A stretch of 64,000 bases of DNA. It comes from a virus. This document shows positions 1 through 64,000 of the stretch, piece after piece. The translations under genes were made by a program, and so were the position numbers. The stretch lies in IMG/VR virus record IMGVR_UViG_3300009149_007629, positions 1 to 64,000 of that record; one strand, 5' to 3'. Positions within the stretch are counted from its first letter, which is position 1. The number at the start of each line of letters is the position of its first letter. The notes beneath the pieces are model-generated. The model did not search any database. It saw nothing but the letters and a program-made list of their open reading frames with translations, and was not told the DNA's origin.

Positions 1-1808
1 TACATAGAGATCTCATAATTCCCTGGCCTAGGACTAGCACCATAAGTAGACCCAAAGTATAATGTATTTACGTGTGCTCCCCAAACATACAAATTCTTAA
101 AAGCTATTGCAGTACTACCAAGATTAATATCATTATCTACTGCTGGGATATAGTTAGTACGATCGTTAGCATACTTAGTAGTTATATCCGCCGGGAGCTT
201 TCTTGTTGTAGCTATGGTGTCACTTGATGCATAATAAAACAGTTTAACAAAATCCGAATTTGCGTGGGCAGAAGGAATAGAGGTTGTGGCTTTAAAAGTA
301 TAGGTTTCACTTACCATATCACTGAAGTATGATCCAAGAGTACTAGTACCTACTTCCCCTACCTTACCGGGGGTAAGTGAGGAAGGCCTAATATTACTAG
401 AACGTATAGACCCGTACAGATAATAACCCGAAGATATTGTAAAATCTTCATTTACTAGTATAGTTGAACTTGTAGAGTTAAGGCTACCATTTATATTTAC
501 AGTACCACTAAAAGATGCTGTGGAGGCATTTAAAGTACCTAATGTTGTTGTCCCTGTGACACTTAAAGTAGTCCCTATCGACAAACTTCCGGTTAAACTT
601 AAACTACTAAGACTTAAGGATCCTGCAGATAATGCTCCTGAAAACGTCCCACTCTTTGCTGTAATATCCCCAATAACATCTAAATCTGCATCACCAAATA
701 CAGCATCTCCCAGAGTAACATTACTACCAAAGTGAGAAACCCCCTGAACGTTCAATGTTGTATTTATTGTGGCAGCTCCGGTTGTTGTAAAAGATGTACT
801 ACAAGTTAATCCCTTGGGAGCGTTAACTAAACCATTAAATGTAGAAATCCCGCCTACAGAAAGAGTACCTGTTAAGGCCATGTTTGTTACTGTTAAAGAC
901 CCCCCGAATACTAGAGCCTGAGTATCTACTTCCTTAGCGTAAATCCTATCAAATCTATTAGAAGAGGTTCCTATATTAGTAGTCCCATCTTCTGGGAATA
1001 GATTTGGAACAGTAGGAGTAAGAAGGAAAGTATCTCCACTTACACTCCAAATATGAAGACGTTTGTCCGATAATCTATACCACAGATACATCTCATCCGA
1101 AGCAGGAGCGCCAGGAACAGATGGTGAATCCTTAAATTTAGTGTAGCTATCTATTAAGAATCCTGTGCCCTGTATAATCCCAGAGCAGCTTATCGAAGAG
1201 CATGTAACACTGTCCACAGATATATCCCCAGATACAGAAATTTCTCCTATATCAAAGGCAACTCCTGAAGATAGAGTCAATGCAGTCTTACTTAATATCA
1301 AGGTAGATCCGTCTACATTTAGAGTAATCGTAGGGCTGGACCCATTATCAAACCATCTAACACTGGTGTTCTTGTATGCTGCTGAGTACCCATTAGATAT
1401 AGCACTTATCTTAAAATCAGTCCCTACCGTAAGCAAAGAAGAACTTAACTTAGAAGAGGATCCAATAGTGATCTCATTTGTAGACCCATTTAAAAGAATG
1501 TTACCTAAAGCCATGCTAGGAGTCGTAAGGTTTATTAAACCCCCAGCTCCTGTAAGAGCATTCATTTGATTTAAGAGCCCGCTAGTACCTGAACCATAGG
1601 GATCTTCAACTTCTAGTATCAGATCAGAAATACGGTCTATAATACGCTCAAATGCTATCCTACCTGTACCACCCCATTCATCATCATCATCTGTCTGAGG
1701 TACATTAAGAATAACACCAAATAGATCTTGGTCACCCTGTCCGTAGTAAAGACTCTTCGGTCCTTTAGATAGCGAATATGTATTACTGCTGCTCGTGAAA
1801 TCAGCCAT
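1..1808 (-). CDS. Tail fibre protein, N-terminal ~602 residues (runs off left edge)
   Basis: The frame is open from an ATG at 1806-1808 to the window edge, so the C-terminus is missing. GAGG stands 7 nt upstream of the ATG. The product (MADFTSSSNTYSL...) is rich in Ser, Thr and Gly, with short-period runs such as LTGTLSVGG and LTGSLSIGTTLSVTG, as in trimeric beta-structured fibre shafts. Two copies of a motif common in phage fibres are visible: NIGTSSNRFDRIYA near residue 270 and NLGSTAIAFKNLYV near residue 560. Inference: a long receptor-binding or side fibre, perhaps ending in a chaperone or receptor domain outside the window. It lies after the replication genes, apart from the main virion block, with its own candidate promoter. 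The fibre class is well supported; receptor and exact role are unknown. Confidence 0.8.
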   Translation of the reverse strand, partial: MADFTSSSNTYSLSKGPKSLYYGQGDQDLFGVILNVPQTDDDDEWGGTGRIAFERIIDRISDLILEVEDPYGSGTSGLLNQMNALTGAGGLINLTTPSMALGNILLNGSTNEITIGSSSKLSSSLLTVGTDFKISAISNGYSAAYKNTSVRWFDNGSSPTITLNVDGSTLILSKTALTLSSGVAFDIGEISVSGDISVDSVTCSSISCSGIIQGTGFLIDSYTKFKDSPSVPGAPASDEMYLWYRLSDKRLHIWSVSGDTFLLTPTVPNLFPEDGTTNIGTSSNRFDRIYAKEVDTQALVFGGSLTVTNMALTGTLSVGGISTFNGLVNAPKGLTCSTSFTTTGAATINTTLNVQGVSHFGSNVTLGDAVFGDADLDVIGDITAKSGTFSGALSAGSLSLSSLSLTGSLSIGTTLSVTGTTTLGTLNASTASFSGTVNINGSLNSTSSTILVNEDFTISSGYYLYGSIRSSNIRPSSLTPGKVGEVGTSTLGSYFSDMVSETYTFKATTSIPSAHANSDFVKLFYYASSDTIATTRKLPADITTKYANDRTNYIPAVDNDINLGSTAIAFKNLYVWGAHVNTLYFGSTYGASPRPGNYEISM

Positions 1809-1848
1809 TTTTATTCCTCATGCTCAAAAAAGGCAACATCTACCCACA

Positions 1849-1877
1849 AGAATACTATGAGTTCATATTACTGTCTA
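1849..1877 (-). promoter_or_regulatory. Candidate sigma-70-type promoter for the tail fibre gene
   Basis: On the minus strand TAGACA (1872-1877, 5 of 6 matches to the -35 consensus) is followed after exactly 17 bases by TATTCT (1849-1854, 4 of 6 matches to the -10 consensus). It sits in the 99-bp gap between the ParB-like gene and the fibre gene, about 40 bases upstream of the fibre ATG. It would give the fibre its own transcript. This rests on pattern matching only. Confidence 0.35.
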
Positions 1878-1907
1878 TATTAATAGATAATCACCTCTGG
1901 CACTATC

Positions 1908-2780
1908 CTAATCTAACGATTTAATCTTTAGCTTAAATGTCACCATACACAAAAACTTTTCCGGATGAAGTAAATACTCCTTATAATGCGCTATCGGTAT
2001 CTCCTCATCTTCTCCCTTCCCAATAACTTTCAGAATCTCTTCATCCCCATACTTTTCTAAAACAAGCTGACCCTTATGAGCATACTCTATAGGCCCCTCA
2101 TCTTCCGGAGCTCCTGTATCTACATTTTTAGAAACATTAGACCCGTCACTTAGCCCGGGCCCCATCTGCTTCTCTACTCCTTTTATAATCGTAGGGATAT
2201 CCCGGGGAGGACTATCCTTCTCCATGATGTAATCTACAACATCTTTTATTACATCCTCATCATCTATCTTGCGGATCTTATCCCAATGAGCATCATTAAT
2301 TTTAGACTCAGAGGGCCCTTTAGCAAGCTCCTCTTTAACAATATCGGGCATCTTATTAAAATCAGCTGATAAATTATAGATTCTCTTCAACCGATGAGGA
2401 GTAATACCCAAGATAGATGCTATCTTACCATCCTTCTTACCCATGGCATTTAATTTTAGCGCAGACCGGTTTAAATCCATAGGACTTAAATCTTCACGCT
2501 GCTGATTTTCTAGTAAAGAAAGTATAACCGCTTCTTCATCCTTAATATCATCCCGGATCTGATAATACTCTGGTAGCACCGCTGCTTCTGGCCCATGAAT
2601 TTCCAGCAGCGCCCGATACCTCCTGCTTCCTGCTATAATCTCATAGCATTTACCACAAGTACGAAGTACCATCCTATTCATCAAACTATGCTCTTTTATA
2701 GATGATATCAGATTTTCATAACTACTATTATCATTCTGACGAGCATTACATTTAGATATTATCAAATCTTTATACTGCAT
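1908..2780 (-). CDS. ParB/Spo0J-like DNA-binding protein
   Basis: A 290-residue protein with the ParB layout. An N-terminal ParB/sulfiredoxin-fold region carries GSRRYRAL (51-58), matching the GERRYRA box, and ENQQREDLSP (91-100), matching the second conserved ParB box. A helix-turn-helix follows at about 115-137 (GKKDGKIASILGITPHRLKRI). AGGAG precedes the ATG. Known for the family: ParB proteins bind centromere-like parS sites and work with ParA in partition; phage relatives can also act as regulators. The C-terminal ~100 residues are acidic and unfamiliar. No ParA ATPase gene and no obvious parS palindrome are visible, so partition is not established. The fold is well supported; the role (partition, transcription control or replication) is open. 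It follows the ligase by 11 bp and probably shares its transcript. Confidence 0.8.
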   Translation of the reverse strand: MQYKDLIISKCNARQNDNSSYENLISSIKEHSLMNRMVLRTCGKCYEIIAGSRRYRALLEIHGPEAAVLPEYYQIRDDIKDEEAVILSLLENQQREDLSPMDLNRSALKLNAMGKKDGKIASILGITPHRLKRIYNLSADFNKMPDIVKEELAKGPSESKINDAHWDKIRKIDDEDVIKDVVDYIMEKDSPPRDIPTIIKGVEKQMGPGLSDGSNVSKNVDTGAPEDEGPIEYAHKGQLVLEKYGDEEILKVIGKGEDEEIPIAHYKEYLLHPEKFLCMVTFKLKIKSLD

Positions 2781-2791
2781 GGGTACAGCTC

Positions 2792-4744
2792 CTATTCGAA
2801 AATATTTTCAAATTCTAATTTTACTCCAGGGATCTCTTCAGGCTTTTTCTCAGGAGTCTGCTGCCCTAAAAGCGCATAAAATTCATCCTCAGATATTATG
2901 GGGATACTAAATTTCTGAGCCTTTACATTTTTAGATGACCCACTATCCTTATCATTTGTTACGAGATAAGACAAATCTTCTGACACCCGATCTTTTACAT
3001 CTCCCCCCTGAGAGCGGATCATATCCTGAAACTTCTTGCGGGGCATACTCTTTAATGACCCAGTCACACAGAAAGACATACCCGCCAAAGGACCCGATCC
3101 TGCTTCTATTATTTTTATGACCTTCAACAACTCCTGAGCCATACCTGATATCTCTTGTATCCCTATACAGATAGTTTCTGAAGAAACCTTAGCAAATCCT
3201 GGAAGCTTTTCTAAATCTGCAGGTGTTAGAGACTGTATCCTCTCCCAATCCTTAAAGTTATCAACAAGCACCTTAGCAGTACTTGTAGAACAAGAAGGTA
3301 TACCCAAAGCCGTTATAAATTTATCCAGGAGCATCTCAGAGGTGCCCTCTAATACCTTAAAAAAGCTATCTACAGTCTTTTTACCTATACCCTCAAGATT
3401 CTCAAAATCCTCATGAGACAACTTATAGATATCACTTACTGCCCGTATTTTTTCAGATTCCCACAACTTATTAACAAATTTATTCGAGAACCCCTTCATA
3501 TCAAGTGTCTCTACCCAATAATTTATCCGGTTAGTCTCTCTTTCTTTACACCCTACGTTGTAGCACCATAAATTAACGTTATCAAATACTAAATCCCCTC
3601 CACAGGAAGGACACTTTTTAGGAGTCTCATAATCCTCTCCAGCAGAAGCTATATCAACTATCTGAGGGATTATATCCCCCTTCTTCTCAATTATTACCTC
3701 TGCACCCTCTCCAATAAAATTCTGCTTTATGTAATCAAAATTATGAAGAGTAGCTTTCTTTACGGTACTTCCCATTAAATCCACAGGAGCTAACAAAGCT
3801 ACAGGGGTTATTTTACCCGTACGACCTACCTGGAGGATGATCTTATTTAAAGTAGTGAGAGCCTGGTCGCTATCAAACTTAAGAGCTACCTGGGCTTCTG
3901 GGCGACTCCTTTTTATACCCAAGCTATTCTGCTGCTCTATACTATTGACTTTAAGCACTAATCCGTCTATCTCATAAGGGAGACTCTCCCGGATCTCTTT
4001 TACTTCCCGATATACTTTTAAGATATCATCGAGAGTTCTACAATTAAAAGTAGGCACCGTAACAAAATGAAGCTTATTAAGAATCTCTAACTTTTTTAAT
4101 TCGGTATTTACATTAGCACCGACATCATATGCTAATACATGTAGATATTTACTAAATTTCCCATCCTGCCTTCTACTTATACCACAAGCAGCATTGCGGA
4201 TGTTCTTATAATGATCTCCCGTTTTTTTCTGTATCAGCTCATAGTGTTCCTTCTTTAAGAAAGCTTCTCCCCTTATCGTGATATCCTTATCCACAGGGAT
4301 ACTATGAGGGACTTCTCGAAACAAAAGAGCATTAGGAGTAATATTCTCACCTACAAGACCATTTCCCCGAGTCACTGCTTTATTAAGTTTACTTGCACTG
4401 TATTGTACCTCAAGAGAAAAACCATCGATTTTATACTGAAGAACATACTCTACCCCAAATCCTAGCAACTTATTAGTTTTTTCTACCCATGATCTTATCG
4501 CATCCTCATTAGAAACTTTATTTTGGGAACCCATAAAAATCTCATGGGTCTCCTTAGGCCAGGTGCTACAAGGCTCATGTCCGACTTTATCTAAACGAGG
4601 ATGGTCAGGAGGAAGCTTACTATACACGTAATCTTTAAAAAGATCATAAGTACTATCAGGTACTAACGGCTCCTGATTATAGTAAGCACTATCATATTTA
4701 TCCAGTAATTCTAAATCTTTTTCTATCTTTTCTGAAAGGGGCAT
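2792..4744 (-). CDS. ligA: NAD+-dependent DNA ligase (LigA), full domain set
   Basis: Seals nicks in duplex DNA using NAD+; it should join lagging-strand fragments made by the neighbouring replication proteins. At 650 residues it is near the usual bacterial length, and the order is canonical: N-terminal Ia region with conserved tyrosines (YYNQEPLVPDSTYD, 21-34); adenylation motif YKIDG with nucleophile Lys105; TRGNGLVGENIT; RGEAFLKK; RNAACG; EIDGLVLKV (258-266); OB region VGRTGKITPVALL (306-318); a four-Cys zinc finger (C378, C381, C394, C399); helix-hairpin-helix segments (LEGIGKKTV; LPGFAKV); and a BRCT domain at about 552-628. Many viral ligases are cut down, whereas this copy keeps Ia, zinc finger and BRCT. 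The start is the ATG at 4742-4744. Function is very likely. Confidence 0.96.
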   Translation of the reverse strand: MPLSEKIEKDLELLDKYDSAYYNQEPLVPDSTYDLFKDYVYSKLPPDHPRLDKVGHEPCSTWPKETHEIFMGSQNKVSNEDAIRSWVEKTNKLLGFGVEYVLQYKIDGFSLEVQYSASKLNKAVTRGNGLVGENITPNALLFREVPHSIPVDKDITIRGEAFLKKEHYELIQKKTGDHYKNIRNAACGISRRQDGKFSKYLHVLAYDVGANVNTELKKLEILNKLHFVTVPTFNCRTLDDILKVYREVKEIRESLPYEIDGLVLKVNSIEQQNSLGIKRSRPEAQVALKFDSDQALTTLNKIILQVGRTGKITPVALLAPVDLMGSTVKKATLHNFDYIKQNFIGEGAEVIIEKKGDIIPQIVDIASAGEDYETPKKCPSCGGDLVFDNVNLWCYNVGCKERETNRINYWVETLDMKGFSNKFVNKLWESEKIRAVSDIYKLSHEDFENLEGIGKKTVDSFFKVLEGTSEMLLDKFITALGIPSCSTSTAKVLVDNFKDWERIQSLTPADLEKLPGFAKVSSETICIGIQEISGMAQELLKVIKIIEAGSGPLAGMSFCVTGSLKSMPRKKFQDMIRSQGGDVKDRVSEDLSYLVTNDKDSGSSKNVKAQKFSIPIISEDEFYALLGQQTPEKKPEEIPGVKLEFENIFE

Positions 4745-4752
4745 AGTTGCTT

Positions 4753-5238
4753 CTACTTTATCCTATATGTGACTCGTATAATGATATTTCTAGCGTTATT
4801 AAAAATTAGATTCGGCTCTTTTTCTGCAGCTTTTCTCAGCACACAGTGACACGGTAACAGGACTCTCCATAGGGGGTTGCGCTTCTCTTTTTCTATCCAT
4901 ATCTTTTTCTGATCCTCAGACATAGTATTTACAGGCTGCTTTGATACTATCGTGTAATCCTCAGGATTAGATAACTTTGACTTTTCTATGTTATGAATAC
5001 CATAGCCTTTACTGCTACAAAAGTTGCAGGAGGACTTCGCAAACTTAAATACATAGTCTACAGATACATGCTCCCCGGTAACTTCATACTCATTATCCTT
5101 AAAAGGATACAAGACGGTCCCATACGTGATGCTATCATCCTTATGTATTACACGAGTCTCTATTATCCTCTGATAGAGGTTATTCATGTGGATACTATCT
5201 AGTATATCGGATAAGGGGGTGACTTCTGTAGACTCCAT
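4753..5238 (-). CDS. Hypothetical protein with CxxC...CxC putative zinc site
   Basis: A protein of 161 residues, not recognised. I chose the ATG at 5236-5238 because an AGGAG lies just upstream; a TTG at 5254-5256 would add six residues and overlap the previous gene. Four cysteines form a likely metal site: C71 and C74 (CNFC) and C130 and C132 (LLPCHC). The same spacing style, CxxC then PCxC, occurs in the helicase-loader-like protein of this block (C8, C11, C39, C41), so the two may share a zinc-ribbon-like fold. It lies between the ligase (8-bp gap) and the 386-residue gene, in the replication transcript. A part in DNA metabolism is inferred from position only. Confidence 0.7.
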   Translation of the reverse strand: MESTEVTPLSDILDSIHMNNLYQRIIETRVIHKDDSITYGTVLYPFKDNEYEVTGEHVSVDYVFKFAKSSCNFCSSKGYGIHNIEKSKLSNPEDYTIVSKQPVNTMSEDQKKIWIEKEKRNPLWRVLLPCHCVLRKAAEKEPNLIFNNARNIIIRVTYRIK

Positions 5239-5242
5239 CAGA

Positions 5243-6403
5243 CTAACTCCTAGCAAATGCTAAATTTAAATATGATCCTATAGAACTCTCTATTTTTAAC
5301 CGTTTCATGTGATCAAAATCCTTAGCAACTAATGAGGCTCTCACCGCAAAATCCAAAGAATTCGATATTTCACTACTATTTAAGGAAACTTCATGGTAAA
5401 GTGCCTTGCTAAACTTCCCGGGGACCTTATACCTACGCACAAATTTAGCGCACTCATCATCACAATCAATCTCAGGATGTGCATTTATTAACTGTTCGAC
5501 CCTTTGATTCATCTCATGAAAAGTCTCATTAATTTTATCAGATAAAGACTTGAATGTCTCTTTTAAAATACTTGACTGTATATCTTCATACTTACTTGTA
5601 AAAAAAGGCTTGCCCCCAAAAGAGGCTATAAAAGAACTTTTACTCTTAATATCATATAGTAATGGATCTACCCTTAAACTAGTAGCCCCTAACTCAGATA
5701 TAATCAAAGAAAAACCGGGACAGACATCTCGCCACATAATATTGTATTTATTTCCGATTGTATATCGCACATGAAGTATCAGATCATCCTTCTCATCCCC
5801 ATATACAAAATCCTCATATAAAGGGATCGTCATATTCTCTAAAAGAGCTGAAAGAATATCATCATTCTTTATTACAGAATGTGAGGACTTAATAATTGCC
5901 CGAAGCGTTGAGAAACTCTCAGCCTCTCTTATACGTGCTACGCATCTAGCGGAATCTTTCTCAGAATTAAGGCCACTTTGCCAGGTACGAACAATATCCT
6001 CTTTTAATTTCGGCCTATTGTTCATAAAAAAACTATGAGGGATGCCAACTAACTTGCAAAACTGCTTCTGAGAATGAATAACATTAGGATCTTTAGGATT
6101 ACTGGGGTTCTTTTTAAAATATACGGGATTGTTATATGATGGGATCTCTAAATACATATCTTCTTCATCCGCATGGAATATCATATGCCTCAGATCTAAA
6201 AAGACATCCCTGCATTTATTATTCCATAGTATCTGACGATCCCTTAAGTCTGTTATCTTTGTAGGAGTAGCCCCCTCTTTTAAGGAGTCCCCATCAAAAG
6301 AGGGCCCAACAACCTCCTTAGAAGTTTCTAATTTTAAGGGTGCTCCACCCTCTCCCAGCAAGTCATCTATATCTAATGTTTGTTCTTCCATATTATTTTC
6401 CAT
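5243..6403 (-). CDS. Hypothetical protein, possibly DUF932-like
   Basis: A 386-residue soluble protein between the small genes and the sigma-like region. Residues ~1-55 are acidic and low in complexity (DIDDLLGEGG). A central part, QKQFCKLVGIPHSFF followed by a beta-rich stretch with WRDVCPGFSLIISELG, recalls phage/plasmid DUF932 proteins, which have a clade-specific uncharacterised role. I hold that match weakly because no catalytic signature is known. A helical C-terminal third (FKSLSDKINETFHEMNQRVEQL) may be a coiled coil. No strong Shine-Dalgarno is seen before the first ATG; a second ATG four codons later is possible. It overlaps the next gene only if that gene used its upstream TTG. Confidence 0.65.
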   Translation of the reverse strand: MENNMEEQTLDIDDLLGEGGAPLKLETSKEVVGPSFDGDSLKEGATPTKITDLRDRQILWNNKCRDVFLDLRHMIFHADEEDMYLEIPSYNNPVYFKKNPSNPKDPNVIHSQKQFCKLVGIPHSFFMNNRPKLKEDIVRTWQSGLNSEKDSARCVARIREAESFSTLRAIIKSSHSVIKNDDILSALLENMTIPLYEDFVYGDEKDDLILHVRYTIGNKYNIMWRDVCPGFSLIISELGATSLRVDPLLYDIKSKSSFIASFGGKPFFTSKYEDIQSSILKETFKSLSDKINETFHEMNQRVEQLINAHPEIDCDDECAKFVRRYKVPGKFSKALYHEVSLNSSEISNSLDFAVRASLVAKDFDHMKRLKIESSIGSYLNLAFARS

Positions 6404-6426
6404 TATTAAATATAATTATGTAAATG

Positions 6427-6636
6427 TTATTTGTATCTTTCTTTTATACTTTTTGGAAATCTTACTGCTTTATTCTTAAGACTATTTAATTTTAATAAAA
6501 GATTTCTATAGTCATGCTTATCCTCAAACCAGATATCTTTTGTATTATTAACTTTCAGTATCTGCTGTAACTTCTTGATCTCATTAATTATATCCTGATA
6601 TTGTTGCTCTTTAGGTATTTCCGTCTTTCCAGTCAT
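6427..6636 (-). CDS. Small hypothetical protein (69 aa)
   Basis: A 69-residue basic, helical protein (TKDIWFEDKHDYRNLLLKLNSLK...) of unknown function. Its ATG lies inside the end of the sigma-like gene, a 26-base overlap typical of translational coupling. The spacing and its place between two real genes support translation. The Lys-rich amphipathic helices could bind DNA or a protein partner, but no family is recognised. Co-expression with the sigma-like protein makes a regulatory partner conceivable; that is inference only. Confidence 0.55.
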   Translation of the reverse strand: MTGKTEIPKEQQYQDIINEIKKLQQILKVNNTKDIWFEDKHDYRNLLLKLNSLKNKAVRFPKSIKERYK

Positions 6637-7240
6637 CGAACTTTTTCCTCATATCTTGCCTAAGTATCTTAACTAAATTTGGAGAAACCCTTAATGTCTG
6701 AGCGATATCCACGCTCTTACAGCCCGCCCCTCGTTTTTTTAAGATCTCTATCATCCTCTTAGCTTTCTTAGGGGGTTCAGTCTTTTCTATGTATGATATA
6801 AAGTCAGAAAGGTACGCTTGACATTCATCTTTTGTGCTAAAATAAGCATGAGCATGATCTCCCCACATATCCCCCTCAGATTTATCAAAACTCCCCTCTA
6901 TCTTATACCCATAATCATTGCCTTTTCCCAGAAACTCCCAAACATCCATATATTTATAATTATTATATATCTCCGAGACATGATTATACATAACTCTATG
7001 ATTCTTTTTCTTAGATAACGGGAATGTCCAGCAAAATAAGGTTATTATATACGTATCAAATTTCCCCTTGGACGGGTCATACTCATCTAAAGCCCTCGTC
7101 TCTATAAGACTAACATAAAAGCTGTATATAGTATCATGTAAAATATCCTTATCCGTGATACCCGTCTTATATGTCATAAACTTCTTAAGGTGCTCCTCGT
7201 TTTTTTTAACAAAATCTTTGACGGTGGCGGCCTCAACCAT
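6611..7240 (-). CDS. Sigma-70-family-like transcription factor
   Basis: A 209-residue protein with two regions that fit a small sigma factor. Residues ~28-72 (DILHDTIYSFYVSL, then EYDPSKGKFDTYI) match region 2, where the pattern D-x-K-G-K-F-x-T-Y is characteristic for binding core RNA polymerase and the -10 element. Residues ~170-200 (GAGCKSVDIAQTLRVSPNLVKILRQ) form a helix-turn-helix like region 4. The middle is divergent and probably replaces region 3. GGGGGGAA precedes the ATG. Inference: it redirects host RNA polymerase to a class of phage promoters, probably late ones. It sits downstream of the polymerase gene. Confident about the fold class, less about its promoter targets. Confidence 0.7.
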   Translation of the reverse strand: MVEAATVKDFVKKNEEHLKKFMTYKTGITDKDILHDTIYSFYVSLIETRALDEYDPSKGKFDTYIITLFCWTFPLSKKKNHRVMYNHVSEIYNNYKYMDVWEFLGKGNDYGYKIEGSFDKSEGDMWGDHAHAYFSTKDECQAYLSDFISYIEKTEPPKKAKRMIEILKKRGAGCKSVDIAQTLRVSPNLVKILRQDMRKKFDDWKDGNT

Positions 7241-7258
7241 TTTGTTCCCCCCTTTATT

Positions 7259-9751
7259 CTAGATATTATATAAAAGACACGCCATTACAAACGCATCAAT
7301 ACAAAATTCATGCTTACTCCGAAAAAGTACTTCACCCTTTTTTGTAACAAGGCAGATTTTAAATTTAGGCCCTTCAAAAATCCCTTTACTCATTTTAAGC
7401 ACATGTAGGATCACCCCCACCTGCTTAGCACTGATAGCATCATTATTTATCGAATATATAAAGTACCCCTCATTATCTATACGCTCAGAAAGCTTCTCTT
7501 TAAGCTCAATCTCATCCAATGCTACAAACTCCTTCGCAACTAAAGGCACTAACCCCTGATCCCCTTTATTTTCAGAAACAATCTCTCGGGCACTCTGAGG
7601 AAATATGCTTTTTTTTTCTTCTTCATCTTCTTTACCCTTTACAGGGGTCTCATTATATACCGGATCAGATACAGTAGTATCTTGTTTAGACTCAACTGTA
7701 GGACCCTCTTCTTTCTTTTTTGCCCTTTTCTCCTTCCAATAGTCATTAGTGATACTAAGCGTGTCACCGTACTCAGCATCCACTTCAAAAGGAACAGGCC
7801 ACCCTAATTTATCTACGATATCCCGTATCACCATCAACTCACATAGCTCCGGGATATAAAAGTCTAACTTATCCTCTTTTATTTCAAAAACGATTTCATC
7901 ATGGATAGGCATAATAATCTTTACATCATCTTCAAAACCATTTTCATGTATCCATTTCCACACCCTAAATAAAGCGATCTTTATGATATCACTTCCGCAC
8001 CCCTGAATCTGACTATTAATAGCCAGTCTGTCCCCTTTTGCCTGGATACGCCTATCCTCATTGGTATAGTACTCAGTCAGAGGTCTACGTCTTCCTAATG
8101 CAGTACTACTATAACCTCTCTTTCTACACCTCTTAGATTCTTCTGTTATCCAGTTATTTAAACCTTTATATGCTGTAAAGAAATTTATGATCATCTTTTT
8201 AGCGGTATCAATGGTTATTTTTGCCTGAGCTGCAAAGCCTGCAGGCCCTCCGCCATACATCGTCAGAAAGTTAATGGTTTTTCCCAGTTTTCTTTCTTTT
8301 TTGGAAATTTTATCTTTTCTAAGGATAGCTTTAGTTGTCAGAGTATGAAGATCCCCTGTACCTTCTAAAAACTCTTTAATCCACATGGGCTCCCGAGAAA
8401 GATTAGCAGCTATACGAAGTTCCTCACCACTATAATCGATAGTGACTATCTTAAAACCCGCATGAGCTAACAGAGCTCTTCTTAAATTAATAGCATCAGG
8501 ATTGTCATCATTTGGAGCAGGGATATTTTGACAGTTTACTCCACTATAACCGTCTACTAAAAGGCCACCTCCACCGGTACTATTAAAGCGCCCGGTCTCC
8601 GCCCGTACCTGATTAAGCTGAAACTTAACCTCATTATTACTATCAGCATTTTTTATAAAATTCTCAATGTATGTGCCAAGAATTTTTTCTAACTTACGGT
8701 GCTTCATTATTAAATCAACTATTGGGTACTTGTCCTGGATCTTTTCCAGTATTTCCCCTCCAGTCATGTACTGACCACTTGCTGTTTTATCTTTTATAGG
8801 ATACACATATTTAAGTTCATTAAATAGTAGCTCTCCCAGCTGCTTCGGGCTGTCTATATCAAATTCCCGGCCAGCAATATCATACATACTAGATTTTAAA
8901 GTTTTAAGCTTAGTTATAACTTCTTCTCTTTTTTGCTTCAGATAGGGAATATCTATCCTTACATAATTGCGCTCCATCTCCATCGTTACAAAGGTACAAC
9001 GCTTTTCTACTTTATAGATAGCCCATGGCCCGGATCTACCTGTAGGATCCTGATTATCTAAGCGGTACTTAAACAACTTATATAAACCAAAACTATTCAT
9101 AGCGTCAGGAGCTCCATAGTACAAAGCTCTTGCTGGAGGTACCATATCAAAGGATACAACCTTTTTATTATTTGTAAGAACCCCTAAGCCATCAATTGAA
9201 AGCATGGGTCTCTTCAAAAGCATCTCTGAGAGTGGTTTTAAACCTTTCTGTTTCCTGGAGGAATCTTCTACGGCAGCCATTAACATGGTATCTTCGTACA
9301 TATTCTCGTCAGTTATGTAAATACCATAATTCCACAATATCTGACCGTCATACTTAAAATTATGGTAGATACAAACACAGTTAGCACAAAGCCTCCTCAG
9401 TTGCTCTATCATAAAACTTTCAGCTACATTGTATTCCCGGTCTACATGAGCTACGGGGACATAAACTCCCTCCATAGCACTTGAAGCCATACATATCCCA
9501 ACAATAGTGGATGCAGATCTCCCGTCCTCATTTAATCGAGTATTTAATCCGGTGGTTTCTAAATCTAGAGCACAGATTTTATTCTCTATTAGAAAATCTA
9601 TGTACTCTTCAACATCTTTTTGTGTCGTAAGAAGCCTAAATGATAACTTTGGATTTTCCATCCATTCTTTTTTATCCAGAATATCCTTAACTCCTTCTGA
9701 ATTAAAATCATTTAGCATATGTGTAGCTATTGAAACGCCCCTCTTTGCCAT
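7259..9751 (-). CDS. DNA polymerase, family A, with 3'-5' exonuclease and extra C-terminal domain
   Basis: Replicative polymerase of 830 residues. Proofreading domain: Exo I ALDLETTG (D63, E65), Exo II YHNFKYD (N131, D135), Exo III YYGAPD (D216), all intact. Polymerase domain: motif A TIDYSGEELR (D439, E444), where Ile of the usual DYSQIELR is replaced by Glu443; motif B R487-K491-F495-Y499-G500; motif C IHDE (H617, D618, E619). No 5' nuclease domain is present. After about residue 675 a Lys/Glu-rich linker leads to roughly 110 residues of globular sequence not normally found in family A polymerases. GAGGAAG precedes the ATG. It follows the primase-type zinc-finger gene directly. Function is very likely; the C-terminal extension is unexplained. 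Confidence 0.95.
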   Translation of the reverse strand: MAKRGVSIATHMLNDFNSEGVKDILDKKEWMENPKLSFRLLTTQKDVEEYIDFLIENKICALDLETTGLNTRLNEDGRSASTIVGICMASSAMEGVYVPVAHVDREYNVAESFMIEQLRRLCANCVCIYHNFKYDGQILWNYGIYITDENMYEDTMLMAAVEDSSRKQKGLKPLSEMLLKRPMLSIDGLGVLTNNKKVVSFDMVPPARALYYGAPDAMNSFGLYKLFKYRLDNQDPTGRSGPWAIYKVEKRCTFVTMEMERNYVRIDIPYLKQKREEVITKLKTLKSSMYDIAGREFDIDSPKQLGELLFNELKYVYPIKDKTASGQYMTGGEILEKIQDKYPIVDLIMKHRKLEKILGTYIENFIKNADSNNEVKFQLNQVRAETGRFNSTGGGGLLVDGYSGVNCQNIPAPNDDNPDAINLRRALLAHAGFKIVTIDYSGEELRIAANLSREPMWIKEFLEGTGDLHTLTTKAILRKDKISKKERKLGKTINFLTMYGGGPAGFAAQAKITIDTAKKMIINFFTAYKGLNNWITEESKRCRKRGYSSTALGRRRPLTEYYTNEDRRIQAKGDRLAINSQIQGCGSDIIKIALFRVWKWIHENGFEDDVKIIMPIHDEIVFEIKEDKLDFYIPELCELMVIRDIVDKLGWPVPFEVDAEYGDTLSITNDYWKEKRAKKKEEGPTVESKQDTTVSDPVYNETPVKGKEDEEEKKSIFPQSAREIVSENKGDQGLVPLVAKEFVALDEIELKEKLSERIDNEGYFIYSINNDAISAKQVGVILHVLKMSKGIFEGPKFKICLVTKKGEVLFRSKHEFCIDAFVMACLLYNI

Positions 9752-10297
9752 TTATACTTCCTCAATGGTTTTAAGTATATAGTTCTTAAGTGCCCCAGAT
9801 GCCCTATCAAATTTTTCTTCCGGAGTAGCATTCCTTAGTATCATATAAGCCAGGACCATCTTAGAATATTTTTCAAAATCAATTTCATCTTTTAAGGCCT
9901 TAATCGCCTGTGCTATCTTCTCTACAAACAATTTATTATTACTAGACTTTGAAACTTCTGTTTTATACGTTTTACTTTTTGGAGCCTCAAAAGCATCAGG
10001 TAGCTTTGAGATATCTATCCGGTATCTACTTATTAATACTCTTAGGACAGCCTGAAAACTTAAGCCCTCTTCTTTACCTACCCAAGAAAAAAGATCAAGC
10101 TTTTCCTTACATACCCAGCAGTAAGAAGAATCCGTACTCTTATAAAATCGTGAGCTCTTCTTATTATCAGTTCCATGAAAAGGACAAGAAAACTGCTCCT
10201 CCTCTATTGCACCTGTTATTAGGCTTCTTGATAGAAGGATATCTGATAAAGATATATGCCTTTTTATTTCTTTTTTTATGGATTCCAGATCCTTCAT
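9752..10297 (-). CDS. Stand-alone CHC2-type primase zinc-finger protein
   Basis: A 181-residue protein starting with the zinc-binding domain of DnaG primases: C38, H41, C60 and C63 in the order CPFH...CWVC, followed by KLDLFSWVGKEEGLSF, as in CHC2 domains that read template sequence at primer start sites. The rest (residues ~100-181) is helical, and no TOPRIM catalytic domain is present. The catalytic primase part must be encoded elsewhere, or the protein works as a helicase/primase adaptor. It lies between the helicase gene (2-bp gap) and the polymerase gene, consistent with a role in priming. The zinc-finger call is strong; the role is inferred. Alternative: a regulator reusing the domain. 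Confidence 0.85.
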   Translation of the reverse strand: MKDLESIKKEIKRHISLSDILLSRSLITGAIEEEQFSCPFHGTDNKKSSRFYKSTDSSYCWVCKEKLDLFSWVGKEEGLSFQAVLRVLISRYRIDISKLPDAFEAPKSKTYKTEVSKSSNNKLFVEKIAQAIKALKDEIDFEKYSKMVLAYMILRNATPEEKFDRASGALKNYILKTIEEV

Positions 10298-10299
10298 CT

Positions 10300-11838
10300 T
10301 TAACCTACTATCCCACTGATATCTATATTTGATGAATTCTCTATAGTATCTGTAAAGTTATAAATGAAGCCTGTTTCTAACTGAGCACAAGCATCAAAAG
10401 GCTCAAAAGATCCAGCCCTTCTATTCTTAAGCCCACATATCTTTAATTTTGCGTACTCCTCACTATCCTCGGGCTTAAAAAGTGATAGGATAACATCCGA
10501 GGAACGTTCTGCTTCATGTGCATTTGAAAGAGCAGTTAAATAATAACGTCCTTCATTCGCCAAGGCCTCCCTATAACCATTTCTGTTCATCTGAAAAGGT
10601 GAGAGCACTCTACACCCTCTACCATTATTAAAAGTCAGACAAATTCTTTTTAAATTCTTAATAATATTATTAGTAGTCTGATTATGGTCTCGAGTCTTCT
10701 CTTCTTCTGTAGATCCCATAAGAGTTATGTAATCCACAATGGAAAGTTCCAGGTCACCTCGGTTGTCTGCACGAAGCTCCTGCTGCCAAGAACGCATCTG
10801 CATCTCAATATCAGCAGTTGTAACATCGGATTTTGAAGGCTGCCATATAAACATTCGGCCATATTCTTCTGATTTACTATTTATAGCTTTATCAAAATCT
10901 TTACAGATCTCAAACCAGAAATCCTGTTCCCGACTATTCAGTCTGCCGTATTCTACATCGTTATATTTTATATTTCCTACAAGATCTGCGAATTCAGGAA
11001 GGAGCTCTTTAAAGATAGGGTTACAGGCATGTAGTACATATAAATGCCTCCGTATTTCTATGTAGGTTTGCTCTAAGCTTACATAACAGGAGTTCCAGCC
11101 ACCAAAAAGAGCTCTGTACGCAAGATTTAAACAGAAGGTAGTTTTACAATGCCCTGTAAAAGCAGCTACAAGCCATAACTCTGTATTACGCATCCCACCA
11201 GTTTTATCATCTATCTGTTTAAGCCACGTACTTATACCTAATGTATCTAAAGGATTTGTAGCAGCTCTTTTATATTCTTCTAATATCTCTGTAGAATCCT
11301 CTGTAGATATTATCTGACCTTCTGTTTTTACCCCTGTTAAATTTCTTTGTAGCTCTTTAGTCTCTCTGGCGAAATAAGAGATAGCATCTGTAATACCCTT
11401 TATCTCTTTTTTATTTCGGCCTCTACCTAATGTAAGACCTGTTGACGCTACCTTATTTGAATTAGATAGGACTCTCTCAAATCTTAATAGATTCTGCTCA
11501 TCGTTATAATTCTCCAGGATGGTTCTAAAATCCTGGCCGATGTAAGGAGTCTGTACTTTAATCTTTTCTAATAGAGCAAGAACAGTCTCATCACCCTCTA
11601 CTGCCTCATAATTTGCTTTTATAAACTCATATGAAGGAAGCTCCGGCTGACCGTCTGCTTTTTTTATATAATTAAGAATAAAATGATATAACTTTTTATA
11701 GGCTTTCTCTTCCGGTGGATTAGGTACTACATTTTGTAAAGATCTAAAATTCTTAAGAAGATCTTTTTGGGTAATAGTCTCTTTACCCTCTTTTTTAAAA
11801 TTTATAATTGATCTAAAGAGTACATCTAGATCTACCAT
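10300..11838 (-). CDS. DnaB-like (SF4) replicative helicase with altered Walker A
   Basis: A hexameric replicative helicase candidate of 512 residues. The RecA-like core has Walker A AAFTGHCKTT (225-234), Walker B-type SIVDYI (D369), the post-P-loop SLEQT (E256), the DnaB-type LSPFQMNRNGYREAL (413-426) and KNRRAGSFEPF (471-481), corresponding to the arginine-finger/KxRxG segment. The glycine just before the P-loop lysine is Cys231, whereas DnaB has Gly-Lys-Thr. Residues 1-150 are helical and would be the N-terminal, primase- or loader-interacting part. GGAGAG precedes the ATG. It lies directly after the loader-like gene and before the zinc-finger gene, a helicase/loader/primase cluster. The family is confident; ATPase strength is uncertain because of Cys231. 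Confidence 0.9.
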   Translation of the reverse strand: MVDLDVLFRSIINFKKEGKETITQKDLLKNFRSLQNVVPNPPEEKAYKKLYHFILNYIKKADGQPELPSYEFIKANYEAVEGDETVLALLEKIKVQTPYIGQDFRTILENYNDEQNLLRFERVLSNSNKVASTGLTLGRGRNKKEIKGITDAISYFARETKELQRNLTGVKTEGQIISTEDSTEILEEYKRAATNPLDTLGISTWLKQIDDKTGGMRNTELWLVAAFTGHCKTTFCLNLAYRALFGGWNSCYVSLEQTYIEIRRHLYVLHACNPIFKELLPEFADLVGNIKYNDVEYGRLNSREQDFWFEICKDFDKAINSKSEEYGRMFIWQPSKSDVTTADIEMQMRSWQQELRADNRGDLELSIVDYITLMGSTEEEKTRDHNQTTNNIIKNLKRICLTFNNGRGCRVLSPFQMNRNGYREALANEGRYYLTALSNAHEAERSSDVILSLFKPEDSEEYAKLKICGLKNRRAGSFEPFDACAQLETGFIYNFTDTIENSSNIDISGIVG

Positions 11839-11852
11839 ATTCTCTCCAAAAT

Positions 11853-12545
11853 CTATAAATTAGATAGTCTGTCCTGTGTGTCCCGAGACATCTTAGCACT
11901 TATTTTACCCGTCACACCCGCAAAATATCCCTTATAAGCATTTACTGTTAACCTTACTTTTACATACTTCTCAAAATATTGATCTAAATCCTGGCTATAA
12001 TCTTTTGAACCCTTTAGAGTACCCTCATCCCTTGAGTATATCCAAGTGCTTTTACCCAGACGATACCGGTTCTTAATAACCTCACATACTGAACTCTTTA
12101 ATGTTTTGTACTCCGACTGGGAAGTAAACAAAATCACTAAGAGATCATACTGATTTAAAGCTAATAATGTTAATCTGGACCCATCTTCCTTTGGGGCATG
12201 GTATTTATCTACAATTTCCATACCCTCCAGTACCATATAGTCCTTAGTTATAAAACCCTTTGTGAAAAAACTTTTTACAGTATATAAAAAGAGATCTTCG
12301 TCACCATAGAAGATCATGTTTTTATCACTATATCTCTTATGTACTTCTGAGGCATCTACAGGAGGGACTACAGGGTATTTAGATAGGATAGTAAACTTTT
12401 TTCTTATCTGAGCGCTGATCTCACAATAACACGGAACACCATATGTGTATATGGCTTTTTTCCCCATAGTGATTATAGTTTTATGTGCGGTCCCTATAAA
12501 TTTAGTACCACCACAATACGGGCACGGGTTCTCTTTTAAATTCAT
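11853..12545 (-). CDS. Putative DnaC-like helicase loader, degenerate AAA+
   Basis: A 230-residue protein. The N-terminus has a four-Cys site (C8, C11, C39, C41: CPYC ... PCYC) like the zinc motif of DnaC-type loaders. The remainder follows the AAA+ loader pattern: NMIFYGDEDLFLYTVKSFF (76-94) aligns with the loader P-loop strand and helix but lacks GxGKT; YDLLVILFTSQ with YKTLKSSVCEVIKNRYRLGKS corresponds to the Walker B and sensor region, where the acidic pair is lost; and a final segment resembles the DnaC tail. It lies immediately upstream of the DnaB-like gene (14 bp), as loaders often do. Inference: a loader or helicase co-factor that no longer hydrolyses ATP. GAGGAAT precedes the ATG. 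A plausible assignment by eye that needs profile comparison. Confidence 0.55.
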   Translation of the reverse strand: MNLKENPCPYCGGTKFIGTAHKTIITMGKKAIYTYGVPCYCEISAQIRKKFTILSKYPVVPPVDASEVHKRYSDKNMIFYGDEDLFLYTVKSFFTKGFITKDYMVLEGMEIVDKYHAPKEDGSRLTLLALNQYDLLVILFTSQSEYKTLKSSVCEVIKNRYRLGKSTWIYSRDEGTLKGSKDYSQDLDQYFEKYVKVRLTVNAYKGYFAGVTGKISAKMSRDTQDRLSNL

Positions 12546-12560
12546 ATATTCCTCTAAAAA

Positions 12561-15242
12561 CTAAGAAAAAACTTTAGAGTATAAGGCGTCTATGTCGCTT
12601 TCACTATCCTCAAAAAGAAGCTCATCTTCCCCAAACTCTATAGCTCCATGAGCTATATCACCCATTACATCATTTATTAAACTTTTTTTCTTTTCCAAAA
12701 TTTTTAAAACATGCTCATCTATAGTCTCTTTTGTAACTAGATGCACTAAATAAATGTGCTTGTATATACTACCTATACGCTGTGCTCTTCCTATCGTTTG
12801 ATACAGGTCACCATAAGACCAAGGAGTATCATAGAATAGGATTACATTAGCTGACTGAAGATTTATAGCTGCAGACCCCGCATATGTAATGAAGATCACA
12901 TTTACATCATCATCAAAATCCTGAAACCTTAACTTATTTTTATTTCTATCCGCTGAAGAAACATCCCCCGTGATCTTAACATGACTCATCTCAAGATCAT
13001 CCAGGATCTTCTCTAATATCGGTATACCTGATTTAAACCTCGTAAATAATATAACCTTCTCATTTGATAGCTCGTACTCGAAAAGCCGCCTAAATTCATC
13101 CTCCTTAGCACTAACACCCTCCTCATTTACCCATGAGGGGCCATTAGACACTAATTGACAGTAAGACAGAGCAGCTATCTTACTGTTTGCTACACCCTCT
13201 TCTGTTAATGAATTGTCATATGCTATTTGAAGCTTTTCATATTTAACGAGATCACTCTCTTTAGGGTTCTTTTGTGATGCCAGCTTCTCTTTTAACTCAA
13301 AATAACGGGTCCTTAATAATCTTCGATACAAATCCCCCGAAAGAGCTTCTTTATAAAGCTTTCTCTGAGCAGTAGTCATTTCTACTACAACTTTTTTAGA
13401 TATTAGGGAGGGGAGATCTTTTGCCACATCCCTTGTTTTACGTATTAAGAAGAAAGGGTCTATTACACGCTTAAATTCCTTTAGATCCTTGTACCCTACG
13501 ACTTCATTGAAGCGGATCTTCTTCTTTGACCCCTTCTTTCTAAGCTCATGCTTCTTCCTAATTGTATACTTAGCTAAAAATTTGTTCTTACCTCCCAAAA
13601 GACCCGGGACGATCACTTTATAGATGTAATATGCCTCTTCTAGCCTGTTTTTTATTACTGTAGCGCTTAAACCGTATACTCTATGGGCTCTGTTTGCAAT
13701 TTCATCCGCTCCCATATGCTTTAATGTTCTGTGGTTTTTGATTTCCTGACATTCATCTATTATAAAAGTGAACTTTGGATATCTATTCTCTATTAAGAAG
13801 GTGTAATCCTCCTGTATTGCATAGTAATTAACTATTAAAACATTTGCATCTACTGTCTCATATTGAGCTTTTCGAGCTTTATACCCATGTACACGTCTAA
13901 AAGGGATCTCTTTTTCAATAAGATCCTCTACAAGGCCATACCCTAAGCCATCTTTTCTTTCCCCATAAACAGTTTGAAGTACATGTGTTGTAATACCTAC
14001 TGTAAACTTATCGAATTCTTCCGCCCACTGATCCATAGCAGACTTAGGACATACTATAAGAAGCTTTAATTCCGGGTCCTTCTGAAGACAAAAGGAGTAC
14101 GAAGCAATATTTTGAAGGGTGTTATGGTTAATGAACCCGTTACCAACAAAATTATGACCATCAGGTACATGAAAATCAAAAAAGTCACACCTAACATTCT
14201 TAATCTCTACAACTTTTTCCAATTTTGTAGATTGAATATCTCTTAATACGCGGCCCTCGTATAGATCATATAAAGTTTGGGTATCTCTTACTTCTAATTT
14301 ATAGCTAGACACTACCGAATTTACCCCTAAAGTCCTAAGTAGCATCTGTAAAGACTGGAGATATGGTTTATAGCGAGTTTCAAATACTATTGAGCCTCCC
14401 CCGGGCTTTGGTACCCCTATTACTCCCTTTACATAAGCTATTATTACCTGTTTTGGGCTTCTAAAAATCTGATCAGGTACTATATAACCCTGGATATCCG
14501 TGTGTATCTTAAAATTTAATGATTTCTTAATAACATCCATTGATATCTTTGCATTTTTATACACTTTATTAAGGTATATAAAAAGATATGTGTAAAAACT
14601 ATCTGAATATTCTGAGTTATTGTTATTAAGAAAGAAATATTTGTAGATGCCTAAAGAGTATGCAAATTTTTCATCTATCCGAAGAACTATATCCCCATTT
14701 ATCTCTAAAGGGACCTCTTGGATCTCTGTAGGAAAAACATACCCTCCAGTTTTTATCTGAACTTGATCCCCTACTGTGAGATCTTGTAACTTTCTGTAGA
14801 TACCACTCTTTTCCAGCACTGGGTGATGAGGAAGGCCTTTAATCCGGTACCCTGATTCAGTAATCACCTCTAAACCTTTAGAGGATCCACTAAAATAGAT
14901 ATGAGAAGCTTTCTTATACCCACCCTCCCCCAGCACCTCAACACCATCTAAGGCATGTAAAGTATCTGGGATCCTAATATCTGATTTATAGAAATGCTTT
15001 ATGGGAAAAATGCCCTTAGAAGTAGGAATTAACGTATCTTCTGATACGCATTTTCCAAGCCCTGCGCTATCTCCGAGGATCATCCTACTTAGGCATATTA
15101 GATGCAGGCAACCTACTACTTGATAACCACGTAGTTTTGTAGACTCTTTTAAGTATTTGCAGCTCTTTAATACAGGCTCTTTTTTACCTTCCCGTAATTC
15201 TTTTAGAAAAGGATAATTAGAGGGTGTGTCTGAGAAACCCAT
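12561..15242 (-). CDS. SNF2-family helicase/ATPase interrupted by an intein
   Basis: An 893-residue precursor. The extein residues (1-64 plus 375-893, ~583 aa) form an SF2/SNF2 enzyme: P-loop GDSAGLGK (57-64) completed by T375 after splicing; motif Ia LLIVCPKSAMDQW (394-406); motif II IIDECQEIK (DECQ, 496-499); motif III YGLSAT; motif V VNLQSANVILFYDTPW; motif VI QTIGRAQRIG. Residues 65-374 are an intein placed between K64 and T375 of the Walker A motif, so ATPase activity requires splicing. Family members move along or remodel nucleoprotein; in phages they often help recombination or replication restart. The gene starts the replication block, behind a 227-bp control region, with AAGGTG before the ATG. 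Confident on family; substrate unknown. Confidence 0.93.
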   Translation of the reverse strand: MGFSDTPSNYPFLKELREGKKEPVLKSCKYLKESTKLRGYQVVGCLHLICLSRMILGDSAGLGKCVSEDTLIPTSKGIFPIKHFYKSDIRIPDTLHALDGVEVLGEGGYKKASHIYFSGSSKGLEVITESGYRIKGLPHHPVLEKSGIYRKLQDLTVGDQVQIKTGGYVFPTEIQEVPLEINGDIVLRIDEKFAYSLGIYKYFFLNNNNSEYSDSFYTYLFIYLNKVYKNAKISMDVIKKSLNFKIHTDIQGYIVPDQIFRSPKQVIIAYVKGVIGVPKPGGGSIVFETRYKPYLQSLQMLLRTLGVNSVVSSYKLEVRDTQTLYDLYEGRVLRDIQSTKLEKVVEIKNVRCDFFDFHVPDGHNFVGNGFINHNTLQNIASYSFCLQKDPELKLLIVCPKSAMDQWAEEFDKFTVGITTHVLQTVYGERKDGLGYGLVEDLIEKEIPFRRVHGYKARKAQYETVDANVLIVNYYAIQEDYTFLIENRYPKFTFIIDECQEIKNHRTLKHMGADEIANRAHRVYGLSATVIKNRLEEAYYIYKVIVPGLLGGKNKFLAKYTIRKKHELRKKGSKKKIRFNEVVGYKDLKEFKRVIDPFFLIRKTRDVAKDLPSLISKKVVVEMTTAQRKLYKEALSGDLYRRLLRTRYFELKEKLASQKNPKESDLVKYEKLQIAYDNSLTEEGVANSKIAALSYCQLVSNGPSWVNEEGVSAKEDEFRRLFEYELSNEKVILFTRFKSGIPILEKILDDLEMSHVKITGDVSSADRNKNKLRFQDFDDDVNVIFITYAGSAAINLQSANVILFYDTPWSYGDLYQTIGRAQRIGSIYKHIYLVHLVTKETIDEHVLKILEKKKSLINDVMGDIAHGAIEFGEDELLFEDSESDIDALYSKVFS
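14121..15050 (-). other. Intein (310 residues) within the SNF2 helicase P-loop
   Basis: Residues 65-374 of the helicase precursor. Splice features: Cys1 at the N-terminus (CVSEDTLIPTSKG), a block B equivalent GLPHHPVLE (usual TPxH with Leu in place of Thr and the His kept), block F-like FFDFHVPDGHNFVGNGF, and C-terminal INHN with the penultimate His and final Asn, followed by extein Thr375. Between them (~190-320) lies a LAGLIDADG-type region: YSLGIYKYFF and YVKGVIGVPKPGGG sit where the acidic LAGLIDADG motifs belong, followed by LQSLQMLLRTLGVNS as in these endonucleases. The catalytic acids are missing, so the homing nuclease is probably dead while splicing residues persist. Coordinates are set by the Cys codon (15048-15050) and Asn codon (14121-14123). 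Confidence 0.9.
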
Positions 15243-15326
15243 AAAAATTCACCTTAAATTTACTAATTTCCAAAAACTATAATCGTTACTTCTTAATATA
15301 CCGGTGTGCAATATTTTATTAAAGCA

Positions 15327-15366
15327 ACTTTTTACTTTTTTCTAAAAACTTTTATTTAACTTTTTA
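15327..15366. repeat. Four short ACTTTT repeats in the non-coding region
   Basis: ACTTTT begins at 15327, 15334, 15348 and 15359 on the plus strand (AAAAGT on the minus strand) within 40 very AT-rich bases between the virion block and the helicase gene. Spacings are 7, 14 and 11 bases. Such a cluster could be part of a protein-binding site, an UP-like element or an AT-rich melting zone, or just A/T drift. No function is shown. Confidence 0.4.
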
Positions 15367-15377
15367 AAAATGAAGGA

Positions 15378-15406
15378 ATTATACACATTAGTATAATGCT
15401 TCAGAA
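15378..15406 (-). promoter_or_regulatory. Candidate promoter for the replication operon
   Basis: On the minus strand a perfect TATAAT (15378-15383) has TTCTGA (15401-15406) 17 bases upstream as a weak -35. It lies in the longest non-coding stretch of the window (15243-15469), about 135 bases upstream of the helicase ATG at 15242. The remaining gap up to 15469 contains the short repeats and a hairpin; I see no gene in it. The weak -35 could mean an activator or a phage sigma factor is needed. Confidence 0.35.
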
Positions 15407-15416
15407 AACTTTTTTA

Positions 15417-15430
15417 TGCTACAGGTAGCA
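15417..15430. other. Short perfect inverted repeat (hairpin)
   Basis: TGCTAC (15417-15422) and GTAGCA (15425-15430) are perfect reverse complements with a 2-base centre, just upstream of the candidate replication promoter. In RNA it could form a 5-bp stem with a 4-base loop. There is no run of U after it on either strand, so it is not a standard intrinsic terminator; it could be an operator-like site. It separates the end of the virion block from the replication block. Confidence 0.4.
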
Positions 15431-15469
15431 CCTTAAACGCTTTACTTATTAGACTTATTTATAATGAGG

Positions 15470-16633
15470 TTATTTTTGGAACGTCCCCATTTGCTTCTGC
15501 TGCTGATCTAATTCATTCTTAATTTTCTTCTGCTCGTTATGAAGCTTTTCCCATTTATTTAAAAAATCTTTAGATTTAGAAATATTAGAGGGATCATCCG
15601 TAACATTTAAAGTCACCGTACTCTGATTATTACCACTTTGAGCAGGTTGAGAATAAGACTGTATCGCAGACTTATTCAGATGAGCTTCTACAACTCTTAT
15701 AGCTGATTTACGTATTTTCATATTTTTTGCCTGATCACTAACTAACCTCTGCATAACATCCGTACCTCCTGAATAAGGCTCCGATGAGTAATCCCCTTTA
15801 TCCCTTGATTGCTTATCGAAAAATTCACCTTTTTCCGGAGTAACTGGTTTTTCACCTACAGGCTCAAAAGGAGATGTATCCTCTTTTAATTTGTCCCCAA
15901 GGGTCTCTTCCTTCTTCTCTTCTCCCTTAAGCTCTATATCACCCGCAATTTTATTATAAGCCTGCTCACCACCTACATAATGGCCTCCAGGGACGTCATC
16001 ATTACGGGGGGTATCAAAATTAGGAAGAAGTAATTGCTTAAGATTAGGGACCCAGATACGAAATTCATCATATATCCGACTAAATGCCTCATAATTCTGG
16101 TACTGGCCCCTAGGAGCAGCCCCAGAAAAGAGTATACGATCCATATTTGAAGGAGGAGTCCCCTCCATATAGTAACTTTCACTTGTTTTATCTACATTTA
16201 TTACTGAGCTATTTCCTCTTTTATCCTCAAATAACAAAAGATCTGATTCAATCTTATCCGCAGTAACATTCGTATCTGAGGGGAATATTTTGACACTCCC
16301 AGCAACTTTCGACCCTATGGGTGTCAGTGAACAGGAGTACACCACTAAACTCTTCGCTGAGTACTCATTTGTTACTACAACCAATTTATTCCAAAAAAAA
16401 TAATCAGCAAAGTATTTTCCGCTGTTACCTCCCTGAAGTTTTTTAGCAGTTGATTCCTGCTCGGGGCTATTCTTCGAAAGCATGTCCTTAAGAGCTGTAA
16501 ACTTTATACTGTACTCTGCAGGAGCATTATAGTAATAATATCTCCTACGCCTTACTGCAGCCTGCTCAGGAGCTTCATCCTCTTTAGCTGCGTATACTCT
16601 CCGAAGAACATTTTTAACTCTTATAGTATCCAT
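15470..16633 (-). CDS. Hypothetical protein, last gene of the virion block
   Basis: A 387-residue protein, not recognised. The N-terminal half is mixed alpha/beta with an Arg/Tyr-rich segment (AVRRRRYYYYNAPAEY, ~26-41). The middle (~225-300) is charged and low in complexity (KGEEKKEETLGDKLKEDTSPF), and the C-terminus (~350-387) is a Gln/Lys-rich probable coiled coil (EKLHNEQKKIKNELDQQQKQM). It follows the 1086-residue virion protein by 5 bp, so it is probably made with the tail genes. A linker, assembly or minor virion protein is possible. It is the final gene before the non-coding control region. Confidence 0.6.
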   Translation of the reverse strand: MDTIRVKNVLRRVYAAKEDEAPEQAAVRRRRYYYYNAPAEYSIKFTALKDMLSKNSPEQESTAKKLQGGNSGKYFADYFFWNKLVVVTNEYSAKSLVVYSCSLTPIGSKVAGSVKIFPSDTNVTADKIESDLLLFEDKRGNSSVINVDKTSESYYMEGTPPSNMDRILFSGAAPRGQYQNYEAFSRIYDEFRIWVPNLKQLLLPNFDTPRNDDVPGGHYVGGEQAYNKIAGDIELKGEEKKEETLGDKLKEDTSPFEPVGEKPVTPEKGEFFDKQSRDKGDYSSEPYSGGTDVMQRLVSDQAKNMKIRKSAIRVVEAHLNKSAIQSYSQPAQSGNNQSTVTLNVTDDPSNISKSKDFLNKWEKLHNEQKKIKNELDQQQKQMGTFQK

Positions 16634-16638
16634 TTATT

Positions 16639-19600
16639 TTAGCCCTGTTTCCAAATAGGACGACCAGATATCTCAAATACATCTATTGTATCCAGGTCCT
16701 TAAAAGGATTGAATTTATTCTCAATAGTCTCAGGCACTTCACCACTTATTACTGCCATATAAAGCCTACCAGTAATACCTGATTCCCCAGTAACAAAATT
16801 TAAAGCACTTCTATTAATAAGATAGATCTGATATACCTTTTTATAACCATCTGATAATGATGATCCTACCCTTTCATACATAAGATAGGGCCGAGCTTTG
16901 TCTGTAAAAATCTTAAAAACAGGATTAGAGGAATCTGTAAGAGAAATATCATTACGTCCCCGTTTAGCTGAAGTACCTACCCCCACCATAAAATCATTAA
17001 CCTGCGCATTAAGAGGATCATTTATCTTTATCTTAGGAGCGCTCATAAGTAATGAAGCTTCATATATTAAGAAGTTCATAGCTTCTGAATAGCATTGATA
17101 GGCAGCTATACCACTTCCAGCAGTAATATTTAATGCAGGCATTCGATCGACGACATTAGAAATACCGTCTTTTGCAGTATCCAATCTAACGATCTCATAA
17201 GCATACTGCCCGGAAACCCCAACAAAACGACCCGACAATGTAAGGCCTATGTCACTGGAAACATTTAAGATTTTATAATAGGACCCACCAACACTGAGGT
17301 AATCTCCCTCTTTTACATATTTCGTCCATTCAGGGTAAACACCGCTACTCTGCACTCCTACAACATTACGAGAGCTTGTAGTAAGGATCACATTACCCCC
17401 GGTATATGAGTAATTAGTTACGGCCCCAGAACCTAGAGTAGTAATAATAGCTGGGCCCTCTTTTTCAAACCTACCATAAAAAGTAGAGGTCCCGTTTAAT
17501 ATCCCTTGATACGGTGAAAACTTATAATAAAAATTATAAGGGACTTCACTACTTGCCACATAACTATGTACAAGCAAAGGAACTCGTAACTTACCTAATC
17601 CTGCTGTAGCTCCTATTGTTATCCTAGTAGGAAGAAAATCTTCTGTATAATTAGATGATCCTGTTACAGGGAGACTCTGATTTATTGTGCTAGGACTTAC
17701 CGACACAGAGGTAGCAGTAGAATTAAACTTATATGCAAAAGGGTAGCCCTCTTCATAACCCAGCTCTGTACGAGTCTTAGTTGCCAGAGCAATAATAGGT
17801 TTATCACCTGTATCTATTACATAGTTGCCTGGGTCTGATATGTTCTCTACTGCGATAGCTTCGATCATTTCATAAGTATCTAATACACCCCGGCCCTGTT
17901 TACTTAATTCAAAGAATTTAAAAGAATCATTTACTAGATATGGATCCCCTACATCTGCAATAAATTTGCTACCGGTATACAGTGTTATCCGGGCTTGCAA
18001 ATTCGCTCCACCTGCTATTGTAAGTGTATATCCGTCTATTTTATAAGGGGACAGGGTAACAACTCTATCCTGTGAAAAATCTACAGGATTTCCCCAAGAA
18101 GAACCGCTATAGAGCTCTACTCTCTTTACTCCCAAAATATAATAGCCATTTAATTTGCTATCTTCAAGATTAAGAGTAACAATACTGGTGGCAGATACGG
18201 TACGGTATACGACCAATTCATGGCCAAAATCAACATTCTCATTATAGGACCCTCCTGAATAGTGTACATAGTCCCTGATATCCGTATCGCCATTATTTGG
18301 ATTTAGCCCAAAGTCAAGAAGTTCTTTGTCATTATTAAAACGAACAAGAACATCATTATCCCGAGTGGCTATAGGTAAATATGTACTTTTAGAGACTTCT
18401 ATAAAATTTGAAGGAACATCCTTAAACCCTGTTACTGAAGAGGAGTTATATTTAAAGGTATACTCCATAAACAAAGTATCAGAAGTACCTACTATACTAT
18501 TACTTCCGGTATCAGCTACTTCTACGGTATCTACTCCGGTATTTGATACCCCTGTAACTACTCCTAATGTCGGGCTGTAAAAACCCTCAATAGATACAAT
18601 CTCACCATTTGGAAAACTTAATACACTTGATAATGTAATGGTGTCGCCATCCCGCCAGGTAGTCCCTGGTCTGGGTACCTCTATAATATTAAGACCGTTC
18701 GTGTATTGCGCATTAGTGAATGAGCGCCTTTTAAATGTAGTAGAAGTAGTGTTACTTCCATCTCCTACATCCGGTATATCATCACCACCGGTGCTGTTTA
18801 TCCGCTCAACCTTCATAGGCATACTACCACCGGAAAAGGCCATACTTATCTGGCCATTTTCTCCTGCAGCTTTTTTAAGAGCAGTACTTAACTGACCCGC
18901 AAGAAGTTTTGATACAGTTTTATTTAAACTTGTATTTACATCTTCTCCGGAAGACAGCAACTTATGCCTAAAATCAATAATATCGTCAGCATAAATTACA
19001 TCAGCCAATTTCTCATCAGGACGATCTTTACGTATGCCACTATTAAAGAGGTCTTTTGTTACCGAAGTATTATTTATAGTCGTAGCAGTAAAAACTTCTG
19101 TTGTACGTGTTCTTCTATAGACCAAAAACATAGGTATAGCATATACGTAGCCATCAACAGTATTTAAAGCTGTCTTAGAATCGGTAGAGCCATCTCCTGC
19201 TACATATAAACCTATATCCGAGGATCCAAATTTACTATAAGTAGCAAAGCTGTATTCCCCGTTAGTACGTCCCCCTATTGGATTTATAGACACATCACTA
19301 AACACATCACTATCTGCATTTAGATTCGTTGCTATCGACTCAGTTCTAACTCTATATTGTACCTGCACTCTTTTAGTTGTTTCAGCACCGATAGCTGCCC
19401 ACAGTATTTGATTATCACTGTAAGGATTCTGAGTAATGTTACCATAAGGATATAGAGAGTCGGTATAACTTACCAGTTTTCTCCAAACTTCAAGATACAC
19501 AAAATCATATCTTTGACTAATAGGATCCGGTAGCATTATGGTATTATCAGAAGTTACCGAATTAGTACCCTGGAAATTTATTATCATGCCATTGACTATG

Positions 19601-19899
19601 GCAATGTTATGACCTGCAGAAGCTACCTTAAAAGTATTCGCAGAATATGATTCTGAGCATAGTACCTGGCCGTCGATTGCCTTAGACCCATCTAGATCCT
19701 GTAAAGTATCCTCTACAGAGTACCAGCCGGAAGGAATAGAAGCTGTAACAGTCCCTTTAAGTTTCTCATTACTTATATCGTTTATGAGATTCCATTCACT
19801 AGTCAGTGGCGATCTACGATATAAGAAGACTACATTTTCCAGGCTTCTATCTTCTACCTCAACATACCTATTTTGAGGGACATTACAATTATCGGCCAT
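16639..19899 (-). CDS. Virion structural protein, short paralogue of the 1488-residue protein
   Basis: A 1086-residue beta-rich protein. Residues ~131-345 match the protein encoded at 40317-44783: LEVWRKL (136-142), YPYGN (150-154), GAETTKRVQVQYRVR (171-185), NTVDGYVYAIPMFLVYRR (246-263), RPDE and DDIIDFRHK (305-313). The C-termini also correspond (IDVFEISGRPIWKQG against ISVYRLTNKPIVRK). Here the segments follow one another directly, so this copy shows the uninterrupted domain. Gly/Ser/Thr-rich beta repeats fill the rest. Its place in the tail block and its size suggest a baseplate or tail-tip component; the biochemical role is unknown. It follows the 321-residue gene by 13 bp. Confidence 0.75.
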   Translation of the reverse strand: MADNCNVPQNRYVEVEDRSLENVVFLYRRSPLTSEWNLINDISNEKLKGTVTASIPSGWYSVEDTLQDLDGSKAIDGQVLCSESYSANTFKVASAGHNIAIVNGMIINFQGTNSVTSDNTIMLPDPISQRYDFVYLEVWRKLVSYTDSLYPYGNITQNPYSDNQILWAAIGAETTKRVQVQYRVRTESIATNLNADSDVFSDVSINPIGGRTNGEYSFATYSKFGSSDIGLYVAGDGSTDSKTALNTVDGYVYAIPMFLVYRRTRTTEVFTATTINNTSVTKDLFNSGIRKDRPDEKLADVIYADDIIDFRHKLLSSGEDVNTSLNKTVSKLLAGQLSTALKKAAGENGQISMAFSGGSMPMKVERINSTGGDDIPDVGDGSNTTSTTFKRRSFTNAQYTNGLNIIEVPRPGTTWRDGDTITLSSVLSFPNGEIVSIEGFYSPTLGVVTGVSNTGVDTVEVADTGSNSIVGTSDTLFMEYTFKYNSSSVTGFKDVPSNFIEVSKSTYLPIATRDNDVLVRFNNDKELLDFGLNPNNGDTDIRDYVHYSGGSYNENVDFGHELVVYRTVSATSIVTLNLEDSKLNGYYILGVKRVELYSGSSWGNPVDFSQDRVVTLSPYKIDGYTLTIAGGANLQARITLYTGSKFIADVGDPYLVNDSFKFFELSKQGRGVLDTYEMIEAIAVENISDPGNYVIDTGDKPIIALATKTRTELGYEEGYPFAYKFNSTATSVSVSPSTINQSLPVTGSSNYTEDFLPTRITIGATAGLGKLRVPLLVHSYVASSEVPYNFYYKFSPYQGILNGTSTFYGRFEKEGPAIITTLGSGAVTNYSYTGGNVILTTSSRNVVGVQSSGVYPEWTKYVKEGDYLSVGGSYYKILNVSSDIGLTLSGRFVGVSGQYAYEIVRLDTAKDGISNVVDRMPALNITAGSGIAAYQCYSEAMNFLIYEASLLMSAPKIKINDPLNAQVNDFMVGVGTSAKRGRNDISLTDSSNPVFKIFTDKARPYLMYERVGSSLSDGYKKVYQIYLINRSALNFVTGESGITGRLYMAVISGEVPETIENKFNPFKDLDTIDVFEISGRPIWKQG

Positions 19900-19912
19900 A
19901 TTATTTCCTATT

Positions 19913-20878
19913 TCAATTCAGATACTGCATCCGTATGACATCAAGAGGATAAACAACTTTTTCCTCTATCTTTGGTATTTCTAATAATACTTTTAAGAGA
20001 TAATTATACTCTTGATCAAAACTCTCATATAAGGCCTCATCTAGGAAATAAAAAGCCGGGTAAGATGTATGCTGCTTAAAAATTTTATCTAGATGCGCTA
20101 ACACTGACAAAACCGCTACAGCCTTAAAAAGTAACTTTTTAATACTCTCGTAGTTATTTATTACTTCTGGTATTAGTATCTCAGAGATGACATCCGATTC
20201 CCGTTTACATTGACCTAAGAGTTCACCTTTAAATTTTACTTGTAGGCATGATACTGATTTATTTAGAAGTTCTTCATACATATCAATCTTTGCCCACTGA
20301 TCGTCATTAGCAAGGTTCTCCCTAAGGCTATCAAATATGTCCTGGATCTTATCCGATCCCCACATCTGCTTTATTATTTTAGTCCTCGCCAAAGCTAAAG
20401 CATCCTGTTTGATAGCTAGAAGCATCATTGAAAGACTATGTATCTTTCTTTTAAATACTCCCAGATTCTTTACCAGGCACCCTATATCCAAGCCTTCACC
20501 TGCATTAAAAGTATGGTCAAGACTTCTTTGAATATTATTACGATCATCGGAGATATCTAGCACCTCCACCTTTTTCTTGCCTAAAGCACCCGGAGCATCT
20601 GATAAAAACTTATTGAGACACTCTGCTCCGGGCACTTTACCTGTACTTTTAAATATCTTTACTTTCGGACTATCCTTATAGAGCTCTACCAAAAGGTCAT
20701 TTGTCACCTGAGAAAATCTATCAGATGACTGCCTATCTGAGCTAAAAACTTCATGGCCCTTATAGCATAGCCTAGGTTTCTTATCACGATATATGACATT
20801 AACAACCTGCTGCCCGTCATTTACATGAGCAAGAACTTTAACACTACTTAAAGAGATATTACTAAAAACATATTTCAT
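19913..20878 (-). CDS. Hypothetical protein in the tail block
   Basis: A 321-residue protein of unknown family. The first ~70 residues look beta-rich (VKVLAHVNDGQQVVNVIYRD) and the remainder mostly helical, with long amphipathic segments (GVFKRKIHSLSMMLLAIKQ; ESIKKLLFKAVAVLSVLAHL). No signal peptide or clear membrane segment is visible. Its ATG overlaps the stop of the upstream 196-residue gene by one base (TAATG), indicating translational coupling. Surrounded by virion genes, so an assembly factor or minor structural protein is possible; nothing identifies it further. Confidence 0.65.
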   Translation of the reverse strand: MKYVFSNISLSSVKVLAHVNDGQQVVNVIYRDKKPRLCYKGHEVFSSDRQSSDRFSQVTNDLLVELYKDSPKVKIFKSTGKVPGAECLNKFLSDAPGALGKKKVEVLDISDDRNNIQRSLDHTFNAGEGLDIGCLVKNLGVFKRKIHSLSMMLLAIKQDALALARTKIIKQMWGSDKIQDIFDSLRENLANDDQWAKIDMYEELLNKSVSCLQVKFKGELLGQCKRESDVISEILIPEVINNYESIKKLLFKAVAVLSVLAHLDKIFKQHTSYPAFYFLDEALYESFDQEYNYLLKVLLEIPKIEEKVVYPLDVIRMQYLN

Positions 20879-21468
20879 TATGAAGTGATCCTAAAGATAA
20901 CAGTAACAGTCATGGTACTCGTTTTATTTATTACTGGAAAAGTTCTCCAGTTTACCATCGTCCCAGAATTTATTTCAGCAGTAGCATCCCCTCCAAAAAG
21001 ACTCATCTCTACGATGGGGCCTACAGCTTCAGATTCTCCAAAAGTAACAGAATAATCTACGATATTTGTATAGACAGTCGTAGGCTCCCCTGTCTCTGGA
21101 TGCACAAAAGTTGAATAATCAACAGCTTTGCGATAAAATTCGTTCTCTAGGCGAGTCTGAGAGGTCGTAGGGGCCGGAGGATCAAACAGATCCCAATTGC
21201 TATTACCCCTACCTACTGCAAGATAAGAAATACCATTCTGAGGCTCACTATTATCTTTTAATAGTCGTGCAATAAGTATAGAAGCAGAATTAACTATAAT
21301 ATTATGCTTATTATACTCATATACAAGCTCCCCACCCAAAGCCTTATCATATGCCTTAACAAAAAGCTCTCCCTTAAGACCCGGATACTTCGGCTCCTCC
21401 ACCTTCATCGAAGAGCTCAATCTTAGGAGGGATCCTATATTCTTGCATCTTTCCAGAAAAACGCCCAT
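20878..21468 (-). CDS. Putative minor virion/tail protein
   Basis: A 196-residue protein. From about residue 58 it has the layout of small phage tail proteins: NIIVNSASILIARLLKD, then SYLAVGRGN, then PAPTTSQTRLENEFYRKAV, then a beta-rich C-terminus ending in TMTVTVIFRITS. Similar proteins in other tailed phages combine an N-terminal non-homologous stretch with this 'untethered, ungrounded field-like' beta part and are annotated only as structural or tail proteins, so I give no specific role. AAAGGAAC precedes the ATG. It lies between the 930-residue beta protein (61-bp gap) and a hypothetical protein with which it is coupled. Confidence 0.6.
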   Translation of the reverse strand: MGVFLERCKNIGSLLRLSSSMKVEEPKYPGLKGELFVKAYDKALGGELVYEYNKHNIIVNSASILIARLLKDNSEPQNGISYLAVGRGNSNWDLFDPPAPTTSQTRLENEFYRKAVDYSTFVHPETGEPTTVYTNIVDYSVTFGESEAVGPIVEMSLFGGDATAEINSGTMVNWRTFPVINKTSTMTVTVIFRITS

Positions 21469-21529
21469 ATTTGTTCCTTTGACGATTTATTATATGTATT
21501 TATATAGCCTAAAGATTAGGAGATTATTA

Positions 21530-24322
21530 TTACACTATAGGTACCAATTGCTGTATCTCTGTTATCTTAATAGAGTCATCATGTAGTATCTCTCTAATTA
21601 TCCTCTTATATAACTGATATTGAGCCTCTCCAAGTCTTAGCTCTGGAAGATCATTCACAGGATCCCCTGAAGATAATATCGCATCCTCTTGCTCCTGAGT
21701 AATGACCATAACCGCTAAAGGATAACTAGCAGCAGAAACACTACTGCTTACCCTCTCAGAGGTCTCAAACACCGTACCATGGCAATAAATGTTTTCTACC
21801 TGAGCAGAACTCACATTCCAATAACTTCTCTTAATACCATTCCCAATGTCATCTGTTAAATTATAAGGATCCTCTATCAATATCCCGGGAGACCCCGTAT
21901 CTCCTAAAGACACTATGATCATGTCCTGATCCCAGTTTCTCCACTGTACCCTATATTCTGCTTCGCTATACGATATAAAGATACCCGTCTCTGTAGAAGG
22001 GATCTGGTAAACATCATAATCAGCTACAGATCTTAAATCTGCGTAATCTACAGGACCCGTTATACCAAGATCTAAAGCCCCACTGGGACCCGTTATACCT
22101 GTATATACTCCGGTATACCCATTAGAGTTACCCTCAGCATCTATAATCTGAGAGGTATTAATGATCCCGGTAACACCCTGAGTCCTATTTGTAAGGTAAG
22201 TCTTGCCATCAACAGAATATTCTTCAATATCATAATATGACACAGAAGGATTTGAAATCCAAGGATTATCAGGATTTCTGGGATATGGATCGGGATCAGG
22301 ATCCGGAAAATACAACTTAAAATTTACCCCCGTCTCACCATAACCAGGTAACCTCTTAAGTATATCTTCTGGGATACCATATGTATACCCAAGATCTCCG
22401 TTTAGTACTATCTCTCTATTTAAATTAGATAGATAAACATCTACAGCATATGTGCGGGCCCGGACTAGGTCATAATCATACTGCCCACTAGCCCCTTCAA
22501 AAGGGAAATTAAACTTAGCAGTTTCAAAATCGATCACATTAACTATAACGTACTCTAAATCCCTATACACTACAATATTTTGCTGTGTATCACTGTCCCA
22601 CTGTTCAAAAGGGACATCCTTAACAGTGAGTATATCCCCGGCCCTTACTGCTAAAAAATTCTTCTCTATACTCTTAATGAAATTAGATTTATTAAGAACC
22701 TGTATAGACCCGGTCTTATACTCAGATGGTACCTGATTTATATAATCAAGGTAATCATTTAATCTAAGCTCTCTATTTGGATAATACTGATCGATATATG
22801 CAAACTTAAAGGGTATTACTTGACCACCTTCATCTATTGATGTTAGATTTGCATCATACCCACAATTAGAAAATTCTACCATTTTAAGATCTGAATGGAG
22901 ATTAATCTTTTTATTAGTACCATACTCACATACATTATTAAAATCTATAATACCTGAATCATCCGGATTAATAATATTAAAAGACCCACCGATATCTAAT
23001 CCACCCTCTAAATCTGGATCATAAGTATCTTTTTCTACCGCATGATATAAATCCCTATAATGCCCATCATCTGTATAACTTTCTACAAATAATGGTATCC
23101 CGGGATTTAGAATTGTAGCAGGCTCTATATCCTTATTTAGGTACCGATCGTTAAGAATAACATCCTTATCTGAATCAGTAAGGTACTCGGGGGAAAACAT
23201 AAGATTGAACTCATTAAGTACACTACCGTTATTCTTAAAAGATGCCTGTACAGTATTTCTTTGATAGTCATTAAGTAGCAGAGTCTCAGAATTAAGCACT
23301 GAGGAATTAGAAAGATTAAAAACCCTATAACGATACCCTATCTTAAGTAATTCTTCAAACGGCCAGTATGGCTGGTCTACATTATCAGGATTTTGGTCCA
23401 CAAGCATTGTGTAGCCACTTTTTGACCCATAGTATGTATCTGATGTGTACTCCGTAAAGCCATAAGAGGTATCTGCACAAGCATCAGGCAGCATTAAATA
23501 ATTTCTCTGCTGATGAGTGTAGTAATAATTAAATTCTATTATGGAATCTAACGGAGGTAGAAAATCAACCCGGATATGACCCAGTAAAGGCCTCACTGCT
23601 GTAACTGCATCCGGTACCTCTACATATTTATAAATAGTGTATGGGAATGTAGATACTAAATCGGGTACCAGATTAGGAATCTTAAAAGTACCATTTATTG
23701 GATCTACTTCTTCAACATGATATATAAGAGAATTATCTAAATAATTTCTTACTGTAAAAATTACAGTATCACCAGATTCTACTAAAGTAAGATCCGATAC
23801 CGTATCCTCAAATACAGTACCTTTATCTACCCCTTCCTCTGTTCTACTTATAATAACAGCACTACCCGTAACAACTTTTGTACCCACAGAAACAGTTATA
23901 TCTGAAGGCAGTGCCAGCTCACCCATCCTATTAAGAATCGGGAACTTATTTACCTGATAGTCTAAGCTATCTCCATACAGTGCCGGATTTACTACATCAT
24001 ACGGCCAAGATAATCTTCGTACAACCCCATTTTCACTTATGATATTAAACTGACCTACTAAATCATTTGGCTGCGCCTGAAAATCATCTAGATCTGAGAC
24101 CACCGTCTCTAAATAATTCTGAGGCTTAGGAAACCTATCTGAATAATAGTAATCAATTCTTAACTGTGTATTAAAAGGAGGAAGGAAGTTAAGCGTTACT
24201 ATACCTTCCCAGGGGGATACTGAAACTACTGCATCCTCTACAATCCTACCGTCTATGTATACTATCAGATCCGATGGAATCGCAAGACCTCCCTGCTGAC
24301 TAAGCATAGGAAGTTTAGGCAT
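21530..24322 (-). CDS. Large beta-repeat virion protein (930 aa)
   Basis: A beta-rich structural protein. An internal duplication is visible: LPMLSQQGGLAIPSDLIVYIDG (from residue 4) and FPILNRMGELALPSDITVSVG (from about 127) correspond. Each is associated with a strand pattern ending in an 'IDYYYSD' or 'FNYYYTH' type motif (VTLNFLPPFNTQLRIDYYYS; IRVDFLPPLDSIIEFNYYYT). This DxY/NxY strand pattern recurs in the 3184- and 1123-residue proteins of this window. A short G-rich stretch with GYTGVYTGITGPSG near residue 745 resembles a mini collagen-like insert. Probably a tail or baseplate component; no enzymatic motif is seen. Confidence 0.7.
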   Translation of the reverse strand: MPKLPMLSQQGGLAIPSDLIVYIDGRIVEDAVVSVSPWEGIVTLNFLPPFNTQLRIDYYYSDRFPKPQNYLETVVSDLDDFQAQPNDLVGQFNIISENGVVRRLSWPYDVVNPALYGDSLDYQVNKFPILNRMGELALPSDITVSVGTKVVTGSAVIISRTEEGVDKGTVFEDTVSDLTLVESGDTVIFTVRNYLDNSLIYHVEEVDPINGTFKIPNLVPDLVSTFPYTIYKYVEVPDAVTAVRPLLGHIRVDFLPPLDSIIEFNYYYTHQQRNYLMLPDACADTSYGFTEYTSDTYYGSKSGYTMLVDQNPDNVDQPYWPFEELLKIGYRYRVFNLSNSSVLNSETLLLNDYQRNTVQASFKNNGSVLNEFNLMFSPEYLTDSDKDVILNDRYLNKDIEPATILNPGIPLFVESYTDDGHYRDLYHAVEKDTYDPDLEGGLDIGGSFNIINPDDSGIIDFNNVCEYGTNKKINLHSDLKMVEFSNCGYDANLTSIDEGGQVIPFKFAYIDQYYPNRELRLNDYLDYINQVPSEYKTGSIQVLNKSNFIKSIEKNFLAVRAGDILTVKDVPFEQWDSDTQQNIVVYRDLEYVIVNVIDFETAKFNFPFEGASGQYDYDLVRARTYAVDVYLSNLNREIVLNGDLGYTYGIPEDILKRLPGYGETGVNFKLYFPDPDPDPYPRNPDNPWISNPSVSYYDIEEYSVDGKTYLTNRTQGVTGIINTSQIIDAEGNSNGYTGVYTGITGPSGALDLGITGPVDYADLRSVADYDVYQIPSTETGIFISYSEAEYRVQWRNWDQDMIIVSLGDTGSPGILIEDPYNLTDDIGNGIKRSYWNVSSAQVENIYCHGTVFETSERVSSSVSAASYPLAVMVITQEQEDAILSSGDPVNDLPELRLGEAQYQLYKRIIREILHDDSIKITEIQQLVPIV

Positions 24323-24355
24323 TGTATATGTATTAGGATCAGAAGAAAGATGATA

Positions 24356-26179
24356 TCAGGCAGGAACATTATATTCTCCAGGGTCATTCTCTAACTCTTC
24401 TGGTGTAAAAGGATAAAAGGTGTTAAAAAATCCTGAGGTTACCTGAAGATCCGGCCATGCATAAAATTTGCGGGTATCCTCATAAAAAGGCATCAAATTA
24501 CAAGACGCCCTCCTATCACATAATTCTGTTGTATCATTTATAGTCTGAACAGTAGCATCTTCCCCATCCTCTACAAAGGATCCGGTTTTTGCTACATCTA
24601 TGTAATAATCAACATCAGGAGCATTTAATCCAGTATACCCATAATTTAATACAAATATATTTTTAGCTTCTTCTTGAGTAAGCGTACGAAGTGGGTCATC
24701 TACCGAAAATTGTGCAGTATAATCATCATCTATATATAAACTGTATCTCTGCGTCTCTTTCTCTTTTTTAGCCTTTGCATTATCTCTTTTATAGAATTTA
24801 GATTCTATTCTTACTATGGTAGCAACACCATCTTTTACTACAACATCATAACCCTCTTCTGTACCCTCAGGTATCTCTTTATCTTTTTTAACATATTCCT
24901 GAAATATAGGACGTTCGATAAGTTTGTCGTCAAACTGCTTGAAGAAATTTTCTTCTACTTCAGGAGGTACCTGATAAAATTGAAACTGATCATTATATTT
25001 AGTAGCCTTTAATGCTATCTCTGATCCGAGCATTAAATTTGTATCCTCTATACGATACTCCCCTAAGCTATCCCGGGTGTACATATAGGTTTCATCATTG
25101 TACACTACTATCGACCCATCTGTCAGATATATCTCTTTTATATCCTCATCGATATCATCTATTATACCACTGTATAACCACTGATCATCAATGATCTCTG
25201 AACTACCATCTCCATCTTTAGTCGCATAATATTTTAGGACGTCCCCCACGAGCAAAATCTCAGGACTGATACTTACATACTCAGTACCATCCCACCTGTA
25301 CAACTCTGTGTATCTATTATAGACAAGGATACGACTATCAGTAAGTAGGATAACACCCTTATCATAATCGATACTTTGTATGGTACCCTCTTCCCAGCTC
25401 TCTTGGGGATCTTCTACGGCATCCTTATAGATCTTCTCAGCAAGATATGTTACCATATCTATCTTTGATGCCCCATACACCGTGTATGGCATACTTGTAG
25501 TATTATACTTAGGAGTACACTCCCCATCACTACCTAACGTCTCTGTCCAAATCAGACGAGTGTTATACAAGGTATGAGAGGGCTTTATCATATCTATAAA
25601 AAATCGGATATCATCTAAAAGAAGACCTACTAAATATGTGGAGGCTCCTAATTTATCCATAAAGATGTTAAAGAACATCCTATGAGTATCTTTAAGAGTA
25701 TAAAAAGAGGTCTCTTTTCTTACCTGTAAATATATCTCTTGTATCTCTACAGGTATCCCTAGTATGTTAGATACGGATTTTTCGATATTATCTTTTCGAC
25801 TTCCACCATAGTACCCGTTTCTTACATTTATTAGAAAATCTCGGTACTGTGTATCTGCCAAATTATCATTTACTACTTTTTCTCCAAGAAAAAGAGTGTC
25901 CCCTAATATCTGAAAGAGATACTCAGGACGAGTACTGACATGATACCTATCTTCATTAACATCTGAGGTCGAGTATTGATACCGTGAGAACTCTTTAGCG
26001 ACGGACAGAAACAGCTCTGCTAAATTAGTATTATGGTCTTTAGAATAGTTACTAGGAAGCGCATTTAACAATCTATCCTGTACACTACGAGCTAGTTGAA
26101 GAACATTCTTCTTAAACTCTATACCGGATTTAAAGCGCTTTAAGCCTACTCTTTCCTGTACTGAAGCTGTATAATCCAT
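24356..26179 (-). CDS. Tail protein I-like (gpI) baseplate component
   Basis: A 607-residue protein. Residues ~25-215 fit tail protein I of contractile phages: RLLNALPSNYS, a helical NLAELFLSVAKEFSRYQ, a repeat-lined pSTRPEYLFQILGDTL analogue, and DTQYRDFLINVRNGYYGGSRK, which matches the 'YRxxLxxxRxxxxGG(T/S)' box. A tandem duplication then follows: GTIQSIDYDKGVILLTDSRI (~265) and GIIDDIDEDIKEIYLTDGSI (~335), each with VYN and a 'DGxEY' loop, together about 140 residues. In P2-type phages gpI joins gpJ and gpW at the baseplate edge; gpJ-like and gp25-like genes are present at 44787-48901. Assignment by motif, moderate confidence; repeats unexplained. Confidence 0.6.
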   Translation of the reverse strand: MDYTASVQERVGLKRFKSGIEFKKNVLQLARSVQDRLLNALPSNYSKDHNTNLAELFLSVAKEFSRYQYSTSDVNEDRYHVSTRPEYLFQILGDTLFLGEKVVNDNLADTQYRDFLINVRNGYYGGSRKDNIEKSVSNILGIPVEIQEIYLQVRKETSFYTLKDTHRMFFNIFMDKLGASTYLVGLLLDDIRFFIDMIKPSHTLYNTRLIWTETLGSDGECTPKYNTTSMPYTVYGASKIDMVTYLAEKIYKDAVEDPQESWEEGTIQSIDYDKGVILLTDSRILVYNRYTELYRWDGTEYVSISPEILLVGDVLKYYATKDGDGSSEIIDDQWLYSGIIDDIDEDIKEIYLTDGSIVVYNDETYMYTRDSLGEYRIEDTNLMLGSEIALKATKYNDQFQFYQVPPEVEENFFKQFDDKLIERPIFQEYVKKDKEIPEGTEEGYDVVVKDGVATIVRIESKFYKRDNAKAKKEKETQRYSLYIDDDYTAQFSVDDPLRTLTQEEAKNIFVLNYGYTGLNAPDVDYYIDVAKTGSFVEDGEDATVQTINDTTELCDRRASCNLMPFYEDTRKFYAWPDLQVTSGFFNTFYPFTPEELENDPGEYNVPA

Positions 26180-26196
26180 TTTTATATGTTTTCCAA

Positions 26197-26841
26197 TTAG
26201 ATGTATCTATCCGGTATATACCTAGGTATATACTCACCATCAAGTCCCTCTACACCGGTCACTCCCTGGATACTTATCCCCTGCAAACCCGTAGCTCCCT
26301 GAATACCCGTATCCCCTAAATAACCTTCTATCCCTTGGAGCCCCGTAATACCTTGGTATCCTGTAAACCCCTTATACCCCTCGTCTCCTTTAGCACCTTT
26401 TAAGGTATAATTTCCCTGCCCCTTATATACCTCGAGATCTTCCTTCTTTATAGGATTTATACCAGTAAGACCAGATGACCCATCCTGTGTCAGTTTTACT
26501 AATACTAAAGGGACTTTATTTGATAGGTCCGGGAAAACTTTAACATCTCCGTAGCTTTTTTTATTAAAAGATGCGCTAGGAAGAACTTCTATTGTACCGG
26601 TTTCTGTACGTACTATAAGGACATATAAGATAGAATTAACATGATTAAAGACCCTCCGAGATACCTGATTTATGTACTTAAGAACAACTTCTTCTACATT
26701 AAGTCTTAAATCATTTAGGTATACCCAGGTCCCTTCAACAACAGTAGCACCACCCTTAAAAAAGACGATATTCTCGCCCTCTGAGCTACTATTCTTAACT
26801 TTTATCTTAAAGTTATTATCTTTTTTGGGTTTTAAAGCCAT
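26197..26841 (-). CDS. Collagen-like fibre protein A
   Basis: A 214-residue protein. Residues 1-148 are a beta-rich head (TWVYLNDLRLNVEEVVLKY; KVPLVLVKLTQDGSSGLTG), and residues ~149-202 are about 18 G-X-Y triplets with many G-X-T-G units (GAKGDEGYKGFTGYQG..., GLQGATGLQGISIQGVTG), then a short tail rich in Arg, Tyr and Pro. The head is paralogous to that of the gene at 27264-27911. Collagen-like triplets form trimeric rods in phage fibres. Inference: a short tail-tip fibre. It sits downstream of the 111-residue gene and directly upstream of the gpI-like gene. Confidence 0.75.
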   Translation of the reverse strand: MALKPKKDNNFKIKVKNSSSEGENIVFFKGGATVVEGTWVYLNDLRLNVEEVVLKYINQVSRRVFNHVNSILYVLIVRTETGTIEVLPSASFNKKSYGDVKVFPDLSNKVPLVLVKLTQDGSSGLTGINPIKKEDLEVYKGQGNYTLKGAKGDEGYKGFTGYQGITGLQGIEGYLGDTGIQGATGLQGISIQGVTGVEGLDGEYIPRYIPDRYI

Positions 26842-26908
26842 AGAAGGCCTGCGCTATCCTCAGATATAGGTATTAAATACTGTAGATAATATTAAAACAT
26901 TATCGTTA

Positions 26909-27244
26909 TTATTTAGTAATCTTCCTATATTCGCTGGCAGCTCCAGATGCCTTATCGATTATGACCTGTCCGATCAAAAGTTCTATCAGCTCTTTAAAAC
27001 CTGTAGGGTTCAAATAATCCGGGTCCTCATTCTCAGACACTATTTGTTCTATTTCAGGTTCCTTGATATCCTTAATAGCATCACCAACTTGTTCTAAAAG
27101 GTTCTTGTAGAATAAAGTACTCGGTACTCCATTCACTAAATAGGGGCTCTGCTTATCCATAGGATTTATTGCTTCTTTATCAGAAGACAGCACTATTGAT
27201 CTATTTATTACACTTCTAGCTTTCTCTCTTAAAACCTCATCCAT
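26909..27244 (-). CDS. Hypothetical protein (111 aa)
   Basis: A 111-residue acidic, helical protein not recognised. Features: an N-terminal amphipathic helix (MDEVLREKARSVINRS), a central Pro/Asn-rich loop, and a Glu-rich middle (DIKEPEIEQIVSENEDPD) followed by a helix. It lies between the two collagen-like paralogues and could be a chaperone or assembly partner, but that is only an inference from position. A run of about 64 bases without a clear signal separates it from the next gene. Confidence 0.6.
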   Translation of the reverse strand: MDEVLREKARSVINRSIVLSSDKEAINPMDKQSPYLVNGVPSTLFYKNLLEQVGDAIKDIKEPEIEQIVSENEDPDYLNPTGFKELIELLIGQVIIDKASGAASEYRKITK

Positions 27245-27263
27245 CTTTTGCTCCTTATATTTA

Positions 27264-27911
27264 TTAAAAGAAATCTTCGAACGGTATATCGATGTCCCAA
27301 CTGATACCTGTCATACCTGGAAAACCAGTTACTCCCTGATTACCGGGTATTACAGGACCTACTAAACCGGTTACTCCTATAAACCCTGTTTCTCCTACTA
27401 TACCAGGTATTCCTGTCTCTCCTACTATACCAGTTTCCCCATAAGTTGTGCTAGGTTCTCCTTGAGCACCCTTTAAGTTCTTCTTTATTATATTACCAGA
27501 CCCAGAGAAAAACTGTATGTTTTCATTTTCTAAAGGTTTATAACCATACACTAGATCTGAGCTACCATCCTGGATAGCTATGACACCCACTAAAGGTGCT
27601 ATCGTAAAACCCACAGGACGAGGTACGGCCTGCATCGTTGTAAAAGGTACATGAGTACCTTCTATTACAGTTATACCCTCATTTACATCTATACCTATCA
27701 GCAGGTACACTGCGAAATTTCTATCTTTAAAGAATCTTGTCCTGGAGCCTTTAATCACAGTATTTATATAAGAGGATAGTCGGAATAGTGTCCCTTTATA
27801 GCTTACCCATTTATTATCTATAATGATTGAGCCAGATTCTATCTTCACTGAATCATCGGAATAATTAGGGACTGTTACTCCCTTTATCTTATTATTTTTT
27901 GGCTTAAGCAT
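27264..27911 (-). CDS. Collagen-like fibre protein B (paralogue of A)
   Basis: A 215-residue protein using the ATG at 27909-27911 (an upstream TTG adds one residue); AAGGAA precedes it. The head parallels protein A: LKPKNNKIKGVTV against LKPKKDNNFKIKV, NKWVSYKGTLFRLSSYINTV against GTWVYLNDLRLNVEEVVLK, and PLVGVIAIQDGSSDL against PLVLVKLTQDGSSGL. A collagen-like section covers about residues 145-203 (GAQGEPSTTYGETGIVGETG; GETGFIGVTG). Together with protein A and the 364-residue protein it gives three collagen-bearing genes in this stretch. Likely a trimeric fibre. The identity of partner proteins is unknown. Confidence 0.75.
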   Translation of the reverse strand: MLKPKNNKIKGVTVPNYSDDSVKIESGSIIIDNKWVSYKGTLFRLSSYINTVIKGSRTRFFKDRNFAVYLLIGIDVNEGITVIEGTHVPFTTMQAVPRPVGFTIAPLVGVIAIQDGSSDLVYGYKPLENENIQFFSGSGNIIKKNLKGAQGEPSTTYGETGIVGETGIPGIVGETGFIGVTGLVGPVIPGNQGVTGFPGMTGISWDIDIPFEDFF

Positions 27912-27922
27912 CAAAATTCCTT

Positions 27923-29503
27923 TTAATCATATATTAATATCGGGCCCTGAGGTCTACTAAAACCAGATCCTATAGGATTCTCTGTACTAGCAGGTATATA
28001 AACTCTTATTCCACTACTATCCTGATAAGATAAAGTCTCTCCAACTCCCTGTATAACTGCTAATCTTAAATCTAATCTATTTTCAGCAGGAGCAAAATCC
28101 CATGTCTTTAATTTAGCGTATACTGTTATATAAAGGGGTTTCTGAGCTGAAGAGGATATATTTACTTTTATATAATCTATAGTGATCTTTGTATCAGAGG
28201 ATATCCCGTCACTTACCGTAAGTTTAACTTCCCAGATACCAGGAAGAGTATATACATGACTAGGATTCTGCTCTATACTAGTATTCCCGTCCCCGAAATC
28301 CCATAACCATGATATTATAGGGCCAGAAGTAAACGTACTAGTATCTGTAAATTGTACAGATAAGGGTTGGTACCCCTCAAGTATGTTTGCTGTAAAATCT
28401 GCTACAGGTGGTGCGGAGGCTTCTACCAAATCTAGCCATATAATTTCATCTATTGCTTGGACCTGAGCCCATGTTTCTCCTCCATCCTCAGATTTATATA
28501 TTCCATCTTGAGCGGATACCGCGACCACAACTCCTGACTCATACTCTTTTATTGAGGAGATATACCCTGAAGGAGTAGTTAAGGTATTTGTAAAGGCAGC
28601 CCCTGTATCATCTGTTGATAAATAGATTTTACCCGGTACATAAATCGCATAATCATAGTAGCCACTTCCGGTACCTACAAGGATACGGCCAGAAGAAAGT
28701 ACCTCTACACATGAACCTATACTATAAGTGTTACTTAAAAAAACATCATTAGGGTATCCACTAGGATAAGCAACCATATCTACTGGATATCCTGGAGGCA
28801 TGCTACCTGGCCAGATGGCCCCGCCATCAAATGATTGTGTAATAGCAGGCAAAGTTTTATCAGGCAAGTAAAAATATGCAGCACCTACTCTTAACACCCT
28901 ATTGCTATCTATATAATGTGTATCTAAGGTATAACTCCACGAGGAAGTATAGGTATAGGGGGGTATAGGTGGGATAGAAATACTAGGTTTAGAATAGGAT
29001 GTTATTGTACCTAATCCATAATTGTCTATTATAAGATACGCATTATTAGTCTGAGATATTACCAAAGAGCCTGACACTGCCCCATCTCTTACGCCATATA
29101 CTGAATGAGAATATGAGGATGGTGTCCAGGGCCCATCAGGACCCGTATCTGACCGGTAAATATTATCATAGGAATTAATAACAGCAAGAGTCCCATTATC
29201 AAACAGATGTATCCTCATAGCTGTATTATGGTATGGCCAATTAGTTGAATAAACATCTGACCAAGGAGGAGTGCTAGAGCCTACCATAGTCCAGGTATCT
29301 CCACCATCCTCTGATCTTATTATTCTACCTTTACCATAACCCGGAATAGTAGTATTAGGAACAAATACTAATCCGTAAGCAAGATCACCCTTGCAGGATA
29401 GGTTATATACCTCATAATCATTATAGACTAATTGCCAAGTAGTACCTCCGTCTTTAGACTGGGTGATACCACCAGGACCTGATGCTAATATGTTTATAGC
29501 CAT
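27923..29503 (-). CDS. Asp-box (BNR) propeller plus PKD domain protein 1
   Basis: A 526-residue protein. Residues ~1-360 carry five Asp-box repeats of the S-x-D-x-G-x-T-W type (QSKDGGTTWQLVY, IRSEDGGDTWTMV, QSFDGGAIW, LSTDDTGAAF, YKSEDGGETWAQV), indicating a beta-propeller as in sialidases, though no catalytic signature of an enzyme was identified. Residues ~365-450 are a PKD domain (PPVADFTANILEGYQPLSVQF, WLWDFGDGNTS, HVYTLPGIWEVKLTV). The C-terminal ~75 residues end in FSRPQGPILIYD and match the next gene. The neighbouring paralogue and adjacent PKD genes suggest a surface-binding tail-tip protein. Carbohydrate binding is plausible for both domain types but unproven. Confidence 0.8.
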   Translation of the reverse strand: MAINILASGPGGITQSKDGGTTWQLVYNDYEVYNLSCKGDLAYGLVFVPNTTIPGYGKGRIIRSEDGGDTWTMVGSSTPPWSDVYSTNWPYHNTAMRIHLFDNGTLAVINSYDNIYRSDTGPDGPWTPSSYSHSVYGVRDGAVSGSLVISQTNNAYLIIDNYGLGTITSYSKPSISIPPIPPYTYTSSWSYTLDTHYIDSNRVLRVGAAYFYLPDKTLPAITQSFDGGAIWPGSMPPGYPVDMVAYPSGYPNDVFLSNTYSIGSCVEVLSSGRILVGTGSGYYDYAIYVPGKIYLSTDDTGAAFTNTLTTPSGYISSIKEYESGVVVAVSAQDGIYKSEDGGETWAQVQAIDEIIWLDLVEASAPPVADFTANILEGYQPLSVQFTDTSTFTSGPIISWLWDFGDGNTSIEQNPSHVYTLPGIWEVKLTVSDGISSDTKITIDYIKVNISSSAQKPLYITVYAKLKTWDFAPAENRLDLRLAVIQGVGETLSYQDSSGIRVYIPASTENPIGSGFSRPQGPILIYD

Positions 29504-29508
29504 AAGTT

Positions 29509-31020
29509 TTAATCGAAAACCAGTACTGGACCTTGGGGTCTTTGAAAACCACCAGGATCCGGATCATTAAAATATGCCGGGATAGTAGCTCTTATACCAA
29601 CTCCAGTATTGAATAGATATTGAGCACTGCCCTTTGCTACCATAACTTTTAATAGTAGGTTATTATCCAGGATAGATTCATCATAAGTCTTCAAATTCGG
29701 GAAGACCCTTACATAGTTAATTTTTTGTTTTATGCCTTCAAAATTAACTACGATATATTCTGTTCTAATTAATGTATCTGATCCTATACTATTTGTTACT
29801 GTTAACGATACCGTGTACTTTCCAGGACTTCCATATATATGCAAAGGATTTTGAACATTAGATACTCCACTATCTCCAAAGTCCCATTCCCATAAAGTTA
29901 TTGGATCAGAATCAGATATACTCTCATCTGTGAATTGTACTGTTAAAGGATTATATCCTTCTAAAGGAGTCGCAGTAAAATCAGCTACAGGAGGTATTAT
30001 ACCTTCTATCAAATCAAGATGTGTTAATCCCGTCTGTGTAAAAACAGAGGACCAACTACTTCCATCATCCGTGGATTTTTCAACACCGCCATTATAGGAT
30101 ATTGCATACACAGTAGTGCTACTACTATCTTCTTCTATATCTACTATATTTTGTCCTAAATATATAGACGCAAAGTGCTCCCCAAGATCGTCTGAGATAC
30201 TTATGCCACCAGAAGTACCTACAAGCACTCTTCCCGAATTTAAAAGTCGTATTACTCTATTAACTGCATTATATCCTCCGAATACATCGTAAGGCCACCC
30301 CGTTTGACCTAAAGTAGGAGTACTAGGCCATGTTGCCCCCCCATCAAAAGAGTGTGCAACAAGTGATACATTGTCCGTAGGAGGTCCAAAATACCCTCCA
30401 CCAACTCTTATTATGTGATTTGAGGTCACATAAATAACATCATAAGTTGATAGCATCCCTGCTATATAATAAGAAGGAGAGAATATCTGTGTCTCGGGCT
30501 TATCTACGGAAGTAACAGGCCCAGCTCCATAATTCTCTATAATATCGTAGAAGCGTTTAGGACCAGGATCAGAATAACCCCTAAGAACTAAAACAGACCC
30601 TGTATCAAAATCTTTAACAGACCAAGGGCCTCTTTTATAGGATGTGTTTACTAAAGTCCAGGGACCTGCTGGCCCTGTTGTAGATCTATATATACCATCA
30701 GAATAAGTAAATAAAAGTAATGTTCCATTTTCAAATAGGTGCAACCAAACATCATAATATTCTACATAGGCGTTTCCGTACCATGTCCCTGATAAATCCC
30801 ATGAAGGACCTATCAAATTCCACGTCTCTCCTCTATCAGTAGACTCTATTATTCTAGTAGTATTAGGAGATCCCGATATATAAGCTAGTCCATAACAAAG
30901 ACTATCTTTGCAAGTAACATTTATTACAGGATAGTCTGTATATACCGGTTGCCAACTGACTCCTTCATCAATTGATCTATATATACCACTATATCCAGAA
31001 GCTAATACGAATAAACTCAT
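29509..31020 (-). CDS. Asp-box (BNR) propeller plus PKD domain protein 2
   Basis: A 503-residue paralogue of the downstream gene. The N-terminus corresponds residue by residue in places (ASGYSGIYRSIDEGVSWQPVY against ASGPGGITQSKDGGTTWQLVY; VINVTCKDSLCYGLAY against VYNLSCKGDLAYGLVF). Asp boxes: YRSIDEGVSWQPV, IESTDRGETWNLI, AHSFDGGATW, ISDDLGEHF, EKSTDDGSSWSSV. The PKD domain occupies ~343-425 (PPVADFTATPLEGYNPLTVQF, WEWDFGDSG). The C-terminal domain ends FQRPQGPVLVFD. A 152-bp gap separates it from the 74-residue PKD gene. Tandem duplication produced these two genes; their divergence suggests different binding targets (inference). Confidence 0.8.
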   Translation of the reverse strand: MSLFVLASGYSGIYRSIDEGVSWQPVYTDYPVINVTCKDSLCYGLAYISGSPNTTRIIESTDRGETWNLIGPSWDLSGTWYGNAYVEYYDVWLHLFENGTLLLFTYSDGIYRSTTGPAGPWTLVNTSYKRGPWSVKDFDTGSVLVLRGYSDPGPKRFYDIIENYGAGPVTSVDKPETQIFSPSYYIAGMLSTYDVIYVTSNHIIRVGGGYFGPPTDNVSLVAHSFDGGATWPSTPTLGQTGWPYDVFGGYNAVNRVIRLLNSGRVLVGTSGGISISDDLGEHFASIYLGQNIVDIEEDSSSTTVYAISYNGGVEKSTDDGSSWSSVFTQTGLTHLDLIEGIIPPVADFTATPLEGYNPLTVQFTDESISDSDPITLWEWDFGDSGVSNVQNPLHIYGSPGKYTVSLTVTNSIGSDTLIRTEYIVVNFEGIKQKINYVRVFPNLKTYDESILDNNLLLKVMVAKGSAQYLFNTGVGIRATIPAYFNDPDPGGFQRPQGPVLVFD

Positions 31021-31172
31021 TTATTCTATAAATCCTTAGTCAAAAATCTATGTAACTTGTCTTACTAACAGTAGTCTCTATAACTCTGGAAGTATACGGG
31101 GACCGTTCCTTCTAACTTGATGTCAATATATTTGTAGACATACTTACCTTTTAAAAGAAAATCTTCTCTTTA

Positions 31173-31397
31173 TTACACGTTTATACGTACTCTTAAACTG
31201 ACCGTATGAAAACCATCTTGTACATATACATGTACAGGGTGCTCTTCTGTAGATGTATTACCATCTCCAAAATCCCATAACCACCCATCAACCGAGTAGC
31301 CCAAAGAAATTGTTGTCAAATTTGTAAAAGCTACAGCTAATGGGGGTTTACCTGTTAATGGAGTGGCTTCAAAATTTATATTTACACTTAGACTCAT
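31173..31397 (-). CDS. Single-domain PKD protein (74 aa)
   Basis: The whole 74-residue product is one PKD module (FEATPLTGKPPLAVAF, WLWDFGDGNTSTEEHP, HVYVQDGFHTVSLRV). It closely resembles the last PKD domain of the preceding 439-residue gene (FEGIPTAGPAPLTVQF, WYFGDGNTSNEINPKN). The two genes overlap by 4 bases (ATGA type), a coupled start. It ends with a double stop (TAA TAA). A free-standing PKD domain is unusual; it may add to a multi-protein adhesin or be a split-off repeat. Domain call is confident, role unknown. Confidence 0.8.
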   Translation of the reverse strand: MSLSVNINFEATPLTGKPPLAVAFTNLTTISLGYSVDGWLWDFGDGNTSTEEHPVHVYVQDGFHTVSLRVRINV

Positions 31398-32713
31398 ATC
31401 ACCACCTTCACATTCTGGCTCACACTATATCTATTATGAGTTAAGTATGTATTCTTTGGATTAATTTCATTTGAAGTATTACCATCCCCAAAATACCAGG
31501 TACGCCCTGATATCGAGTATCCCACAGGTACTTCAGATTTATCTTTAAACTGTACTGTAAGGGGCGCAGGGCCTGCAGTAGGGATACCCTCAAAATCCAC
31601 CAGAAGCTGAAAAGTCCTCGAATGTATAAAATCCGTTTTAGATTCAGTATCTTGAGTACCAAGACTATTCCAAACAGTTAAACTAACTGTATAAAGCCCA
31701 GGGACATTAAACCGATGCTGTGGATTTTGATCTTCTGAACTATACCCATCTCCGAAATCCCATAACCACTGCACAATAGGTAAAAATGAAATTGATGCGT
31801 CTGTAAACTGTACTAGCGGGAAATACCCATCTGTAGGAGTAGCTGTAAAATCTGCTACAGGAGCCGGTGAGATAACAGAAATGTAGTCTGTTTTTATATC
31901 AGCATCAGAACTACCAGGTCCACTAGCAGTTAAAGTAACTGTGTAGGTACCCGGAGAGCTGTAGATATGTATAGGATTTTGATCCGTAGAAGTATTAGTA
32001 TCTCCAAAATCCCATAACCAACTCGTGATATAACCTGTAGATAGATCCGTAAAAGTTACAGATAAAGGAGGAGCCCCTAATGTAGGGGTACCTGAGAAGT
32101 CTGAAACTATTACAGGGACGTACTCCTCCAAAAACACGTTAGGGGGAGATCCTACAGCTGAGTATGCATTATATAGAGGGGATCCAAGCTCATCTACTAC
32201 CGACTGGAACTCACCTACACGAGTAGTATCCCAATATAAGTCTGAAGACTCCTGTACTACCCCATTGATAATATCATCATACACATAGTACCTAAAAGTC
32301 TTTGGGTCTGTATCAAAGAGCACAAACAACCGAGGCTCCATACCTGCTTCCACATACGGAGACACCTGTATGACATTACTAAGCAACGTGCGCACAAGCT
32401 GTACAGACGGGGTCTCTGAACCAAATGGTTCTATCACGTACATATTTAGATCCCCATTTTGTGTCACACCAAAGAACCATATCTTATCGGTATCTATGAC
32501 ATAAGCAGGAGTCTGTGCTTTTGATATTCTGAAGGTAGAAGCCAGGATCTGATCAAGTCTGAACTTCTCTCCTTCATACTCGCACAAAAAGATACGAGCA
32601 TTGATACGTATAACAGCCCAAAAAGATCCTTTGACAAGGATACCCTGAGGTATCCTCTCATTACCGATCCCGGTTAAAAAATGCTCTTCTCTTTGGGTAA
32701 TTGGTATAGACAT
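31394..32713 (-). CDS. Multi-PKD virion protein (three PKD domains)
   Basis: A 439-residue protein. Residues ~1-205 look like a beta-rich domain of propeller type (FWAVIRINARIFLCEY; IWFFGVTQNGDLNMYV). Three PKD domains follow: ~208-290 (FSGTPTLGAPPLSVTFTDLS, WLWDFGDTNTS), ~290-370 (FTATPTDGYFPLVQFTDASI, WLWDFGDGYSS) and ~370-439 (FEGIPTAGPAPLTVQFKDKS, TWYFGDGNTS). The DNA encoding two of these modules shares near-identical 20-base stretches with the neighbouring gene. PKD domains in surface proteins mediate binding and spacing. Inference: a modular adhesin or fibre arm; coupled to the 74-residue gene. Confidence 0.8.
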   Translation of the reverse strand: MSIPITQREEHFLTGIGNERIPQGILVKGSFWAVIRINARIFLCEYEGEKFRLDQILASTFRISKAQTPAYVIDTDKIWFFGVTQNGDLNMYVIEPFGSETPSVQLVRTLLSNVIQVSPYVEAGMEPRLFVLFDTDPKTFRYYVYDDIINGVVQESSDLYWDTTRVGEFQSVVDELGSPLYNAYSAVGSPPNVFLEEYVPVIVSDFSGTPTLGAPPLSVTFTDLSTGYITSWLWDFGDTNTSTDQNPIHIYSSPGTYTVTLTASGPGSSDADIKTDYISVISPAPVADFTATPTDGYFPLVQFTDASISFLPIVQWLWDFGDGYSSEDQNPQHRFNVPGLYTVSLTVWNSLGTQDTESKTDFIHSRTFQLLVDFEGIPTAGPAPLTVQFKDKSEVPVGYSISGRTWYFGDGNTSNEINPKNTYLTHNRYSVSQNVKVVI

Positions 32714-32719
32714 ACTTTG

Positions 32720-35700
32720 TTACCCGCGCATAGTGTACATGTATGTAAGTCTAAAGGTCTTGCCTGTAGATCTTATAGAGAATTGAAAATGCCCTCTACT
32801 AGAATAAACCCCATAGCTGTTGTCTGGTAATACTGGTCGATATAAATCCACTATAGGGGTCTCTGGACCCGCCATTATTATAGGAGTATTAGACAAAGCA
32901 TCCTGGTATGTCTCTGCCACTTGCACATGGTCGTGCTCACCCGCCACCGGTATCGCATAGTACCAGGTATCGTTTACCAATGGGAACGGAGTCAAACCTG
33001 TATCTTGTTTTAATCTTATAAGAGATCCCACAGGGAATGGGTGGTCCATCGATATCAGATCCGTCCCTGTATCAATAGTACAGTACTTAAACATTCCTGT
33101 TTTCTGCTGTGTGTATATAGTAATATTACCTACACCTGCTGTGGGGAGTATATCGATGGGGGAGCCAGGTCCAGGAGTTGAAGATACCTGTATAGTAGTA
33201 TCATCAACATAAATAACATAATAATAACCAAACTCACTTAATGGACTAGGTAAAACACCATTATCTGATTTAAATTGAACCGTTGTACCATCCTGGAATA
33301 TCGCTCCATCAACTTCTAACCAATTATTACCTAAATCAGCAGTTATCCCACCAGCTTCCTCTTCCGACCCACTTATAGAAACATAAGAGTATTGTACTGG
33401 AAGAGTGTATGTTGTCACACCCACACCTGGAGTTGTTAGAATATTAATGTAGGTGTTATTTGATGCATCTGACACAGAGTACGCTAACCGAATCTCCGTA
33501 GGTGATACATTAATAGCATAGTATATTCGCTCCTCTACCAAAGGATCTGGCAGTACATCATTGTCTGAGTATAGAAGTACTTTGCTACCTGTAGGGATAT
33601 CTTCTGCTACTGTAAGTATGTCTGTAACGTCACTATAGCTAAAGGACTGTGAAGCGGGTATCTCGTATATCCGTGCATTATCATCATCCGAATCTATATC
33701 TCTAAAGTTAGGATCGGTTGCGGAGGATATCTCATAGATCTCTCCACTGCCTATCGTGTCGTAGGCATTCTCTTCTCCTCGAGCATCACAATAGAAATAT
33801 TTACCCTGCATACTCATTGTCTGAAGGTTGTCTTTAAAAGGCATTGGACCATACCCGAAGGTAAACTGTTCCCCTTCTATAAACTGCTCATCCCAGGGTT
33901 TACCCGTAGCATTATTAAATTGTAGGGACAAATCGTCTAGAAAAGGCATCGTACCCGTTTTTTGTATTTTTCTTGGAGTAGGAGATGTCTGATACTCCCA
34001 TGAGGATCCGTTCCACCCATACGTTGCAGGACGACCTGTATCAGACACCTGAAAAAAAACATTACTCATAAGTTTAATGTTCATTCCATTGTCTAGCGCT
34101 ATCTTTGTCCGCCAGCATGAATAGAACCACGGTAGACGAGACAATAATGTCCCACCATAAAGGGTCGCGTCACAATTATTGAAGCGGGAATACCATGCTG
34201 TCCCATAGTTTGTTACACTCGAAGTACCGTCTAGTTTGTATACAGCAACACGTATTACATAGTTATAATCTCCTGGATTATAACTATATAGGTCAACGAA
34301 GGTATCTTCATAAATTTGCGATAAAGGACCATAACAATATGAAAGTATATTCTCAACTGAAACAGGATAGGGGGAAACTAAAGAAGCAGATCCTGTACCT
34401 GCACCCGTCACAGTGACATCATATAAACGTATATCCGTGCCTCTCCTTATGAAGACTTGTGTAGTCCCCTCAACTATTGACACTCCATAATGATAGGATG
34501 AACTTGCACCGGGGATACCCATTACGTTATACCACCCTACACCATCTTCAAGTACCCATGCCTTATCATAGTAGTAAGAACCCTCATCAGAAGACATATC
34601 AGGGTATCTACCACCCCTCACAACTCTACCGTTGTTCGCAGTAAGTTGACCCGCGCATATGCGAATCTCATAAGTGCTCATTCCACTTAAAGCGGTTGCT
34701 GTTGTATACTGTATCCCTGTTGGACCTGCAAGATCTATCCTTGTTAAACCTGTATCATGGCCCGCCCACAGATATGTAGTTACAGAATCGTACGCCATGT
34801 CTTTTATATTACTATCAATAAGACCATCTCCGCCCACAACTAATAGTGTAGGAGATGTTGTCGGAGCTGTAGTATCATACTCAAAAATCCCCTGATTTGT
34901 CCCTATATAAAGTTTTGTACCTATCGTTATTACACGGCGCAATCTTGTAGAGCTATCTCCAAATTTACAAAGAGCTTCGGATGTCTCCAGGGTGTTCCAC
35001 AGCCACCGGCACATGTTGTAATCTCCTGAATACCTACTTTTTTGTACCGTGTATAAATAACCCCCTAGTAATTCTGAGCATCCTTCTATCATAGAGTCCA
35101 TCATAGCGTAAGAGGATATGGAAGGTCCCGCACCAGCTGTACCACCTTCACCAGGATCACCCGACCAGCCTAAATCATGTGGCATAACTTTATTATCCAC
35201 ATCTATACCCATGGATAGTTGATATATAAAGTCTCCTGGAGCCCAAGGAGATGCCTCTACTACGTACTGTCCGGTGTTTTGCCTGACCATAGTACCACTA
35301 CCATCAGACGTAAGAGTGATGGCTGACCCTCCTTCTGAAGTAGATAAGCGTGTAGTCGTAGTATTTTTATAAACGATATAGTAATCTGTGTCTATCACTA
35401 AAGGAGAAGGTAAACTCCCGCCTGTGACACGCACTATATCGTTTACTGCCCAGTCCTGGTCAAGATCCATAATGATATCGTCTATAGGAGAGCCAGATAC
35501 CGTAAAAGTATCGTCTACCACATCAGAGGCATCTCCCGTCTTTGTTATTCTTGTCTTACCTACATAGTTAAATATGTTGTTAGGGATACCAGACAATTCT
35601 AAAACTCCCTGTGACAAGGGAGGATAACCTGCATCATTAAATATCTGACTTTCTCTTCCTACAGGATGAGCAAATACTCTGGAGAAACTCGGCCTCAAAG

Positions 35701-36580
35701 TATCAATAGGGGAGTATCCATATGTAGCCTGAAAGGAACTCTGAGTGTATTGAGTACTTATATAAGCTCTTGCTAAATGTTTTTTCGCAAAGCACAGGGC
35801 TCCTACCGGCCCCCAATGCTCCGTAGTAGCAAAGTCCCTTTTGACCCTCCTCGAATAGTAAGATCCTTTCTTTGACAGAGCATGTGAATCATCATATGTG
35901 TCCGCTCTTATGGCAGGGTCCCTCATCAGTTTGTTCACGTCAGAAGGAGGAAGGAATCTAGTAAAACACAAATGAAGATCCGTAGTACTTGAGCTAGAAG
36001 ACCCAAAAAGTCTCCCCACATCTAATAGGATAGCTCTATTTATCCCAAAATTTAAATACCTATTATCTGGAACATTAAATCCTCCTCCTAAATAAGAAGC
36101 AAAAAAAGTATACTTAACATAAAGGTACTGGTTTGTATTCTGAGTAATGGGAGTTGATAGTTCTATAAAAGAGTTAAAATCACACTGGGTATAGTCCATA
36201 CGTAGACCTATCAAACGTATTGTGCGAGTCGAACCGGGTAATCCAAAGTTATTGCTTAACCAAAAAGAATTATTATCATAGTCTACTGTAGAAAGAGTTA
36301 AATTTAGGTCGCTACTTTCAACAAGGACACTTATACTGTCCGATAAACCCGCTACTCTATAGTCTGTAGCTGGATTTAAAATTTCATCAGATAGCTGTAT
36401 TCTATAATCGAAGCTCTGACTAGTTACTGATAAGTAACTACTGGCTCCTAAATCAGTTTGGTTACATAAAAGGCTTAACATCCTATCACTAACGGTATTC
36501 CATTGGGACCCTTCTAAATCAGTCTCATTCGTGTCAGCATTAACTAATTTCCACTCATAAAAACCTTTAGCTTTTAACAT
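32720..36580 (-). CDS. Large virion protein with four LPxPL modules (1286 aa)
   Basis: A 1286-residue protein. Residues ~1-350 are beta-rich and unrecognised. A module with the pattern G-x-V-x-F...LP(S/D)PL...YYxI-Y...I-x-V-S-x-T...G appears at ~350-437 (SLPSPLVIDTDYYIVYK), ~980-1060 (DVLPDPLVEERIYYAINV), ~1085-1155 (GVLPSPLSEFGYYYVIYV) and ~1170-1240 (GLTPFPLVNDTWYYAIPV). Similar modules occur in other phage structural proteins. The middle (~560-800) contains propeller-like strands (LYIGTNQGIFEYDTT; WAGHDTGLTRIDL). It follows the PKD genes and precedes the 454-residue gene. Likely a long tail-tip or fibre protein; the substrate is unknown. Confidence 0.75.
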   Translation of the reverse strand: MLKAKGFYEWKLVNADTNETDLEGSQWNTVSDRMLSLLCNQTDLGASSYLSVTSQSFDYRIQLSDEILNPATDYRVAGLSDSISVLVESSDLNLTLSTVDYDNNSFWLSNNFGLPGSTRTIRLIGLRMDYTQCDFNSFIELSTPITQNTNQYLYVKYTFFASYLGGGFNVPDNRYLNFGINRAILLDVGRLFGSSSSSTTDLHLCFTRFLPPSDVNKLMRDPAIRADTYDDSHALSKKGSYYSRRVKRDFATTEHWGPVGALCFAKKHLARAYISTQYTQSSFQATYGYSPIDTLRPSFSRVFAHPVGRESQIFNDAGYPPLSQGVLELSGIPNNIFNYVGKTRITKTGDASDVVDDTFTVSGSPIDDIIMDLDQDWAVNDIVRVTGGSLPSPLVIDTDYYIVYKNTTTTRLSTSEGGSAITLTSDGSGTMVRQNTGQYVVEASPWAPGDFIYQLSMGIDVDNKVMPHDLGWSGDPGEGGTAGAGPSISSYAMMDSMIEGCSELLGGYLYTVQKSRYSGDYNMCRWLWNTLETSEALCKFGDSSTRLRRVITIGTKLYIGTNQGIFEYDTTAPTTSPTLLVVGGDGLIDSNIKDMAYDSVTTYLWAGHDTGLTRIDLAGPTGIQYTTATALSGMSTYEIRICAGQLTANNGRVVRGGRYPDMSSDEGSYYYDKAWVLEDGVGWYNVMGIPGASSSYHYGVSIVEGTTQVFIRRGTDIRLYDVTVTGAGTGSASLVSPYPVSVENILSYCYGPLSQIYEDTFVDLYSYNPGDYNYVIRVAVYKLDGTSSVTNYGTAWYSRFNNCDATLYGGTLLSRLPWFYSCWRTKIALDNGMNIKLMSNVFFQVSDTGRPATYGWNGSSWEYQTSPTPRKIQKTGTMPFLDDLSLQFNNATGKPWDEQFIEGEQFTFGYGPMPFKDNLQTMSMQGKYFYCDARGEENAYDTIGSGEIYEISSATDPNFRDIDSDDDNARIYEIPASQSFSYSDVTDILTVAEDIPTGSKVLLYSDNDVLPDPLVEERIYYAINVSPTEIRLAYSVSDASNNTYINILTTPGVGVTTYTLPVQYSYVSISGSEEEAGGITADLGNNWLEVDGAIFQDGTTVQFKSDNGVLPSPLSEFGYYYVIYVDDTTIQVSSTPGPGSPIDILPTAGVGNITIYTQQKTGMFKYCTIDTGTDLISMDHPFPVGSLIRLKQDTGLTPFPLVNDTWYYAIPVAGEHDHVQVAETYQDALSNTPIIMAGPETPIVDLYRPVLPDNSYGVYSSRGHFQFSIRSTGKTFRLTYMYTMRG

Positions 36581-36595
36581 AACCTGTTACCCTCT

Positions 36596-37960
36596 TTAAC
36601 TATTCGTTATAGTAATACTACTCATTAATGCTGACCCACTACCCAGTGTAAAACTATCAGGATCTACAGTATAAAAATCCTGGTCAAACTCAGCAGTTAT
36701 CTCCGAAAAAGTACTTAAACTTAACGCTGAACCGCTCTTAAAAGAAAAACTATCAGGATCTACAGTATAAAAATCCTGATCGAACTCTGCAGTTACCCCC
36801 ACAGAACTTAACGACGCAGCACCACTACCTTGCTGAAAAACATAATCCCTGCTATCTACATTTATTTGAGGTGTACCTAAACCGCCCACATCTTCAAAAG
36901 GAGGCCAGATACTTATCTGTCTATACCCTGAAACAGGTGTAACGAACTCAGATTTTATAAGTGAGAAAAAGGGCGTTCTCATGCGTATGTACTTGTCACC
37001 GTATGATCCCGTCCACTGATACCACCTTTCAAAACCCTGAAAATCTAAAAAAGGTATCGTATCTTCTACCACAAAGAAATTATTTACATTAAAATAACCT
37101 ATCTCATAAAAAAAGGGCTTTTGAACGTATGCCTCATACTGTGTATCTATCTTAGGCAAATAAATAAACGGTTCGTATATACTTCCTACAAGGAAATATC
37201 CGAGTCCAGTTGTTCCCATTCTCATGAAGTCATCACTCTGTATTTCTATAGAAAGATTATTAGAAGAGCTACTCATCATAGTGAATTCGTTTTCTGGATC
37301 CCGCCTCATATTAATCTGAGCACCGAATCCAGAAAGAAGTACACTAGGTATGTACGACCAAGTCAGCTCATTTGCTACATCTAATACCCTAACATTCGAG
37401 GATGAGTCCTTCCTATATGTTACATAAATTTTATCTGATGAAACATCATAAAAAGCTTTAGGGTCTTCCCCCGTATTTAATATAAACTCATAGTCATCCC
37501 ATACCCAACTACCAGCCTGTTGTATCTGACGCCGCCCATATACGTACCTGCCCCACTTCTCTAACTCTTCTAAACTGGTAATAGAAAACTCACCTACATA
37601 TACTAGAGCTAAAAGGATCACATCCTTTACAACACTCATTGGGTAGTCTTCAGTATTGAGGACATTACCGACTGCATCTACATATATAAGCTGATTTGTA
37701 CTTGCGGGCATTACCAAAGAATGAGCCGTCCAAGATACCGGAGTACCATTTATCTCCCCATTACCCGCTTCCACATTAACGTTAAAAGTAGTGTCTACAA
37801 AAGAAGTTCGAGAATCACTGAGCCTCCCTGAATAAAGCTCTTTCTCATATAGTACCACAAACCTACCTGAGGGTAACCGGACAGCTGCTAGATCCCTATT
37901 TATTCGGAGATCATCTGTATCAAATGTAAGTCTTAATGATGGAAGATTATCAAAAGCCAT
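36596..37960 (-). CDS. Virion protein with tandem C-terminal repeats (454 aa)
   Basis: A 454-residue protein of unknown family, beta-rich throughout (FVVLYEKELYSGRL; FYDVSSDKIYVTYR). The last ~90 residues hold a repeated element: TAEFDQDFYTVDPDSF occurs twice, and a looser 'SGSAxLSS' motif three times (QQGSGAASLSS, KSGSALSLS, GSGSALMSS). The N-terminus (MAFDNLPSLRLTFDTDDLR) resembles the complete upstream 41-residue ORF. The start codon overlaps that ORF's stop by one base (TAATG). Its location between LPxPL and PKD genes suggests a fibre or tip component. Confidence 0.7.
   Translation of the reverse strand: MAFDNLPSLRLTFDTDDLRINRDLAAVRLPSGRFVVLYEKELYSGRLSDSRTSFVDTTFNVNVEAGNGEINGTPVSWTAHSLVMPASTNQLIYVDAVGNVLNTEDYPMSVVKDVILLALVYVGEFSITSLEELEKWGRYVYGRRQIQQAGSWVWDDYEFILNTGEDPKAFYDVSSDKIYVTYRKDSSSNVRVLDVANELTWSYIPSVLLSGFGAQINMRRDPENEFTMMSSSSNNLSIEIQSDDFMRMGTTGLGYFLVGSIYEPFIYLPKIDTQYEAYVQKPFFYEIGYFNVNNFFVVEDTIPFLDFQGFERWYQWTGSYGDKYIRMRTPFFSLIKSEFVTPVSGYRQISIWPPFEDVGGLGTPQINVDSRDYVFQQGSGAASLSSVGVTAEFDQDFYTVDPDSFSFKSGSALSLSTFSEITAEFDQDFYTVDPDSFTLGSGSALMSSITITNS
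36651..36795 (-). repeat. Direct DNA repeat encoding the C-terminal protein repeat
   Basis: Two 49-base copies at 36651-36699 and 36747-36795 differ at 3 positions by my alignment and are 96 bases (32 codons) apart, in phase with the reading frame. They encode TAEFDQDFYTVDPDSF. The near identity against divergent flanks suggests a recent in-frame duplication, perhaps adjustable in number by recombination. Confidence 0.75.
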
Positions 37961-38085
37961 TATATGCCAACCTTAACATAAAAGGCCCCTGTAAATGTCT
38001 TTCTTCTCAAAAAAAAATATTTAGGGCTGCGCTCAGCAGAGATATCAAATGTAATCTTATCCGAAGGTAATTTATCGTATGCCAT
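37960..38085 (-). CDS. Small ORF (41 aa), truncated copy of the next gene's N-terminus
   Basis: Reading from ATG 38083-38085 gives 41 residues ending at TAA 37960-37962. The start MAYDKLPSDKITFDISAER lines up with MAFDNLPSLRLTFDTDDLR of the downstream gene, after which the two diverge. Its start lies 3 bases after the upstream PKD gene's stop, and its stop overlaps the downstream ATG by one base, so it is in a chain of coupled genes. No purine-rich Shine-Dalgarno is evident. Either a very small real protein or a relic of duplication; hence moderate confidence. Confidence 0.45.
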   Translation of the reverse strand: MAYDKLPSDKITFDISAERSPKYFFLRRKTFTGAFYVKVGI

Positions 38086-38088
38086 AAT

Positions 38089-38550
38089 TTATGAGAGGTT
38101 CGCACTTAAAGTAACATTAAAATTCCCCTCTACAGCATACTCATGCTGAGGGCTTACATCAGATGAGACAGGAGAGCTATCTCCAAAATCCCATTCCCAA
38201 TCTGAAAGAACTAAACCAAAAGGAGCTACACTTGTATTAGTAAATTTTACTGTAAAAGGTATATACCCCTTCTGAACATCTACAGTATAATCAAGCTTTG
38301 CTATCTTAATTAGATTAAACATCCGGATATAATCTATCCCAGTACCACTATATAACTTTAGAACTACTGTATGGACTCCATAGGTATTATAAGTATGAAC
38401 AGCTTCAGGATCATTATCTGTATATGTCTCCCCGTCACCAAACTCCCACTCATATTGATAAGGCTCTCCTGAGGTTACATCTGCTAAAAAATTAACTGTA
38501 AGAGGCATTACTCCTACAGTAACATCCGCTATAATATTTGCTGAAGCCAT
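38089..38550 (-). CDS. Two-domain PKD protein (153 aa)
   Basis: The whole protein is two PKD modules: residues ~1-80 (IIADVTVGVMPLTVNFLADV, WEFGDGETYTDNDPE, HTYNTYGVHTVVLKL) and ~82-153 (YTVDVQKGYIPFTVKF, WEWDFGDSSPVSSD, EYAVEGNFNVTLSA). It has no other domain and no signal peptide. It lies 5 bp from the PKD/LamG gene and just before the 41-residue ORF. Likely part of a tail adhesin in which adjacent genes supply modular Ig-like arms. Confident on domains. Confidence 0.8.
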   Translation of the reverse strand: MASANIIADVTVGVMPLTVNFLADVTSGEPYQYEWEFGDGETYTDNDPEAVHTYNTYGVHTVVLKLYSGTGIDYIRMFNLIKIAKLDYTVDVQKGYIPFTVKFTNTSVAPFGLVLSDWEWDFGDSSPVSSDVSPQHEYAVEGNFNVTLSANLS

Positions 38551-38555
38551 ATAAC

Positions 38556-39218
38556 TTATACCCCATCCAGATAAACAGCCCTGCCACGGGTCTGTGAAAA
38601 GTACTCTCTTAAATCCTTACTCTCAGACCATATTTTAAGCTCATCCAGCTTTAACTGACTATCCTTCGCAATTTCTACCTTTGACTCAGATACTACCATC
38701 GGAGCTGTATTAGAAACTTTAGAGCTATCTAAAATTACCCTGTATAAATCTGATCTACCATAGTACAGTTGATCCTCTACCTGGTTATATTCTAAATAAA
38801 GCCACTTATTTATATCTCCTACAGCATCCACAGAACGTCTTATCGTACCCTTTGTCTCAAACACTAGATGAAGAAATTCATCTAAATAAAACTTCCAATA
38901 ATCCCCCGTATCATTATTAAGAGACTGCATAATAATAAACTGAGGATCTGTATAAACCTTATTAACAATTATATAATTCTCTTTTGTTACTGGGACGAGG
39001 TCTATGGTGTCATCCACTAGAAGAGTCACACTATACTTACCCTCTGACCAGTACGTGTGATTTATCGAGGAGCTGTTACCATCAATGATAGTACCATCCC
39101 CTAGTATCCATTTCCTTGAAATTATCGCAGTCGAGGATGTAGTATTATCATTGAGCGTGGTGTAAAGAACACCATCCCCTACTCTCTGAGTTACTGTAAA
39201 ATCAGGTACTGTCGCCAT
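38556..39218 (-). CDS. PKD plus LamG-like protein (220 aa)
   Basis: A 220-residue protein. Residues ~1-88 form a PKD-like module (FTVTQRVGDGVLYTTLNDNT, RKWILGDGTIID, HTYWSEGKYSVTLLV). Residues ~92-220 look like a concanavalin A/LamG-type jelly roll: FYLDEFLHLVFET, KWLYLEYNQVEDQLYYG, and the typical closing KLDELKIWSESKDLREYF. LamG-type domains bind glycans or proteins. The gene is 2 bp downstream of the 364-residue collagen/PKD gene. Inference: a host-surface binding component. Confidence 0.75.
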   Translation of the reverse strand: MATVPDFTVTQRVGDGVLYTTLNDNTTSSTAIISRKWILGDGTIIDGNSSSINHTYWSEGKYSVTLLVDDTIDLVPVTKENYIIVNKVYTDPQFIIMQSLNNDTGDYWKFYLDEFLHLVFETKGTIRRSVDAVGDINKWLYLEYNQVEDQLYYGRSDLYRVILDSSKVSNTAPMVVSESKVEIAKDSQLKLDELKIWSESKDLREYFSQTRGRAVYLDGV

Positions 39219-39220
39219 TT

Positions 39221-40315
39221 TTATACCGTTATATGCATTGTTTTTTCTGTATAACCCGCACTATTCGTAGCTTTCAAAGTCACCATATATTTACCAGAAG
39301 CAGCAAATATAACAGTCACATCTTTAGATCCAAAAAACCCACTACCCTCAATATCCCATTCCCAAGTATCAGGAAAAAATTTAGATTGATCGAGGAAATT
39401 AATCTTTAAAGGATTCAGAGGATCTACTGTATAGGTAAAGTCAGCTACCGGGTACATATCGACTCTTACCCAAGCATGTATAACTCCTGTTACACCCTCA
39501 AACCCGGTATAAGACCCCCTAACAAAAGAAGAGCCTCCTCCATTATATTTAAAAGCATGACAGTTATCTACTACACCCTCTTCTAACAAATACTGAGATT
39601 CATCTAGCTTTATAAAAGTAGCCCCGCCCCCAGGATTCCCTATAAAACCGGCTCCATAAGCCGTCCACCCAAAATCCCTCTCATACACAGAGTAATCTAT
39701 AAGTACAGGATCATTAACCTTAAACTTAGTATACAAAGTAAGTGCCAAATCCTGTGACACCCCCGTAACTCCCTGAAGACCTGTATAACCTTGAACCCCA
39801 AGTCCCGTATCTCCCATAGAGCCTGTTATACCTACGAGGCCTGTGACACCCGCATCTCCCTGGATACCCGTAGTACCAGCAGATCCAGTCACCCCTAAAG
39901 GACCTCTTAATCCTCTATCCCCCTGCTCAAACTGAGTAGAGAATGAAAAGGTAGACATCCTTGAGTATTCATAAATAGCACTTACTTCATATTTACTCAA
40001 ATACTGTTTAAATGAAATCTGTGCTATCGGGAGTAAATTTTCTATAGCAGCAAAGGATAGGGGACCTATAGGTTTGTCTGACTTCGTATGATGCTCAAAA
40101 TAGAAAGAGCCATCCTCTACCTTATAATACACATTTACTAAAAGATATTTATTCTTATCTTCAGGTAGTTTAAAAAATGGCTGACCCCAAAGAGGGATTC
40201 TAATATTTGAAAGAGTAATAATTTCAGTATTATAAACGACATTGCCTAGATTTACAATGTAATCCAGGCTTCCGTCTGCATTTCTTCTTTCATATATCTG
40301 ATTCTTATTTTCCAT
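39221..40315 (-). CDS. Collagen-like plus PKD fibre protein (364 aa)
   Basis: Residues ~1-125 are a beta-rich head (EIITLSNIRIPLWGQPFF; FYFEHHTKSDKPIGPLSF). Residues ~131-187 are collagen-like G-X-Y triplets (GDRGLRGPLGVTG, GTTGIQGDAGVTG, GLQGVTG). Residues ~190-285 resemble part of a LamG-like domain (KFKVNDPVLIDYSVYERDFG). Residues ~290-364 are a PKD domain (YPVADFTYTVDPLNPLKINF, WEWDIEGSGFFGSK, GKYMVTLKA). It combines three module types found separately nearby and sits directly after the 1488-residue gene (1-bp gap). Confidence 0.8.
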   Translation of the reverse strand: MENKNQIYERRNADGSLDYIVNLGNVVYNTEIITLSNIRIPLWGQPFFKLPEDKNKYLLVNVYYKVEDGSFYFEHHTKSDKPIGPLSFAAIENLLPIAQISFKQYLSKYEVSAIYEYSRMSTFSFSTQFEQGDRGLRGPLGVTGSAGTTGIQGDAGVTGLVGITGSMGDTGLGVQGYTGLQGVTGVSQDLALTLYTKFKVNDPVLIDYSVYERDFGWTAYGAGFIGNPGGGATFIKLDESQYLLEEGVVDNCHAFKYNGGGSSFVRGSYTGFEGVTGVIHAWVRVDMYPVADFTYTVDPLNPLKINFLDQSKFFPDTWEWDIEGSGFFGSKDVTVIFAASGKYMVTLKATNSAGYTEKTMHITV

Positions 40316-40316
40316 A

Positions 40317-43300
40317 TTATTTTCTTACAATCGGTTTGTTAGTCAGCCTGTACACCGATATTGATGTTGGAGCCTCTTCTGTGTACCCAGGTTCATACTC
40401 TATGTTATTATCTTCATAGAAACCCGTACGATTCTCTAAACGTGCTTTATAAACCTTTGAGAAGATAAGAAGTACCAACTCACCCCTTAAGAAAGGAGCA
40501 ACCATTTGACTTCTTATCCGAGCTAACATAGGAACAAAAACCTTACGCGGTGTACCTAAAGTAAGATTCTCCGCCTGGAAGATAACATCCTGAGAACAAC
40601 CTTTATAAAAAGGTCTACCCAAACGGTCACCCACATTATTAGGTTCAGACAATATGATGTCCTCTGCTAAGTTCTCTGATATTATACCAGGTAACTTAAC
40701 AAATCCTGTGTCGATACTAAATGAATTAAAATCCATGTCATCAATATTAGAAAACATATTGTCATTGGCGATGCTATCATCATTGATACCTATATGTTCT
40801 ACAGGAATCTCATATGGCTCCCCCTTTACCAGAGGTGTAGCACCCGTCCCTAAATTCGAGACATACACAAAATCAGAGGTATTTAAAATTTCTACCTTCA
40901 TCTCTGCAGGCAAATTTCCAATGCCCTGGTATGGGACATATCTGTAAAATACTGACGATGTAGATGTATCAGCTAGACCCGGTAATGTATTCAACTTCAG
41001 CAGCAATGGTATAAGAACCGTTCCCGCATTGATAGATTTATCAGGACCTAATGTTACCGTAATCGTAGATGTACCAAAACCTGCTACAGTATCCACAGGG
41101 ACACTCGAATAATATTCAGATCCCGGCGTATTGGATTTATATAAAACGTACATCTGGTTAGCACTATCCTTAGTCTCATACGAAGACATCCCTAAAGCTA
41201 TTGCTTCTCCTAAACCGGATACATTAGGATCATTTAAATCCACAACAAAGGAATTTACCAGGTTATTAAATGTTACGGGGTAAAGCATCCCGACATAAAA
41301 ACCCCCTACACCCTTAGATGCTACATTAAAAGCCGACACCATGGATGTCTTCAAAGCATCCTCATATTCACCTTTACTATGTGTCGTGATACTATCATCT
41401 ACATCCGTAATACTTATACCAGACCCTGTGATACCATACACACTAGGACTTATTGTAGCCTCTAATACCACCTCTACAACATTATCTGGTGGTATTACAT
41501 AAGCATCATCCAGGTATACTACCATGTTGTCATATACCACCTGATTATTTATAGTCTCACGATCCCTTAAAGACTTATCATCTGCAAAATCCGAGGATAT
41601 CTTATAGGAGCTACCATTTACATTCTTAACCTTTTTAACACCGTAAATAGTATACCCATTTAGATTCTTAGGGATACGAATAATATTTGTGGTTACCTCA
41701 GTTTTAAAGTAATAGTGGTACTCTAATAAAGACCCTCTAAACTGCTGGCCTTTATATTTTCTAAAAGACCTCAGATAGTCTGGGTCATCCGGTGTAACTT
41801 CAGCCTGTACTCCGTACAGATCCAGATCCTCCGCATTACCTAAACTTTCAGTAGGAGAATATATCGTAGTATAATCAGTATACCCTGAGACATTCTCAGT
41901 AAGGGTCTCATAGAGCTTATAAGGTTCCCGGTAACTTATCGCATTGAAATAATAAGATTCATTTATAACATTTACCGGGTCCGATATATACTTTACAGAA
42001 ATAGGATCCTGAGGTACCCGACTTAAACCGACTCCTGCATAATTCAGGTAGTGTGCTGTTATCTGGTATTCTATACCATCTAAGGTACCACCGGCTGGAG
42101 TATAGTCCTCTGCTAAATTAAACTTAACAGAGTTCGTACCCAAACCTTCAAAATTACCCTGGACGGGCTCTTCCGTTGCAACCCCGTCACGCAATACATA
42201 CGCACTATAATAAGCAGGGTCGTTGTGATATAGCCCATTATCTATTGGCCCAAAAGTAAGTTCGTCTTCTGTAATAAGTATATTCGGATCTAATGTTTTC
42301 TGGTCCTGTACAATCTTTGCTTCTGAACTCACTCCTGATCTGACCAGATTATTTATTTCTGTTACTCCAGTATACTGATCAGAATTAAAAATTGCAGTGC
42401 CATATTGGTCGCCACTTTGGCTTCTATCACTTATATTTGTTTTAAGCCTATTCGACATCAATTTATCAAAGTTTTTCTGTAGATAGTAACTGTATGAGTC
42501 AACAACTACCCGTCTTCTAATATCCGTGACGTCAAAATCAACAATATTTTCATAAGTAAGAGCATCTGGACGTATAGCATTTAAGTCATAAAATGTTGAG
42601 CCATTGATATTAGTGTCTTCATTAAAGGCCCCTGAGTTACGTCGAGTAACAAAGAACATCGGTATAGACCAGCTATACCCATCTACAGTATTTCTGCAGC
42701 GAGCTCTCCACAAACCATAATCTCCACTCTCTTCTCCCATATTTTCGTAGGAATAATTACCTGCGACATTTGTATCTACATTAGGGCCCTGACTAAACAC
42801 ATAGGATTGCCCTAACCCCGCCTCAGGATAATTGAATGGATCTACACCATCTACGACTCTTATACGATACTGTATCTGTACTCTTTTTGTAGTCTCTACT
42901 CCTACTGCATCTGATATTATATCATCAATCAAATAATCTTGAGCTTCCGAGAGGATATTGCCCTCAGGATAAATTCTACCCTTTGATTTAGCCCTTAAAT
43001 CAGTATCCTGTATCTCAGTATTCCCTGAGATATTTGCAGGGTCATACTTAATAATAGTGCCATCAAATCCGCTATACCACCCTAAAGAATCTGTAACATA
43101 AAAAACGTCGTTAAGATCCCCTGATACTCCCAGATCTAAGATCTCCCATTTTGACCCACTATTACTGGAAACTAACGCCACCCCATCTGATCCAGCGATC
43201 CATGCTTTATTTTCAACAGAGAAAGAGATATCAGCAGGGTAAGTACTTGTAAAAGTACCCGTGGTAGGTCTAAAATCTGAAGGCTGATTAAAACCTTGGT

Positions 43301-44783
43301 AATTTATAGCTGCTTCAAATACTCTTATCTTAACCCTGTCTGCATTAGGTAGATATGCATCATCCGATCTATAAGGACTGACCAGGGCATTTATAGCATC
43401 CCTAAGACTTTCAGTAGTCGGGTAATTCTCTAAATCTAGAACATTGACATAATTGATATTATCCTGTACTCCCGTGTATTCCAAAACAAAAGATCCCGGG
43501 TATTCATTAGGAGATATCTTATAAACCAAATTTTTATAATAATTTTTAGAGTCTGGATATACTGCTATTGTTAATTTTACAGGGTATTCATTTTTAATAA
43601 ATACCTTATTAAAATCTATCTGCATCGTAGGATACAACTCTGATATAGATTTATACTCACCATCTACCCATATCCGGTCACTCATAGATACCCAGGTAAA
43701 CCCGCTATCAGTAGTCTTGTATATGACCCCATTTTCACCTACCATAAGACCATCATTAAGGTTGTAGAAACCTACTGAGAGCAGATTAGCAGTAACAGTA
43801 CTATTTACCCTGCTATCTCTTACAACATACTCTGTCCAAATATTACCACCATCTTTTGTGATAAGTAAGGTACCATTGTCCCCAATAGCCCATCCTACAG
43901 CTGTATCGTAAAAATACACGCCATTTAGATTATCAGTGTTACTTGATACCTCTGTAACAAGTACAAAGTTATTTGCATCTATTGTACGGAGGATTGTACC
44001 ATTGTCGCCTACTGCCACGATATGCTGAGCATCTATGATATAGATATCATTAAGATCGTCTTCGATGGGAGTATCCAGCTCTACCCAAGTTTTACCTCCA
44101 TCGATACTTTTAATGATTACTCCTTTAGCACCTATAGCAAATCCTACAAAAGTATCTAAAAACTTAACTTTCTTATAATTGACATTTACAGGGACCTTAC
44201 CAGAGACCCAGGTTACACCACCATCCACTGTATTAAGTATTACGGCGTTATTTCCTACGGCCCAACCAATGTTTTCATTAAACATTGTAATACCATAAAG
44301 GTCACTTATCTTTGTTACAGGCTCAGGTTTTACTACATCATAGACTTCTGGGTCTACCCCCGACTGACTTTCTGTAGGAGATATAAGAGCTCTCCAAACT
44401 TCTAGAAAAACTCCATCTGTCCTACTACCTGATCTTAGTTGAGAATCATTAAGAGCTATTTTATTAACATGCTTTAATGGCGTCCGGGTATTTGTAACAT
44501 ACACAGGCCATCCGTTTACTAATGCGACTTCAGGTTTGGATCCCTCAGGATCCTGTGTATAGAAGCTATTATCTAATTGATTAGAGGTATAAAAAGGCCG
44601 AGAGCTCATCCAACCTGACGAAAGATGAGACATAGATTTTTGGGATATTATCTCCTGTAGTTCCTGGGTAAGATTAAGTTCCCCGTCTAGTGGCGGTTTA
44701 CCCTTCTGGAATACTACCTTATCATAAGCATATCCGTAACTTCCAAAAGAAGTCGAGACACCGGGTCCTAAGTTTCTTGCCAT
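40317..44783 (-). CDS. Virion protein with a beta-propeller inserted in a conserved domain (1488 aa)
   Basis: Paralogue of the 1086-residue protein at 16639-19899. The shared domain begins at FLEVWRALIS (~126-135), is broken, and resumes at YPEGNILSEAQ (~605), GVETTKRVQIQYRIR (628-642), NTVDGYSWSIPMFFVTRR (698-715) and DFDVTDIRRR. Between lies an insert (~138-600) with Ycf48/Asp-box-like repeats: GWAVGNNAVILNTVDGGVTW, GFAIGAKGVIIKSIDGGKTW, IVAVGDNGTILRTID, GWAIGDNGTLLITKDGG, LMVGENGVIYKTTDSGFTW, then WIAGSDGVALVSSNSGSKW and GWYSGFDGTIIKY after a ~150-residue non-propeller stretch. GAGG precedes the ATG. Likely a tail-tip or baseplate protein; propeller role unknown. Confidence 0.8.
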   Translation of the reverse strand: MARNLGPGVSTSFGSYGYAYDKVVFQKGKPPLDGELNLTQELQEIISQKSMSHLSSGWMSSRPFYTSNQLDNSFYTQDPEGSKPEVALVNGWPVYVTNTRTPLKHVNKIALNDSQLRSGSRTDGVFLEVWRALISPTESQSGVDPEVYDVVKPEPVTKISDLYGITMFNENIGWAVGNNAVILNTVDGGVTWVSGKVPVNVNYKKVKFLDTFVGFAIGAKGVIIKSIDGGKTWVELDTPIEDDLNDIYIIDAQHIVAVGDNGTILRTIDANNFVLVTEVSSNTDNLNGVYFYDTAVGWAIGDNGTLLITKDGGNIWTEYVVRDSRVNSTVTANLLSVGFYNLNDGLMVGENGVIYKTTDSGFTWVSMSDRIWVDGEYKSISELYPTMQIDFNKVFIKNEYPVKLTIAVYPDSKNYYKNLVYKISPNEYPGSFVLEYTGVQDNINYVNVLDLENYPTTESLRDAINALVSPYRSDDAYLPNADRVKIRVFEAAINYQGFNQPSDFRPTTGTFTSTYPADISFSVENKAWIAGSDGVALVSSNSGSKWEILDLGVSGDLNDVFYVTDSLGWYSGFDGTIIKYDPANISGNTEIQDTDLRAKSKGRIYPEGNILSEAQDYLIDDIISDAVGVETTKRVQIQYRIRVVDGVDPFNYPEAGLGQSYVFSQGPNVDTNVAGNYSYENMGEESGDYGLWRARCRNTVDGYSWSIPMFFVTRRNSGAFNEDTNINGSTFYDLNAIRPDALTYENIVDFDVTDIRRRVVVDSYSYYLQKNFDKLMSNRLKTNISDRSQSGDQYGTAIFNSDQYTGVTEINNLVRSGVSSEAKIVQDQKTLDPNILITEDELTFGPIDNGLYHNDPAYYSAYVLRDGVATEEPVQGNFEGLGTNSVKFNLAEDYTPAGGTLDGIEYQITAHYLNYAGVGLSRVPQDPISVKYISDPVNVINESYYFNAISYREPYKLYETLTENVSGYTDYTTIYSPTESLGNAEDLDLYGVQAEVTPDDPDYLRSFRKYKGQQFRGSLLEYHYYFKTEVTTNIIRIPKNLNGYTIYGVKKVKNVNGSSYKISSDFADDKSLRDRETINNQVVYDNMVVYLDDAYVIPPDNVVEVVLEATISPSVYGITGSGISITDVDDSITTHSKGEYEDALKTSMVSAFNVASKGVGGFYVGMLYPVTFNNLVNSFVVDLNDPNVSGLGEAIALGMSSYETKDSANQMYVLYKSNTPGSEYYSSVPVDTVAGFGTSTITVTLGPDKSINAGTVLIPLLLKLNTLPGLADTSTSSVFYRYVPYQGIGNLPAEMKVEILNTSDFVYVSNLGTGATPLVKGEPYEIPVEHIGINDDSIANDNMFSNIDDMDFNSFSIDTGFVKLPGIISENLAEDIILSEPNNVGDRLGRPFYKGCSQDVIFQAENLTLGTPRKVFVPMLARIRSQMVAPFLRGELVLLIFSKVYKARLENRTGFYEDNNIEYEPGYTEEAPTSISVYRLTNKPIVRK

Positions 44784-44786
44784 TTT

Positions 44787-47700
44787 TTATAATCCTCTTT
44801 TAACTACTCGCTCTTCAATAATTTCAATGTCTTTAAGACTCTGGCTATCCACATCCAGGTATTCTATCTCACTGGTATAAATATCCCCTACTAGATTTTC
44901 ATTTGCGGAATAGTATGTATAATAAGCTGCCTTATAATACTTATTCTGTGGGGGTGACCCATCCATAGTACTAACTATAATTCTACCATCGGACTGGATA
45001 TAACACTGACCCCTTGCTTTTGAAACATCAGAAGGATTTTCAGATATCTGCAGAGCTATATTGTTTTCATATACGGCACGAAAAAGATTACTATCTCCTC
45101 CGTTAGTACTGGTACGATAACTTAGAACACTATCTGAAGAAATGTAAGAAGTTATACCCTCAGCAGAAGTTTTATGATACGTTTCAAATCTTAATACTCC
45201 TAAATCATCTAGGGGTATAAAAGAGCTGTTACGCTTCATCATCCTTACTAAAGGCATTACAATCTCTTTTACTCCTGTAGTGTTATGCACTACATTAGTA
45301 AGAGCTCCCTGAGTAAAAGATTCCCCCATACGTATCTTAGCTACATAGTTAGCTATCGAAGTCTGAAGTCTGGATTGTAATAATTTTGAATCAACCCCCG
45401 ACTTAGAGATCACTTTAAAGCTTAGATCGATGTTATTACTAACAGCTACCTTTGTTATAGCATCTGCACAAGCATGCTTCATTTTATCAAAGCGATCCTG
45501 GACATCCTGTACCAGACTGTTAGTTATATACGTGATGTTAAAATTCTGGCTGGCACTGTAATCTATATAAACTCTATCTCCGTGCCTGATTTTGCTATTA
45601 GGTAATAGTACCACATATGTAAATACAGTTTCATTACCGGGATCTATCTCATAGTCTACGCCCTTTATGTAGACCTCTGAATCATCATTATAGTTAGATA
45701 CCACTATGGTATCTATATCTACTCCCTTATAATTAAGCTTTGAGGGGACATTAAGAAGCATGTCATGCTCCTCGTTAACCACTTCTATAAAATTTTCTAT
45801 ACCATCACCTTGATCGAAATAAAATTTTACAGAATCCTTAGCTATATTAGAAAGGCCATCTACAAGAGGATCGTCTAATTTTACAAGCTTGTATTTAGAT
45901 GGATCTATAATAGTCCCATTATAGTCCGTTACTTCTACTACACTTTCTACAGGCTGTAACGATAATGTGATCTCGTTAGAACTTCTATACCTATAATCGA
46001 CTTCTACCACATCAAACGCAGCCATACCGATATTATTATTGGTAATATTTTTATCCAATATGATTGTATCACCATCACCTACAATTTTAAAATTATCCAG
46101 GCTATAATCCTGAGACCTGGTAATATTTCTAACTGTATGGACTACAACGATAGGGCTATTATCACTTACCTTTAAATTCTTAGTCTTTATCCTAAAATCC
46201 CGAGCACTTATAATCTCAAATACTTCTCCTACCTTTTTACCGTAGGTATCCGTCGGGTACTCATATTTGAAAGCTATTTGATCTACAGACTGTATATTTC
46301 TTTCACCCTTTATATAAATATCTACTTTACCACCTATGTGCTTCTGATCTGAGGTATCATAATCCCTAATCATTAGAGGGTCACCACCCTGCTCTACACG
46401 AGCTTCAATTACTCCGGGGACCTCATAGGCCTCAGCTGCATATCCCCCCTGTGTTCCAGAATCATAAGATATTCTAGCTAACTTTACACGAGTAGATAAA
46501 TCTAAGTTACTTTCTCTATTTGACCCGTACTGAGCGGGGACATTATTTATAACTTGTACAACAGGATTCACATTGGATATGACACTAATAGTCTGTGAGG
46601 GGACATTTCCGGAAGAACCTGCAATCTGAGCCTCTGCATCTACTTCTATCTCATATCTTCTTGTAGAGGGGTTATAATAATAATCTGCATTTTTAGCATC
46701 GAGTATCTTAGTACCTGAGGTTAAAAAACTTACAGGCACTAAATTCTGATTAGTATCCCCCGGATATGTTAAAACAGTCTGATCAGGTATAAGTATATCT
46801 TCTGTAGGCTTTTGGGTAACATAACATACCGCCTTAACAACAGACTTTTGTGCTGACTGTCTTTCTATATCATAATTAGATGCATATTTATCAAATTGCT
46901 CATCTATTAATATCTGAAGAGTCGCTCCATCTGTTAAACCAAGAGCATCCGCCAATCTTCTCTTTTTTATACTTGTACTTATAGGATCACTGATCCCATC
47001 TCCATCTGCATCATCAAAATTTAAAAGGGTATCCAAAGATCCCGCAATAAATACAAAATCCTGTATTATATAATACCTTTCAAACTCTGTTGCGATAGGA
47101 TCTGAAATATCCCTGATTACAGACCCCGCAACTGCATTAATTTTAGAATTATTTGTCTGAAGATCTTTTGTTATTGTAAAAAGGACATCATTACGGGTCC
47201 TAGGAGGCAGGGACTCATACTCATCTGTAAATACAACAAATTTACCCTCAAGCTCCTGTGAGTATCCGCTTTCTATGGATTGATTTAATACTTCATCGTA
47301 TGCATTTACAGAAGCTACAAAGTAGTACCTTCTGTCCTGGCTTAGAGAAGTACCATCAGACAAAAAGATATTTGGAAGCTTGCTTTCAGATACTAACCTT
47401 GAAAGGACATCTTTAGTAAAAGAATACGTGTAAAATTCATTAGCTACTTGACGACTCTTTACTGTAGTTACCGTAAGATCGTTTGCGCTATCTACAATAG
47501 AGGATTCTTCTAAATTCTCTATTGTAGTTTCTAAAGCATCAGGCATGGTTACAAGAACATCATTCATTCTAACATAACCATCTTCACCACCACCTGCTAC
47601 CAAAGAGATATAAAAGCTACAACCTGAAAACTCACTATCACCATTTAAAAGGATCGAATTTCGAGGTACTAATATTTTTATGTAATCTCTGGCCTGCTTT

Positions 47701-48158
47701 ATCTGAACACCTGTAGAGGGATCTACCGTAGCAGTAATAAGCTCTTCCGATACTATCTCAGCATTTAGATAAATGACGCTACTCTCATCTAAGATTATTC
47801 CTACTTCAGTATAAACATTACTTCTCTTTACGCTTTTAAATTCAAAGTAGATAACATCATTATTCTGCAGACTTATTATACCATCTGTATTCAAACTCCA
47901 TGGTATTTCAACTACATTAGAATTTGTCATGCCTACAGTGATACCACTTTCACTAAATGCCGTAAAAGGACTTAGTGTCCCGTCTCTAAGGATCTGGTAT
48001 CGATATTGCACAGAAAACAATACATTATCTTCGTAATCTGCTGAAGCTACTGGTATATACCCTGAGATCATCTGTACCAAGCTATCAGAATAATATTTTT
48101 CTGAGCTGCCTGCGACCCAATTAGTCTTCGGATATAAAATTACAGGTGCTGATATCAT
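44787..48158 (-). CDS. Baseplate J-like protein (1123 aa)
   Basis: A large baseplate wedge protein of the P2 gpJ / T4 gp6 class. The central part has AEAQIAGSSGNVPSQTI (~545), then VVQVINNVPAQYGSNRESNLDLSTRVKL, the usual 'aGxxGNv ... n..a..GG..xEs...l..R' pattern of this family, followed by GGYAAEAYEVPGVIEARVE. The flanking N-terminal ~450 residues and C-terminal ~500 residues are beta-rich and less conserved, including strands like VDYEIDPGNETVF and VYIDYSAS. It overlaps the gp25-like gene by 4 bases, as gp25/J pairs often do. In contractile phages this protein forms the wedge ring that triggers sheath contraction. Good confidence. Confidence 0.8.
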   Translation of the reverse strand: MISAPVILYPKTNWVAGSSEKYYSDSLVQMISGYIPVASADYEDNVLFSVQYRYQILRDGTLSPFTAFSESGITVGMTNSNVVEIPWSLNTDGIISLQNNDVIYFEFKSVKRSNVYTEVGIILDESSVIYLNAEIVSEELITATVDPSTGVQIKQARDYIKILVPRNSILLNGDSEFSGCSFYISLVAGGGEDGYVRMNDVLVTMPDALETTIENLEESSIVDSANDLTVTTVKSRQVANEFYTYSFTKDVLSRLVSESKLPNIFLSDGTSLSQDRRYYFVASVNAYDEVLNQSIESGYSQELEGKFVVFTDEYESLPPRTRNDVLFTITKDLQTNNSKINAVAGSVIRDISDPIATEFERYYIIQDFVFIAGSLDTLLNFDDADGDGISDPISTSIKKRRLADALGLTDGATLQILIDEQFDKYASNYDIERQSAQKSVVKAVCYVTQKPTEDILIPDQTVLTYPGDTNQNLVPVSFLTSGTKILDAKNADYYYNPSTRRYEIEVDAEAQIAGSSGNVPSQTISVISNVNPVVQVINNVPAQYGSNRESNLDLSTRVKLARISYDSGTQGGYAAEAYEVPGVIEARVEQGGDPLMIRDYDTSDQKHIGGKVDIYIKGERNIQSVDQIAFKYEYPTDTYGKKVGEVFEIISARDFRIKTKNLKVSDNSPIVVVHTVRNITRSQDYSLDNFKIVGDGDTIILDKNITNNNIGMAAFDVVEVDYRYRSSNEITLSLQPVESVVEVTDYNGTIIDPSKYKLVKLDDPLVDGLSNIAKDSVKFYFDQGDGIENFIEVVNEEHDMLLNVPSKLNYKGVDIDTIVVSNYNDDSEVYIKGVDYEIDPGNETVFTYVVLLPNSKIRHGDRVYIDYSASQNFNITYITNSLVQDVQDRFDKMKHACADAITKVAVSNNIDLSFKVISKSGVDSKLLQSRLQTSIANYVAKIRMGESFTQGALTNVVHNTTGVKEIVMPLVRMMKRNSSFIPLDDLGVLRFETYHKTSAEGITSYISSDSVLSYRTSTNGGDSNLFRAVYENNIALQISENPSDVSKARGQCYIQSDGRIIVSTMDGSPPQNKYYKAAYYTYYSANENLVGDIYTSEIEYLDVDSQSLKDIEIIEERVVKRGL

Positions 48159-48901
48159 ACAGCAGATCTTCTTTCTCTTATGTTCGTTAATTCTACATAT
48201 TGTGAGAATTCCAAAGATTTCCCACTTTGAGCCGTAAAAACGACGGTAACAAGCAAGATCGTAGGATCCTCTGCCTGTTCAACTTCTACAGATATTAATT
48301 CTCCAAAGAGTTCTCCCGGAGTCATCTCTCGACGGGTACTTTGAAGCTGTCTCTGTACATTTCTAAGTTTTTCTATCCCAGAATTTACCTGATTTAAGAT
48401 TCTATTTCGGATAACATCTATATCTATAATACTTGTACCTACAAGATCAATTATCCCTGTACCCATCCAATTATGGTATACATTAGATCCTACCCGAGTT
48501 ATTATGTATTTCTCAACTAACTGAAGAAGAAGGTACTCTTTTTCAACTAATAAGATATCACCATCTTGTTTGTAGACCAAATCATCTAGTACTTTTACAC
48601 CAAGACATTTAGGACAATGCAACACATCTGTAGTGTACTTAACCTCTATCAGGGGCCTGTAATCCTTGATTTTATTCTTCATTACTATATAGAAATAGGT
48701 TTCTAATGAATAATCCTTCCTACTAGTAACTACTATAAAATCTGTCTTCTTCCTGATTACATCATTTATCCTAAGCTCTGTAGACAACGTAGAGGCTATA
48801 GGATAGCCTATAAGGATACTCTTCTTATCCTTCTGAAGAACACCCTTTTCCCAATTTATGTAATGGTCGCATTTATTCTGTATTTTTATATCTTGTGACA
48901 T
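48155..48901 (-). CDS. Baseplate wedge gp25-like protein with CxxC
   Basis: A 248-residue protein. Residues ~125-248 fit the gp25/gpW fold: LLLQLVEKYIITRVGSNVYHNWMGTGIIDLVG (glycine-rich 'G...vyh.w.Gtgl'), then long helical DVIRNRILNQVNSGIEKL, then alternating beta strands ending QSGKSLEFSQYVEL. The N-terminal half (~1-120) is an extra domain holding a CPKC pair, perhaps half a zinc site. Its gene overlaps the gpJ-like gene by 4 bases, the usual order in contractile tails. Known role: core wedge component joining hub to periphery. Family assigned by pattern, moderately confident. Confidence 0.6.
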   Translation of the reverse strand: MSQDIKIQNKCDHYINWEKGVLQKDKKSILIGYPIASTLSTELRINDVIRKKTDFIVVTSRKDYSLETYFYIVMKNKIKDYRPLIEVKYTTDVLHCPKCLGVKVLDDLVYKQDGDILLVEKEYLLLQLVEKYIITRVGSNVYHNWMGTGIIDLVGTSIIDIDVIRNRILNQVNSGIEKLRNVQRQLQSTRREMTPGELFGELISVEVEQAEDPTILLVTVVFTAQSGKSLEFSQYVELTNIRERRSAV

Positions 48902-48933
48902 CTTAATTATTTAGGGAATAAATTAGAAGATAA

Positions 48934-49380
48934 TTAATAAACGTCTGTTTTATTTTCTGTCTGACTCTTTTGGTACTGCTGGGTATCATACAAAGTCTTT
49001 GATATAAACTCTCCTGGACGTATCTCAACAGCTACATCTTTTTTCATCCAAGAAATTACACCATCCTTATTTAAACCTTTAACTTCGTCACAAAAACCAA
49101 CATCTCCACCATATTTATTTCGGATCTCTTCTCTCCACCTATCCTCTAAACTTGTTTGAGGAACTTTATTGTTTTTTCGAGCAAACCCTATCAAAGATAT
49201 AAGACCCATTATTCCTTTATCTACAAAGTCTCCCGCAGCGGTACCATACCTCTCCAGCTGTTTTTTCACATTATCCACATATTTTACTGCTTCATCCAGA
49301 TAATTTTTATTAACTTCCTGTACTTGTTTCTCATTTACTTTATCCGTAGTAGATGCCTTTACTTCGGAATCTAGCAACAA
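48934..49380 (-). CDS. Hypothetical tail protein with uncertain start, possibly the end of the upstream gene
   Basis: The listed start is a TTG at 49378-49380 (148 residues) without a clear Shine-Dalgarno. Yet the frame is open upstream for another 53 codons (to 49539), with coding character (AVKKAVEVAANLDYVNQ; KNEELKILINRSLLLL), but with no ATG or GTG. Just beyond lies TAA 49540-49542, the stop of the 264-residue gene, in the same frame. Thus these two ORFs may be one gene with an in-frame stop, or this gene may start at a rare codon (for example ATT at 49399-49401 with GAGGAA upstream). The product is helical; YVDNVKKQLERYG and VDKGIMGLISLIGF recall part of the 574-residue protein (AEKGIMAGIILLYGF). 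Virion or assembly role inferred from position. Confidence 0.55.
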   Translation of the reverse strand: MLLDSEVKASTTDKVNEKQVQEVNKNYLDEAVKYVDNVKKQLERYGTAAGDFVDKGIMGLISLIGFARKNNKVPQTSLEDRWREEIRNKYGGDVGFCDEVKGLNKDGVISWMKKDVAVEIRPGEFISKTLYDTQQYQKSQTENKTDVY

Positions 49381-49539
49381 CAGGGATCTATTAATAAGAA
49401 TCTTAAGTTCCTCGTTCTTTATCCCCTTTTTACCCGCCAGGGCATCTAAAGAACCCCTTATGTATTCATCTCTTATCCCATATAAAATCTGATTTACATA
49501 GTCTAAATTAGCTGCTACTTCAACAGCTTTCTTAACTGC

Positions 49540-50334
49540 TTATGGAAACTGTGCAGAAAAAATATCATCATTAGTTAAGATCTCTATTATGGATATGGCA
49601 CTATCAGTAAGATCTGGGTGATCACTTCCAAATTCCTTAAAATCATTGACGATAACATCCATCTGCTGTCTATAATAAGTACAGGACCAATCCATGGTAT
49701 CATCTTGGTATGATACAGCATTTTCTGTTGTAAATTTATCAGGGTATTCTACAAAGAGGTCTTTGATAGCATTTATCTTTGAAATAAGTTCTTGTACTTC
49801 AAAATACGAATTCATTAAACTTGTATATGAATCTATATTTTCTCTTCTTTTATTGTATGCTTCTCCCTGTACATTTAATCTTTTTTGTAGCTCATATTCT
49901 ATCTTAGCCTTGTCCTGCTTTAATCGAGATATTCTGTCTATTCTGTCTCTTATTGCAGACTCTACAGGAGCCATTTCCCTCTTAATAACCCTCTGAGTAG
50001 CCATTACTGTTTCATCTATAAAGATCTTCGAACGAGCCCTCTTTGGTTCCTGGTAATCCAGGTATGATTGGGGGAGAGTATCCGGGACAGAATCATCTTC
50101 AAGAGTTTCAGCTAATACAGGCATATACTCCGGAAACCCCATAGTCTGGATATAATCCCTTAACTCTTTTTTATTACTTTTTATTAATTGATGTAAACGA
50201 GATATATTCCTTTTCATCGTTAAAATTTCAACTTCATTTTTTTGCTCAGACAAATTAAGCAACGTAACCAGATTTTCAATATCTGCTCTACTTTGATTTA
50301 ACGAATATGGATTCTTTCTGTATATCTCAGCCAT
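49540..50334 (-). CDS. Coiled-coil-rich tail protein (264 aa), ends at an in-frame TAA
   Basis: A 264-residue helical protein. Two long probable coiled coils are seen: ~20-65 (NLVTLLNLSEQKNEVEIL, MKRNISRLHQLIKSNKK) and ~105-190 (ESAIRDRIDRISRLKQ, YELQKRLNVQGEAYNKR). AGGGAT precedes the ATG. The end FSAQFP-TAA is followed in the same frame by 53 open codons and the next gene. It could be a full protein, or the first part of a 466-residue one. Position between an FN3 protein and the wedge genes suggests baseplate or tail-tube assembly; no homologue is recognised. Confidence 0.65.
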   Translation of the reverse strand: MAEIYRKNPYSLNQSRADIENLVTLLNLSEQKNEVEILTMKRNISRLHQLIKSNKKELRDYIQTMGFPEYMPVLAETLEDDSVPDTLPQSYLDYQEPKRARSKIFIDETVMATQRVIKREMAPVESAIRDRIDRISRLKQDKAKIEYELQKRLNVQGEAYNKRRENIDSYTSLMNSYFEVQELISKINAIKDLFVEYPDKFTTENAVSYQDDTMDWSCTYYRQQMDVIVNDFKEFGSDHPDLTDSAISIIEILTNDDIFSAQFP

Positions 50335-50338
50335 GTTT

Positions 50339-52063
50339 TTATATCCCTACTAACTTTTTAAAACTATCAACCGCAGTCATAGTCTTCTTCATATTTGCCT
50401 GGAGCTTTGCGGCTCCCTCAACATCTACCATCTCAAGAATGTAGTCACTACTTAATTCAGGGAATCCATATAAAAGAATTATACCCGCCATTATCCCTTT
50501 TTCAGCATAGGTCGCTAAACCCTTATGAGTATCCGGTGCCCCTTTACCACTATATTCACTAACATCCCCACTTTGTGTAGCTGCATTAAACCTGTCAAGG
50601 AATCCTTGCATCCCGCCCTTCTGAGGCTCCAACTCTAAAACCATCATGGTGCCTCTTAGCTGGTATGCTAAAAGCTGATTTATTATAATTTCTAATTGAT
50701 TTAATATATTTGTATATAACAAAATCTTTTCTTCTAAGAATTCTATGTACTTACTCATGGAATCTGTAGATGTATCCACTAATCCCTGAACTTTCTCAGA
50801 CATCAAATCCAATAAATCATACAGCCTATCTATTTGGGTTCCTAAAAGAGTCCGGACTGAAAAAGATTGCCAATCCCCATTAAACTCCTCAGGTTTTACT
50901 GTGTTACCTTTTTTATCTAATACAGAATATTTCTTAAGCTCACTGACCGGTATACAATTAGTTGGAGTAGCGGACACTACAGGCGAGGAACTTGGACTCT
51001 GAACTCTATCTAAAAATCCCCAACCCCCAAAATCATAACCTGTTGTACTATAAACTTTATAATAGTAGGTCTTTCCGCCTGTCACTTCAAAATCGATATA
51101 AGTATAAGAAGGCTTCCCAGTAATAGTTTTAATCTCAACCGGTGTGCCATCATTAAAGGAGGCGTCATTGAACACCTCTATGATGCGCTCCTCTTCCCCT
51201 ACAGAGGACAAATCTATAGAATCTAGAACTTTAAAAGGTTTGGGGCTCCTGTTCCTGTAAATATTAAATCCAGACAACGGAGTGCCCGGGTGATCCCAAG
51301 TAATCTTAACTCCTAAAGATTTTTTACCATCTTTGCCCTTATAAAAACCCGGGACTGCTTTGACATTTTTCGGTGGTGCTGCTACTGGAGCTAACATCGG
51401 AAAAAGCTTAGAAAGTACTTTAAAATTCTTTATCATATCATCTAAAAACTGAGGATCATTATCTCCCCCGACCATACTTATAATAATACCACCTACTGTA
51501 TCATTACTTCCAAATCTTGGAGCGTCAGGATCATTACTATTTGAGCACCTCTGATTTACAATAGCAATAAACTCCTTAAACCCCCCATTTATCGGTATAG
51601 AATATTTAGTATCCCGGGAATCAAAGGGAGGAAAGATAACACTCATGTAGACACCCGTAGAAGAAAGGGACTCTACCATATCCTTAATAACTTTAACAAT
51701 CTGTTTTACTACAAATTTTATAGCTTTTGAGATAGATTTAAGATCAGTAACAAACACCCTCATTATCTTAACAATTAAAAGCAAAGCCTGCTGTATGCGG
51801 TCTAACTCTTTTAGAAAATGAGAAAGATTATCTACAACCTTTTTTTGATTGCCTAAACCGATCTTTAAGCTCCAACTAAACCAGTTATATCCTTTGTTTT
51901 TCTTCTCCTGAGGAGAGCTATCCTCTTTTTCAGCAGGCGCTATACCAGAGCCATTAGCGGGGATACCAATATAATCTTTATAGGGCACTGTCTCGATCCC
52001 CAAATCATCTAATTTAGGATCTGTATATTCTGGTTCTTTATCGAATTTAACTCTTACAGCCAT
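50339..52063 (-). CDS. Virion protein with fibronectin type III domain (574 aa)
   Basis: Residues ~1-225 are mixed, with a long helical stretch (HFLKELDRIQQALLLIVKIM; KAIKFVVKQIVKVIKDM). Residues ~229-368 fit a fibronectin type III-like fold: PPKNVKAVPGF, GVKITWDHPGTPLSGFNIYRN, TYIDFEVTGGKTYYYKVYST. The C-terminal ~200 residues are again helical (QIDRLYDLLDLMSEKVQGL) and contain AEKGIMAGIILLYGF, which resembles a segment in the gene two positions downstream. FN3 domains are common in tail tip proteins, giving surface binding. Placed between the giant gene and the coiled-coil gene. Likely a baseplate protein. Confidence 0.7.
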   Translation of the reverse strand: MAVRVKFDKEPEYTDPKLDDLGIETVPYKDYIGIPANGSGIAPAEKEDSSPQEKKNKGYNWFSWSLKIGLGNQKKVVDNLSHFLKELDRIQQALLLIVKIMRVFVTDLKSISKAIKFVVKQIVKVIKDMVESLSSTGVYMSVIFPPFDSRDTKYSIPINGGFKEFIAIVNQRCSNSNDPDAPRFGSNDTVGGIIISMVGGDNDPQFLDDMIKNFKVLSKLFPMLAPVAAPPKNVKAVPGFYKGKDGKKSLGVKITWDHPGTPLSGFNIYRNRSPKPFKVLDSIDLSSVGEEERIIEVFNDASFNDGTPVEIKTITGKPSYTYIDFEVTGGKTYYYKVYSTTGYDFGGWGFLDRVQSPSSSPVVSATPTNCIPVSELKKYSVLDKKGNTVKPEEFNGDWQSFSVRTLLGTQIDRLYDLLDLMSEKVQGLVDTSTDSMSKYIEFLEEKILLYTNILNQLEIIINQLLAYQLRGTMMVLELEPQKGGMQGFLDRFNAATQSGDVSEYSGKGAPDTHKGLATYAEKGIMAGIILLYGFPELSSDYILEMVDVEGAAKLQANMKKTMTAVDSFKKLVGI

Positions 52064-52285
52064 TTATCTTTTATTCCTGTTCTCAAAGGTTGAGACCTCT
52101 TTACTCATAAGACGGCTTATCTTCGTACACAAAAAAGAAAGCTCTTTCTGTAAAAAACCCATGGGCCTAGGATCGTCTCGCTTAATAACTCTCCATACAG
52201 GCGCTACTCCACATCCCCTATTATTTCGGTGTCCTGCTGATTCTTCTCTATCTGATCCTGAAGTGCCTTGACTCTCTGATCGCAT
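52064..52285 (-). CDS. Small uncertain ORF overlapping the giant gene
   Basis: A frame from ATG 52283-52285 gives 73 residues, but its first ~27 residues lie in another frame of the giant gene and look compositionally odd. An internal ATG at 52160-52162 would give 32 residues (MGFLQKELSFLCTKISRLM...) that lie almost wholly outside that gene. No good Shine-Dalgarno is seen for either. The 140 bases between the giant gene and the FN3 gene otherwise hold nothing that I recognise. Translation is doubtful, though the shorter form is helical and plausible. Confidence 0.3.
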   Translation of the reverse strand: MRSESQGTSGSDREESAGHRNNRGCGVAPVWRVIKRDDPRPMGFLQKELSFLCTKISRLMSKEVSTFENRNKR

Positions 52286-55200
52286 CCGAACTCCCTATGA
52301 AATTTCATGTATAACCAGAAATATTTATTCTGTATTATAGCCTCATTTTCAATACTCTCTTTTATTTGATTATATCTAACATTCCTAATAAAATTAAGAA
52401 AATTATCAAAATCTAAACCATAAGGATTATCCTCACTATAATTTTGAGGAGTATAATAATCAGGCACTACAATACCAAACTCGTTTTTCCAAGGCTGGGC
52501 AAGCCTATTTTTTATCCAGTTTAATTGGGTGTGCAGGTTATAATCAGACACCTGTATAAATTTCATTTCCCCCAAAACACCAAAGTAAACCTTCCACGGG
52601 GTATTATAAGGTAGCACCTTTTCTACTACTGATGCTAGTGTCCCATAATAAACCCCTCCAACTTTCATAGGTAAAACATTGCTGCCTAAAAACCCAGTTT
52701 TATAATTTCCTAGTAATGTATCATCTATCCACGAATACAAGTTTTTATTACTGGTTTGTGCTATTGTTAAATTATTCGAATTTAAAACGATATTGTCCGT
52801 GTCTACTGTCACAGAAGTCTCATTACTCATATTCAGCAAACGCAGCCCTACTAAATACCCAAGGTAGCTACTTATAAAGGCTCCTCCAGAAAAACTCCCG
52901 CTAGAATCTTGGAGATATGATGCTGGACGATCTGCATAAAAAGAATTTACTAGATTACTTCTAAACAACGGAGGAAACACAGGATCTGCTAAATCTGTGA
53001 TCGATCCTATGTAATTAACTAAAGACCCTATAGACATACTGCTATAACTAAAGCTATTTAAGGTGTACGTGCTCTGATACACTATCTTACATTTCAAAGT
53101 AAGACTCTTCCTGTCCGCTGAGATCTCATATGTGGCATCACTGATCTCATATACCGCCCCAGTAAGACTCCGTACCTTTAGTCTCATTGCGGTATTATTC
53201 CCGGTAATATCTAAATCTATGTATGAATCAGATATTGCTGTCTCAGGAGTCACAGACAAGAGCTCTGTAGACAGCGTTGTACCATAGCTTCCTACAACCT
53301 GAGCCTGGAAGACCGACAGAGAAAACTCCGGTGCGACACCAGAATTAATGCCATCTACTAACTGCTGTATGGTTGTATTCGCGGGAGATAAGAAGTTATA
53401 ACCAAAAGTATATTGATAATCATACTCATAATCACAAGTAATTGTTATAGACTTCGTACCGCTATCGGTGCTATAATTAGATGAAGTGAACCGATAATCT
53501 CTTCCAGGCCTTATTGCCATTACATTTGCATCTGCTAAATTAAAATCTACTATCTCTGACTTGTCTTCTATAGTCTGTTTGTAATTAGGCAGATAGTTAT
53601 ATTCAAACTGACCCGCTTTATTAGGACTTGTACGTGTAAATATTAAATTAGCATAAAAGTATTTATTTAGCAGACTGTTCCCATTTATTCTCTCTACTAA
53701 AGAAAGTAAGTACTCCCCCTCAGGGGCCTGATTATGCCCTGAGCCAGCCAAAGGTATCCCATACCCCAGGGTCTTGTCAGGCTGACCGTAATCCGCAGCG
53801 CTGGTATAAAAAACATTTGCACTCTTAAAGTATATCCAATTATCCTTTACCTGGACATACCTATCGCCATTTGTATCTTTTTCATCCCAGCAGAAAACAT
53901 CAAAGGGTGTTATATCTGTCCTATAACCCTGGGGTATTGCTGTCAACGTTTTTTCCTGCGCTGTCTTCGGGTCATCCATATTAAAGGAGTAATTAGGCCC
54001 GTAACTATATCTTTTTGAATCCATTACTATTGTAAAAGGATCATCCTTCTTAAGATCAGTAGATATTAAGCTCCAGCCTATAAATTGATCTGATTTAAAA
54101 GTAGAGCTACCGTTTTCTCCCACTACTTCGTAAGAACGTATTACGGGGGTATATTCAGAAAAAATCTCATAACTTTTATATTCCCCCTGCACTTCTGGGT
54201 CCCCTATAAGAGACGCTTCCCATATCTGACGCTCTCCTAAAGGAGTCTGAGTCCCCTCTGCATCAAACCGAGCAGCATTTATAGCTGAGACTAGATCATT
54301 TATAGTAGCTTCTTTTCTAAGATTAATTCGGAGCTCCAGAGGGACCTTATCTGTTCTTTCTTTTCTTAATACTAACTCCTTAAGAATAGTAATTTCGGGC
54401 TTATCAAGATATAGTAGAGACTGTAACTGCGCCTGCTGTTCTGCAGTTATATATCCATTTTTATCTATGTCTTCTAGGATAGCCGGAGGCGGATCAAAAT
54501 ATTTAGAATCCCCCGCAGTAGAGTATCCCGTATAAGTTATCTCCCATGCAGCATCATCTATACAATTGAGGAGTACTACAGGATCTCCTGTGGAACTATC
54601 CCAACTACCTGACACTGGGATACCCTCTATGGCTGTCTTATTGGTGTTCCCGTTTGCAGTATACATAGGAAAACTGAAATAAGCATTCTGTACATTTGTA
54701 GTATCTCGCTTATTATCAGAGTCAAAATTAGAAGTATCTAGGTAAATATCCGAATACAGTATTTCAGGATTGTTAGCTGGTAGCGGGTAATACTCATTAT
54801 CTGCTACCATATACCGTGTAGATAAATCCCCTAAAGGATCCTCCTGGTACACAACTTCCATATTAAATAAATTGTCCTGCTTATATACAAAGGAATTTAT
54901 AATTTCAGAAAATTCAGAAATTGTATAAAACTCATCGTTATCCTTCTGCATATCAAATACAAAAGAAGTGGAGATCCCATCATTATCCTCTACTATATAT
55001 CGACCATCTTGTATAATAGCTCCAAAGATAACTTCCATCTTCCTATGTGTATCACCATCAACAAAAACTTTGTACCGGCCCTGATTTAGATCTTCATCAG
55101 TATTATCGAAAGTGGTATCTAAATGAGCATATAAATCTATTATATATGCTGATTCTGAACGCTCATATTTAGCTTTCACGAAATCTTCATTAACATAGAA

Positions 55201-58200
55201 AGAAGAGGTAGATAAACTCTCGTCATAAATCGATTCTGATTTAAAGAGCTTTTCCCCCAATATCTCGTAATTATTTATATCATCAACTAGATCCTTAACA
55301 GTTATGTACTCTTCTAAAGCATCGTTATATAATGAAAAAGCCACCAATATAGGGGTATATTGCCCTATTTCATTTCTAAGGTCGCTTCTTTCTGTCGCCT
55401 CTAAATACCCACCCTTAAGAACAAGTATCTTCTTAAGATTCTCATCAAAATGAACATAGTACTGAGGATTCTGGATAATCCTAACCACAGACCCTGCTTG
55501 ATACTCAGTATCTGCTGTTATCCTTATAACAGGAGTATCTGGCTTCATTGTGTAGAAGTTACCTAAGTAACTAAGCTCCAGTGTCGATTTTTCACGACCA
55601 TCCTGTGTATAAATTCTATCTTCAATATTTTTGTTTAAAAAGAGTATCCTTGAATCCGCTTCTAAATGATCCGCAACATTTGTAACTTGTAATATTAAGC
55701 CTGTTGAGGAAGAACCCGTAAAGGTCCCTTCAAGCATATCCTTAGTAACTTTATTTTCAAAATTCCCAAAAGAATTTGTGGCATTGAATATAGCAGCTCC
55801 GTTATATCTGTAACTATTAATATCTGATACTACAGAATCTAACTTTTTATATACTACAGTCTCTACTCCTCCGTATATCTTTATATCATATAAGGGGGTG
55901 GTATACGTTATGGATTGTCCAGAAACAATAAAGTCTATCTTAATCAGTTTACCCTTAAGGTCTGAATATACCGAAACAGTTGAGGACGTTATGGGAGAAA
56001 GAAAGGTAATGGAGATAGCATCTAATTTATATAGACCTACATCTAGTACTCCGACATTCTCGGTGTACATCTTTTTAGCATCCTCTTGATAGATAAGACC
56101 CTCTTCAAGGCTCGTGGCCCATCTTACGTAATCTTTTCTCCAAGTAACATTATTAGTGTTATTTATATTATAGTAAAGTAAGGACCGCTCATAAAAACCT
56201 TTATAGATATTGTAAGCTTCTAAAGTCTGTTCAAAGCTTTTTTTAATGGCAGGCGTAGCATCATCCTCATAATTTACACCATCTGGTTTTAATACCCTCA
56301 TCAGAGGGCCATTATCACTTATAAGAAACCGGAGCTCTGGTAAAGATGCTAGTATACGGCTATACATAATATCCGAGATACCATTTTCTGTACCACCTAT
56401 AGGTTTTGACAGAAGATTTTGGAAGATACTAAAAACTTTATTCAACCGACCCTGTTCAAATGCCCGGGCCAATTTATCACCATGGTCATAGAGATCCTTT
56501 AAGATCATCTCTTCTGTCTGCCACCCCTGTTTCTCCAACAATAACTTTCTATACAAGCATTCTGGATCATAGAAGTTCTTATACTCTAAGTATTCTGTAT
56601 ACCCATAATCTTCTACAGTGTTATTAGAGGATCCATTCTTTACCCTAAACCACCAATCACGATCTTTAGCTCTTATCCGTATAGAATCGTAATATCCTGT
56701 AGACTCATCCTTATCATAGTTTTTATCGAAGGATAAATTGAAATAACGAAAAAACCCTTTTTTAGGATCTTCTTTTATGTCATAGAATATGATAGGGTCC
56801 GTTAAAGTAGGGATCTCATATTTTACAGTAAAATCAAATCGAAGGGCATCTAGGACATCATCTACATTACGCTCCTCTTTATTACTCAGCTTACTTAAAT
56901 CTATTGACCCAAGAGATTTCCAATCAGACTCCGGATCTTTTTTTACTTCAATTTCAAAATTTTTAACGGGCTCGCCCGTAAATAAAGAAATAAAAAAATT
57001 AGAGGGTTTGTTGATCCTTCTTGTATCAATTACCTGCCCAGGTATCTTATCCCCCACAGAGGAAGCTACCAAACTATGAGAATCATCAAACATCGGAAAA
57101 GATTCAGACTGCTGCCTTTTTATCCACACATAGTACCCTGTAGCAGAGAAGCTGTCTACCAAAGTATCAAAAGTAAGATCTACCCCATATTTATCTTTAA
57201 AAGCTGAGCCATGGGAGCTCTGAAGGCTCTTCAAATCATAATCAGTGATGCCCTTAACTTTAAAACCACCTGTTATCTTTATATATTCATATTCTTTATC
57301 TTTAGGAGATACGATGCTATTAACATTATAGTATGTTTTTGAGGCATCAAGTCTAACAGAATCCCCTACATTTATTCTTTTTAAAAAGGTATACTCATCA
57401 CTAGTGAATGTCCGATCTTTTAATGGTATCGGCTGTGTATATTCTCCAACAAGAGTATCCTCTATGTAGTCATCTTTAATGTAGTCATCTTTAATGCATA
57501 CAAAATCGATATCTGATTTTCGTGCCCAATAAGGTTTTGATGCCTTTATAATACCTACAGTAACAGGCGTATTATCATTCCCTATATAGGTGATATTGCA
57601 GCAGTATACTTCCCCTGACTCTTTGTACTCATTAGAAAACCTATCATAATAATCAGGAGCAGTACGATTGTATCCTACCGGAAAGAACTGAGAGAATTGA
57701 TTTTCAATCTGATCAATATCGTCCTGTGTAGTTAGCGTATAATCCTGATCTTCTACGACGCTATCATTTAATGTGTAGCTGCTTCCTACTTTCCCTACTG
57801 CATTACTATGCGCGAATTTAAACCCAACAGAAAGCTGCAGCTCAGAGCTGAAACCTCTTAACCTCTGTTTATACCAATCAAAAAATCTAAGGTATAGCTG
57901 CTTCTTTATTCTCTCATCAACAAGTTTATAGTTATCATCTGATACTCCACCTTCATAAGGAGGAGTGTCGGGTGAGGATGGGCTAGTATCTACTCCTACG
58001 CCTCCTCCAGACCCCTTCTGCTCCTGTATCTGATCTATCTGAGGTATTACCACGATCTCAGAGAACTGCCTCTCAGTAAGCTTCTGGAGGTAAAACTGAT
58101 CAATATTTATATAGTCTAAAGACACATCTACTTTATAACCTACAGGAATGCTGGCATAATATCGACAACTAGCTGTGATAGATTCTCCAATACTATCTAC

Positions 58201-61200
58201 AAGGCTGTCCTGGCCCATATAATTAAGACTGAATCTATCGAGACCTCTAATACCCTCAGCAAGAACTATCTCTCCTGTAGTAATAGAATAATCAGTATCT
58301 ACTTCTAATCTCCTCTTATTTATATTGGACCCTAGATCTCTCCATTCATCTAGGGGCAGGGCCTCTCTCGTATATTTAATATAACCAGAATAGTTCTCAT
58401 CCCTTATCGCGGGATTAAGTGTGGGAGTAAACTTCAGAATAAAAAATTCTGAAGTCTGTCCAATATCTAAAACTTTATAGATATATTTATCTTCTATTTT
58501 AAATACAGTATCTAGGAGAATATCTGAAGGTTTCTGACCTAAAAATTTTATAGTAGATGCCTCAGGGTCTACCTCTACTACGGTGCTATCTAATACCAGG
58601 TAATCTTCTACTCTATTTGTATAGGTTACAGGACCATCCATACCTACTACAAAAGTATCTTTTATCTTAACTAAAGTATTTTCGTTGAAAGAGCTCTCCA
58701 GCACTTCATGATAATACACTGTATTGTAGTCTTTGTCTGCAAAAGCTACTAGAGTATTTTCCTTAAATTTATCCGTTGCATCATAATTTTCTACATCAAA
58801 ATATGAGGCATCTTTTTCCATCTTAAGAATGGACCACTTAAAAAGCTCGGGACTTACTGTAAGAGTATACGGTAGATCGACCTGGTCGGAGACTTCAAAA
58901 GGTATTATTAAATCAGCACTCCAATCCCCACCGGGCAACACATAGGTTGTGCTAAAAGGCTTATACTCTGGGACACCCTCTACTACCGTTATATTATCAT
59001 TATAGGTAGATTTAATCTCCTTTATAGCATCAGACAACCCTTTTACTGTAGTATAGCCAGAAAAAAGAACTTCATAAGGTTCCGGGTTCTGTACACCTGA
59101 TATTGATTCATATAACTGGATCCTATCCGGAAGAACCAATATTTTACCTTCTCCTTCAAAACCTGTAGGAGATTTATAAGCCACGGAAAAAGCAGGTTCC
59201 TCTGGATCTAATAATATAGGATAAGAGGCATTAAGTACTGTCGTACCTTCTTCTGCTACTGGATACGGAGTATACTCTATTGTATCCTGTATCTGCTTAT
59301 TAAGTGTAGGGAAGATCCCTAATACTACTGCATTCTCCCCTGCTATAGCTACAGAAGTCACAGAATAAATATCCTGCATATCTGCCTGAAGAAGGGTATT
59401 TACCCGTATCTTGTTTATTATCCCATTAACATCATTTGTGTAAAGAAGTATCGCTTCAGAACCCTCCAAAGCTTCTTTATCTACTAAAGACCCTTCGGGT
59501 AACGATGACCACTCTATTGAATCATCTAACAGATAAAAATTAGGATTGAATACCGCATTATCAAATTCCCCGTAGATAGATATATACGTATCACCGTTGA
59601 GGTAGGTTGCATCCTTAATACGATAATAATAAGTTTCTTCCGGATCAAAATTATCTATTCTTAATACAGACTCTTTTTTTAATACATCAGTCCTATCAAA
59701 ACCCTCTATCTTAAAACTAGATGCCCCATCTTCTATCCTTAGATATGTAACAACTACCGGGGCATAAGGGAGACCTTCCGATTGGAAATCATATGTAGCT
59801 AATACAGTATCTTCACTATCTACCCTATTCTCATTAACGTCATCATCTAAAAGTACTTCTCTTATTACATCAGTATATGTATATCCATCTGTTATATACT
59901 TTTCCTCTGGACGTTCCCTAACATATACATTTGATAGTGTCCCATCAATAATAGTCCCATCAAAAGTATATTTACCGTCATCCCCATTCTTAAGAAATGG
60001 ATTTTCCTTTGGTATTGATACCCGAGGGTTATTTACAGTAAAAACAAGACTCTTACCATCTGTAACTGTTAAGATATCATCTATAATTTTCATCCTATAA
60101 ATAAGAGCATTCCCGGAGGTAGGCCGTAATACACAATTTATAGATGCTAGAGGAGTGTAGGATACCTGAAGAGATATTGTACTCTCCTCCGAAGACTCAT
60201 TTAGTACTAACTTCCCTGTTAAATAAGATATAGTAAAATCTGTACCTTCTATTAGTACCCGACTATCTGTGAAGATCTCTCCCTCTGTTTCTATTTCATA
60301 TTTTTTGAGGATTGATACTGATTCTTCTAGTATCGGGTACTGCTTTGTTCTTAGTACTTGTGGGTATATAGTCTCATCTACAACATCATCGCCCTCTACG
60401 TAATAAGATGCCAGAAAAACATCTGTACTCTTAGGAGATTTGGAAAACGCTAACGCCCCTGATTCTGTCTCGAGGATATAATCGATATCTCTTATTAAAT
60501 TATTACTATCTGTATCTTCAAAATAAACTGGATAATCTATATCGTATACGCCTTCTACTGGAGGCACTACCAAATTATCAATATCTATTACTTCATCTTC
60601 CTTAACACCTTTTATAAGACTGATGCCGTCCCAGATTAACCTTTTAGGATACGCGATGACATTAACCAGGTTCTCTTCATTCTGGTGCTTTATAAAATTT
60701 ACCTGACCTGTGACTTCATTTAAAAGATAATCCTGATTATTAGATTTTTCTTTACCCCCTACTGTAATAGAATCTGATCCAGGAGTAATATTCTGTACAG
60801 GCCTCTCAACATCTTCTTTATCCTTAGATATTAAAGCTATCTGACCGTCAAAATCAGTACCCACTGCTTCTACCTGGATCTCATTATCTAACTCACCCAA
60901 AAACTTTATAAAGGCTACTTTGCGTTCTTCGTATGGCGGGTAAGGGAATTTAAGTGTAGGATCCTGACTATAATTTATAACATAATCTACAAATTCCTCT
61001 TTAAGCTCGGGCTCTTCTCCTAATTTCCCCCAGTACACTCTTAAACTTTCATGCGGGTATGGTATCGGGCTTACAGATAGGTCAAAGATCTCTGTAGTAT
61101 TCCCATCTACTAGTGTCTTATAAGTAGTATTTACTGTCATCAAATCTGCTGCGCTACTTATGGAACTCTTCTGAAACTGTATGTCTAAATTAGGATCAAA

Positions 61201-61758
61201 TTCAAATTTTTCTGTAGGAGCTATCTCAGGGCCCTCGGGTTGGATACCCGTATATGCCCAGGTACTTTTCTCATCATCATAGGATATAATATTTTCGTCA
61301 TTATGACTTTTTATGTACTCATACTTTACACTATCAAGTTGGATTTTTCTGACAGTAGATGGACCCTCTTGTACATCTGGATCTTCTTCATTCTCTTTTT
61401 TATAATCAGTTGTAAGGTAGATATTATTTCCCTGCATACCTGTTACAGTATAAAACTGATAATCAGTATCTAATCTTATCCTATCAGAGTAAGAAACATC
61501 CTGTGATCCAGTATAGCCTCTTACAACAGCACTACCCTCTGTAAATATCCCATAGCTCTTAAGATCATTTGCAGATAAAGAGGATTGTATCAGGTAGTCT
61601 GCACTAAGACCGGTTTCACCCGTCTTAACGCCCTGCTCACCGCTGCCATTTACTATAATGGTATTAGTCGTTGGAGCATTCCTAAGCCCTACTCTAACAC
61701 CTCTTGCAACAGTATCTTCTAAATAGATCGACTTTAAGTTAAATACTTCTGATGCCAT
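52204..61758 (-). CDS. Giant virion structural protein (3184 aa)
   Basis: The largest gene in the window. The N-terminal part (to ~600) has repeated beta modules of the pattern D-Y-x6-T-G-x-hydrophobic: QDYLLNEVTGQVNF (~343), DYILETESGALAF (~426), TDFTISYLTGKLVL (~507) and later DYSITTGEIVL (~1210). The remainder is beta-rich with helical zones (ERIKKQLYLRFFDWYKQRLRG, ~1325) and a C-terminal coiled-coil tail (~3130-3184, QRVKALQDQIEKNQQDTE). There are no enzyme motifs, signal peptide or membrane segment. It starts the main run after the 205-residue gene and uses an ATG at 61756-61758. Probably a central baseplate or tail-tip scaffold. Exact identity is unknown. Confidence 0.75.
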   Translation of the reverse strand: MASEVFNLKSIYLEDTVARGVRVGLRNAPTTNTIIVNGSGEQGVKTGETGLSADYLIQSSLSANDLKSYGIFTEGSAVVRGYTGSQDVSYSDRIRLDTDYQFYTVTGMQGNNIYLTTDYKKENEEDPDVQEGPSTVRKIQLDSVKYEYIKSHNDENIISYDDEKSTWAYTGIQPEGPEIAPTEKFEFDPNLDIQFQKSSISSAADLMTVNTTYKTLVDGNTTEIFDLSVSPIPYPHESLRVYWGKLGEEPELKEEFVDYVINYSQDPTLKFPYPPYEERKVAFIKFLGELDNEIQVEAVGTDFDGQIALISKDKEDVERPVQNITPGSDSITVGGKEKSNNQDYLLNEVTGQVNFIKHQNEENLVNVIAYPKRLIWDGISLIKGVKEDEVIDIDNLVVPPVEGVYDIDYPVYFEDTDSNNLIRDIDYILETESGALAFSKSPKSTDVFLASYYVEGDDVVDETIYPQVLRTKQYPILEESVSILKKYEIETEGEIFTDSRVLIEGTDFTISYLTGKLVLNESSEESTISLQVSYTPLASINCVLRPTSGNALIYRMKIIDDILTVTDGKSLVFTVNNPRVSIPKENPFLKNGDDGKYTFDGTIIDGTLSNVYVRERPEEKYITDGYTYTDVIREVLLDDDVNENRVDSEDTVLATYDFQSEGLPYAPVVVTYLRIEDGASSFKIEGFDRTDVLKKESVLRIDNFDPEETYYYRIKDATYLNGDTYISIYGEFDNAVFNPNFYLLDDSIEWSSLPEGSLVDKEALEGSEAILLYTNDVNGIINKIRVNTLLQADMQDIYSVTSVAIAGENAVVLGIFPTLNKQIQDTIEYTPYPVAEEGTTVLNASYPILLDPEEPAFSVAYKSPTGFEGEGKILVLPDRIQLYESISGVQNPEPYEVLFSGYTTVKGLSDAIKEIKSTYNDNITVVEGVPEYKPFSTTYVLPGGDWSADLIIPFEVSDQVDLPYTLTVSPELFKWSILKMEKDASYFDVENYDATDKFKENTLVAFADKDYNTVYYHEVLESSFNENTLVKIKDTFVVGMDGPVTYTNRVEDYLVLDSTVVEVDPEASTIKFLGQKPSDILLDTVFKIEDKYIYKVLDIGQTSEFFILKFTPTLNPAIRDENYSGYIKYTREALPLDEWRDLGSNINKRRLEVDTDYSITTGEIVLAEGIRGLDRFSLNYMGQDSLVDSIGESITASCRYYASIPVGYKVDVSLDYINIDQFYLQKLTERQFSEIVVIPQIDQIQEQKGSGGGVGVDTSPSSPDTPPYEGGVSDDNYKLVDERIKKQLYLRFFDWYKQRLRGFSSELQLSVGFKFAHSNAVGKVGSSYTLNDSVVEDQDYTLTTQDDIDQIENQFSQFFPVGYNRTAPDYYDRFSNEYKESGEVYCCNITYIGNDNTPVTVGIIKASKPYWARKSDIDFVCIKDDYIKDDYIEDTLVGEYTQPIPLKDRTFTSDEYTFLKRINVGDSVRLDASKTYYNVNSIVSPKDKEYEYIKITGGFKVKGITDYDLKSLQSSHGSAFKDKYGVDLTFDTLVDSFSATGYYVWIKRQQSESFPMFDDSHSLVASSVGDKIPGQVIDTRRINKPSNFFISLFTGEPVKNFEIEVKKDPESDWKSLGSIDLSKLSNKEERNVDDVLDALRFDFTVKYEIPTLTDPIIFYDIKEDPKKGFFRYFNLSFDKNYDKDESTGYYDSIRIRAKDRDWWFRVKNGSSNNTVEDYGYTEYLEYKNFYDPECLYRKLLLEKQGWQTEEMILKDLYDHGDKLARAFEQGRLNKVFSIFQNLLSKPIGGTENGISDIMYSRILASLPELRFLISDNGPLMRVLKPDGVNYEDDATPAIKKSFEQTLEAYNIYKGFYERSLLYYNINNTNNVTWRKDYVRWATSLEEGLIYQEDAKKMYTENVGVLDVGLYKLDAISITFLSPITSSTVSVYSDLKGKLIKIDFIVSGQSITYTTPLYDIKIYGGVETVVYKKLDSVVSDINSYRYNGAAIFNATNSFGNFENKVTKDMLEGTFTGSSSTGLILQVTNVADHLEADSRILFLNKNIEDRIYTQDGREKSTLELSYLGNFYTMKPDTPVIRITADTEYQAGSVVRIIQNPQYYVHFDENLKKILVLKGGYLEATERSDLRNEIGQYTPILVAFSLYNDALEEYITVKDLVDDINNYEILGEKLFKSESIYDESLSTSSFYVNEDFVKAKYERSESAYIIDLYAHLDTTFDNTDEDLNQGRYKVFVDGDTHRKMEVIFGAIIQDGRYIVEDNDGISTSFVFDMQKDNDEFYTISEFSEIINSFVYKQDNLFNMEVVYQEDPLGDLSTRYMVADNEYYPLPANNPEILYSDIYLDTSNFDSDNKRDTTNVQNAYFSFPMYTANGNTNKTAIEGIPVSGSWDSSTGDPVVLLNCIDDAAWEITYTGYSTAGDSKYFDPPPAILEDIDKNGYITAEQQAQLQSLLYLDKPEITILKELVLRKERTDKVPLELRINLRKEATINDLVSAINAARFDAEGTQTPLGERQIWEASLIGDPEVQGEYKSYEIFSEYTPVIRSYEVVGENGSSTFKSDQFIGWSLISTDLKKDDPFTIVMDSKRYSYGPNYSFNMDDPKTAQEKTLTAIPQGYRTDITPFDVFCWDEKDTNGDRYVQVKDNWIYFKSANVFYTSAADYGQPDKTLGYGIPLAGSGHNQAPEGEYLLSLVERINGNSLLNKYFYANLIFTRTSPNKAGQFEYNYLPNYKQTIEDKSEIVDFNLADANVMAIRPGRDYRFTSSNYSTDSGTKSITITCDYEYDYQYTFGYNFLSPANTTIQQLVDGINSGVAPEFSLSVFQAQVVGSYGTTLSTELLSVTPETAISDSYIDLDITGNNTAMRLKVRSLTGAVYEISDATYEISADRKSLTLKCKIVYQSTYTLNSFSYSSMSIGSLVNYIGSITDLADPVFPPLFRSNLVNSFYADRPASYLQDSSGSFSGGAFISSYLGYLVGLRLLNMSNETSVTVDTDNIVLNSNNLTIAQTSNKNLYSWIDDTLLGNYKTGFLGSNVLPMKVGGVYYGTLASVVEKVLPYNTPWKVYFGVLGEMKFIQVSDYNLHTQLNWIKNRLAQPWKNEFGIVVPDYYTPQNYSEDNPYGLDFDNFLNFIRNVRYNQIKESIENEAIIQNKYFWLYMKFHREFGCDQRVKALQDQIEKNQQDTEIIGDVE
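57466..57495 (-). repeat. 15-base tandem repeat in the giant gene
   Basis: Two exact adjacent copies of a 15-base unit, in frame, encoding KDDYI twice (KDDYIKDDYIED). A simple slippage or duplication product that lengthens an acidic loop without changing frame. Confidence 0.7.
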
Positions 61759-61767
61759 TCTAAACCT

Positions 61768-62385
61768 TTATACGATTTGAGTTGTTACTGAAGGGATACC
61801 GGCTACAGGTACGGGCCCCACAGGTGGTATAGGAGCGACTGCCCCTAATACACTAACAGAGATACTTACAGATGTCTTTAAATGTGTTACAATACCATAT
61901 GCTATAATGTCGGACATAGCGCCTACCTGTGTACCCAGCATAGCTCTAAAGAGCATCTCTGAGGATATTCTACTAGATAGTAACTTTTCTGAAATATTTA
62001 CAAATTTACCAATACCAGTACCTATACCACAACCTAATACAGTACCAGTCAAATATAACGAAAAAAGTGCCTGTGCTACCCCAGCTGATATCGCATTATA
62101 TAGATCTAAACTATTCTTTCCAGTAAAACCTTTCGAAAGCCCCCTAGTGAACATAAGCGAGCTCATCAGTTTCGGGGAAACCCCTAATACACTTAAACTT
62201 GAAATTACTCCTGAGGGCCCTGCAGTACCACTTACTACACACGTTACAACATTTGGTATCAACAAAAGAGAACCTACAGCATTGCCTATAGCTGAAGCAA
62301 TATCCCTACTATTTTTACCCAGTAGGCCTTTGCTTAGCATGTTAGCATTTATTGCTGCTGTTATCGTTATAGGATTTAATGGCAT
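61768..62385 (-). CDS. Small hydrophobic repeat protein near the spike (205 aa)
   Basis: A Gly/Ala/Ser-rich 205-residue protein with an internal duplication: MLSKGLLGKNSRDIASAIGNA (16-36) and GLSKGFTGKNSLDLYNAISAG (~83-103). A third, weaker copy LLSSRISSEMLFRAMLGTQVG is near 134-154. The helices between are hydrophobic (VGSLLLIPNVVTCVVSG). The C-terminus is Pro/Val-rich (VAPIPPVGPVPVAGIP). It lies 2 bp after the spike gene and 9 bp before the giant gene, a position that suggests a spike or hub partner. I do not recognise the family. Confidence 0.65.
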   Translation of the reverse strand: MPLNPITITAAINANMLSKGLLGKNSRDIASAIGNAVGSLLLIPNVVTCVVSGTAGPSGVISSLSVLGVSPKLMSSLMFTRGLSKGFTGKNSLDLYNAISAGVAQALFSLYLTGTVLGCGIGTGIGKFVNISEKLLSSRISSEMLFRAMLGTQVGAMSDIIAYGIVTHLKTSVSISVSVLGAVAPIPPVGPVPVAGIPSVTTQIV

Positions 62386-62387
62386 AG

Positions 62388-64000
62388 TTAAGAGGATGCT
62401 GTAACAGAAAAAGATCCTATCAAAGGCGCACCAGTTATATAATCTCTATGCGTCAAAGTTGTAATTACACCCCCAGCAGGAGTCCGACCCTTTAATGCTA
62501 TTGATCCACCCTTTATTGTTACTTTAGAAATTAGATTAGTCTTTATATCTATATTTTGTAAAGCTTTTAATTCCATTTTACCAGATTTAGTTTCAATTGA
62601 CACATTTCCTGAAGCAGTACTAGCAGATATATTACCCTTACCAATAACAGCTCCGTAATTACCTACTCCTATATTTAATTTTCTATTACCAGTTATTATT
62701 GTTTCTTCTATATTACCTTTTGTTAATGTAGTCCTCTTATTCCCAGTAACAAGTATCTGCTCTGTTATGTCCCCCTTGGGCCCTTGAATAATAAGCTCAG
62801 AACTTCCTGAGGTTATTCGAGTCTTACGACTTCCAAAAGTTTCCTGCTTTTCTTTATTTACGGTAACAGTAAAAACACTGTTAACATTTAGATTATAGTC
62901 AGCTCCGACTATGATGCTAGATGAGCCTGCGACACTCTCTTGCCTTGCACCGCCTATTTCAAGTCGTTCCCTGCCCCCAATAACTGTCTCTCTTTTTCCT
63001 GTTACTTCTTTTCTTTCATTGCCCTGGACCAGTTCTATTTTTTTATAGGATGATATGTTATCTAAGTTGGTATTTGTACGGTCCAGATCAGCTATAGTCT
63101 GCACATCTTCTGTGTATCCGTATTTAAAAAATACAGAGCTTGATGTACGCACATCCATACTTCTTTTTTTGTATGGATTATCATTTCGGTCATTGTGGTT
63201 TCCAACTACCCACTTTAACCCTCCCTTAAGAGCCAGGTCCCAAGCATTACCATATGAGGCATCTGCTCCCCATATCTCTTTTTTATTCCCCTTGGCCAGG
63301 ATAGACATAGATCTACCTCGCCCTAGCCCAGAAGCTGTCGCTGATGGGATATACTGGTAGAAATGCCCCTCTTTATCCACTCCAAAAAAAGCGCCCCTTT
63401 TAGGATCTCTTCTATCCGGTTTAAATAAAGATATCGCTAAGCCTCGTGTAAGATACTCGTCTCCCGCCAAAGCTGTAAAATTCAAATCCCCATCTTCATC
63501 ATTTTTATCCTTAAAAAGACTTATACCCAAAACTTCAGCATAAGTATCTGCCCCTATATTGTTACCTACCAAATTCCCTAGGGCAAAGATAGCTATAGGA
63601 TTTCTACGAGTCCGATTACGAGTCCCATTTATATCATTGCTCTGCTGAAAAGGCAGGCCATAGTCATCTACCTCTATTAAGTACTCTGTTAATTCCCGGG
63701 AAGAAAATGTTTGTCCCTCAGGTTTAAGCAGATATGATGTTCTACCGTCTTTTAAGACATCTCTGCGAGCATAACCTTTTTCTTTTACTAAAGAGTTTCG
63801 CCTAACAGACCCCCTACTACACCAGATACCATTAGCAAAGACGAAGTTACTTAAAGAAGTTGCATGGATGCTATTATCGAATGGTGATACTGTTATTTTA
63901 TTAGCCTGAGATTCAATATCAATAGAATCTCCCAGAAATATCTCAGAGTGTTTAGAAGACCCAAATGCCAACTCACCTTGATTCAACTTTTTAATATTAT
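62388..64000 (-). CDS. Tail spike/hub protein with VgrG/gp5-like beta-helix (partial at right edge)
   Basis: About 532 residues are readable from TTG 63984-63986, but the frame stays open to the right edge (...NIKKLNQGELAF) with no Shine-Dalgarno before the TTG, so the true start is probably beyond 64000. Residues ~1-300 form a mixed head domain. From ~315 on there is a dense repeat of short beta strands such as GNERKEVTGKRETVIGG, RERLEIGGARQESVAG, GPKGDITEQILVTG and GNIEETIITGNRKLNIG, ending in SGKMELKALQNIDIKTN. This matches the triangular beta-helix of T4 gp5 and VgrG spikes, which pierce the outer cell surface. No lysozyme domain is visible. Confident on the class. Confidence 0.8.
   Translation of the reverse strand, partial: NIKKLNQGELAFGSSKHSEIFLGDSIDIESQANKITVSPFDNSIHATSLSNFVFANGIWCSRGSVRRNSLVKEKGYARRDVLKDGRTSYLLKPEGQTFSSRELTEYLIEVDDYGLPFQQSNDINGTRNRTRRNPIAIFALGNLVGNNIGADTYAEVLGISLFKDKNDEDGDLNFTALAGDEYLTRGLAISLFKPDRRDPKRGAFFGVDKEGHFYQYIPSATASGLGRGRSMSILAKGNKKEIWGADASYGNAWDLALKGGLKWVVGNHNDRNDNPYKKRSMDVRTSSSVFFKYGYTEDVQTIADLDRTNTNLDNISSYKKIELVQGNERKEVTGKRETVIGGRERLEIGGARQESVAGSSSIIVGADYNLNVNSVFTVTVNKEKQETFGSRKTRITSGSSELIIQGPKGDITEQILVTGNKRTTLTKGNIEETIITGNRKLNIGVGNYGAVIGKGNISASTASGNVSIETKSGKMELKALQNIDIKTNLISKVTIKGGSIALKGRTPAGGVITTLTHRDYITGAPLIGSFSVTASS

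Follow-up and report, generated by a model that had tools for sequence, protein, structure and literature searches.

Insertion between the Lys and Thr of a Walker A motif is the classic P-loop location for an intein; the intein of phage terminase TerL1-a sits between these invariant residues (PMC5050341), and the Pho RadA intein likewise occupies a Walker A motif. Conditional splicing has been shown for the P-loop inteins Pho RadA and mycobacterial DnaBi1 (PMC5790916, PMC6195587). Over the homing cycle, the nuclease of an intein decays after fixation and splicing is kept (PMC1654191). In PhoVMA, the acids of both LAGLIDADG helices are lost and block E is truncated, and splicing is retained even with the nuclease deleted (PMC8966425). 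For helicases of the SNF2/Rad54 type, splicing of the Deinococcus radiodurans Snf2 intein was shown by Southworth and Perler 2002, as cited in PMC11219805, and Brace et al. 2010, as cited in PMC5222942 and PMC7765530, describe this intein in their title as class 3.

Here we analyzed a P-loop intein within an SNF2-family helicase gene on a 64,000-nt stretch of viral DNA (hereafter the window), which is a portion of an IMG/VR virus record of 69,177 bases (Table 1). PhoVMA (PDB 7qst) is a close published precedent: like the window intein, it has lost both LAGLIDADG acids and kept its splicing domain, and its fold matches our model over 271 residues (Z 23.1, rmsd 4.8). It differs in its host gene (VMA) and organism, and in that splicing and cutting were assayed directly, whereas the window intein is known from its sequence and a model. 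TerL1-a and Pho RadA share the Walker A location but belong to other host proteins, with conditional splicing shown for RadA. The D. radiodurans intein shares the type of host helicase but, on the cited description, is class 3, whereas the window family is class 1 with Cys1, a comparison made by class. The closest relative that we found, L109 (IMG/VR 3300008516_000085), carries a P-loop intein with the same insertion site, the same block B Leu and a shared DFHVP in block F, within a helicase ~60% identical to that of the window over matched columns. Unlike the window intein, it is 461 aa long with its LAGLIDADG acids intact, and the L109 helicase bears a second intein in motif II.

Table 1. 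Coordinates of the helicase gene and its intein in the window
Feature	Position	Strand	Evidence or remark
SNF2-family helicase gene	12561..15242	-	Pfam, PHROG 62, intein-free homologues
N-extein, residues 1-64, Walker A ...GLGK at its end	15051..15242	-	Alignment to intein-free homologues
P-loop intein (site a), ORF residues 65-374, 310 aa, Cys1 ... His309-Asn310	14121..15050	-	Pfam Intein_splicing, AF2 model, PDB match
N-terminal splicing half, intein residues ~1-116, blocks A and B, His76, Leu73	14703..15050	-	Alignments, pLDDT
Decayed LAGLIDADG nuclease remnant, intein residues ~117-276	14223..14702	-	L109 alignment, Pfam, pLDDT
C-terminal splicing half, intein residues ~277-310, blocks F and G, DFHVPDGHNFVGNGFINHN	14121..14222	-	L109 alignment, pLDDT
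C-extein, residues 375-893, Thr+1 (Walker A Thr) first	12564..14120	-	Stop codon 12561-12563

An intein in the Walker A motif of a phage helicase

The helicase ORF encodes an 893-aa precursor that shrinks to 583 aa, with an intact GLGKT Walker A motif, when the intein is taken out. Both the N- and C-terminal helicase domains of the SNF2 family were matched (SNF2-rel_dom, PF00176, 3.3e-27; Helicase_C, PF00271, 1.1e-16) along with Intein_splicing, and PHROG 62, DNA helicase, was matched at 5.9e-80. Genes for an NAD-dependent DNA ligase, a DNA polymerase, a primase-like protein and a DnaB-like helicase lie nearby on the same strand and likely form a replication block. A ParB-like protein (window 1908..2780, minus strand; PHROG 3264 at 2.2e-14) adjoins these replication genes, and the minus strand also carries a very long ORF (3184 aa) at window 52204..61758. 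The window yielded no tRNA genes, and a search with the Pfam splicing profile found no second intein in the window's record.

Alignment to intein-free homologues placed the insert precisely between GLGK and T, splitting Lys64 from Thr375 exactly where the first-pass annotation, made from the sequence alone, had put it. On its own, the insert matched Pfam Intein_splicing (PF14890) at 1.7e-11 (44.6 bits; cut-off 35.8). The splice residues reported earlier as kept (Cys1, block B His76, His309-Asn310 and Thr+1) are all present, together with block F Asp292 and His299; an alignment of 35 inteins shows no variation at Cys1, His76 or the terminal His-Asn. The open frame is not a product of chance, as 5000 shuffles of the 930 bp yielded a mean of 24 in-frame stops and 0 open frames. 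A Hint splicing domain with its nucleophile and assisting residues makes this a class 1 intein. Class 3 membership was rejected, given Val78, Asp292 and Asn308 at the positions where that class needs Trp B:12, Cys F:4 and Thr G:5 (PMC5222942), as was classification as a mini-intein (~130-200 aa, nuclease fully deleted), given a length of 310 aa that includes a ~160-aa nuclease remnant.

An AF2 model of the intein (mean pLDDT 87.3, pTM 0.86) is confident for the splicing half, with values mostly 96-98 up to residue 100 and 96-98 again from residue 281; pLDDT in the nuclease remnant ranges over 55-93 by block of ten, and much of its 160 aa is still modelled as folded. The TliVMA intein is the top structural match in the PDB, with Z 25.3 and rmsd 4.4 A over 297 aligned residues, Mxe GyrA matches over 139 residues at 1.6 A (Z 21.1), and the best PDB match by sequence is Pho RadA (E 0.003). 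Judged from residues and model, the window intein most likely still splices. An intein that no longer splices, leaving a dead helicase gene, would fit the loss of the block B Thr and the long branch on which it sits in its tree; this is very unlikely, however, with the splicing nucleophiles and assisting residues all intact, the splicing half modelled confidently as a Hint fold, the whole 893-aa frame open and the helicase motifs downstream of the intein conserved. Walker A chemistry and the precedent of RadA, as cited in PMC6195587, give sound reason to expect that helicase activity would depend strictly on splicing.

Decay of the nuclease region

The window and L109 inteins share 32% identity in a pairwise alignment. 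Compared part by part, they are 62% identical in the C-terminal splicing part (34 residues) and 25% identical in the nuclease part. Relative to L109, the window intein is missing VSEGHCPR (8 residues, block C) after residue 136, EGD (3 residues, block E) after residue 211, and, after residue 275, another 118 residues from the C-terminal part of the nuclease. Both LAGLIDADG catalytic acid positions thus fall in in-frame gaps and not at substituted residues; the gaps recurred in separate alignments, although the placement of the small deletions depends on aligning a poorly conserved region. Profile searches agreed, with no LAGLIDADG Pfam match to the window intein at E up to 1 and LAGLIDADG_3 found in 33 of 35 relatives.

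The models place these gaps in a structural context. In the AF2 model of L109, both LAGLIDADG helices end at the acids (helix 228-242, for instance, terminates at catalytic Asp242), and two strands follow the first helix; in the model of the window intein, helix 200-211 stops directly ahead of the missing EGD, and the strands behind the first helix are gone. Neither the helix-end acids nor the recognisable profile of an active LAGLIDADG endonuclease is present. The earlier proposals that the acidic motifs had been lost, that the splicing residues were kept and that the intein was past its mobile stage all stand; to judge from the L109 alignment, the nuclease looks to have been lost by deletion rather than substitution, and is probably inactive. 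LAGLIDADG nucleases do vary, and the remnant is modelled with helices at both LAGLIDADG positions, so one might imagine a nuclease that still cuts through unusual catalytic residues and keeps the intein mobile. With both acid positions absent, 118 C-terminal residues missing and PhoVMA inactive after a similar loss (PMC8966425), we find this hardly credible.

Armed, decayed and empty sites in one helicase family

A search with the intein alignment yielded 17 distinct SNF2 P-loop inteins, including that of the window; 13 of the 17 show both LAGLIDADG acids. The four decayed members are the window intein (310 aa), L142 (362 aa), in which GRG and EGA replace the acidic motifs, L132 (268 aa), which lacks the first LAGLIDADG motif, and the 193-aa mini-intein L103. 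Because these are scattered over the intein tree, each beside armed inteins, the four decayed independently. The window and L109 inteins are sisters (87/93) and adjoin the other 15, a placement that is moderately supported given the long branch of the window intein (2.44).

One of these losses can be read at close range. The helicase carrying the L103 mini-intein is almost the same as that of L086, and a full 449-aa intein at L086:4001-5347 corresponds to the 193 aa at L103:4001-4579, so the L103 nuclease was lost recently. Within this pair, dN/dS is 0.21 (0.13-0.35) for shared intein codons and 0.07 for the C-extein: the splicing parts remain constrained, less so than the helicase. The window intein itself is known from one copy, no near copies having been found in viral contigs, and the window and L109 are too divergent for dN/dS.

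Intein-free homologues, which the first-pass annotation had suggested seeking in related phages, were readily found. Two viral homologues have an exact empty site (L003, 62%; L004, 57%), intein-free members of the window's own clade include L007, L008, L009 and L026, and a wider search gave 77 loci, the majority without an intein at the P-loop site. Since such close helicase relatives lack it, the P-loop intein is optional. A tree built from 74 helicases (527 columns) groups the window helicase with intein-free L003 (support 98/86); over this tree, presence of the P-loop intein changes at least 12 times, a descriptive figure because the helicase set was enriched through searches with inteins. 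Three close helicases (~72-91% DNA identity across aligned pieces) capture these states: L093 has the P-loop intein, L069 has an intein in motif II and L023 has neither, and the alignments break off precisely where the inteins start and stop. The 80 best matches in cellular genomes, most of them to other proteins, included no SNF2 P-loop intein, a scope too narrow to show absence.

Intein sites in the family are seen in motifs I, II and VI. In motif II (DE/C, the slash marking the insertion point), a second, different intein of ~360-375 aa is present in L016, L066, L069, L087, L090, L091, L094, L109 and L132, and several helicases carry both this and the P-loop intein. A third, of ~355 aa, occupies motif VI (LQ/C...N/C[LI]GRM) in L097 and L142 (C-extein). 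Outside the family, two Candidatus Poribacteria MAGs (L165 and L211) contain a related intein at GPNMSGK/STYLRQ, a site resembling a MutS P-loop.

Block B leucine and conditional splicing

The first-pass annotation had also noted Leu at the block B Thr position and proposed that it might slow or condition splicing. The Leu is present (Leu73), at a position of the TxxH motif where Thr is usual and not defining: among the 35 aligned inteins there are 19 Ser, 14 Thr and 2 Leu, the last being the window intein and L109. Sce VMA1, a class 1 intein, has Asn there, and Prp8 inteins vary (PMC6805012). Since L109 has the same Leu with both acids intact, the substitution appears older than the nuclease decay; and because the nuclease motifs persist in L109, and a mobile P-loop intein would have to splice to be tolerated, the residue is best regarded as a feature of this lineage. 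We therefore rejected it as a sign of decay or regulation. Leu73 could impair splicing, but its occurrence in L109 and the variability of the Thr in the literature leave conditional splicing without specific support. Given the conditional P-loop inteins of RadA and mycobacterial DnaB, conditional splicing is a general possibility.

A stronger form of this idea is that of a domesticated intein acting as a switch: splicing would be slow or conditional, tuned by what is left of the nuclease or by the Leu in block B, and active helicase would form under certain conditions only. The P-loop location shared with RadA and DnaBi1, the rank of Pho RadA as top PDB sequence match and the extent of folded remnant would all suit such a role, and it has been suggested that inteins without a nuclease must persist for some other reason (PMC6195587). 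We nevertheless regard it as unlikely: the Leu accompanies intact nuclease motifs in L109, close helicase relatives manage without the intein, many apparently armed inteins occupy the same site, and no sensor feature was identified in the window intein. Similarly doubtful is the notion that the folded, non-catalytic remnant has been retained as an element required for splicing or for its timing, making the helicase conditional on the intein; a dependence of splicing on this region has been reported for TliVMA.

Discussion

Collectively, our results are best explained, with a probability of about 90%, by a class 1 intein at the GK/T P-loop site of a phage SNF2 helicase that was formerly a mobile LAGLIDADG element, lost its nuclease through in-frame deletions, and now sits late in the homing cycle. 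During splicing, Cys1 would take over the Lys64-Cys1 bond as a thioester, which Thr+1 would then attack; cyclisation of Asn310, assisted by His309, would free the exteins to rejoin as GLGKT. The helicase could otherwise be restored solely by exact deletion of the intein or by replacement with an intein-free allele. Because inexact removal would destroy the helicase, the intein would persist, and this need for exactness would let the nuclease half decay under selection that preserves the splicing half.

Taken alone, the window intein is what the homing cycle would be expected to produce, at a stage well known for such elements. Its value lies in the setting: at one P-loop site of one phage helicase family, empty, armed, partly decayed and mini-intein states occur side by side, and the same family adds further inteins in motifs II and VI. 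This makes the family a natural series well suited to asking how homing nucleases get lost, and whether splicing comes to need the remnant that they leave behind.
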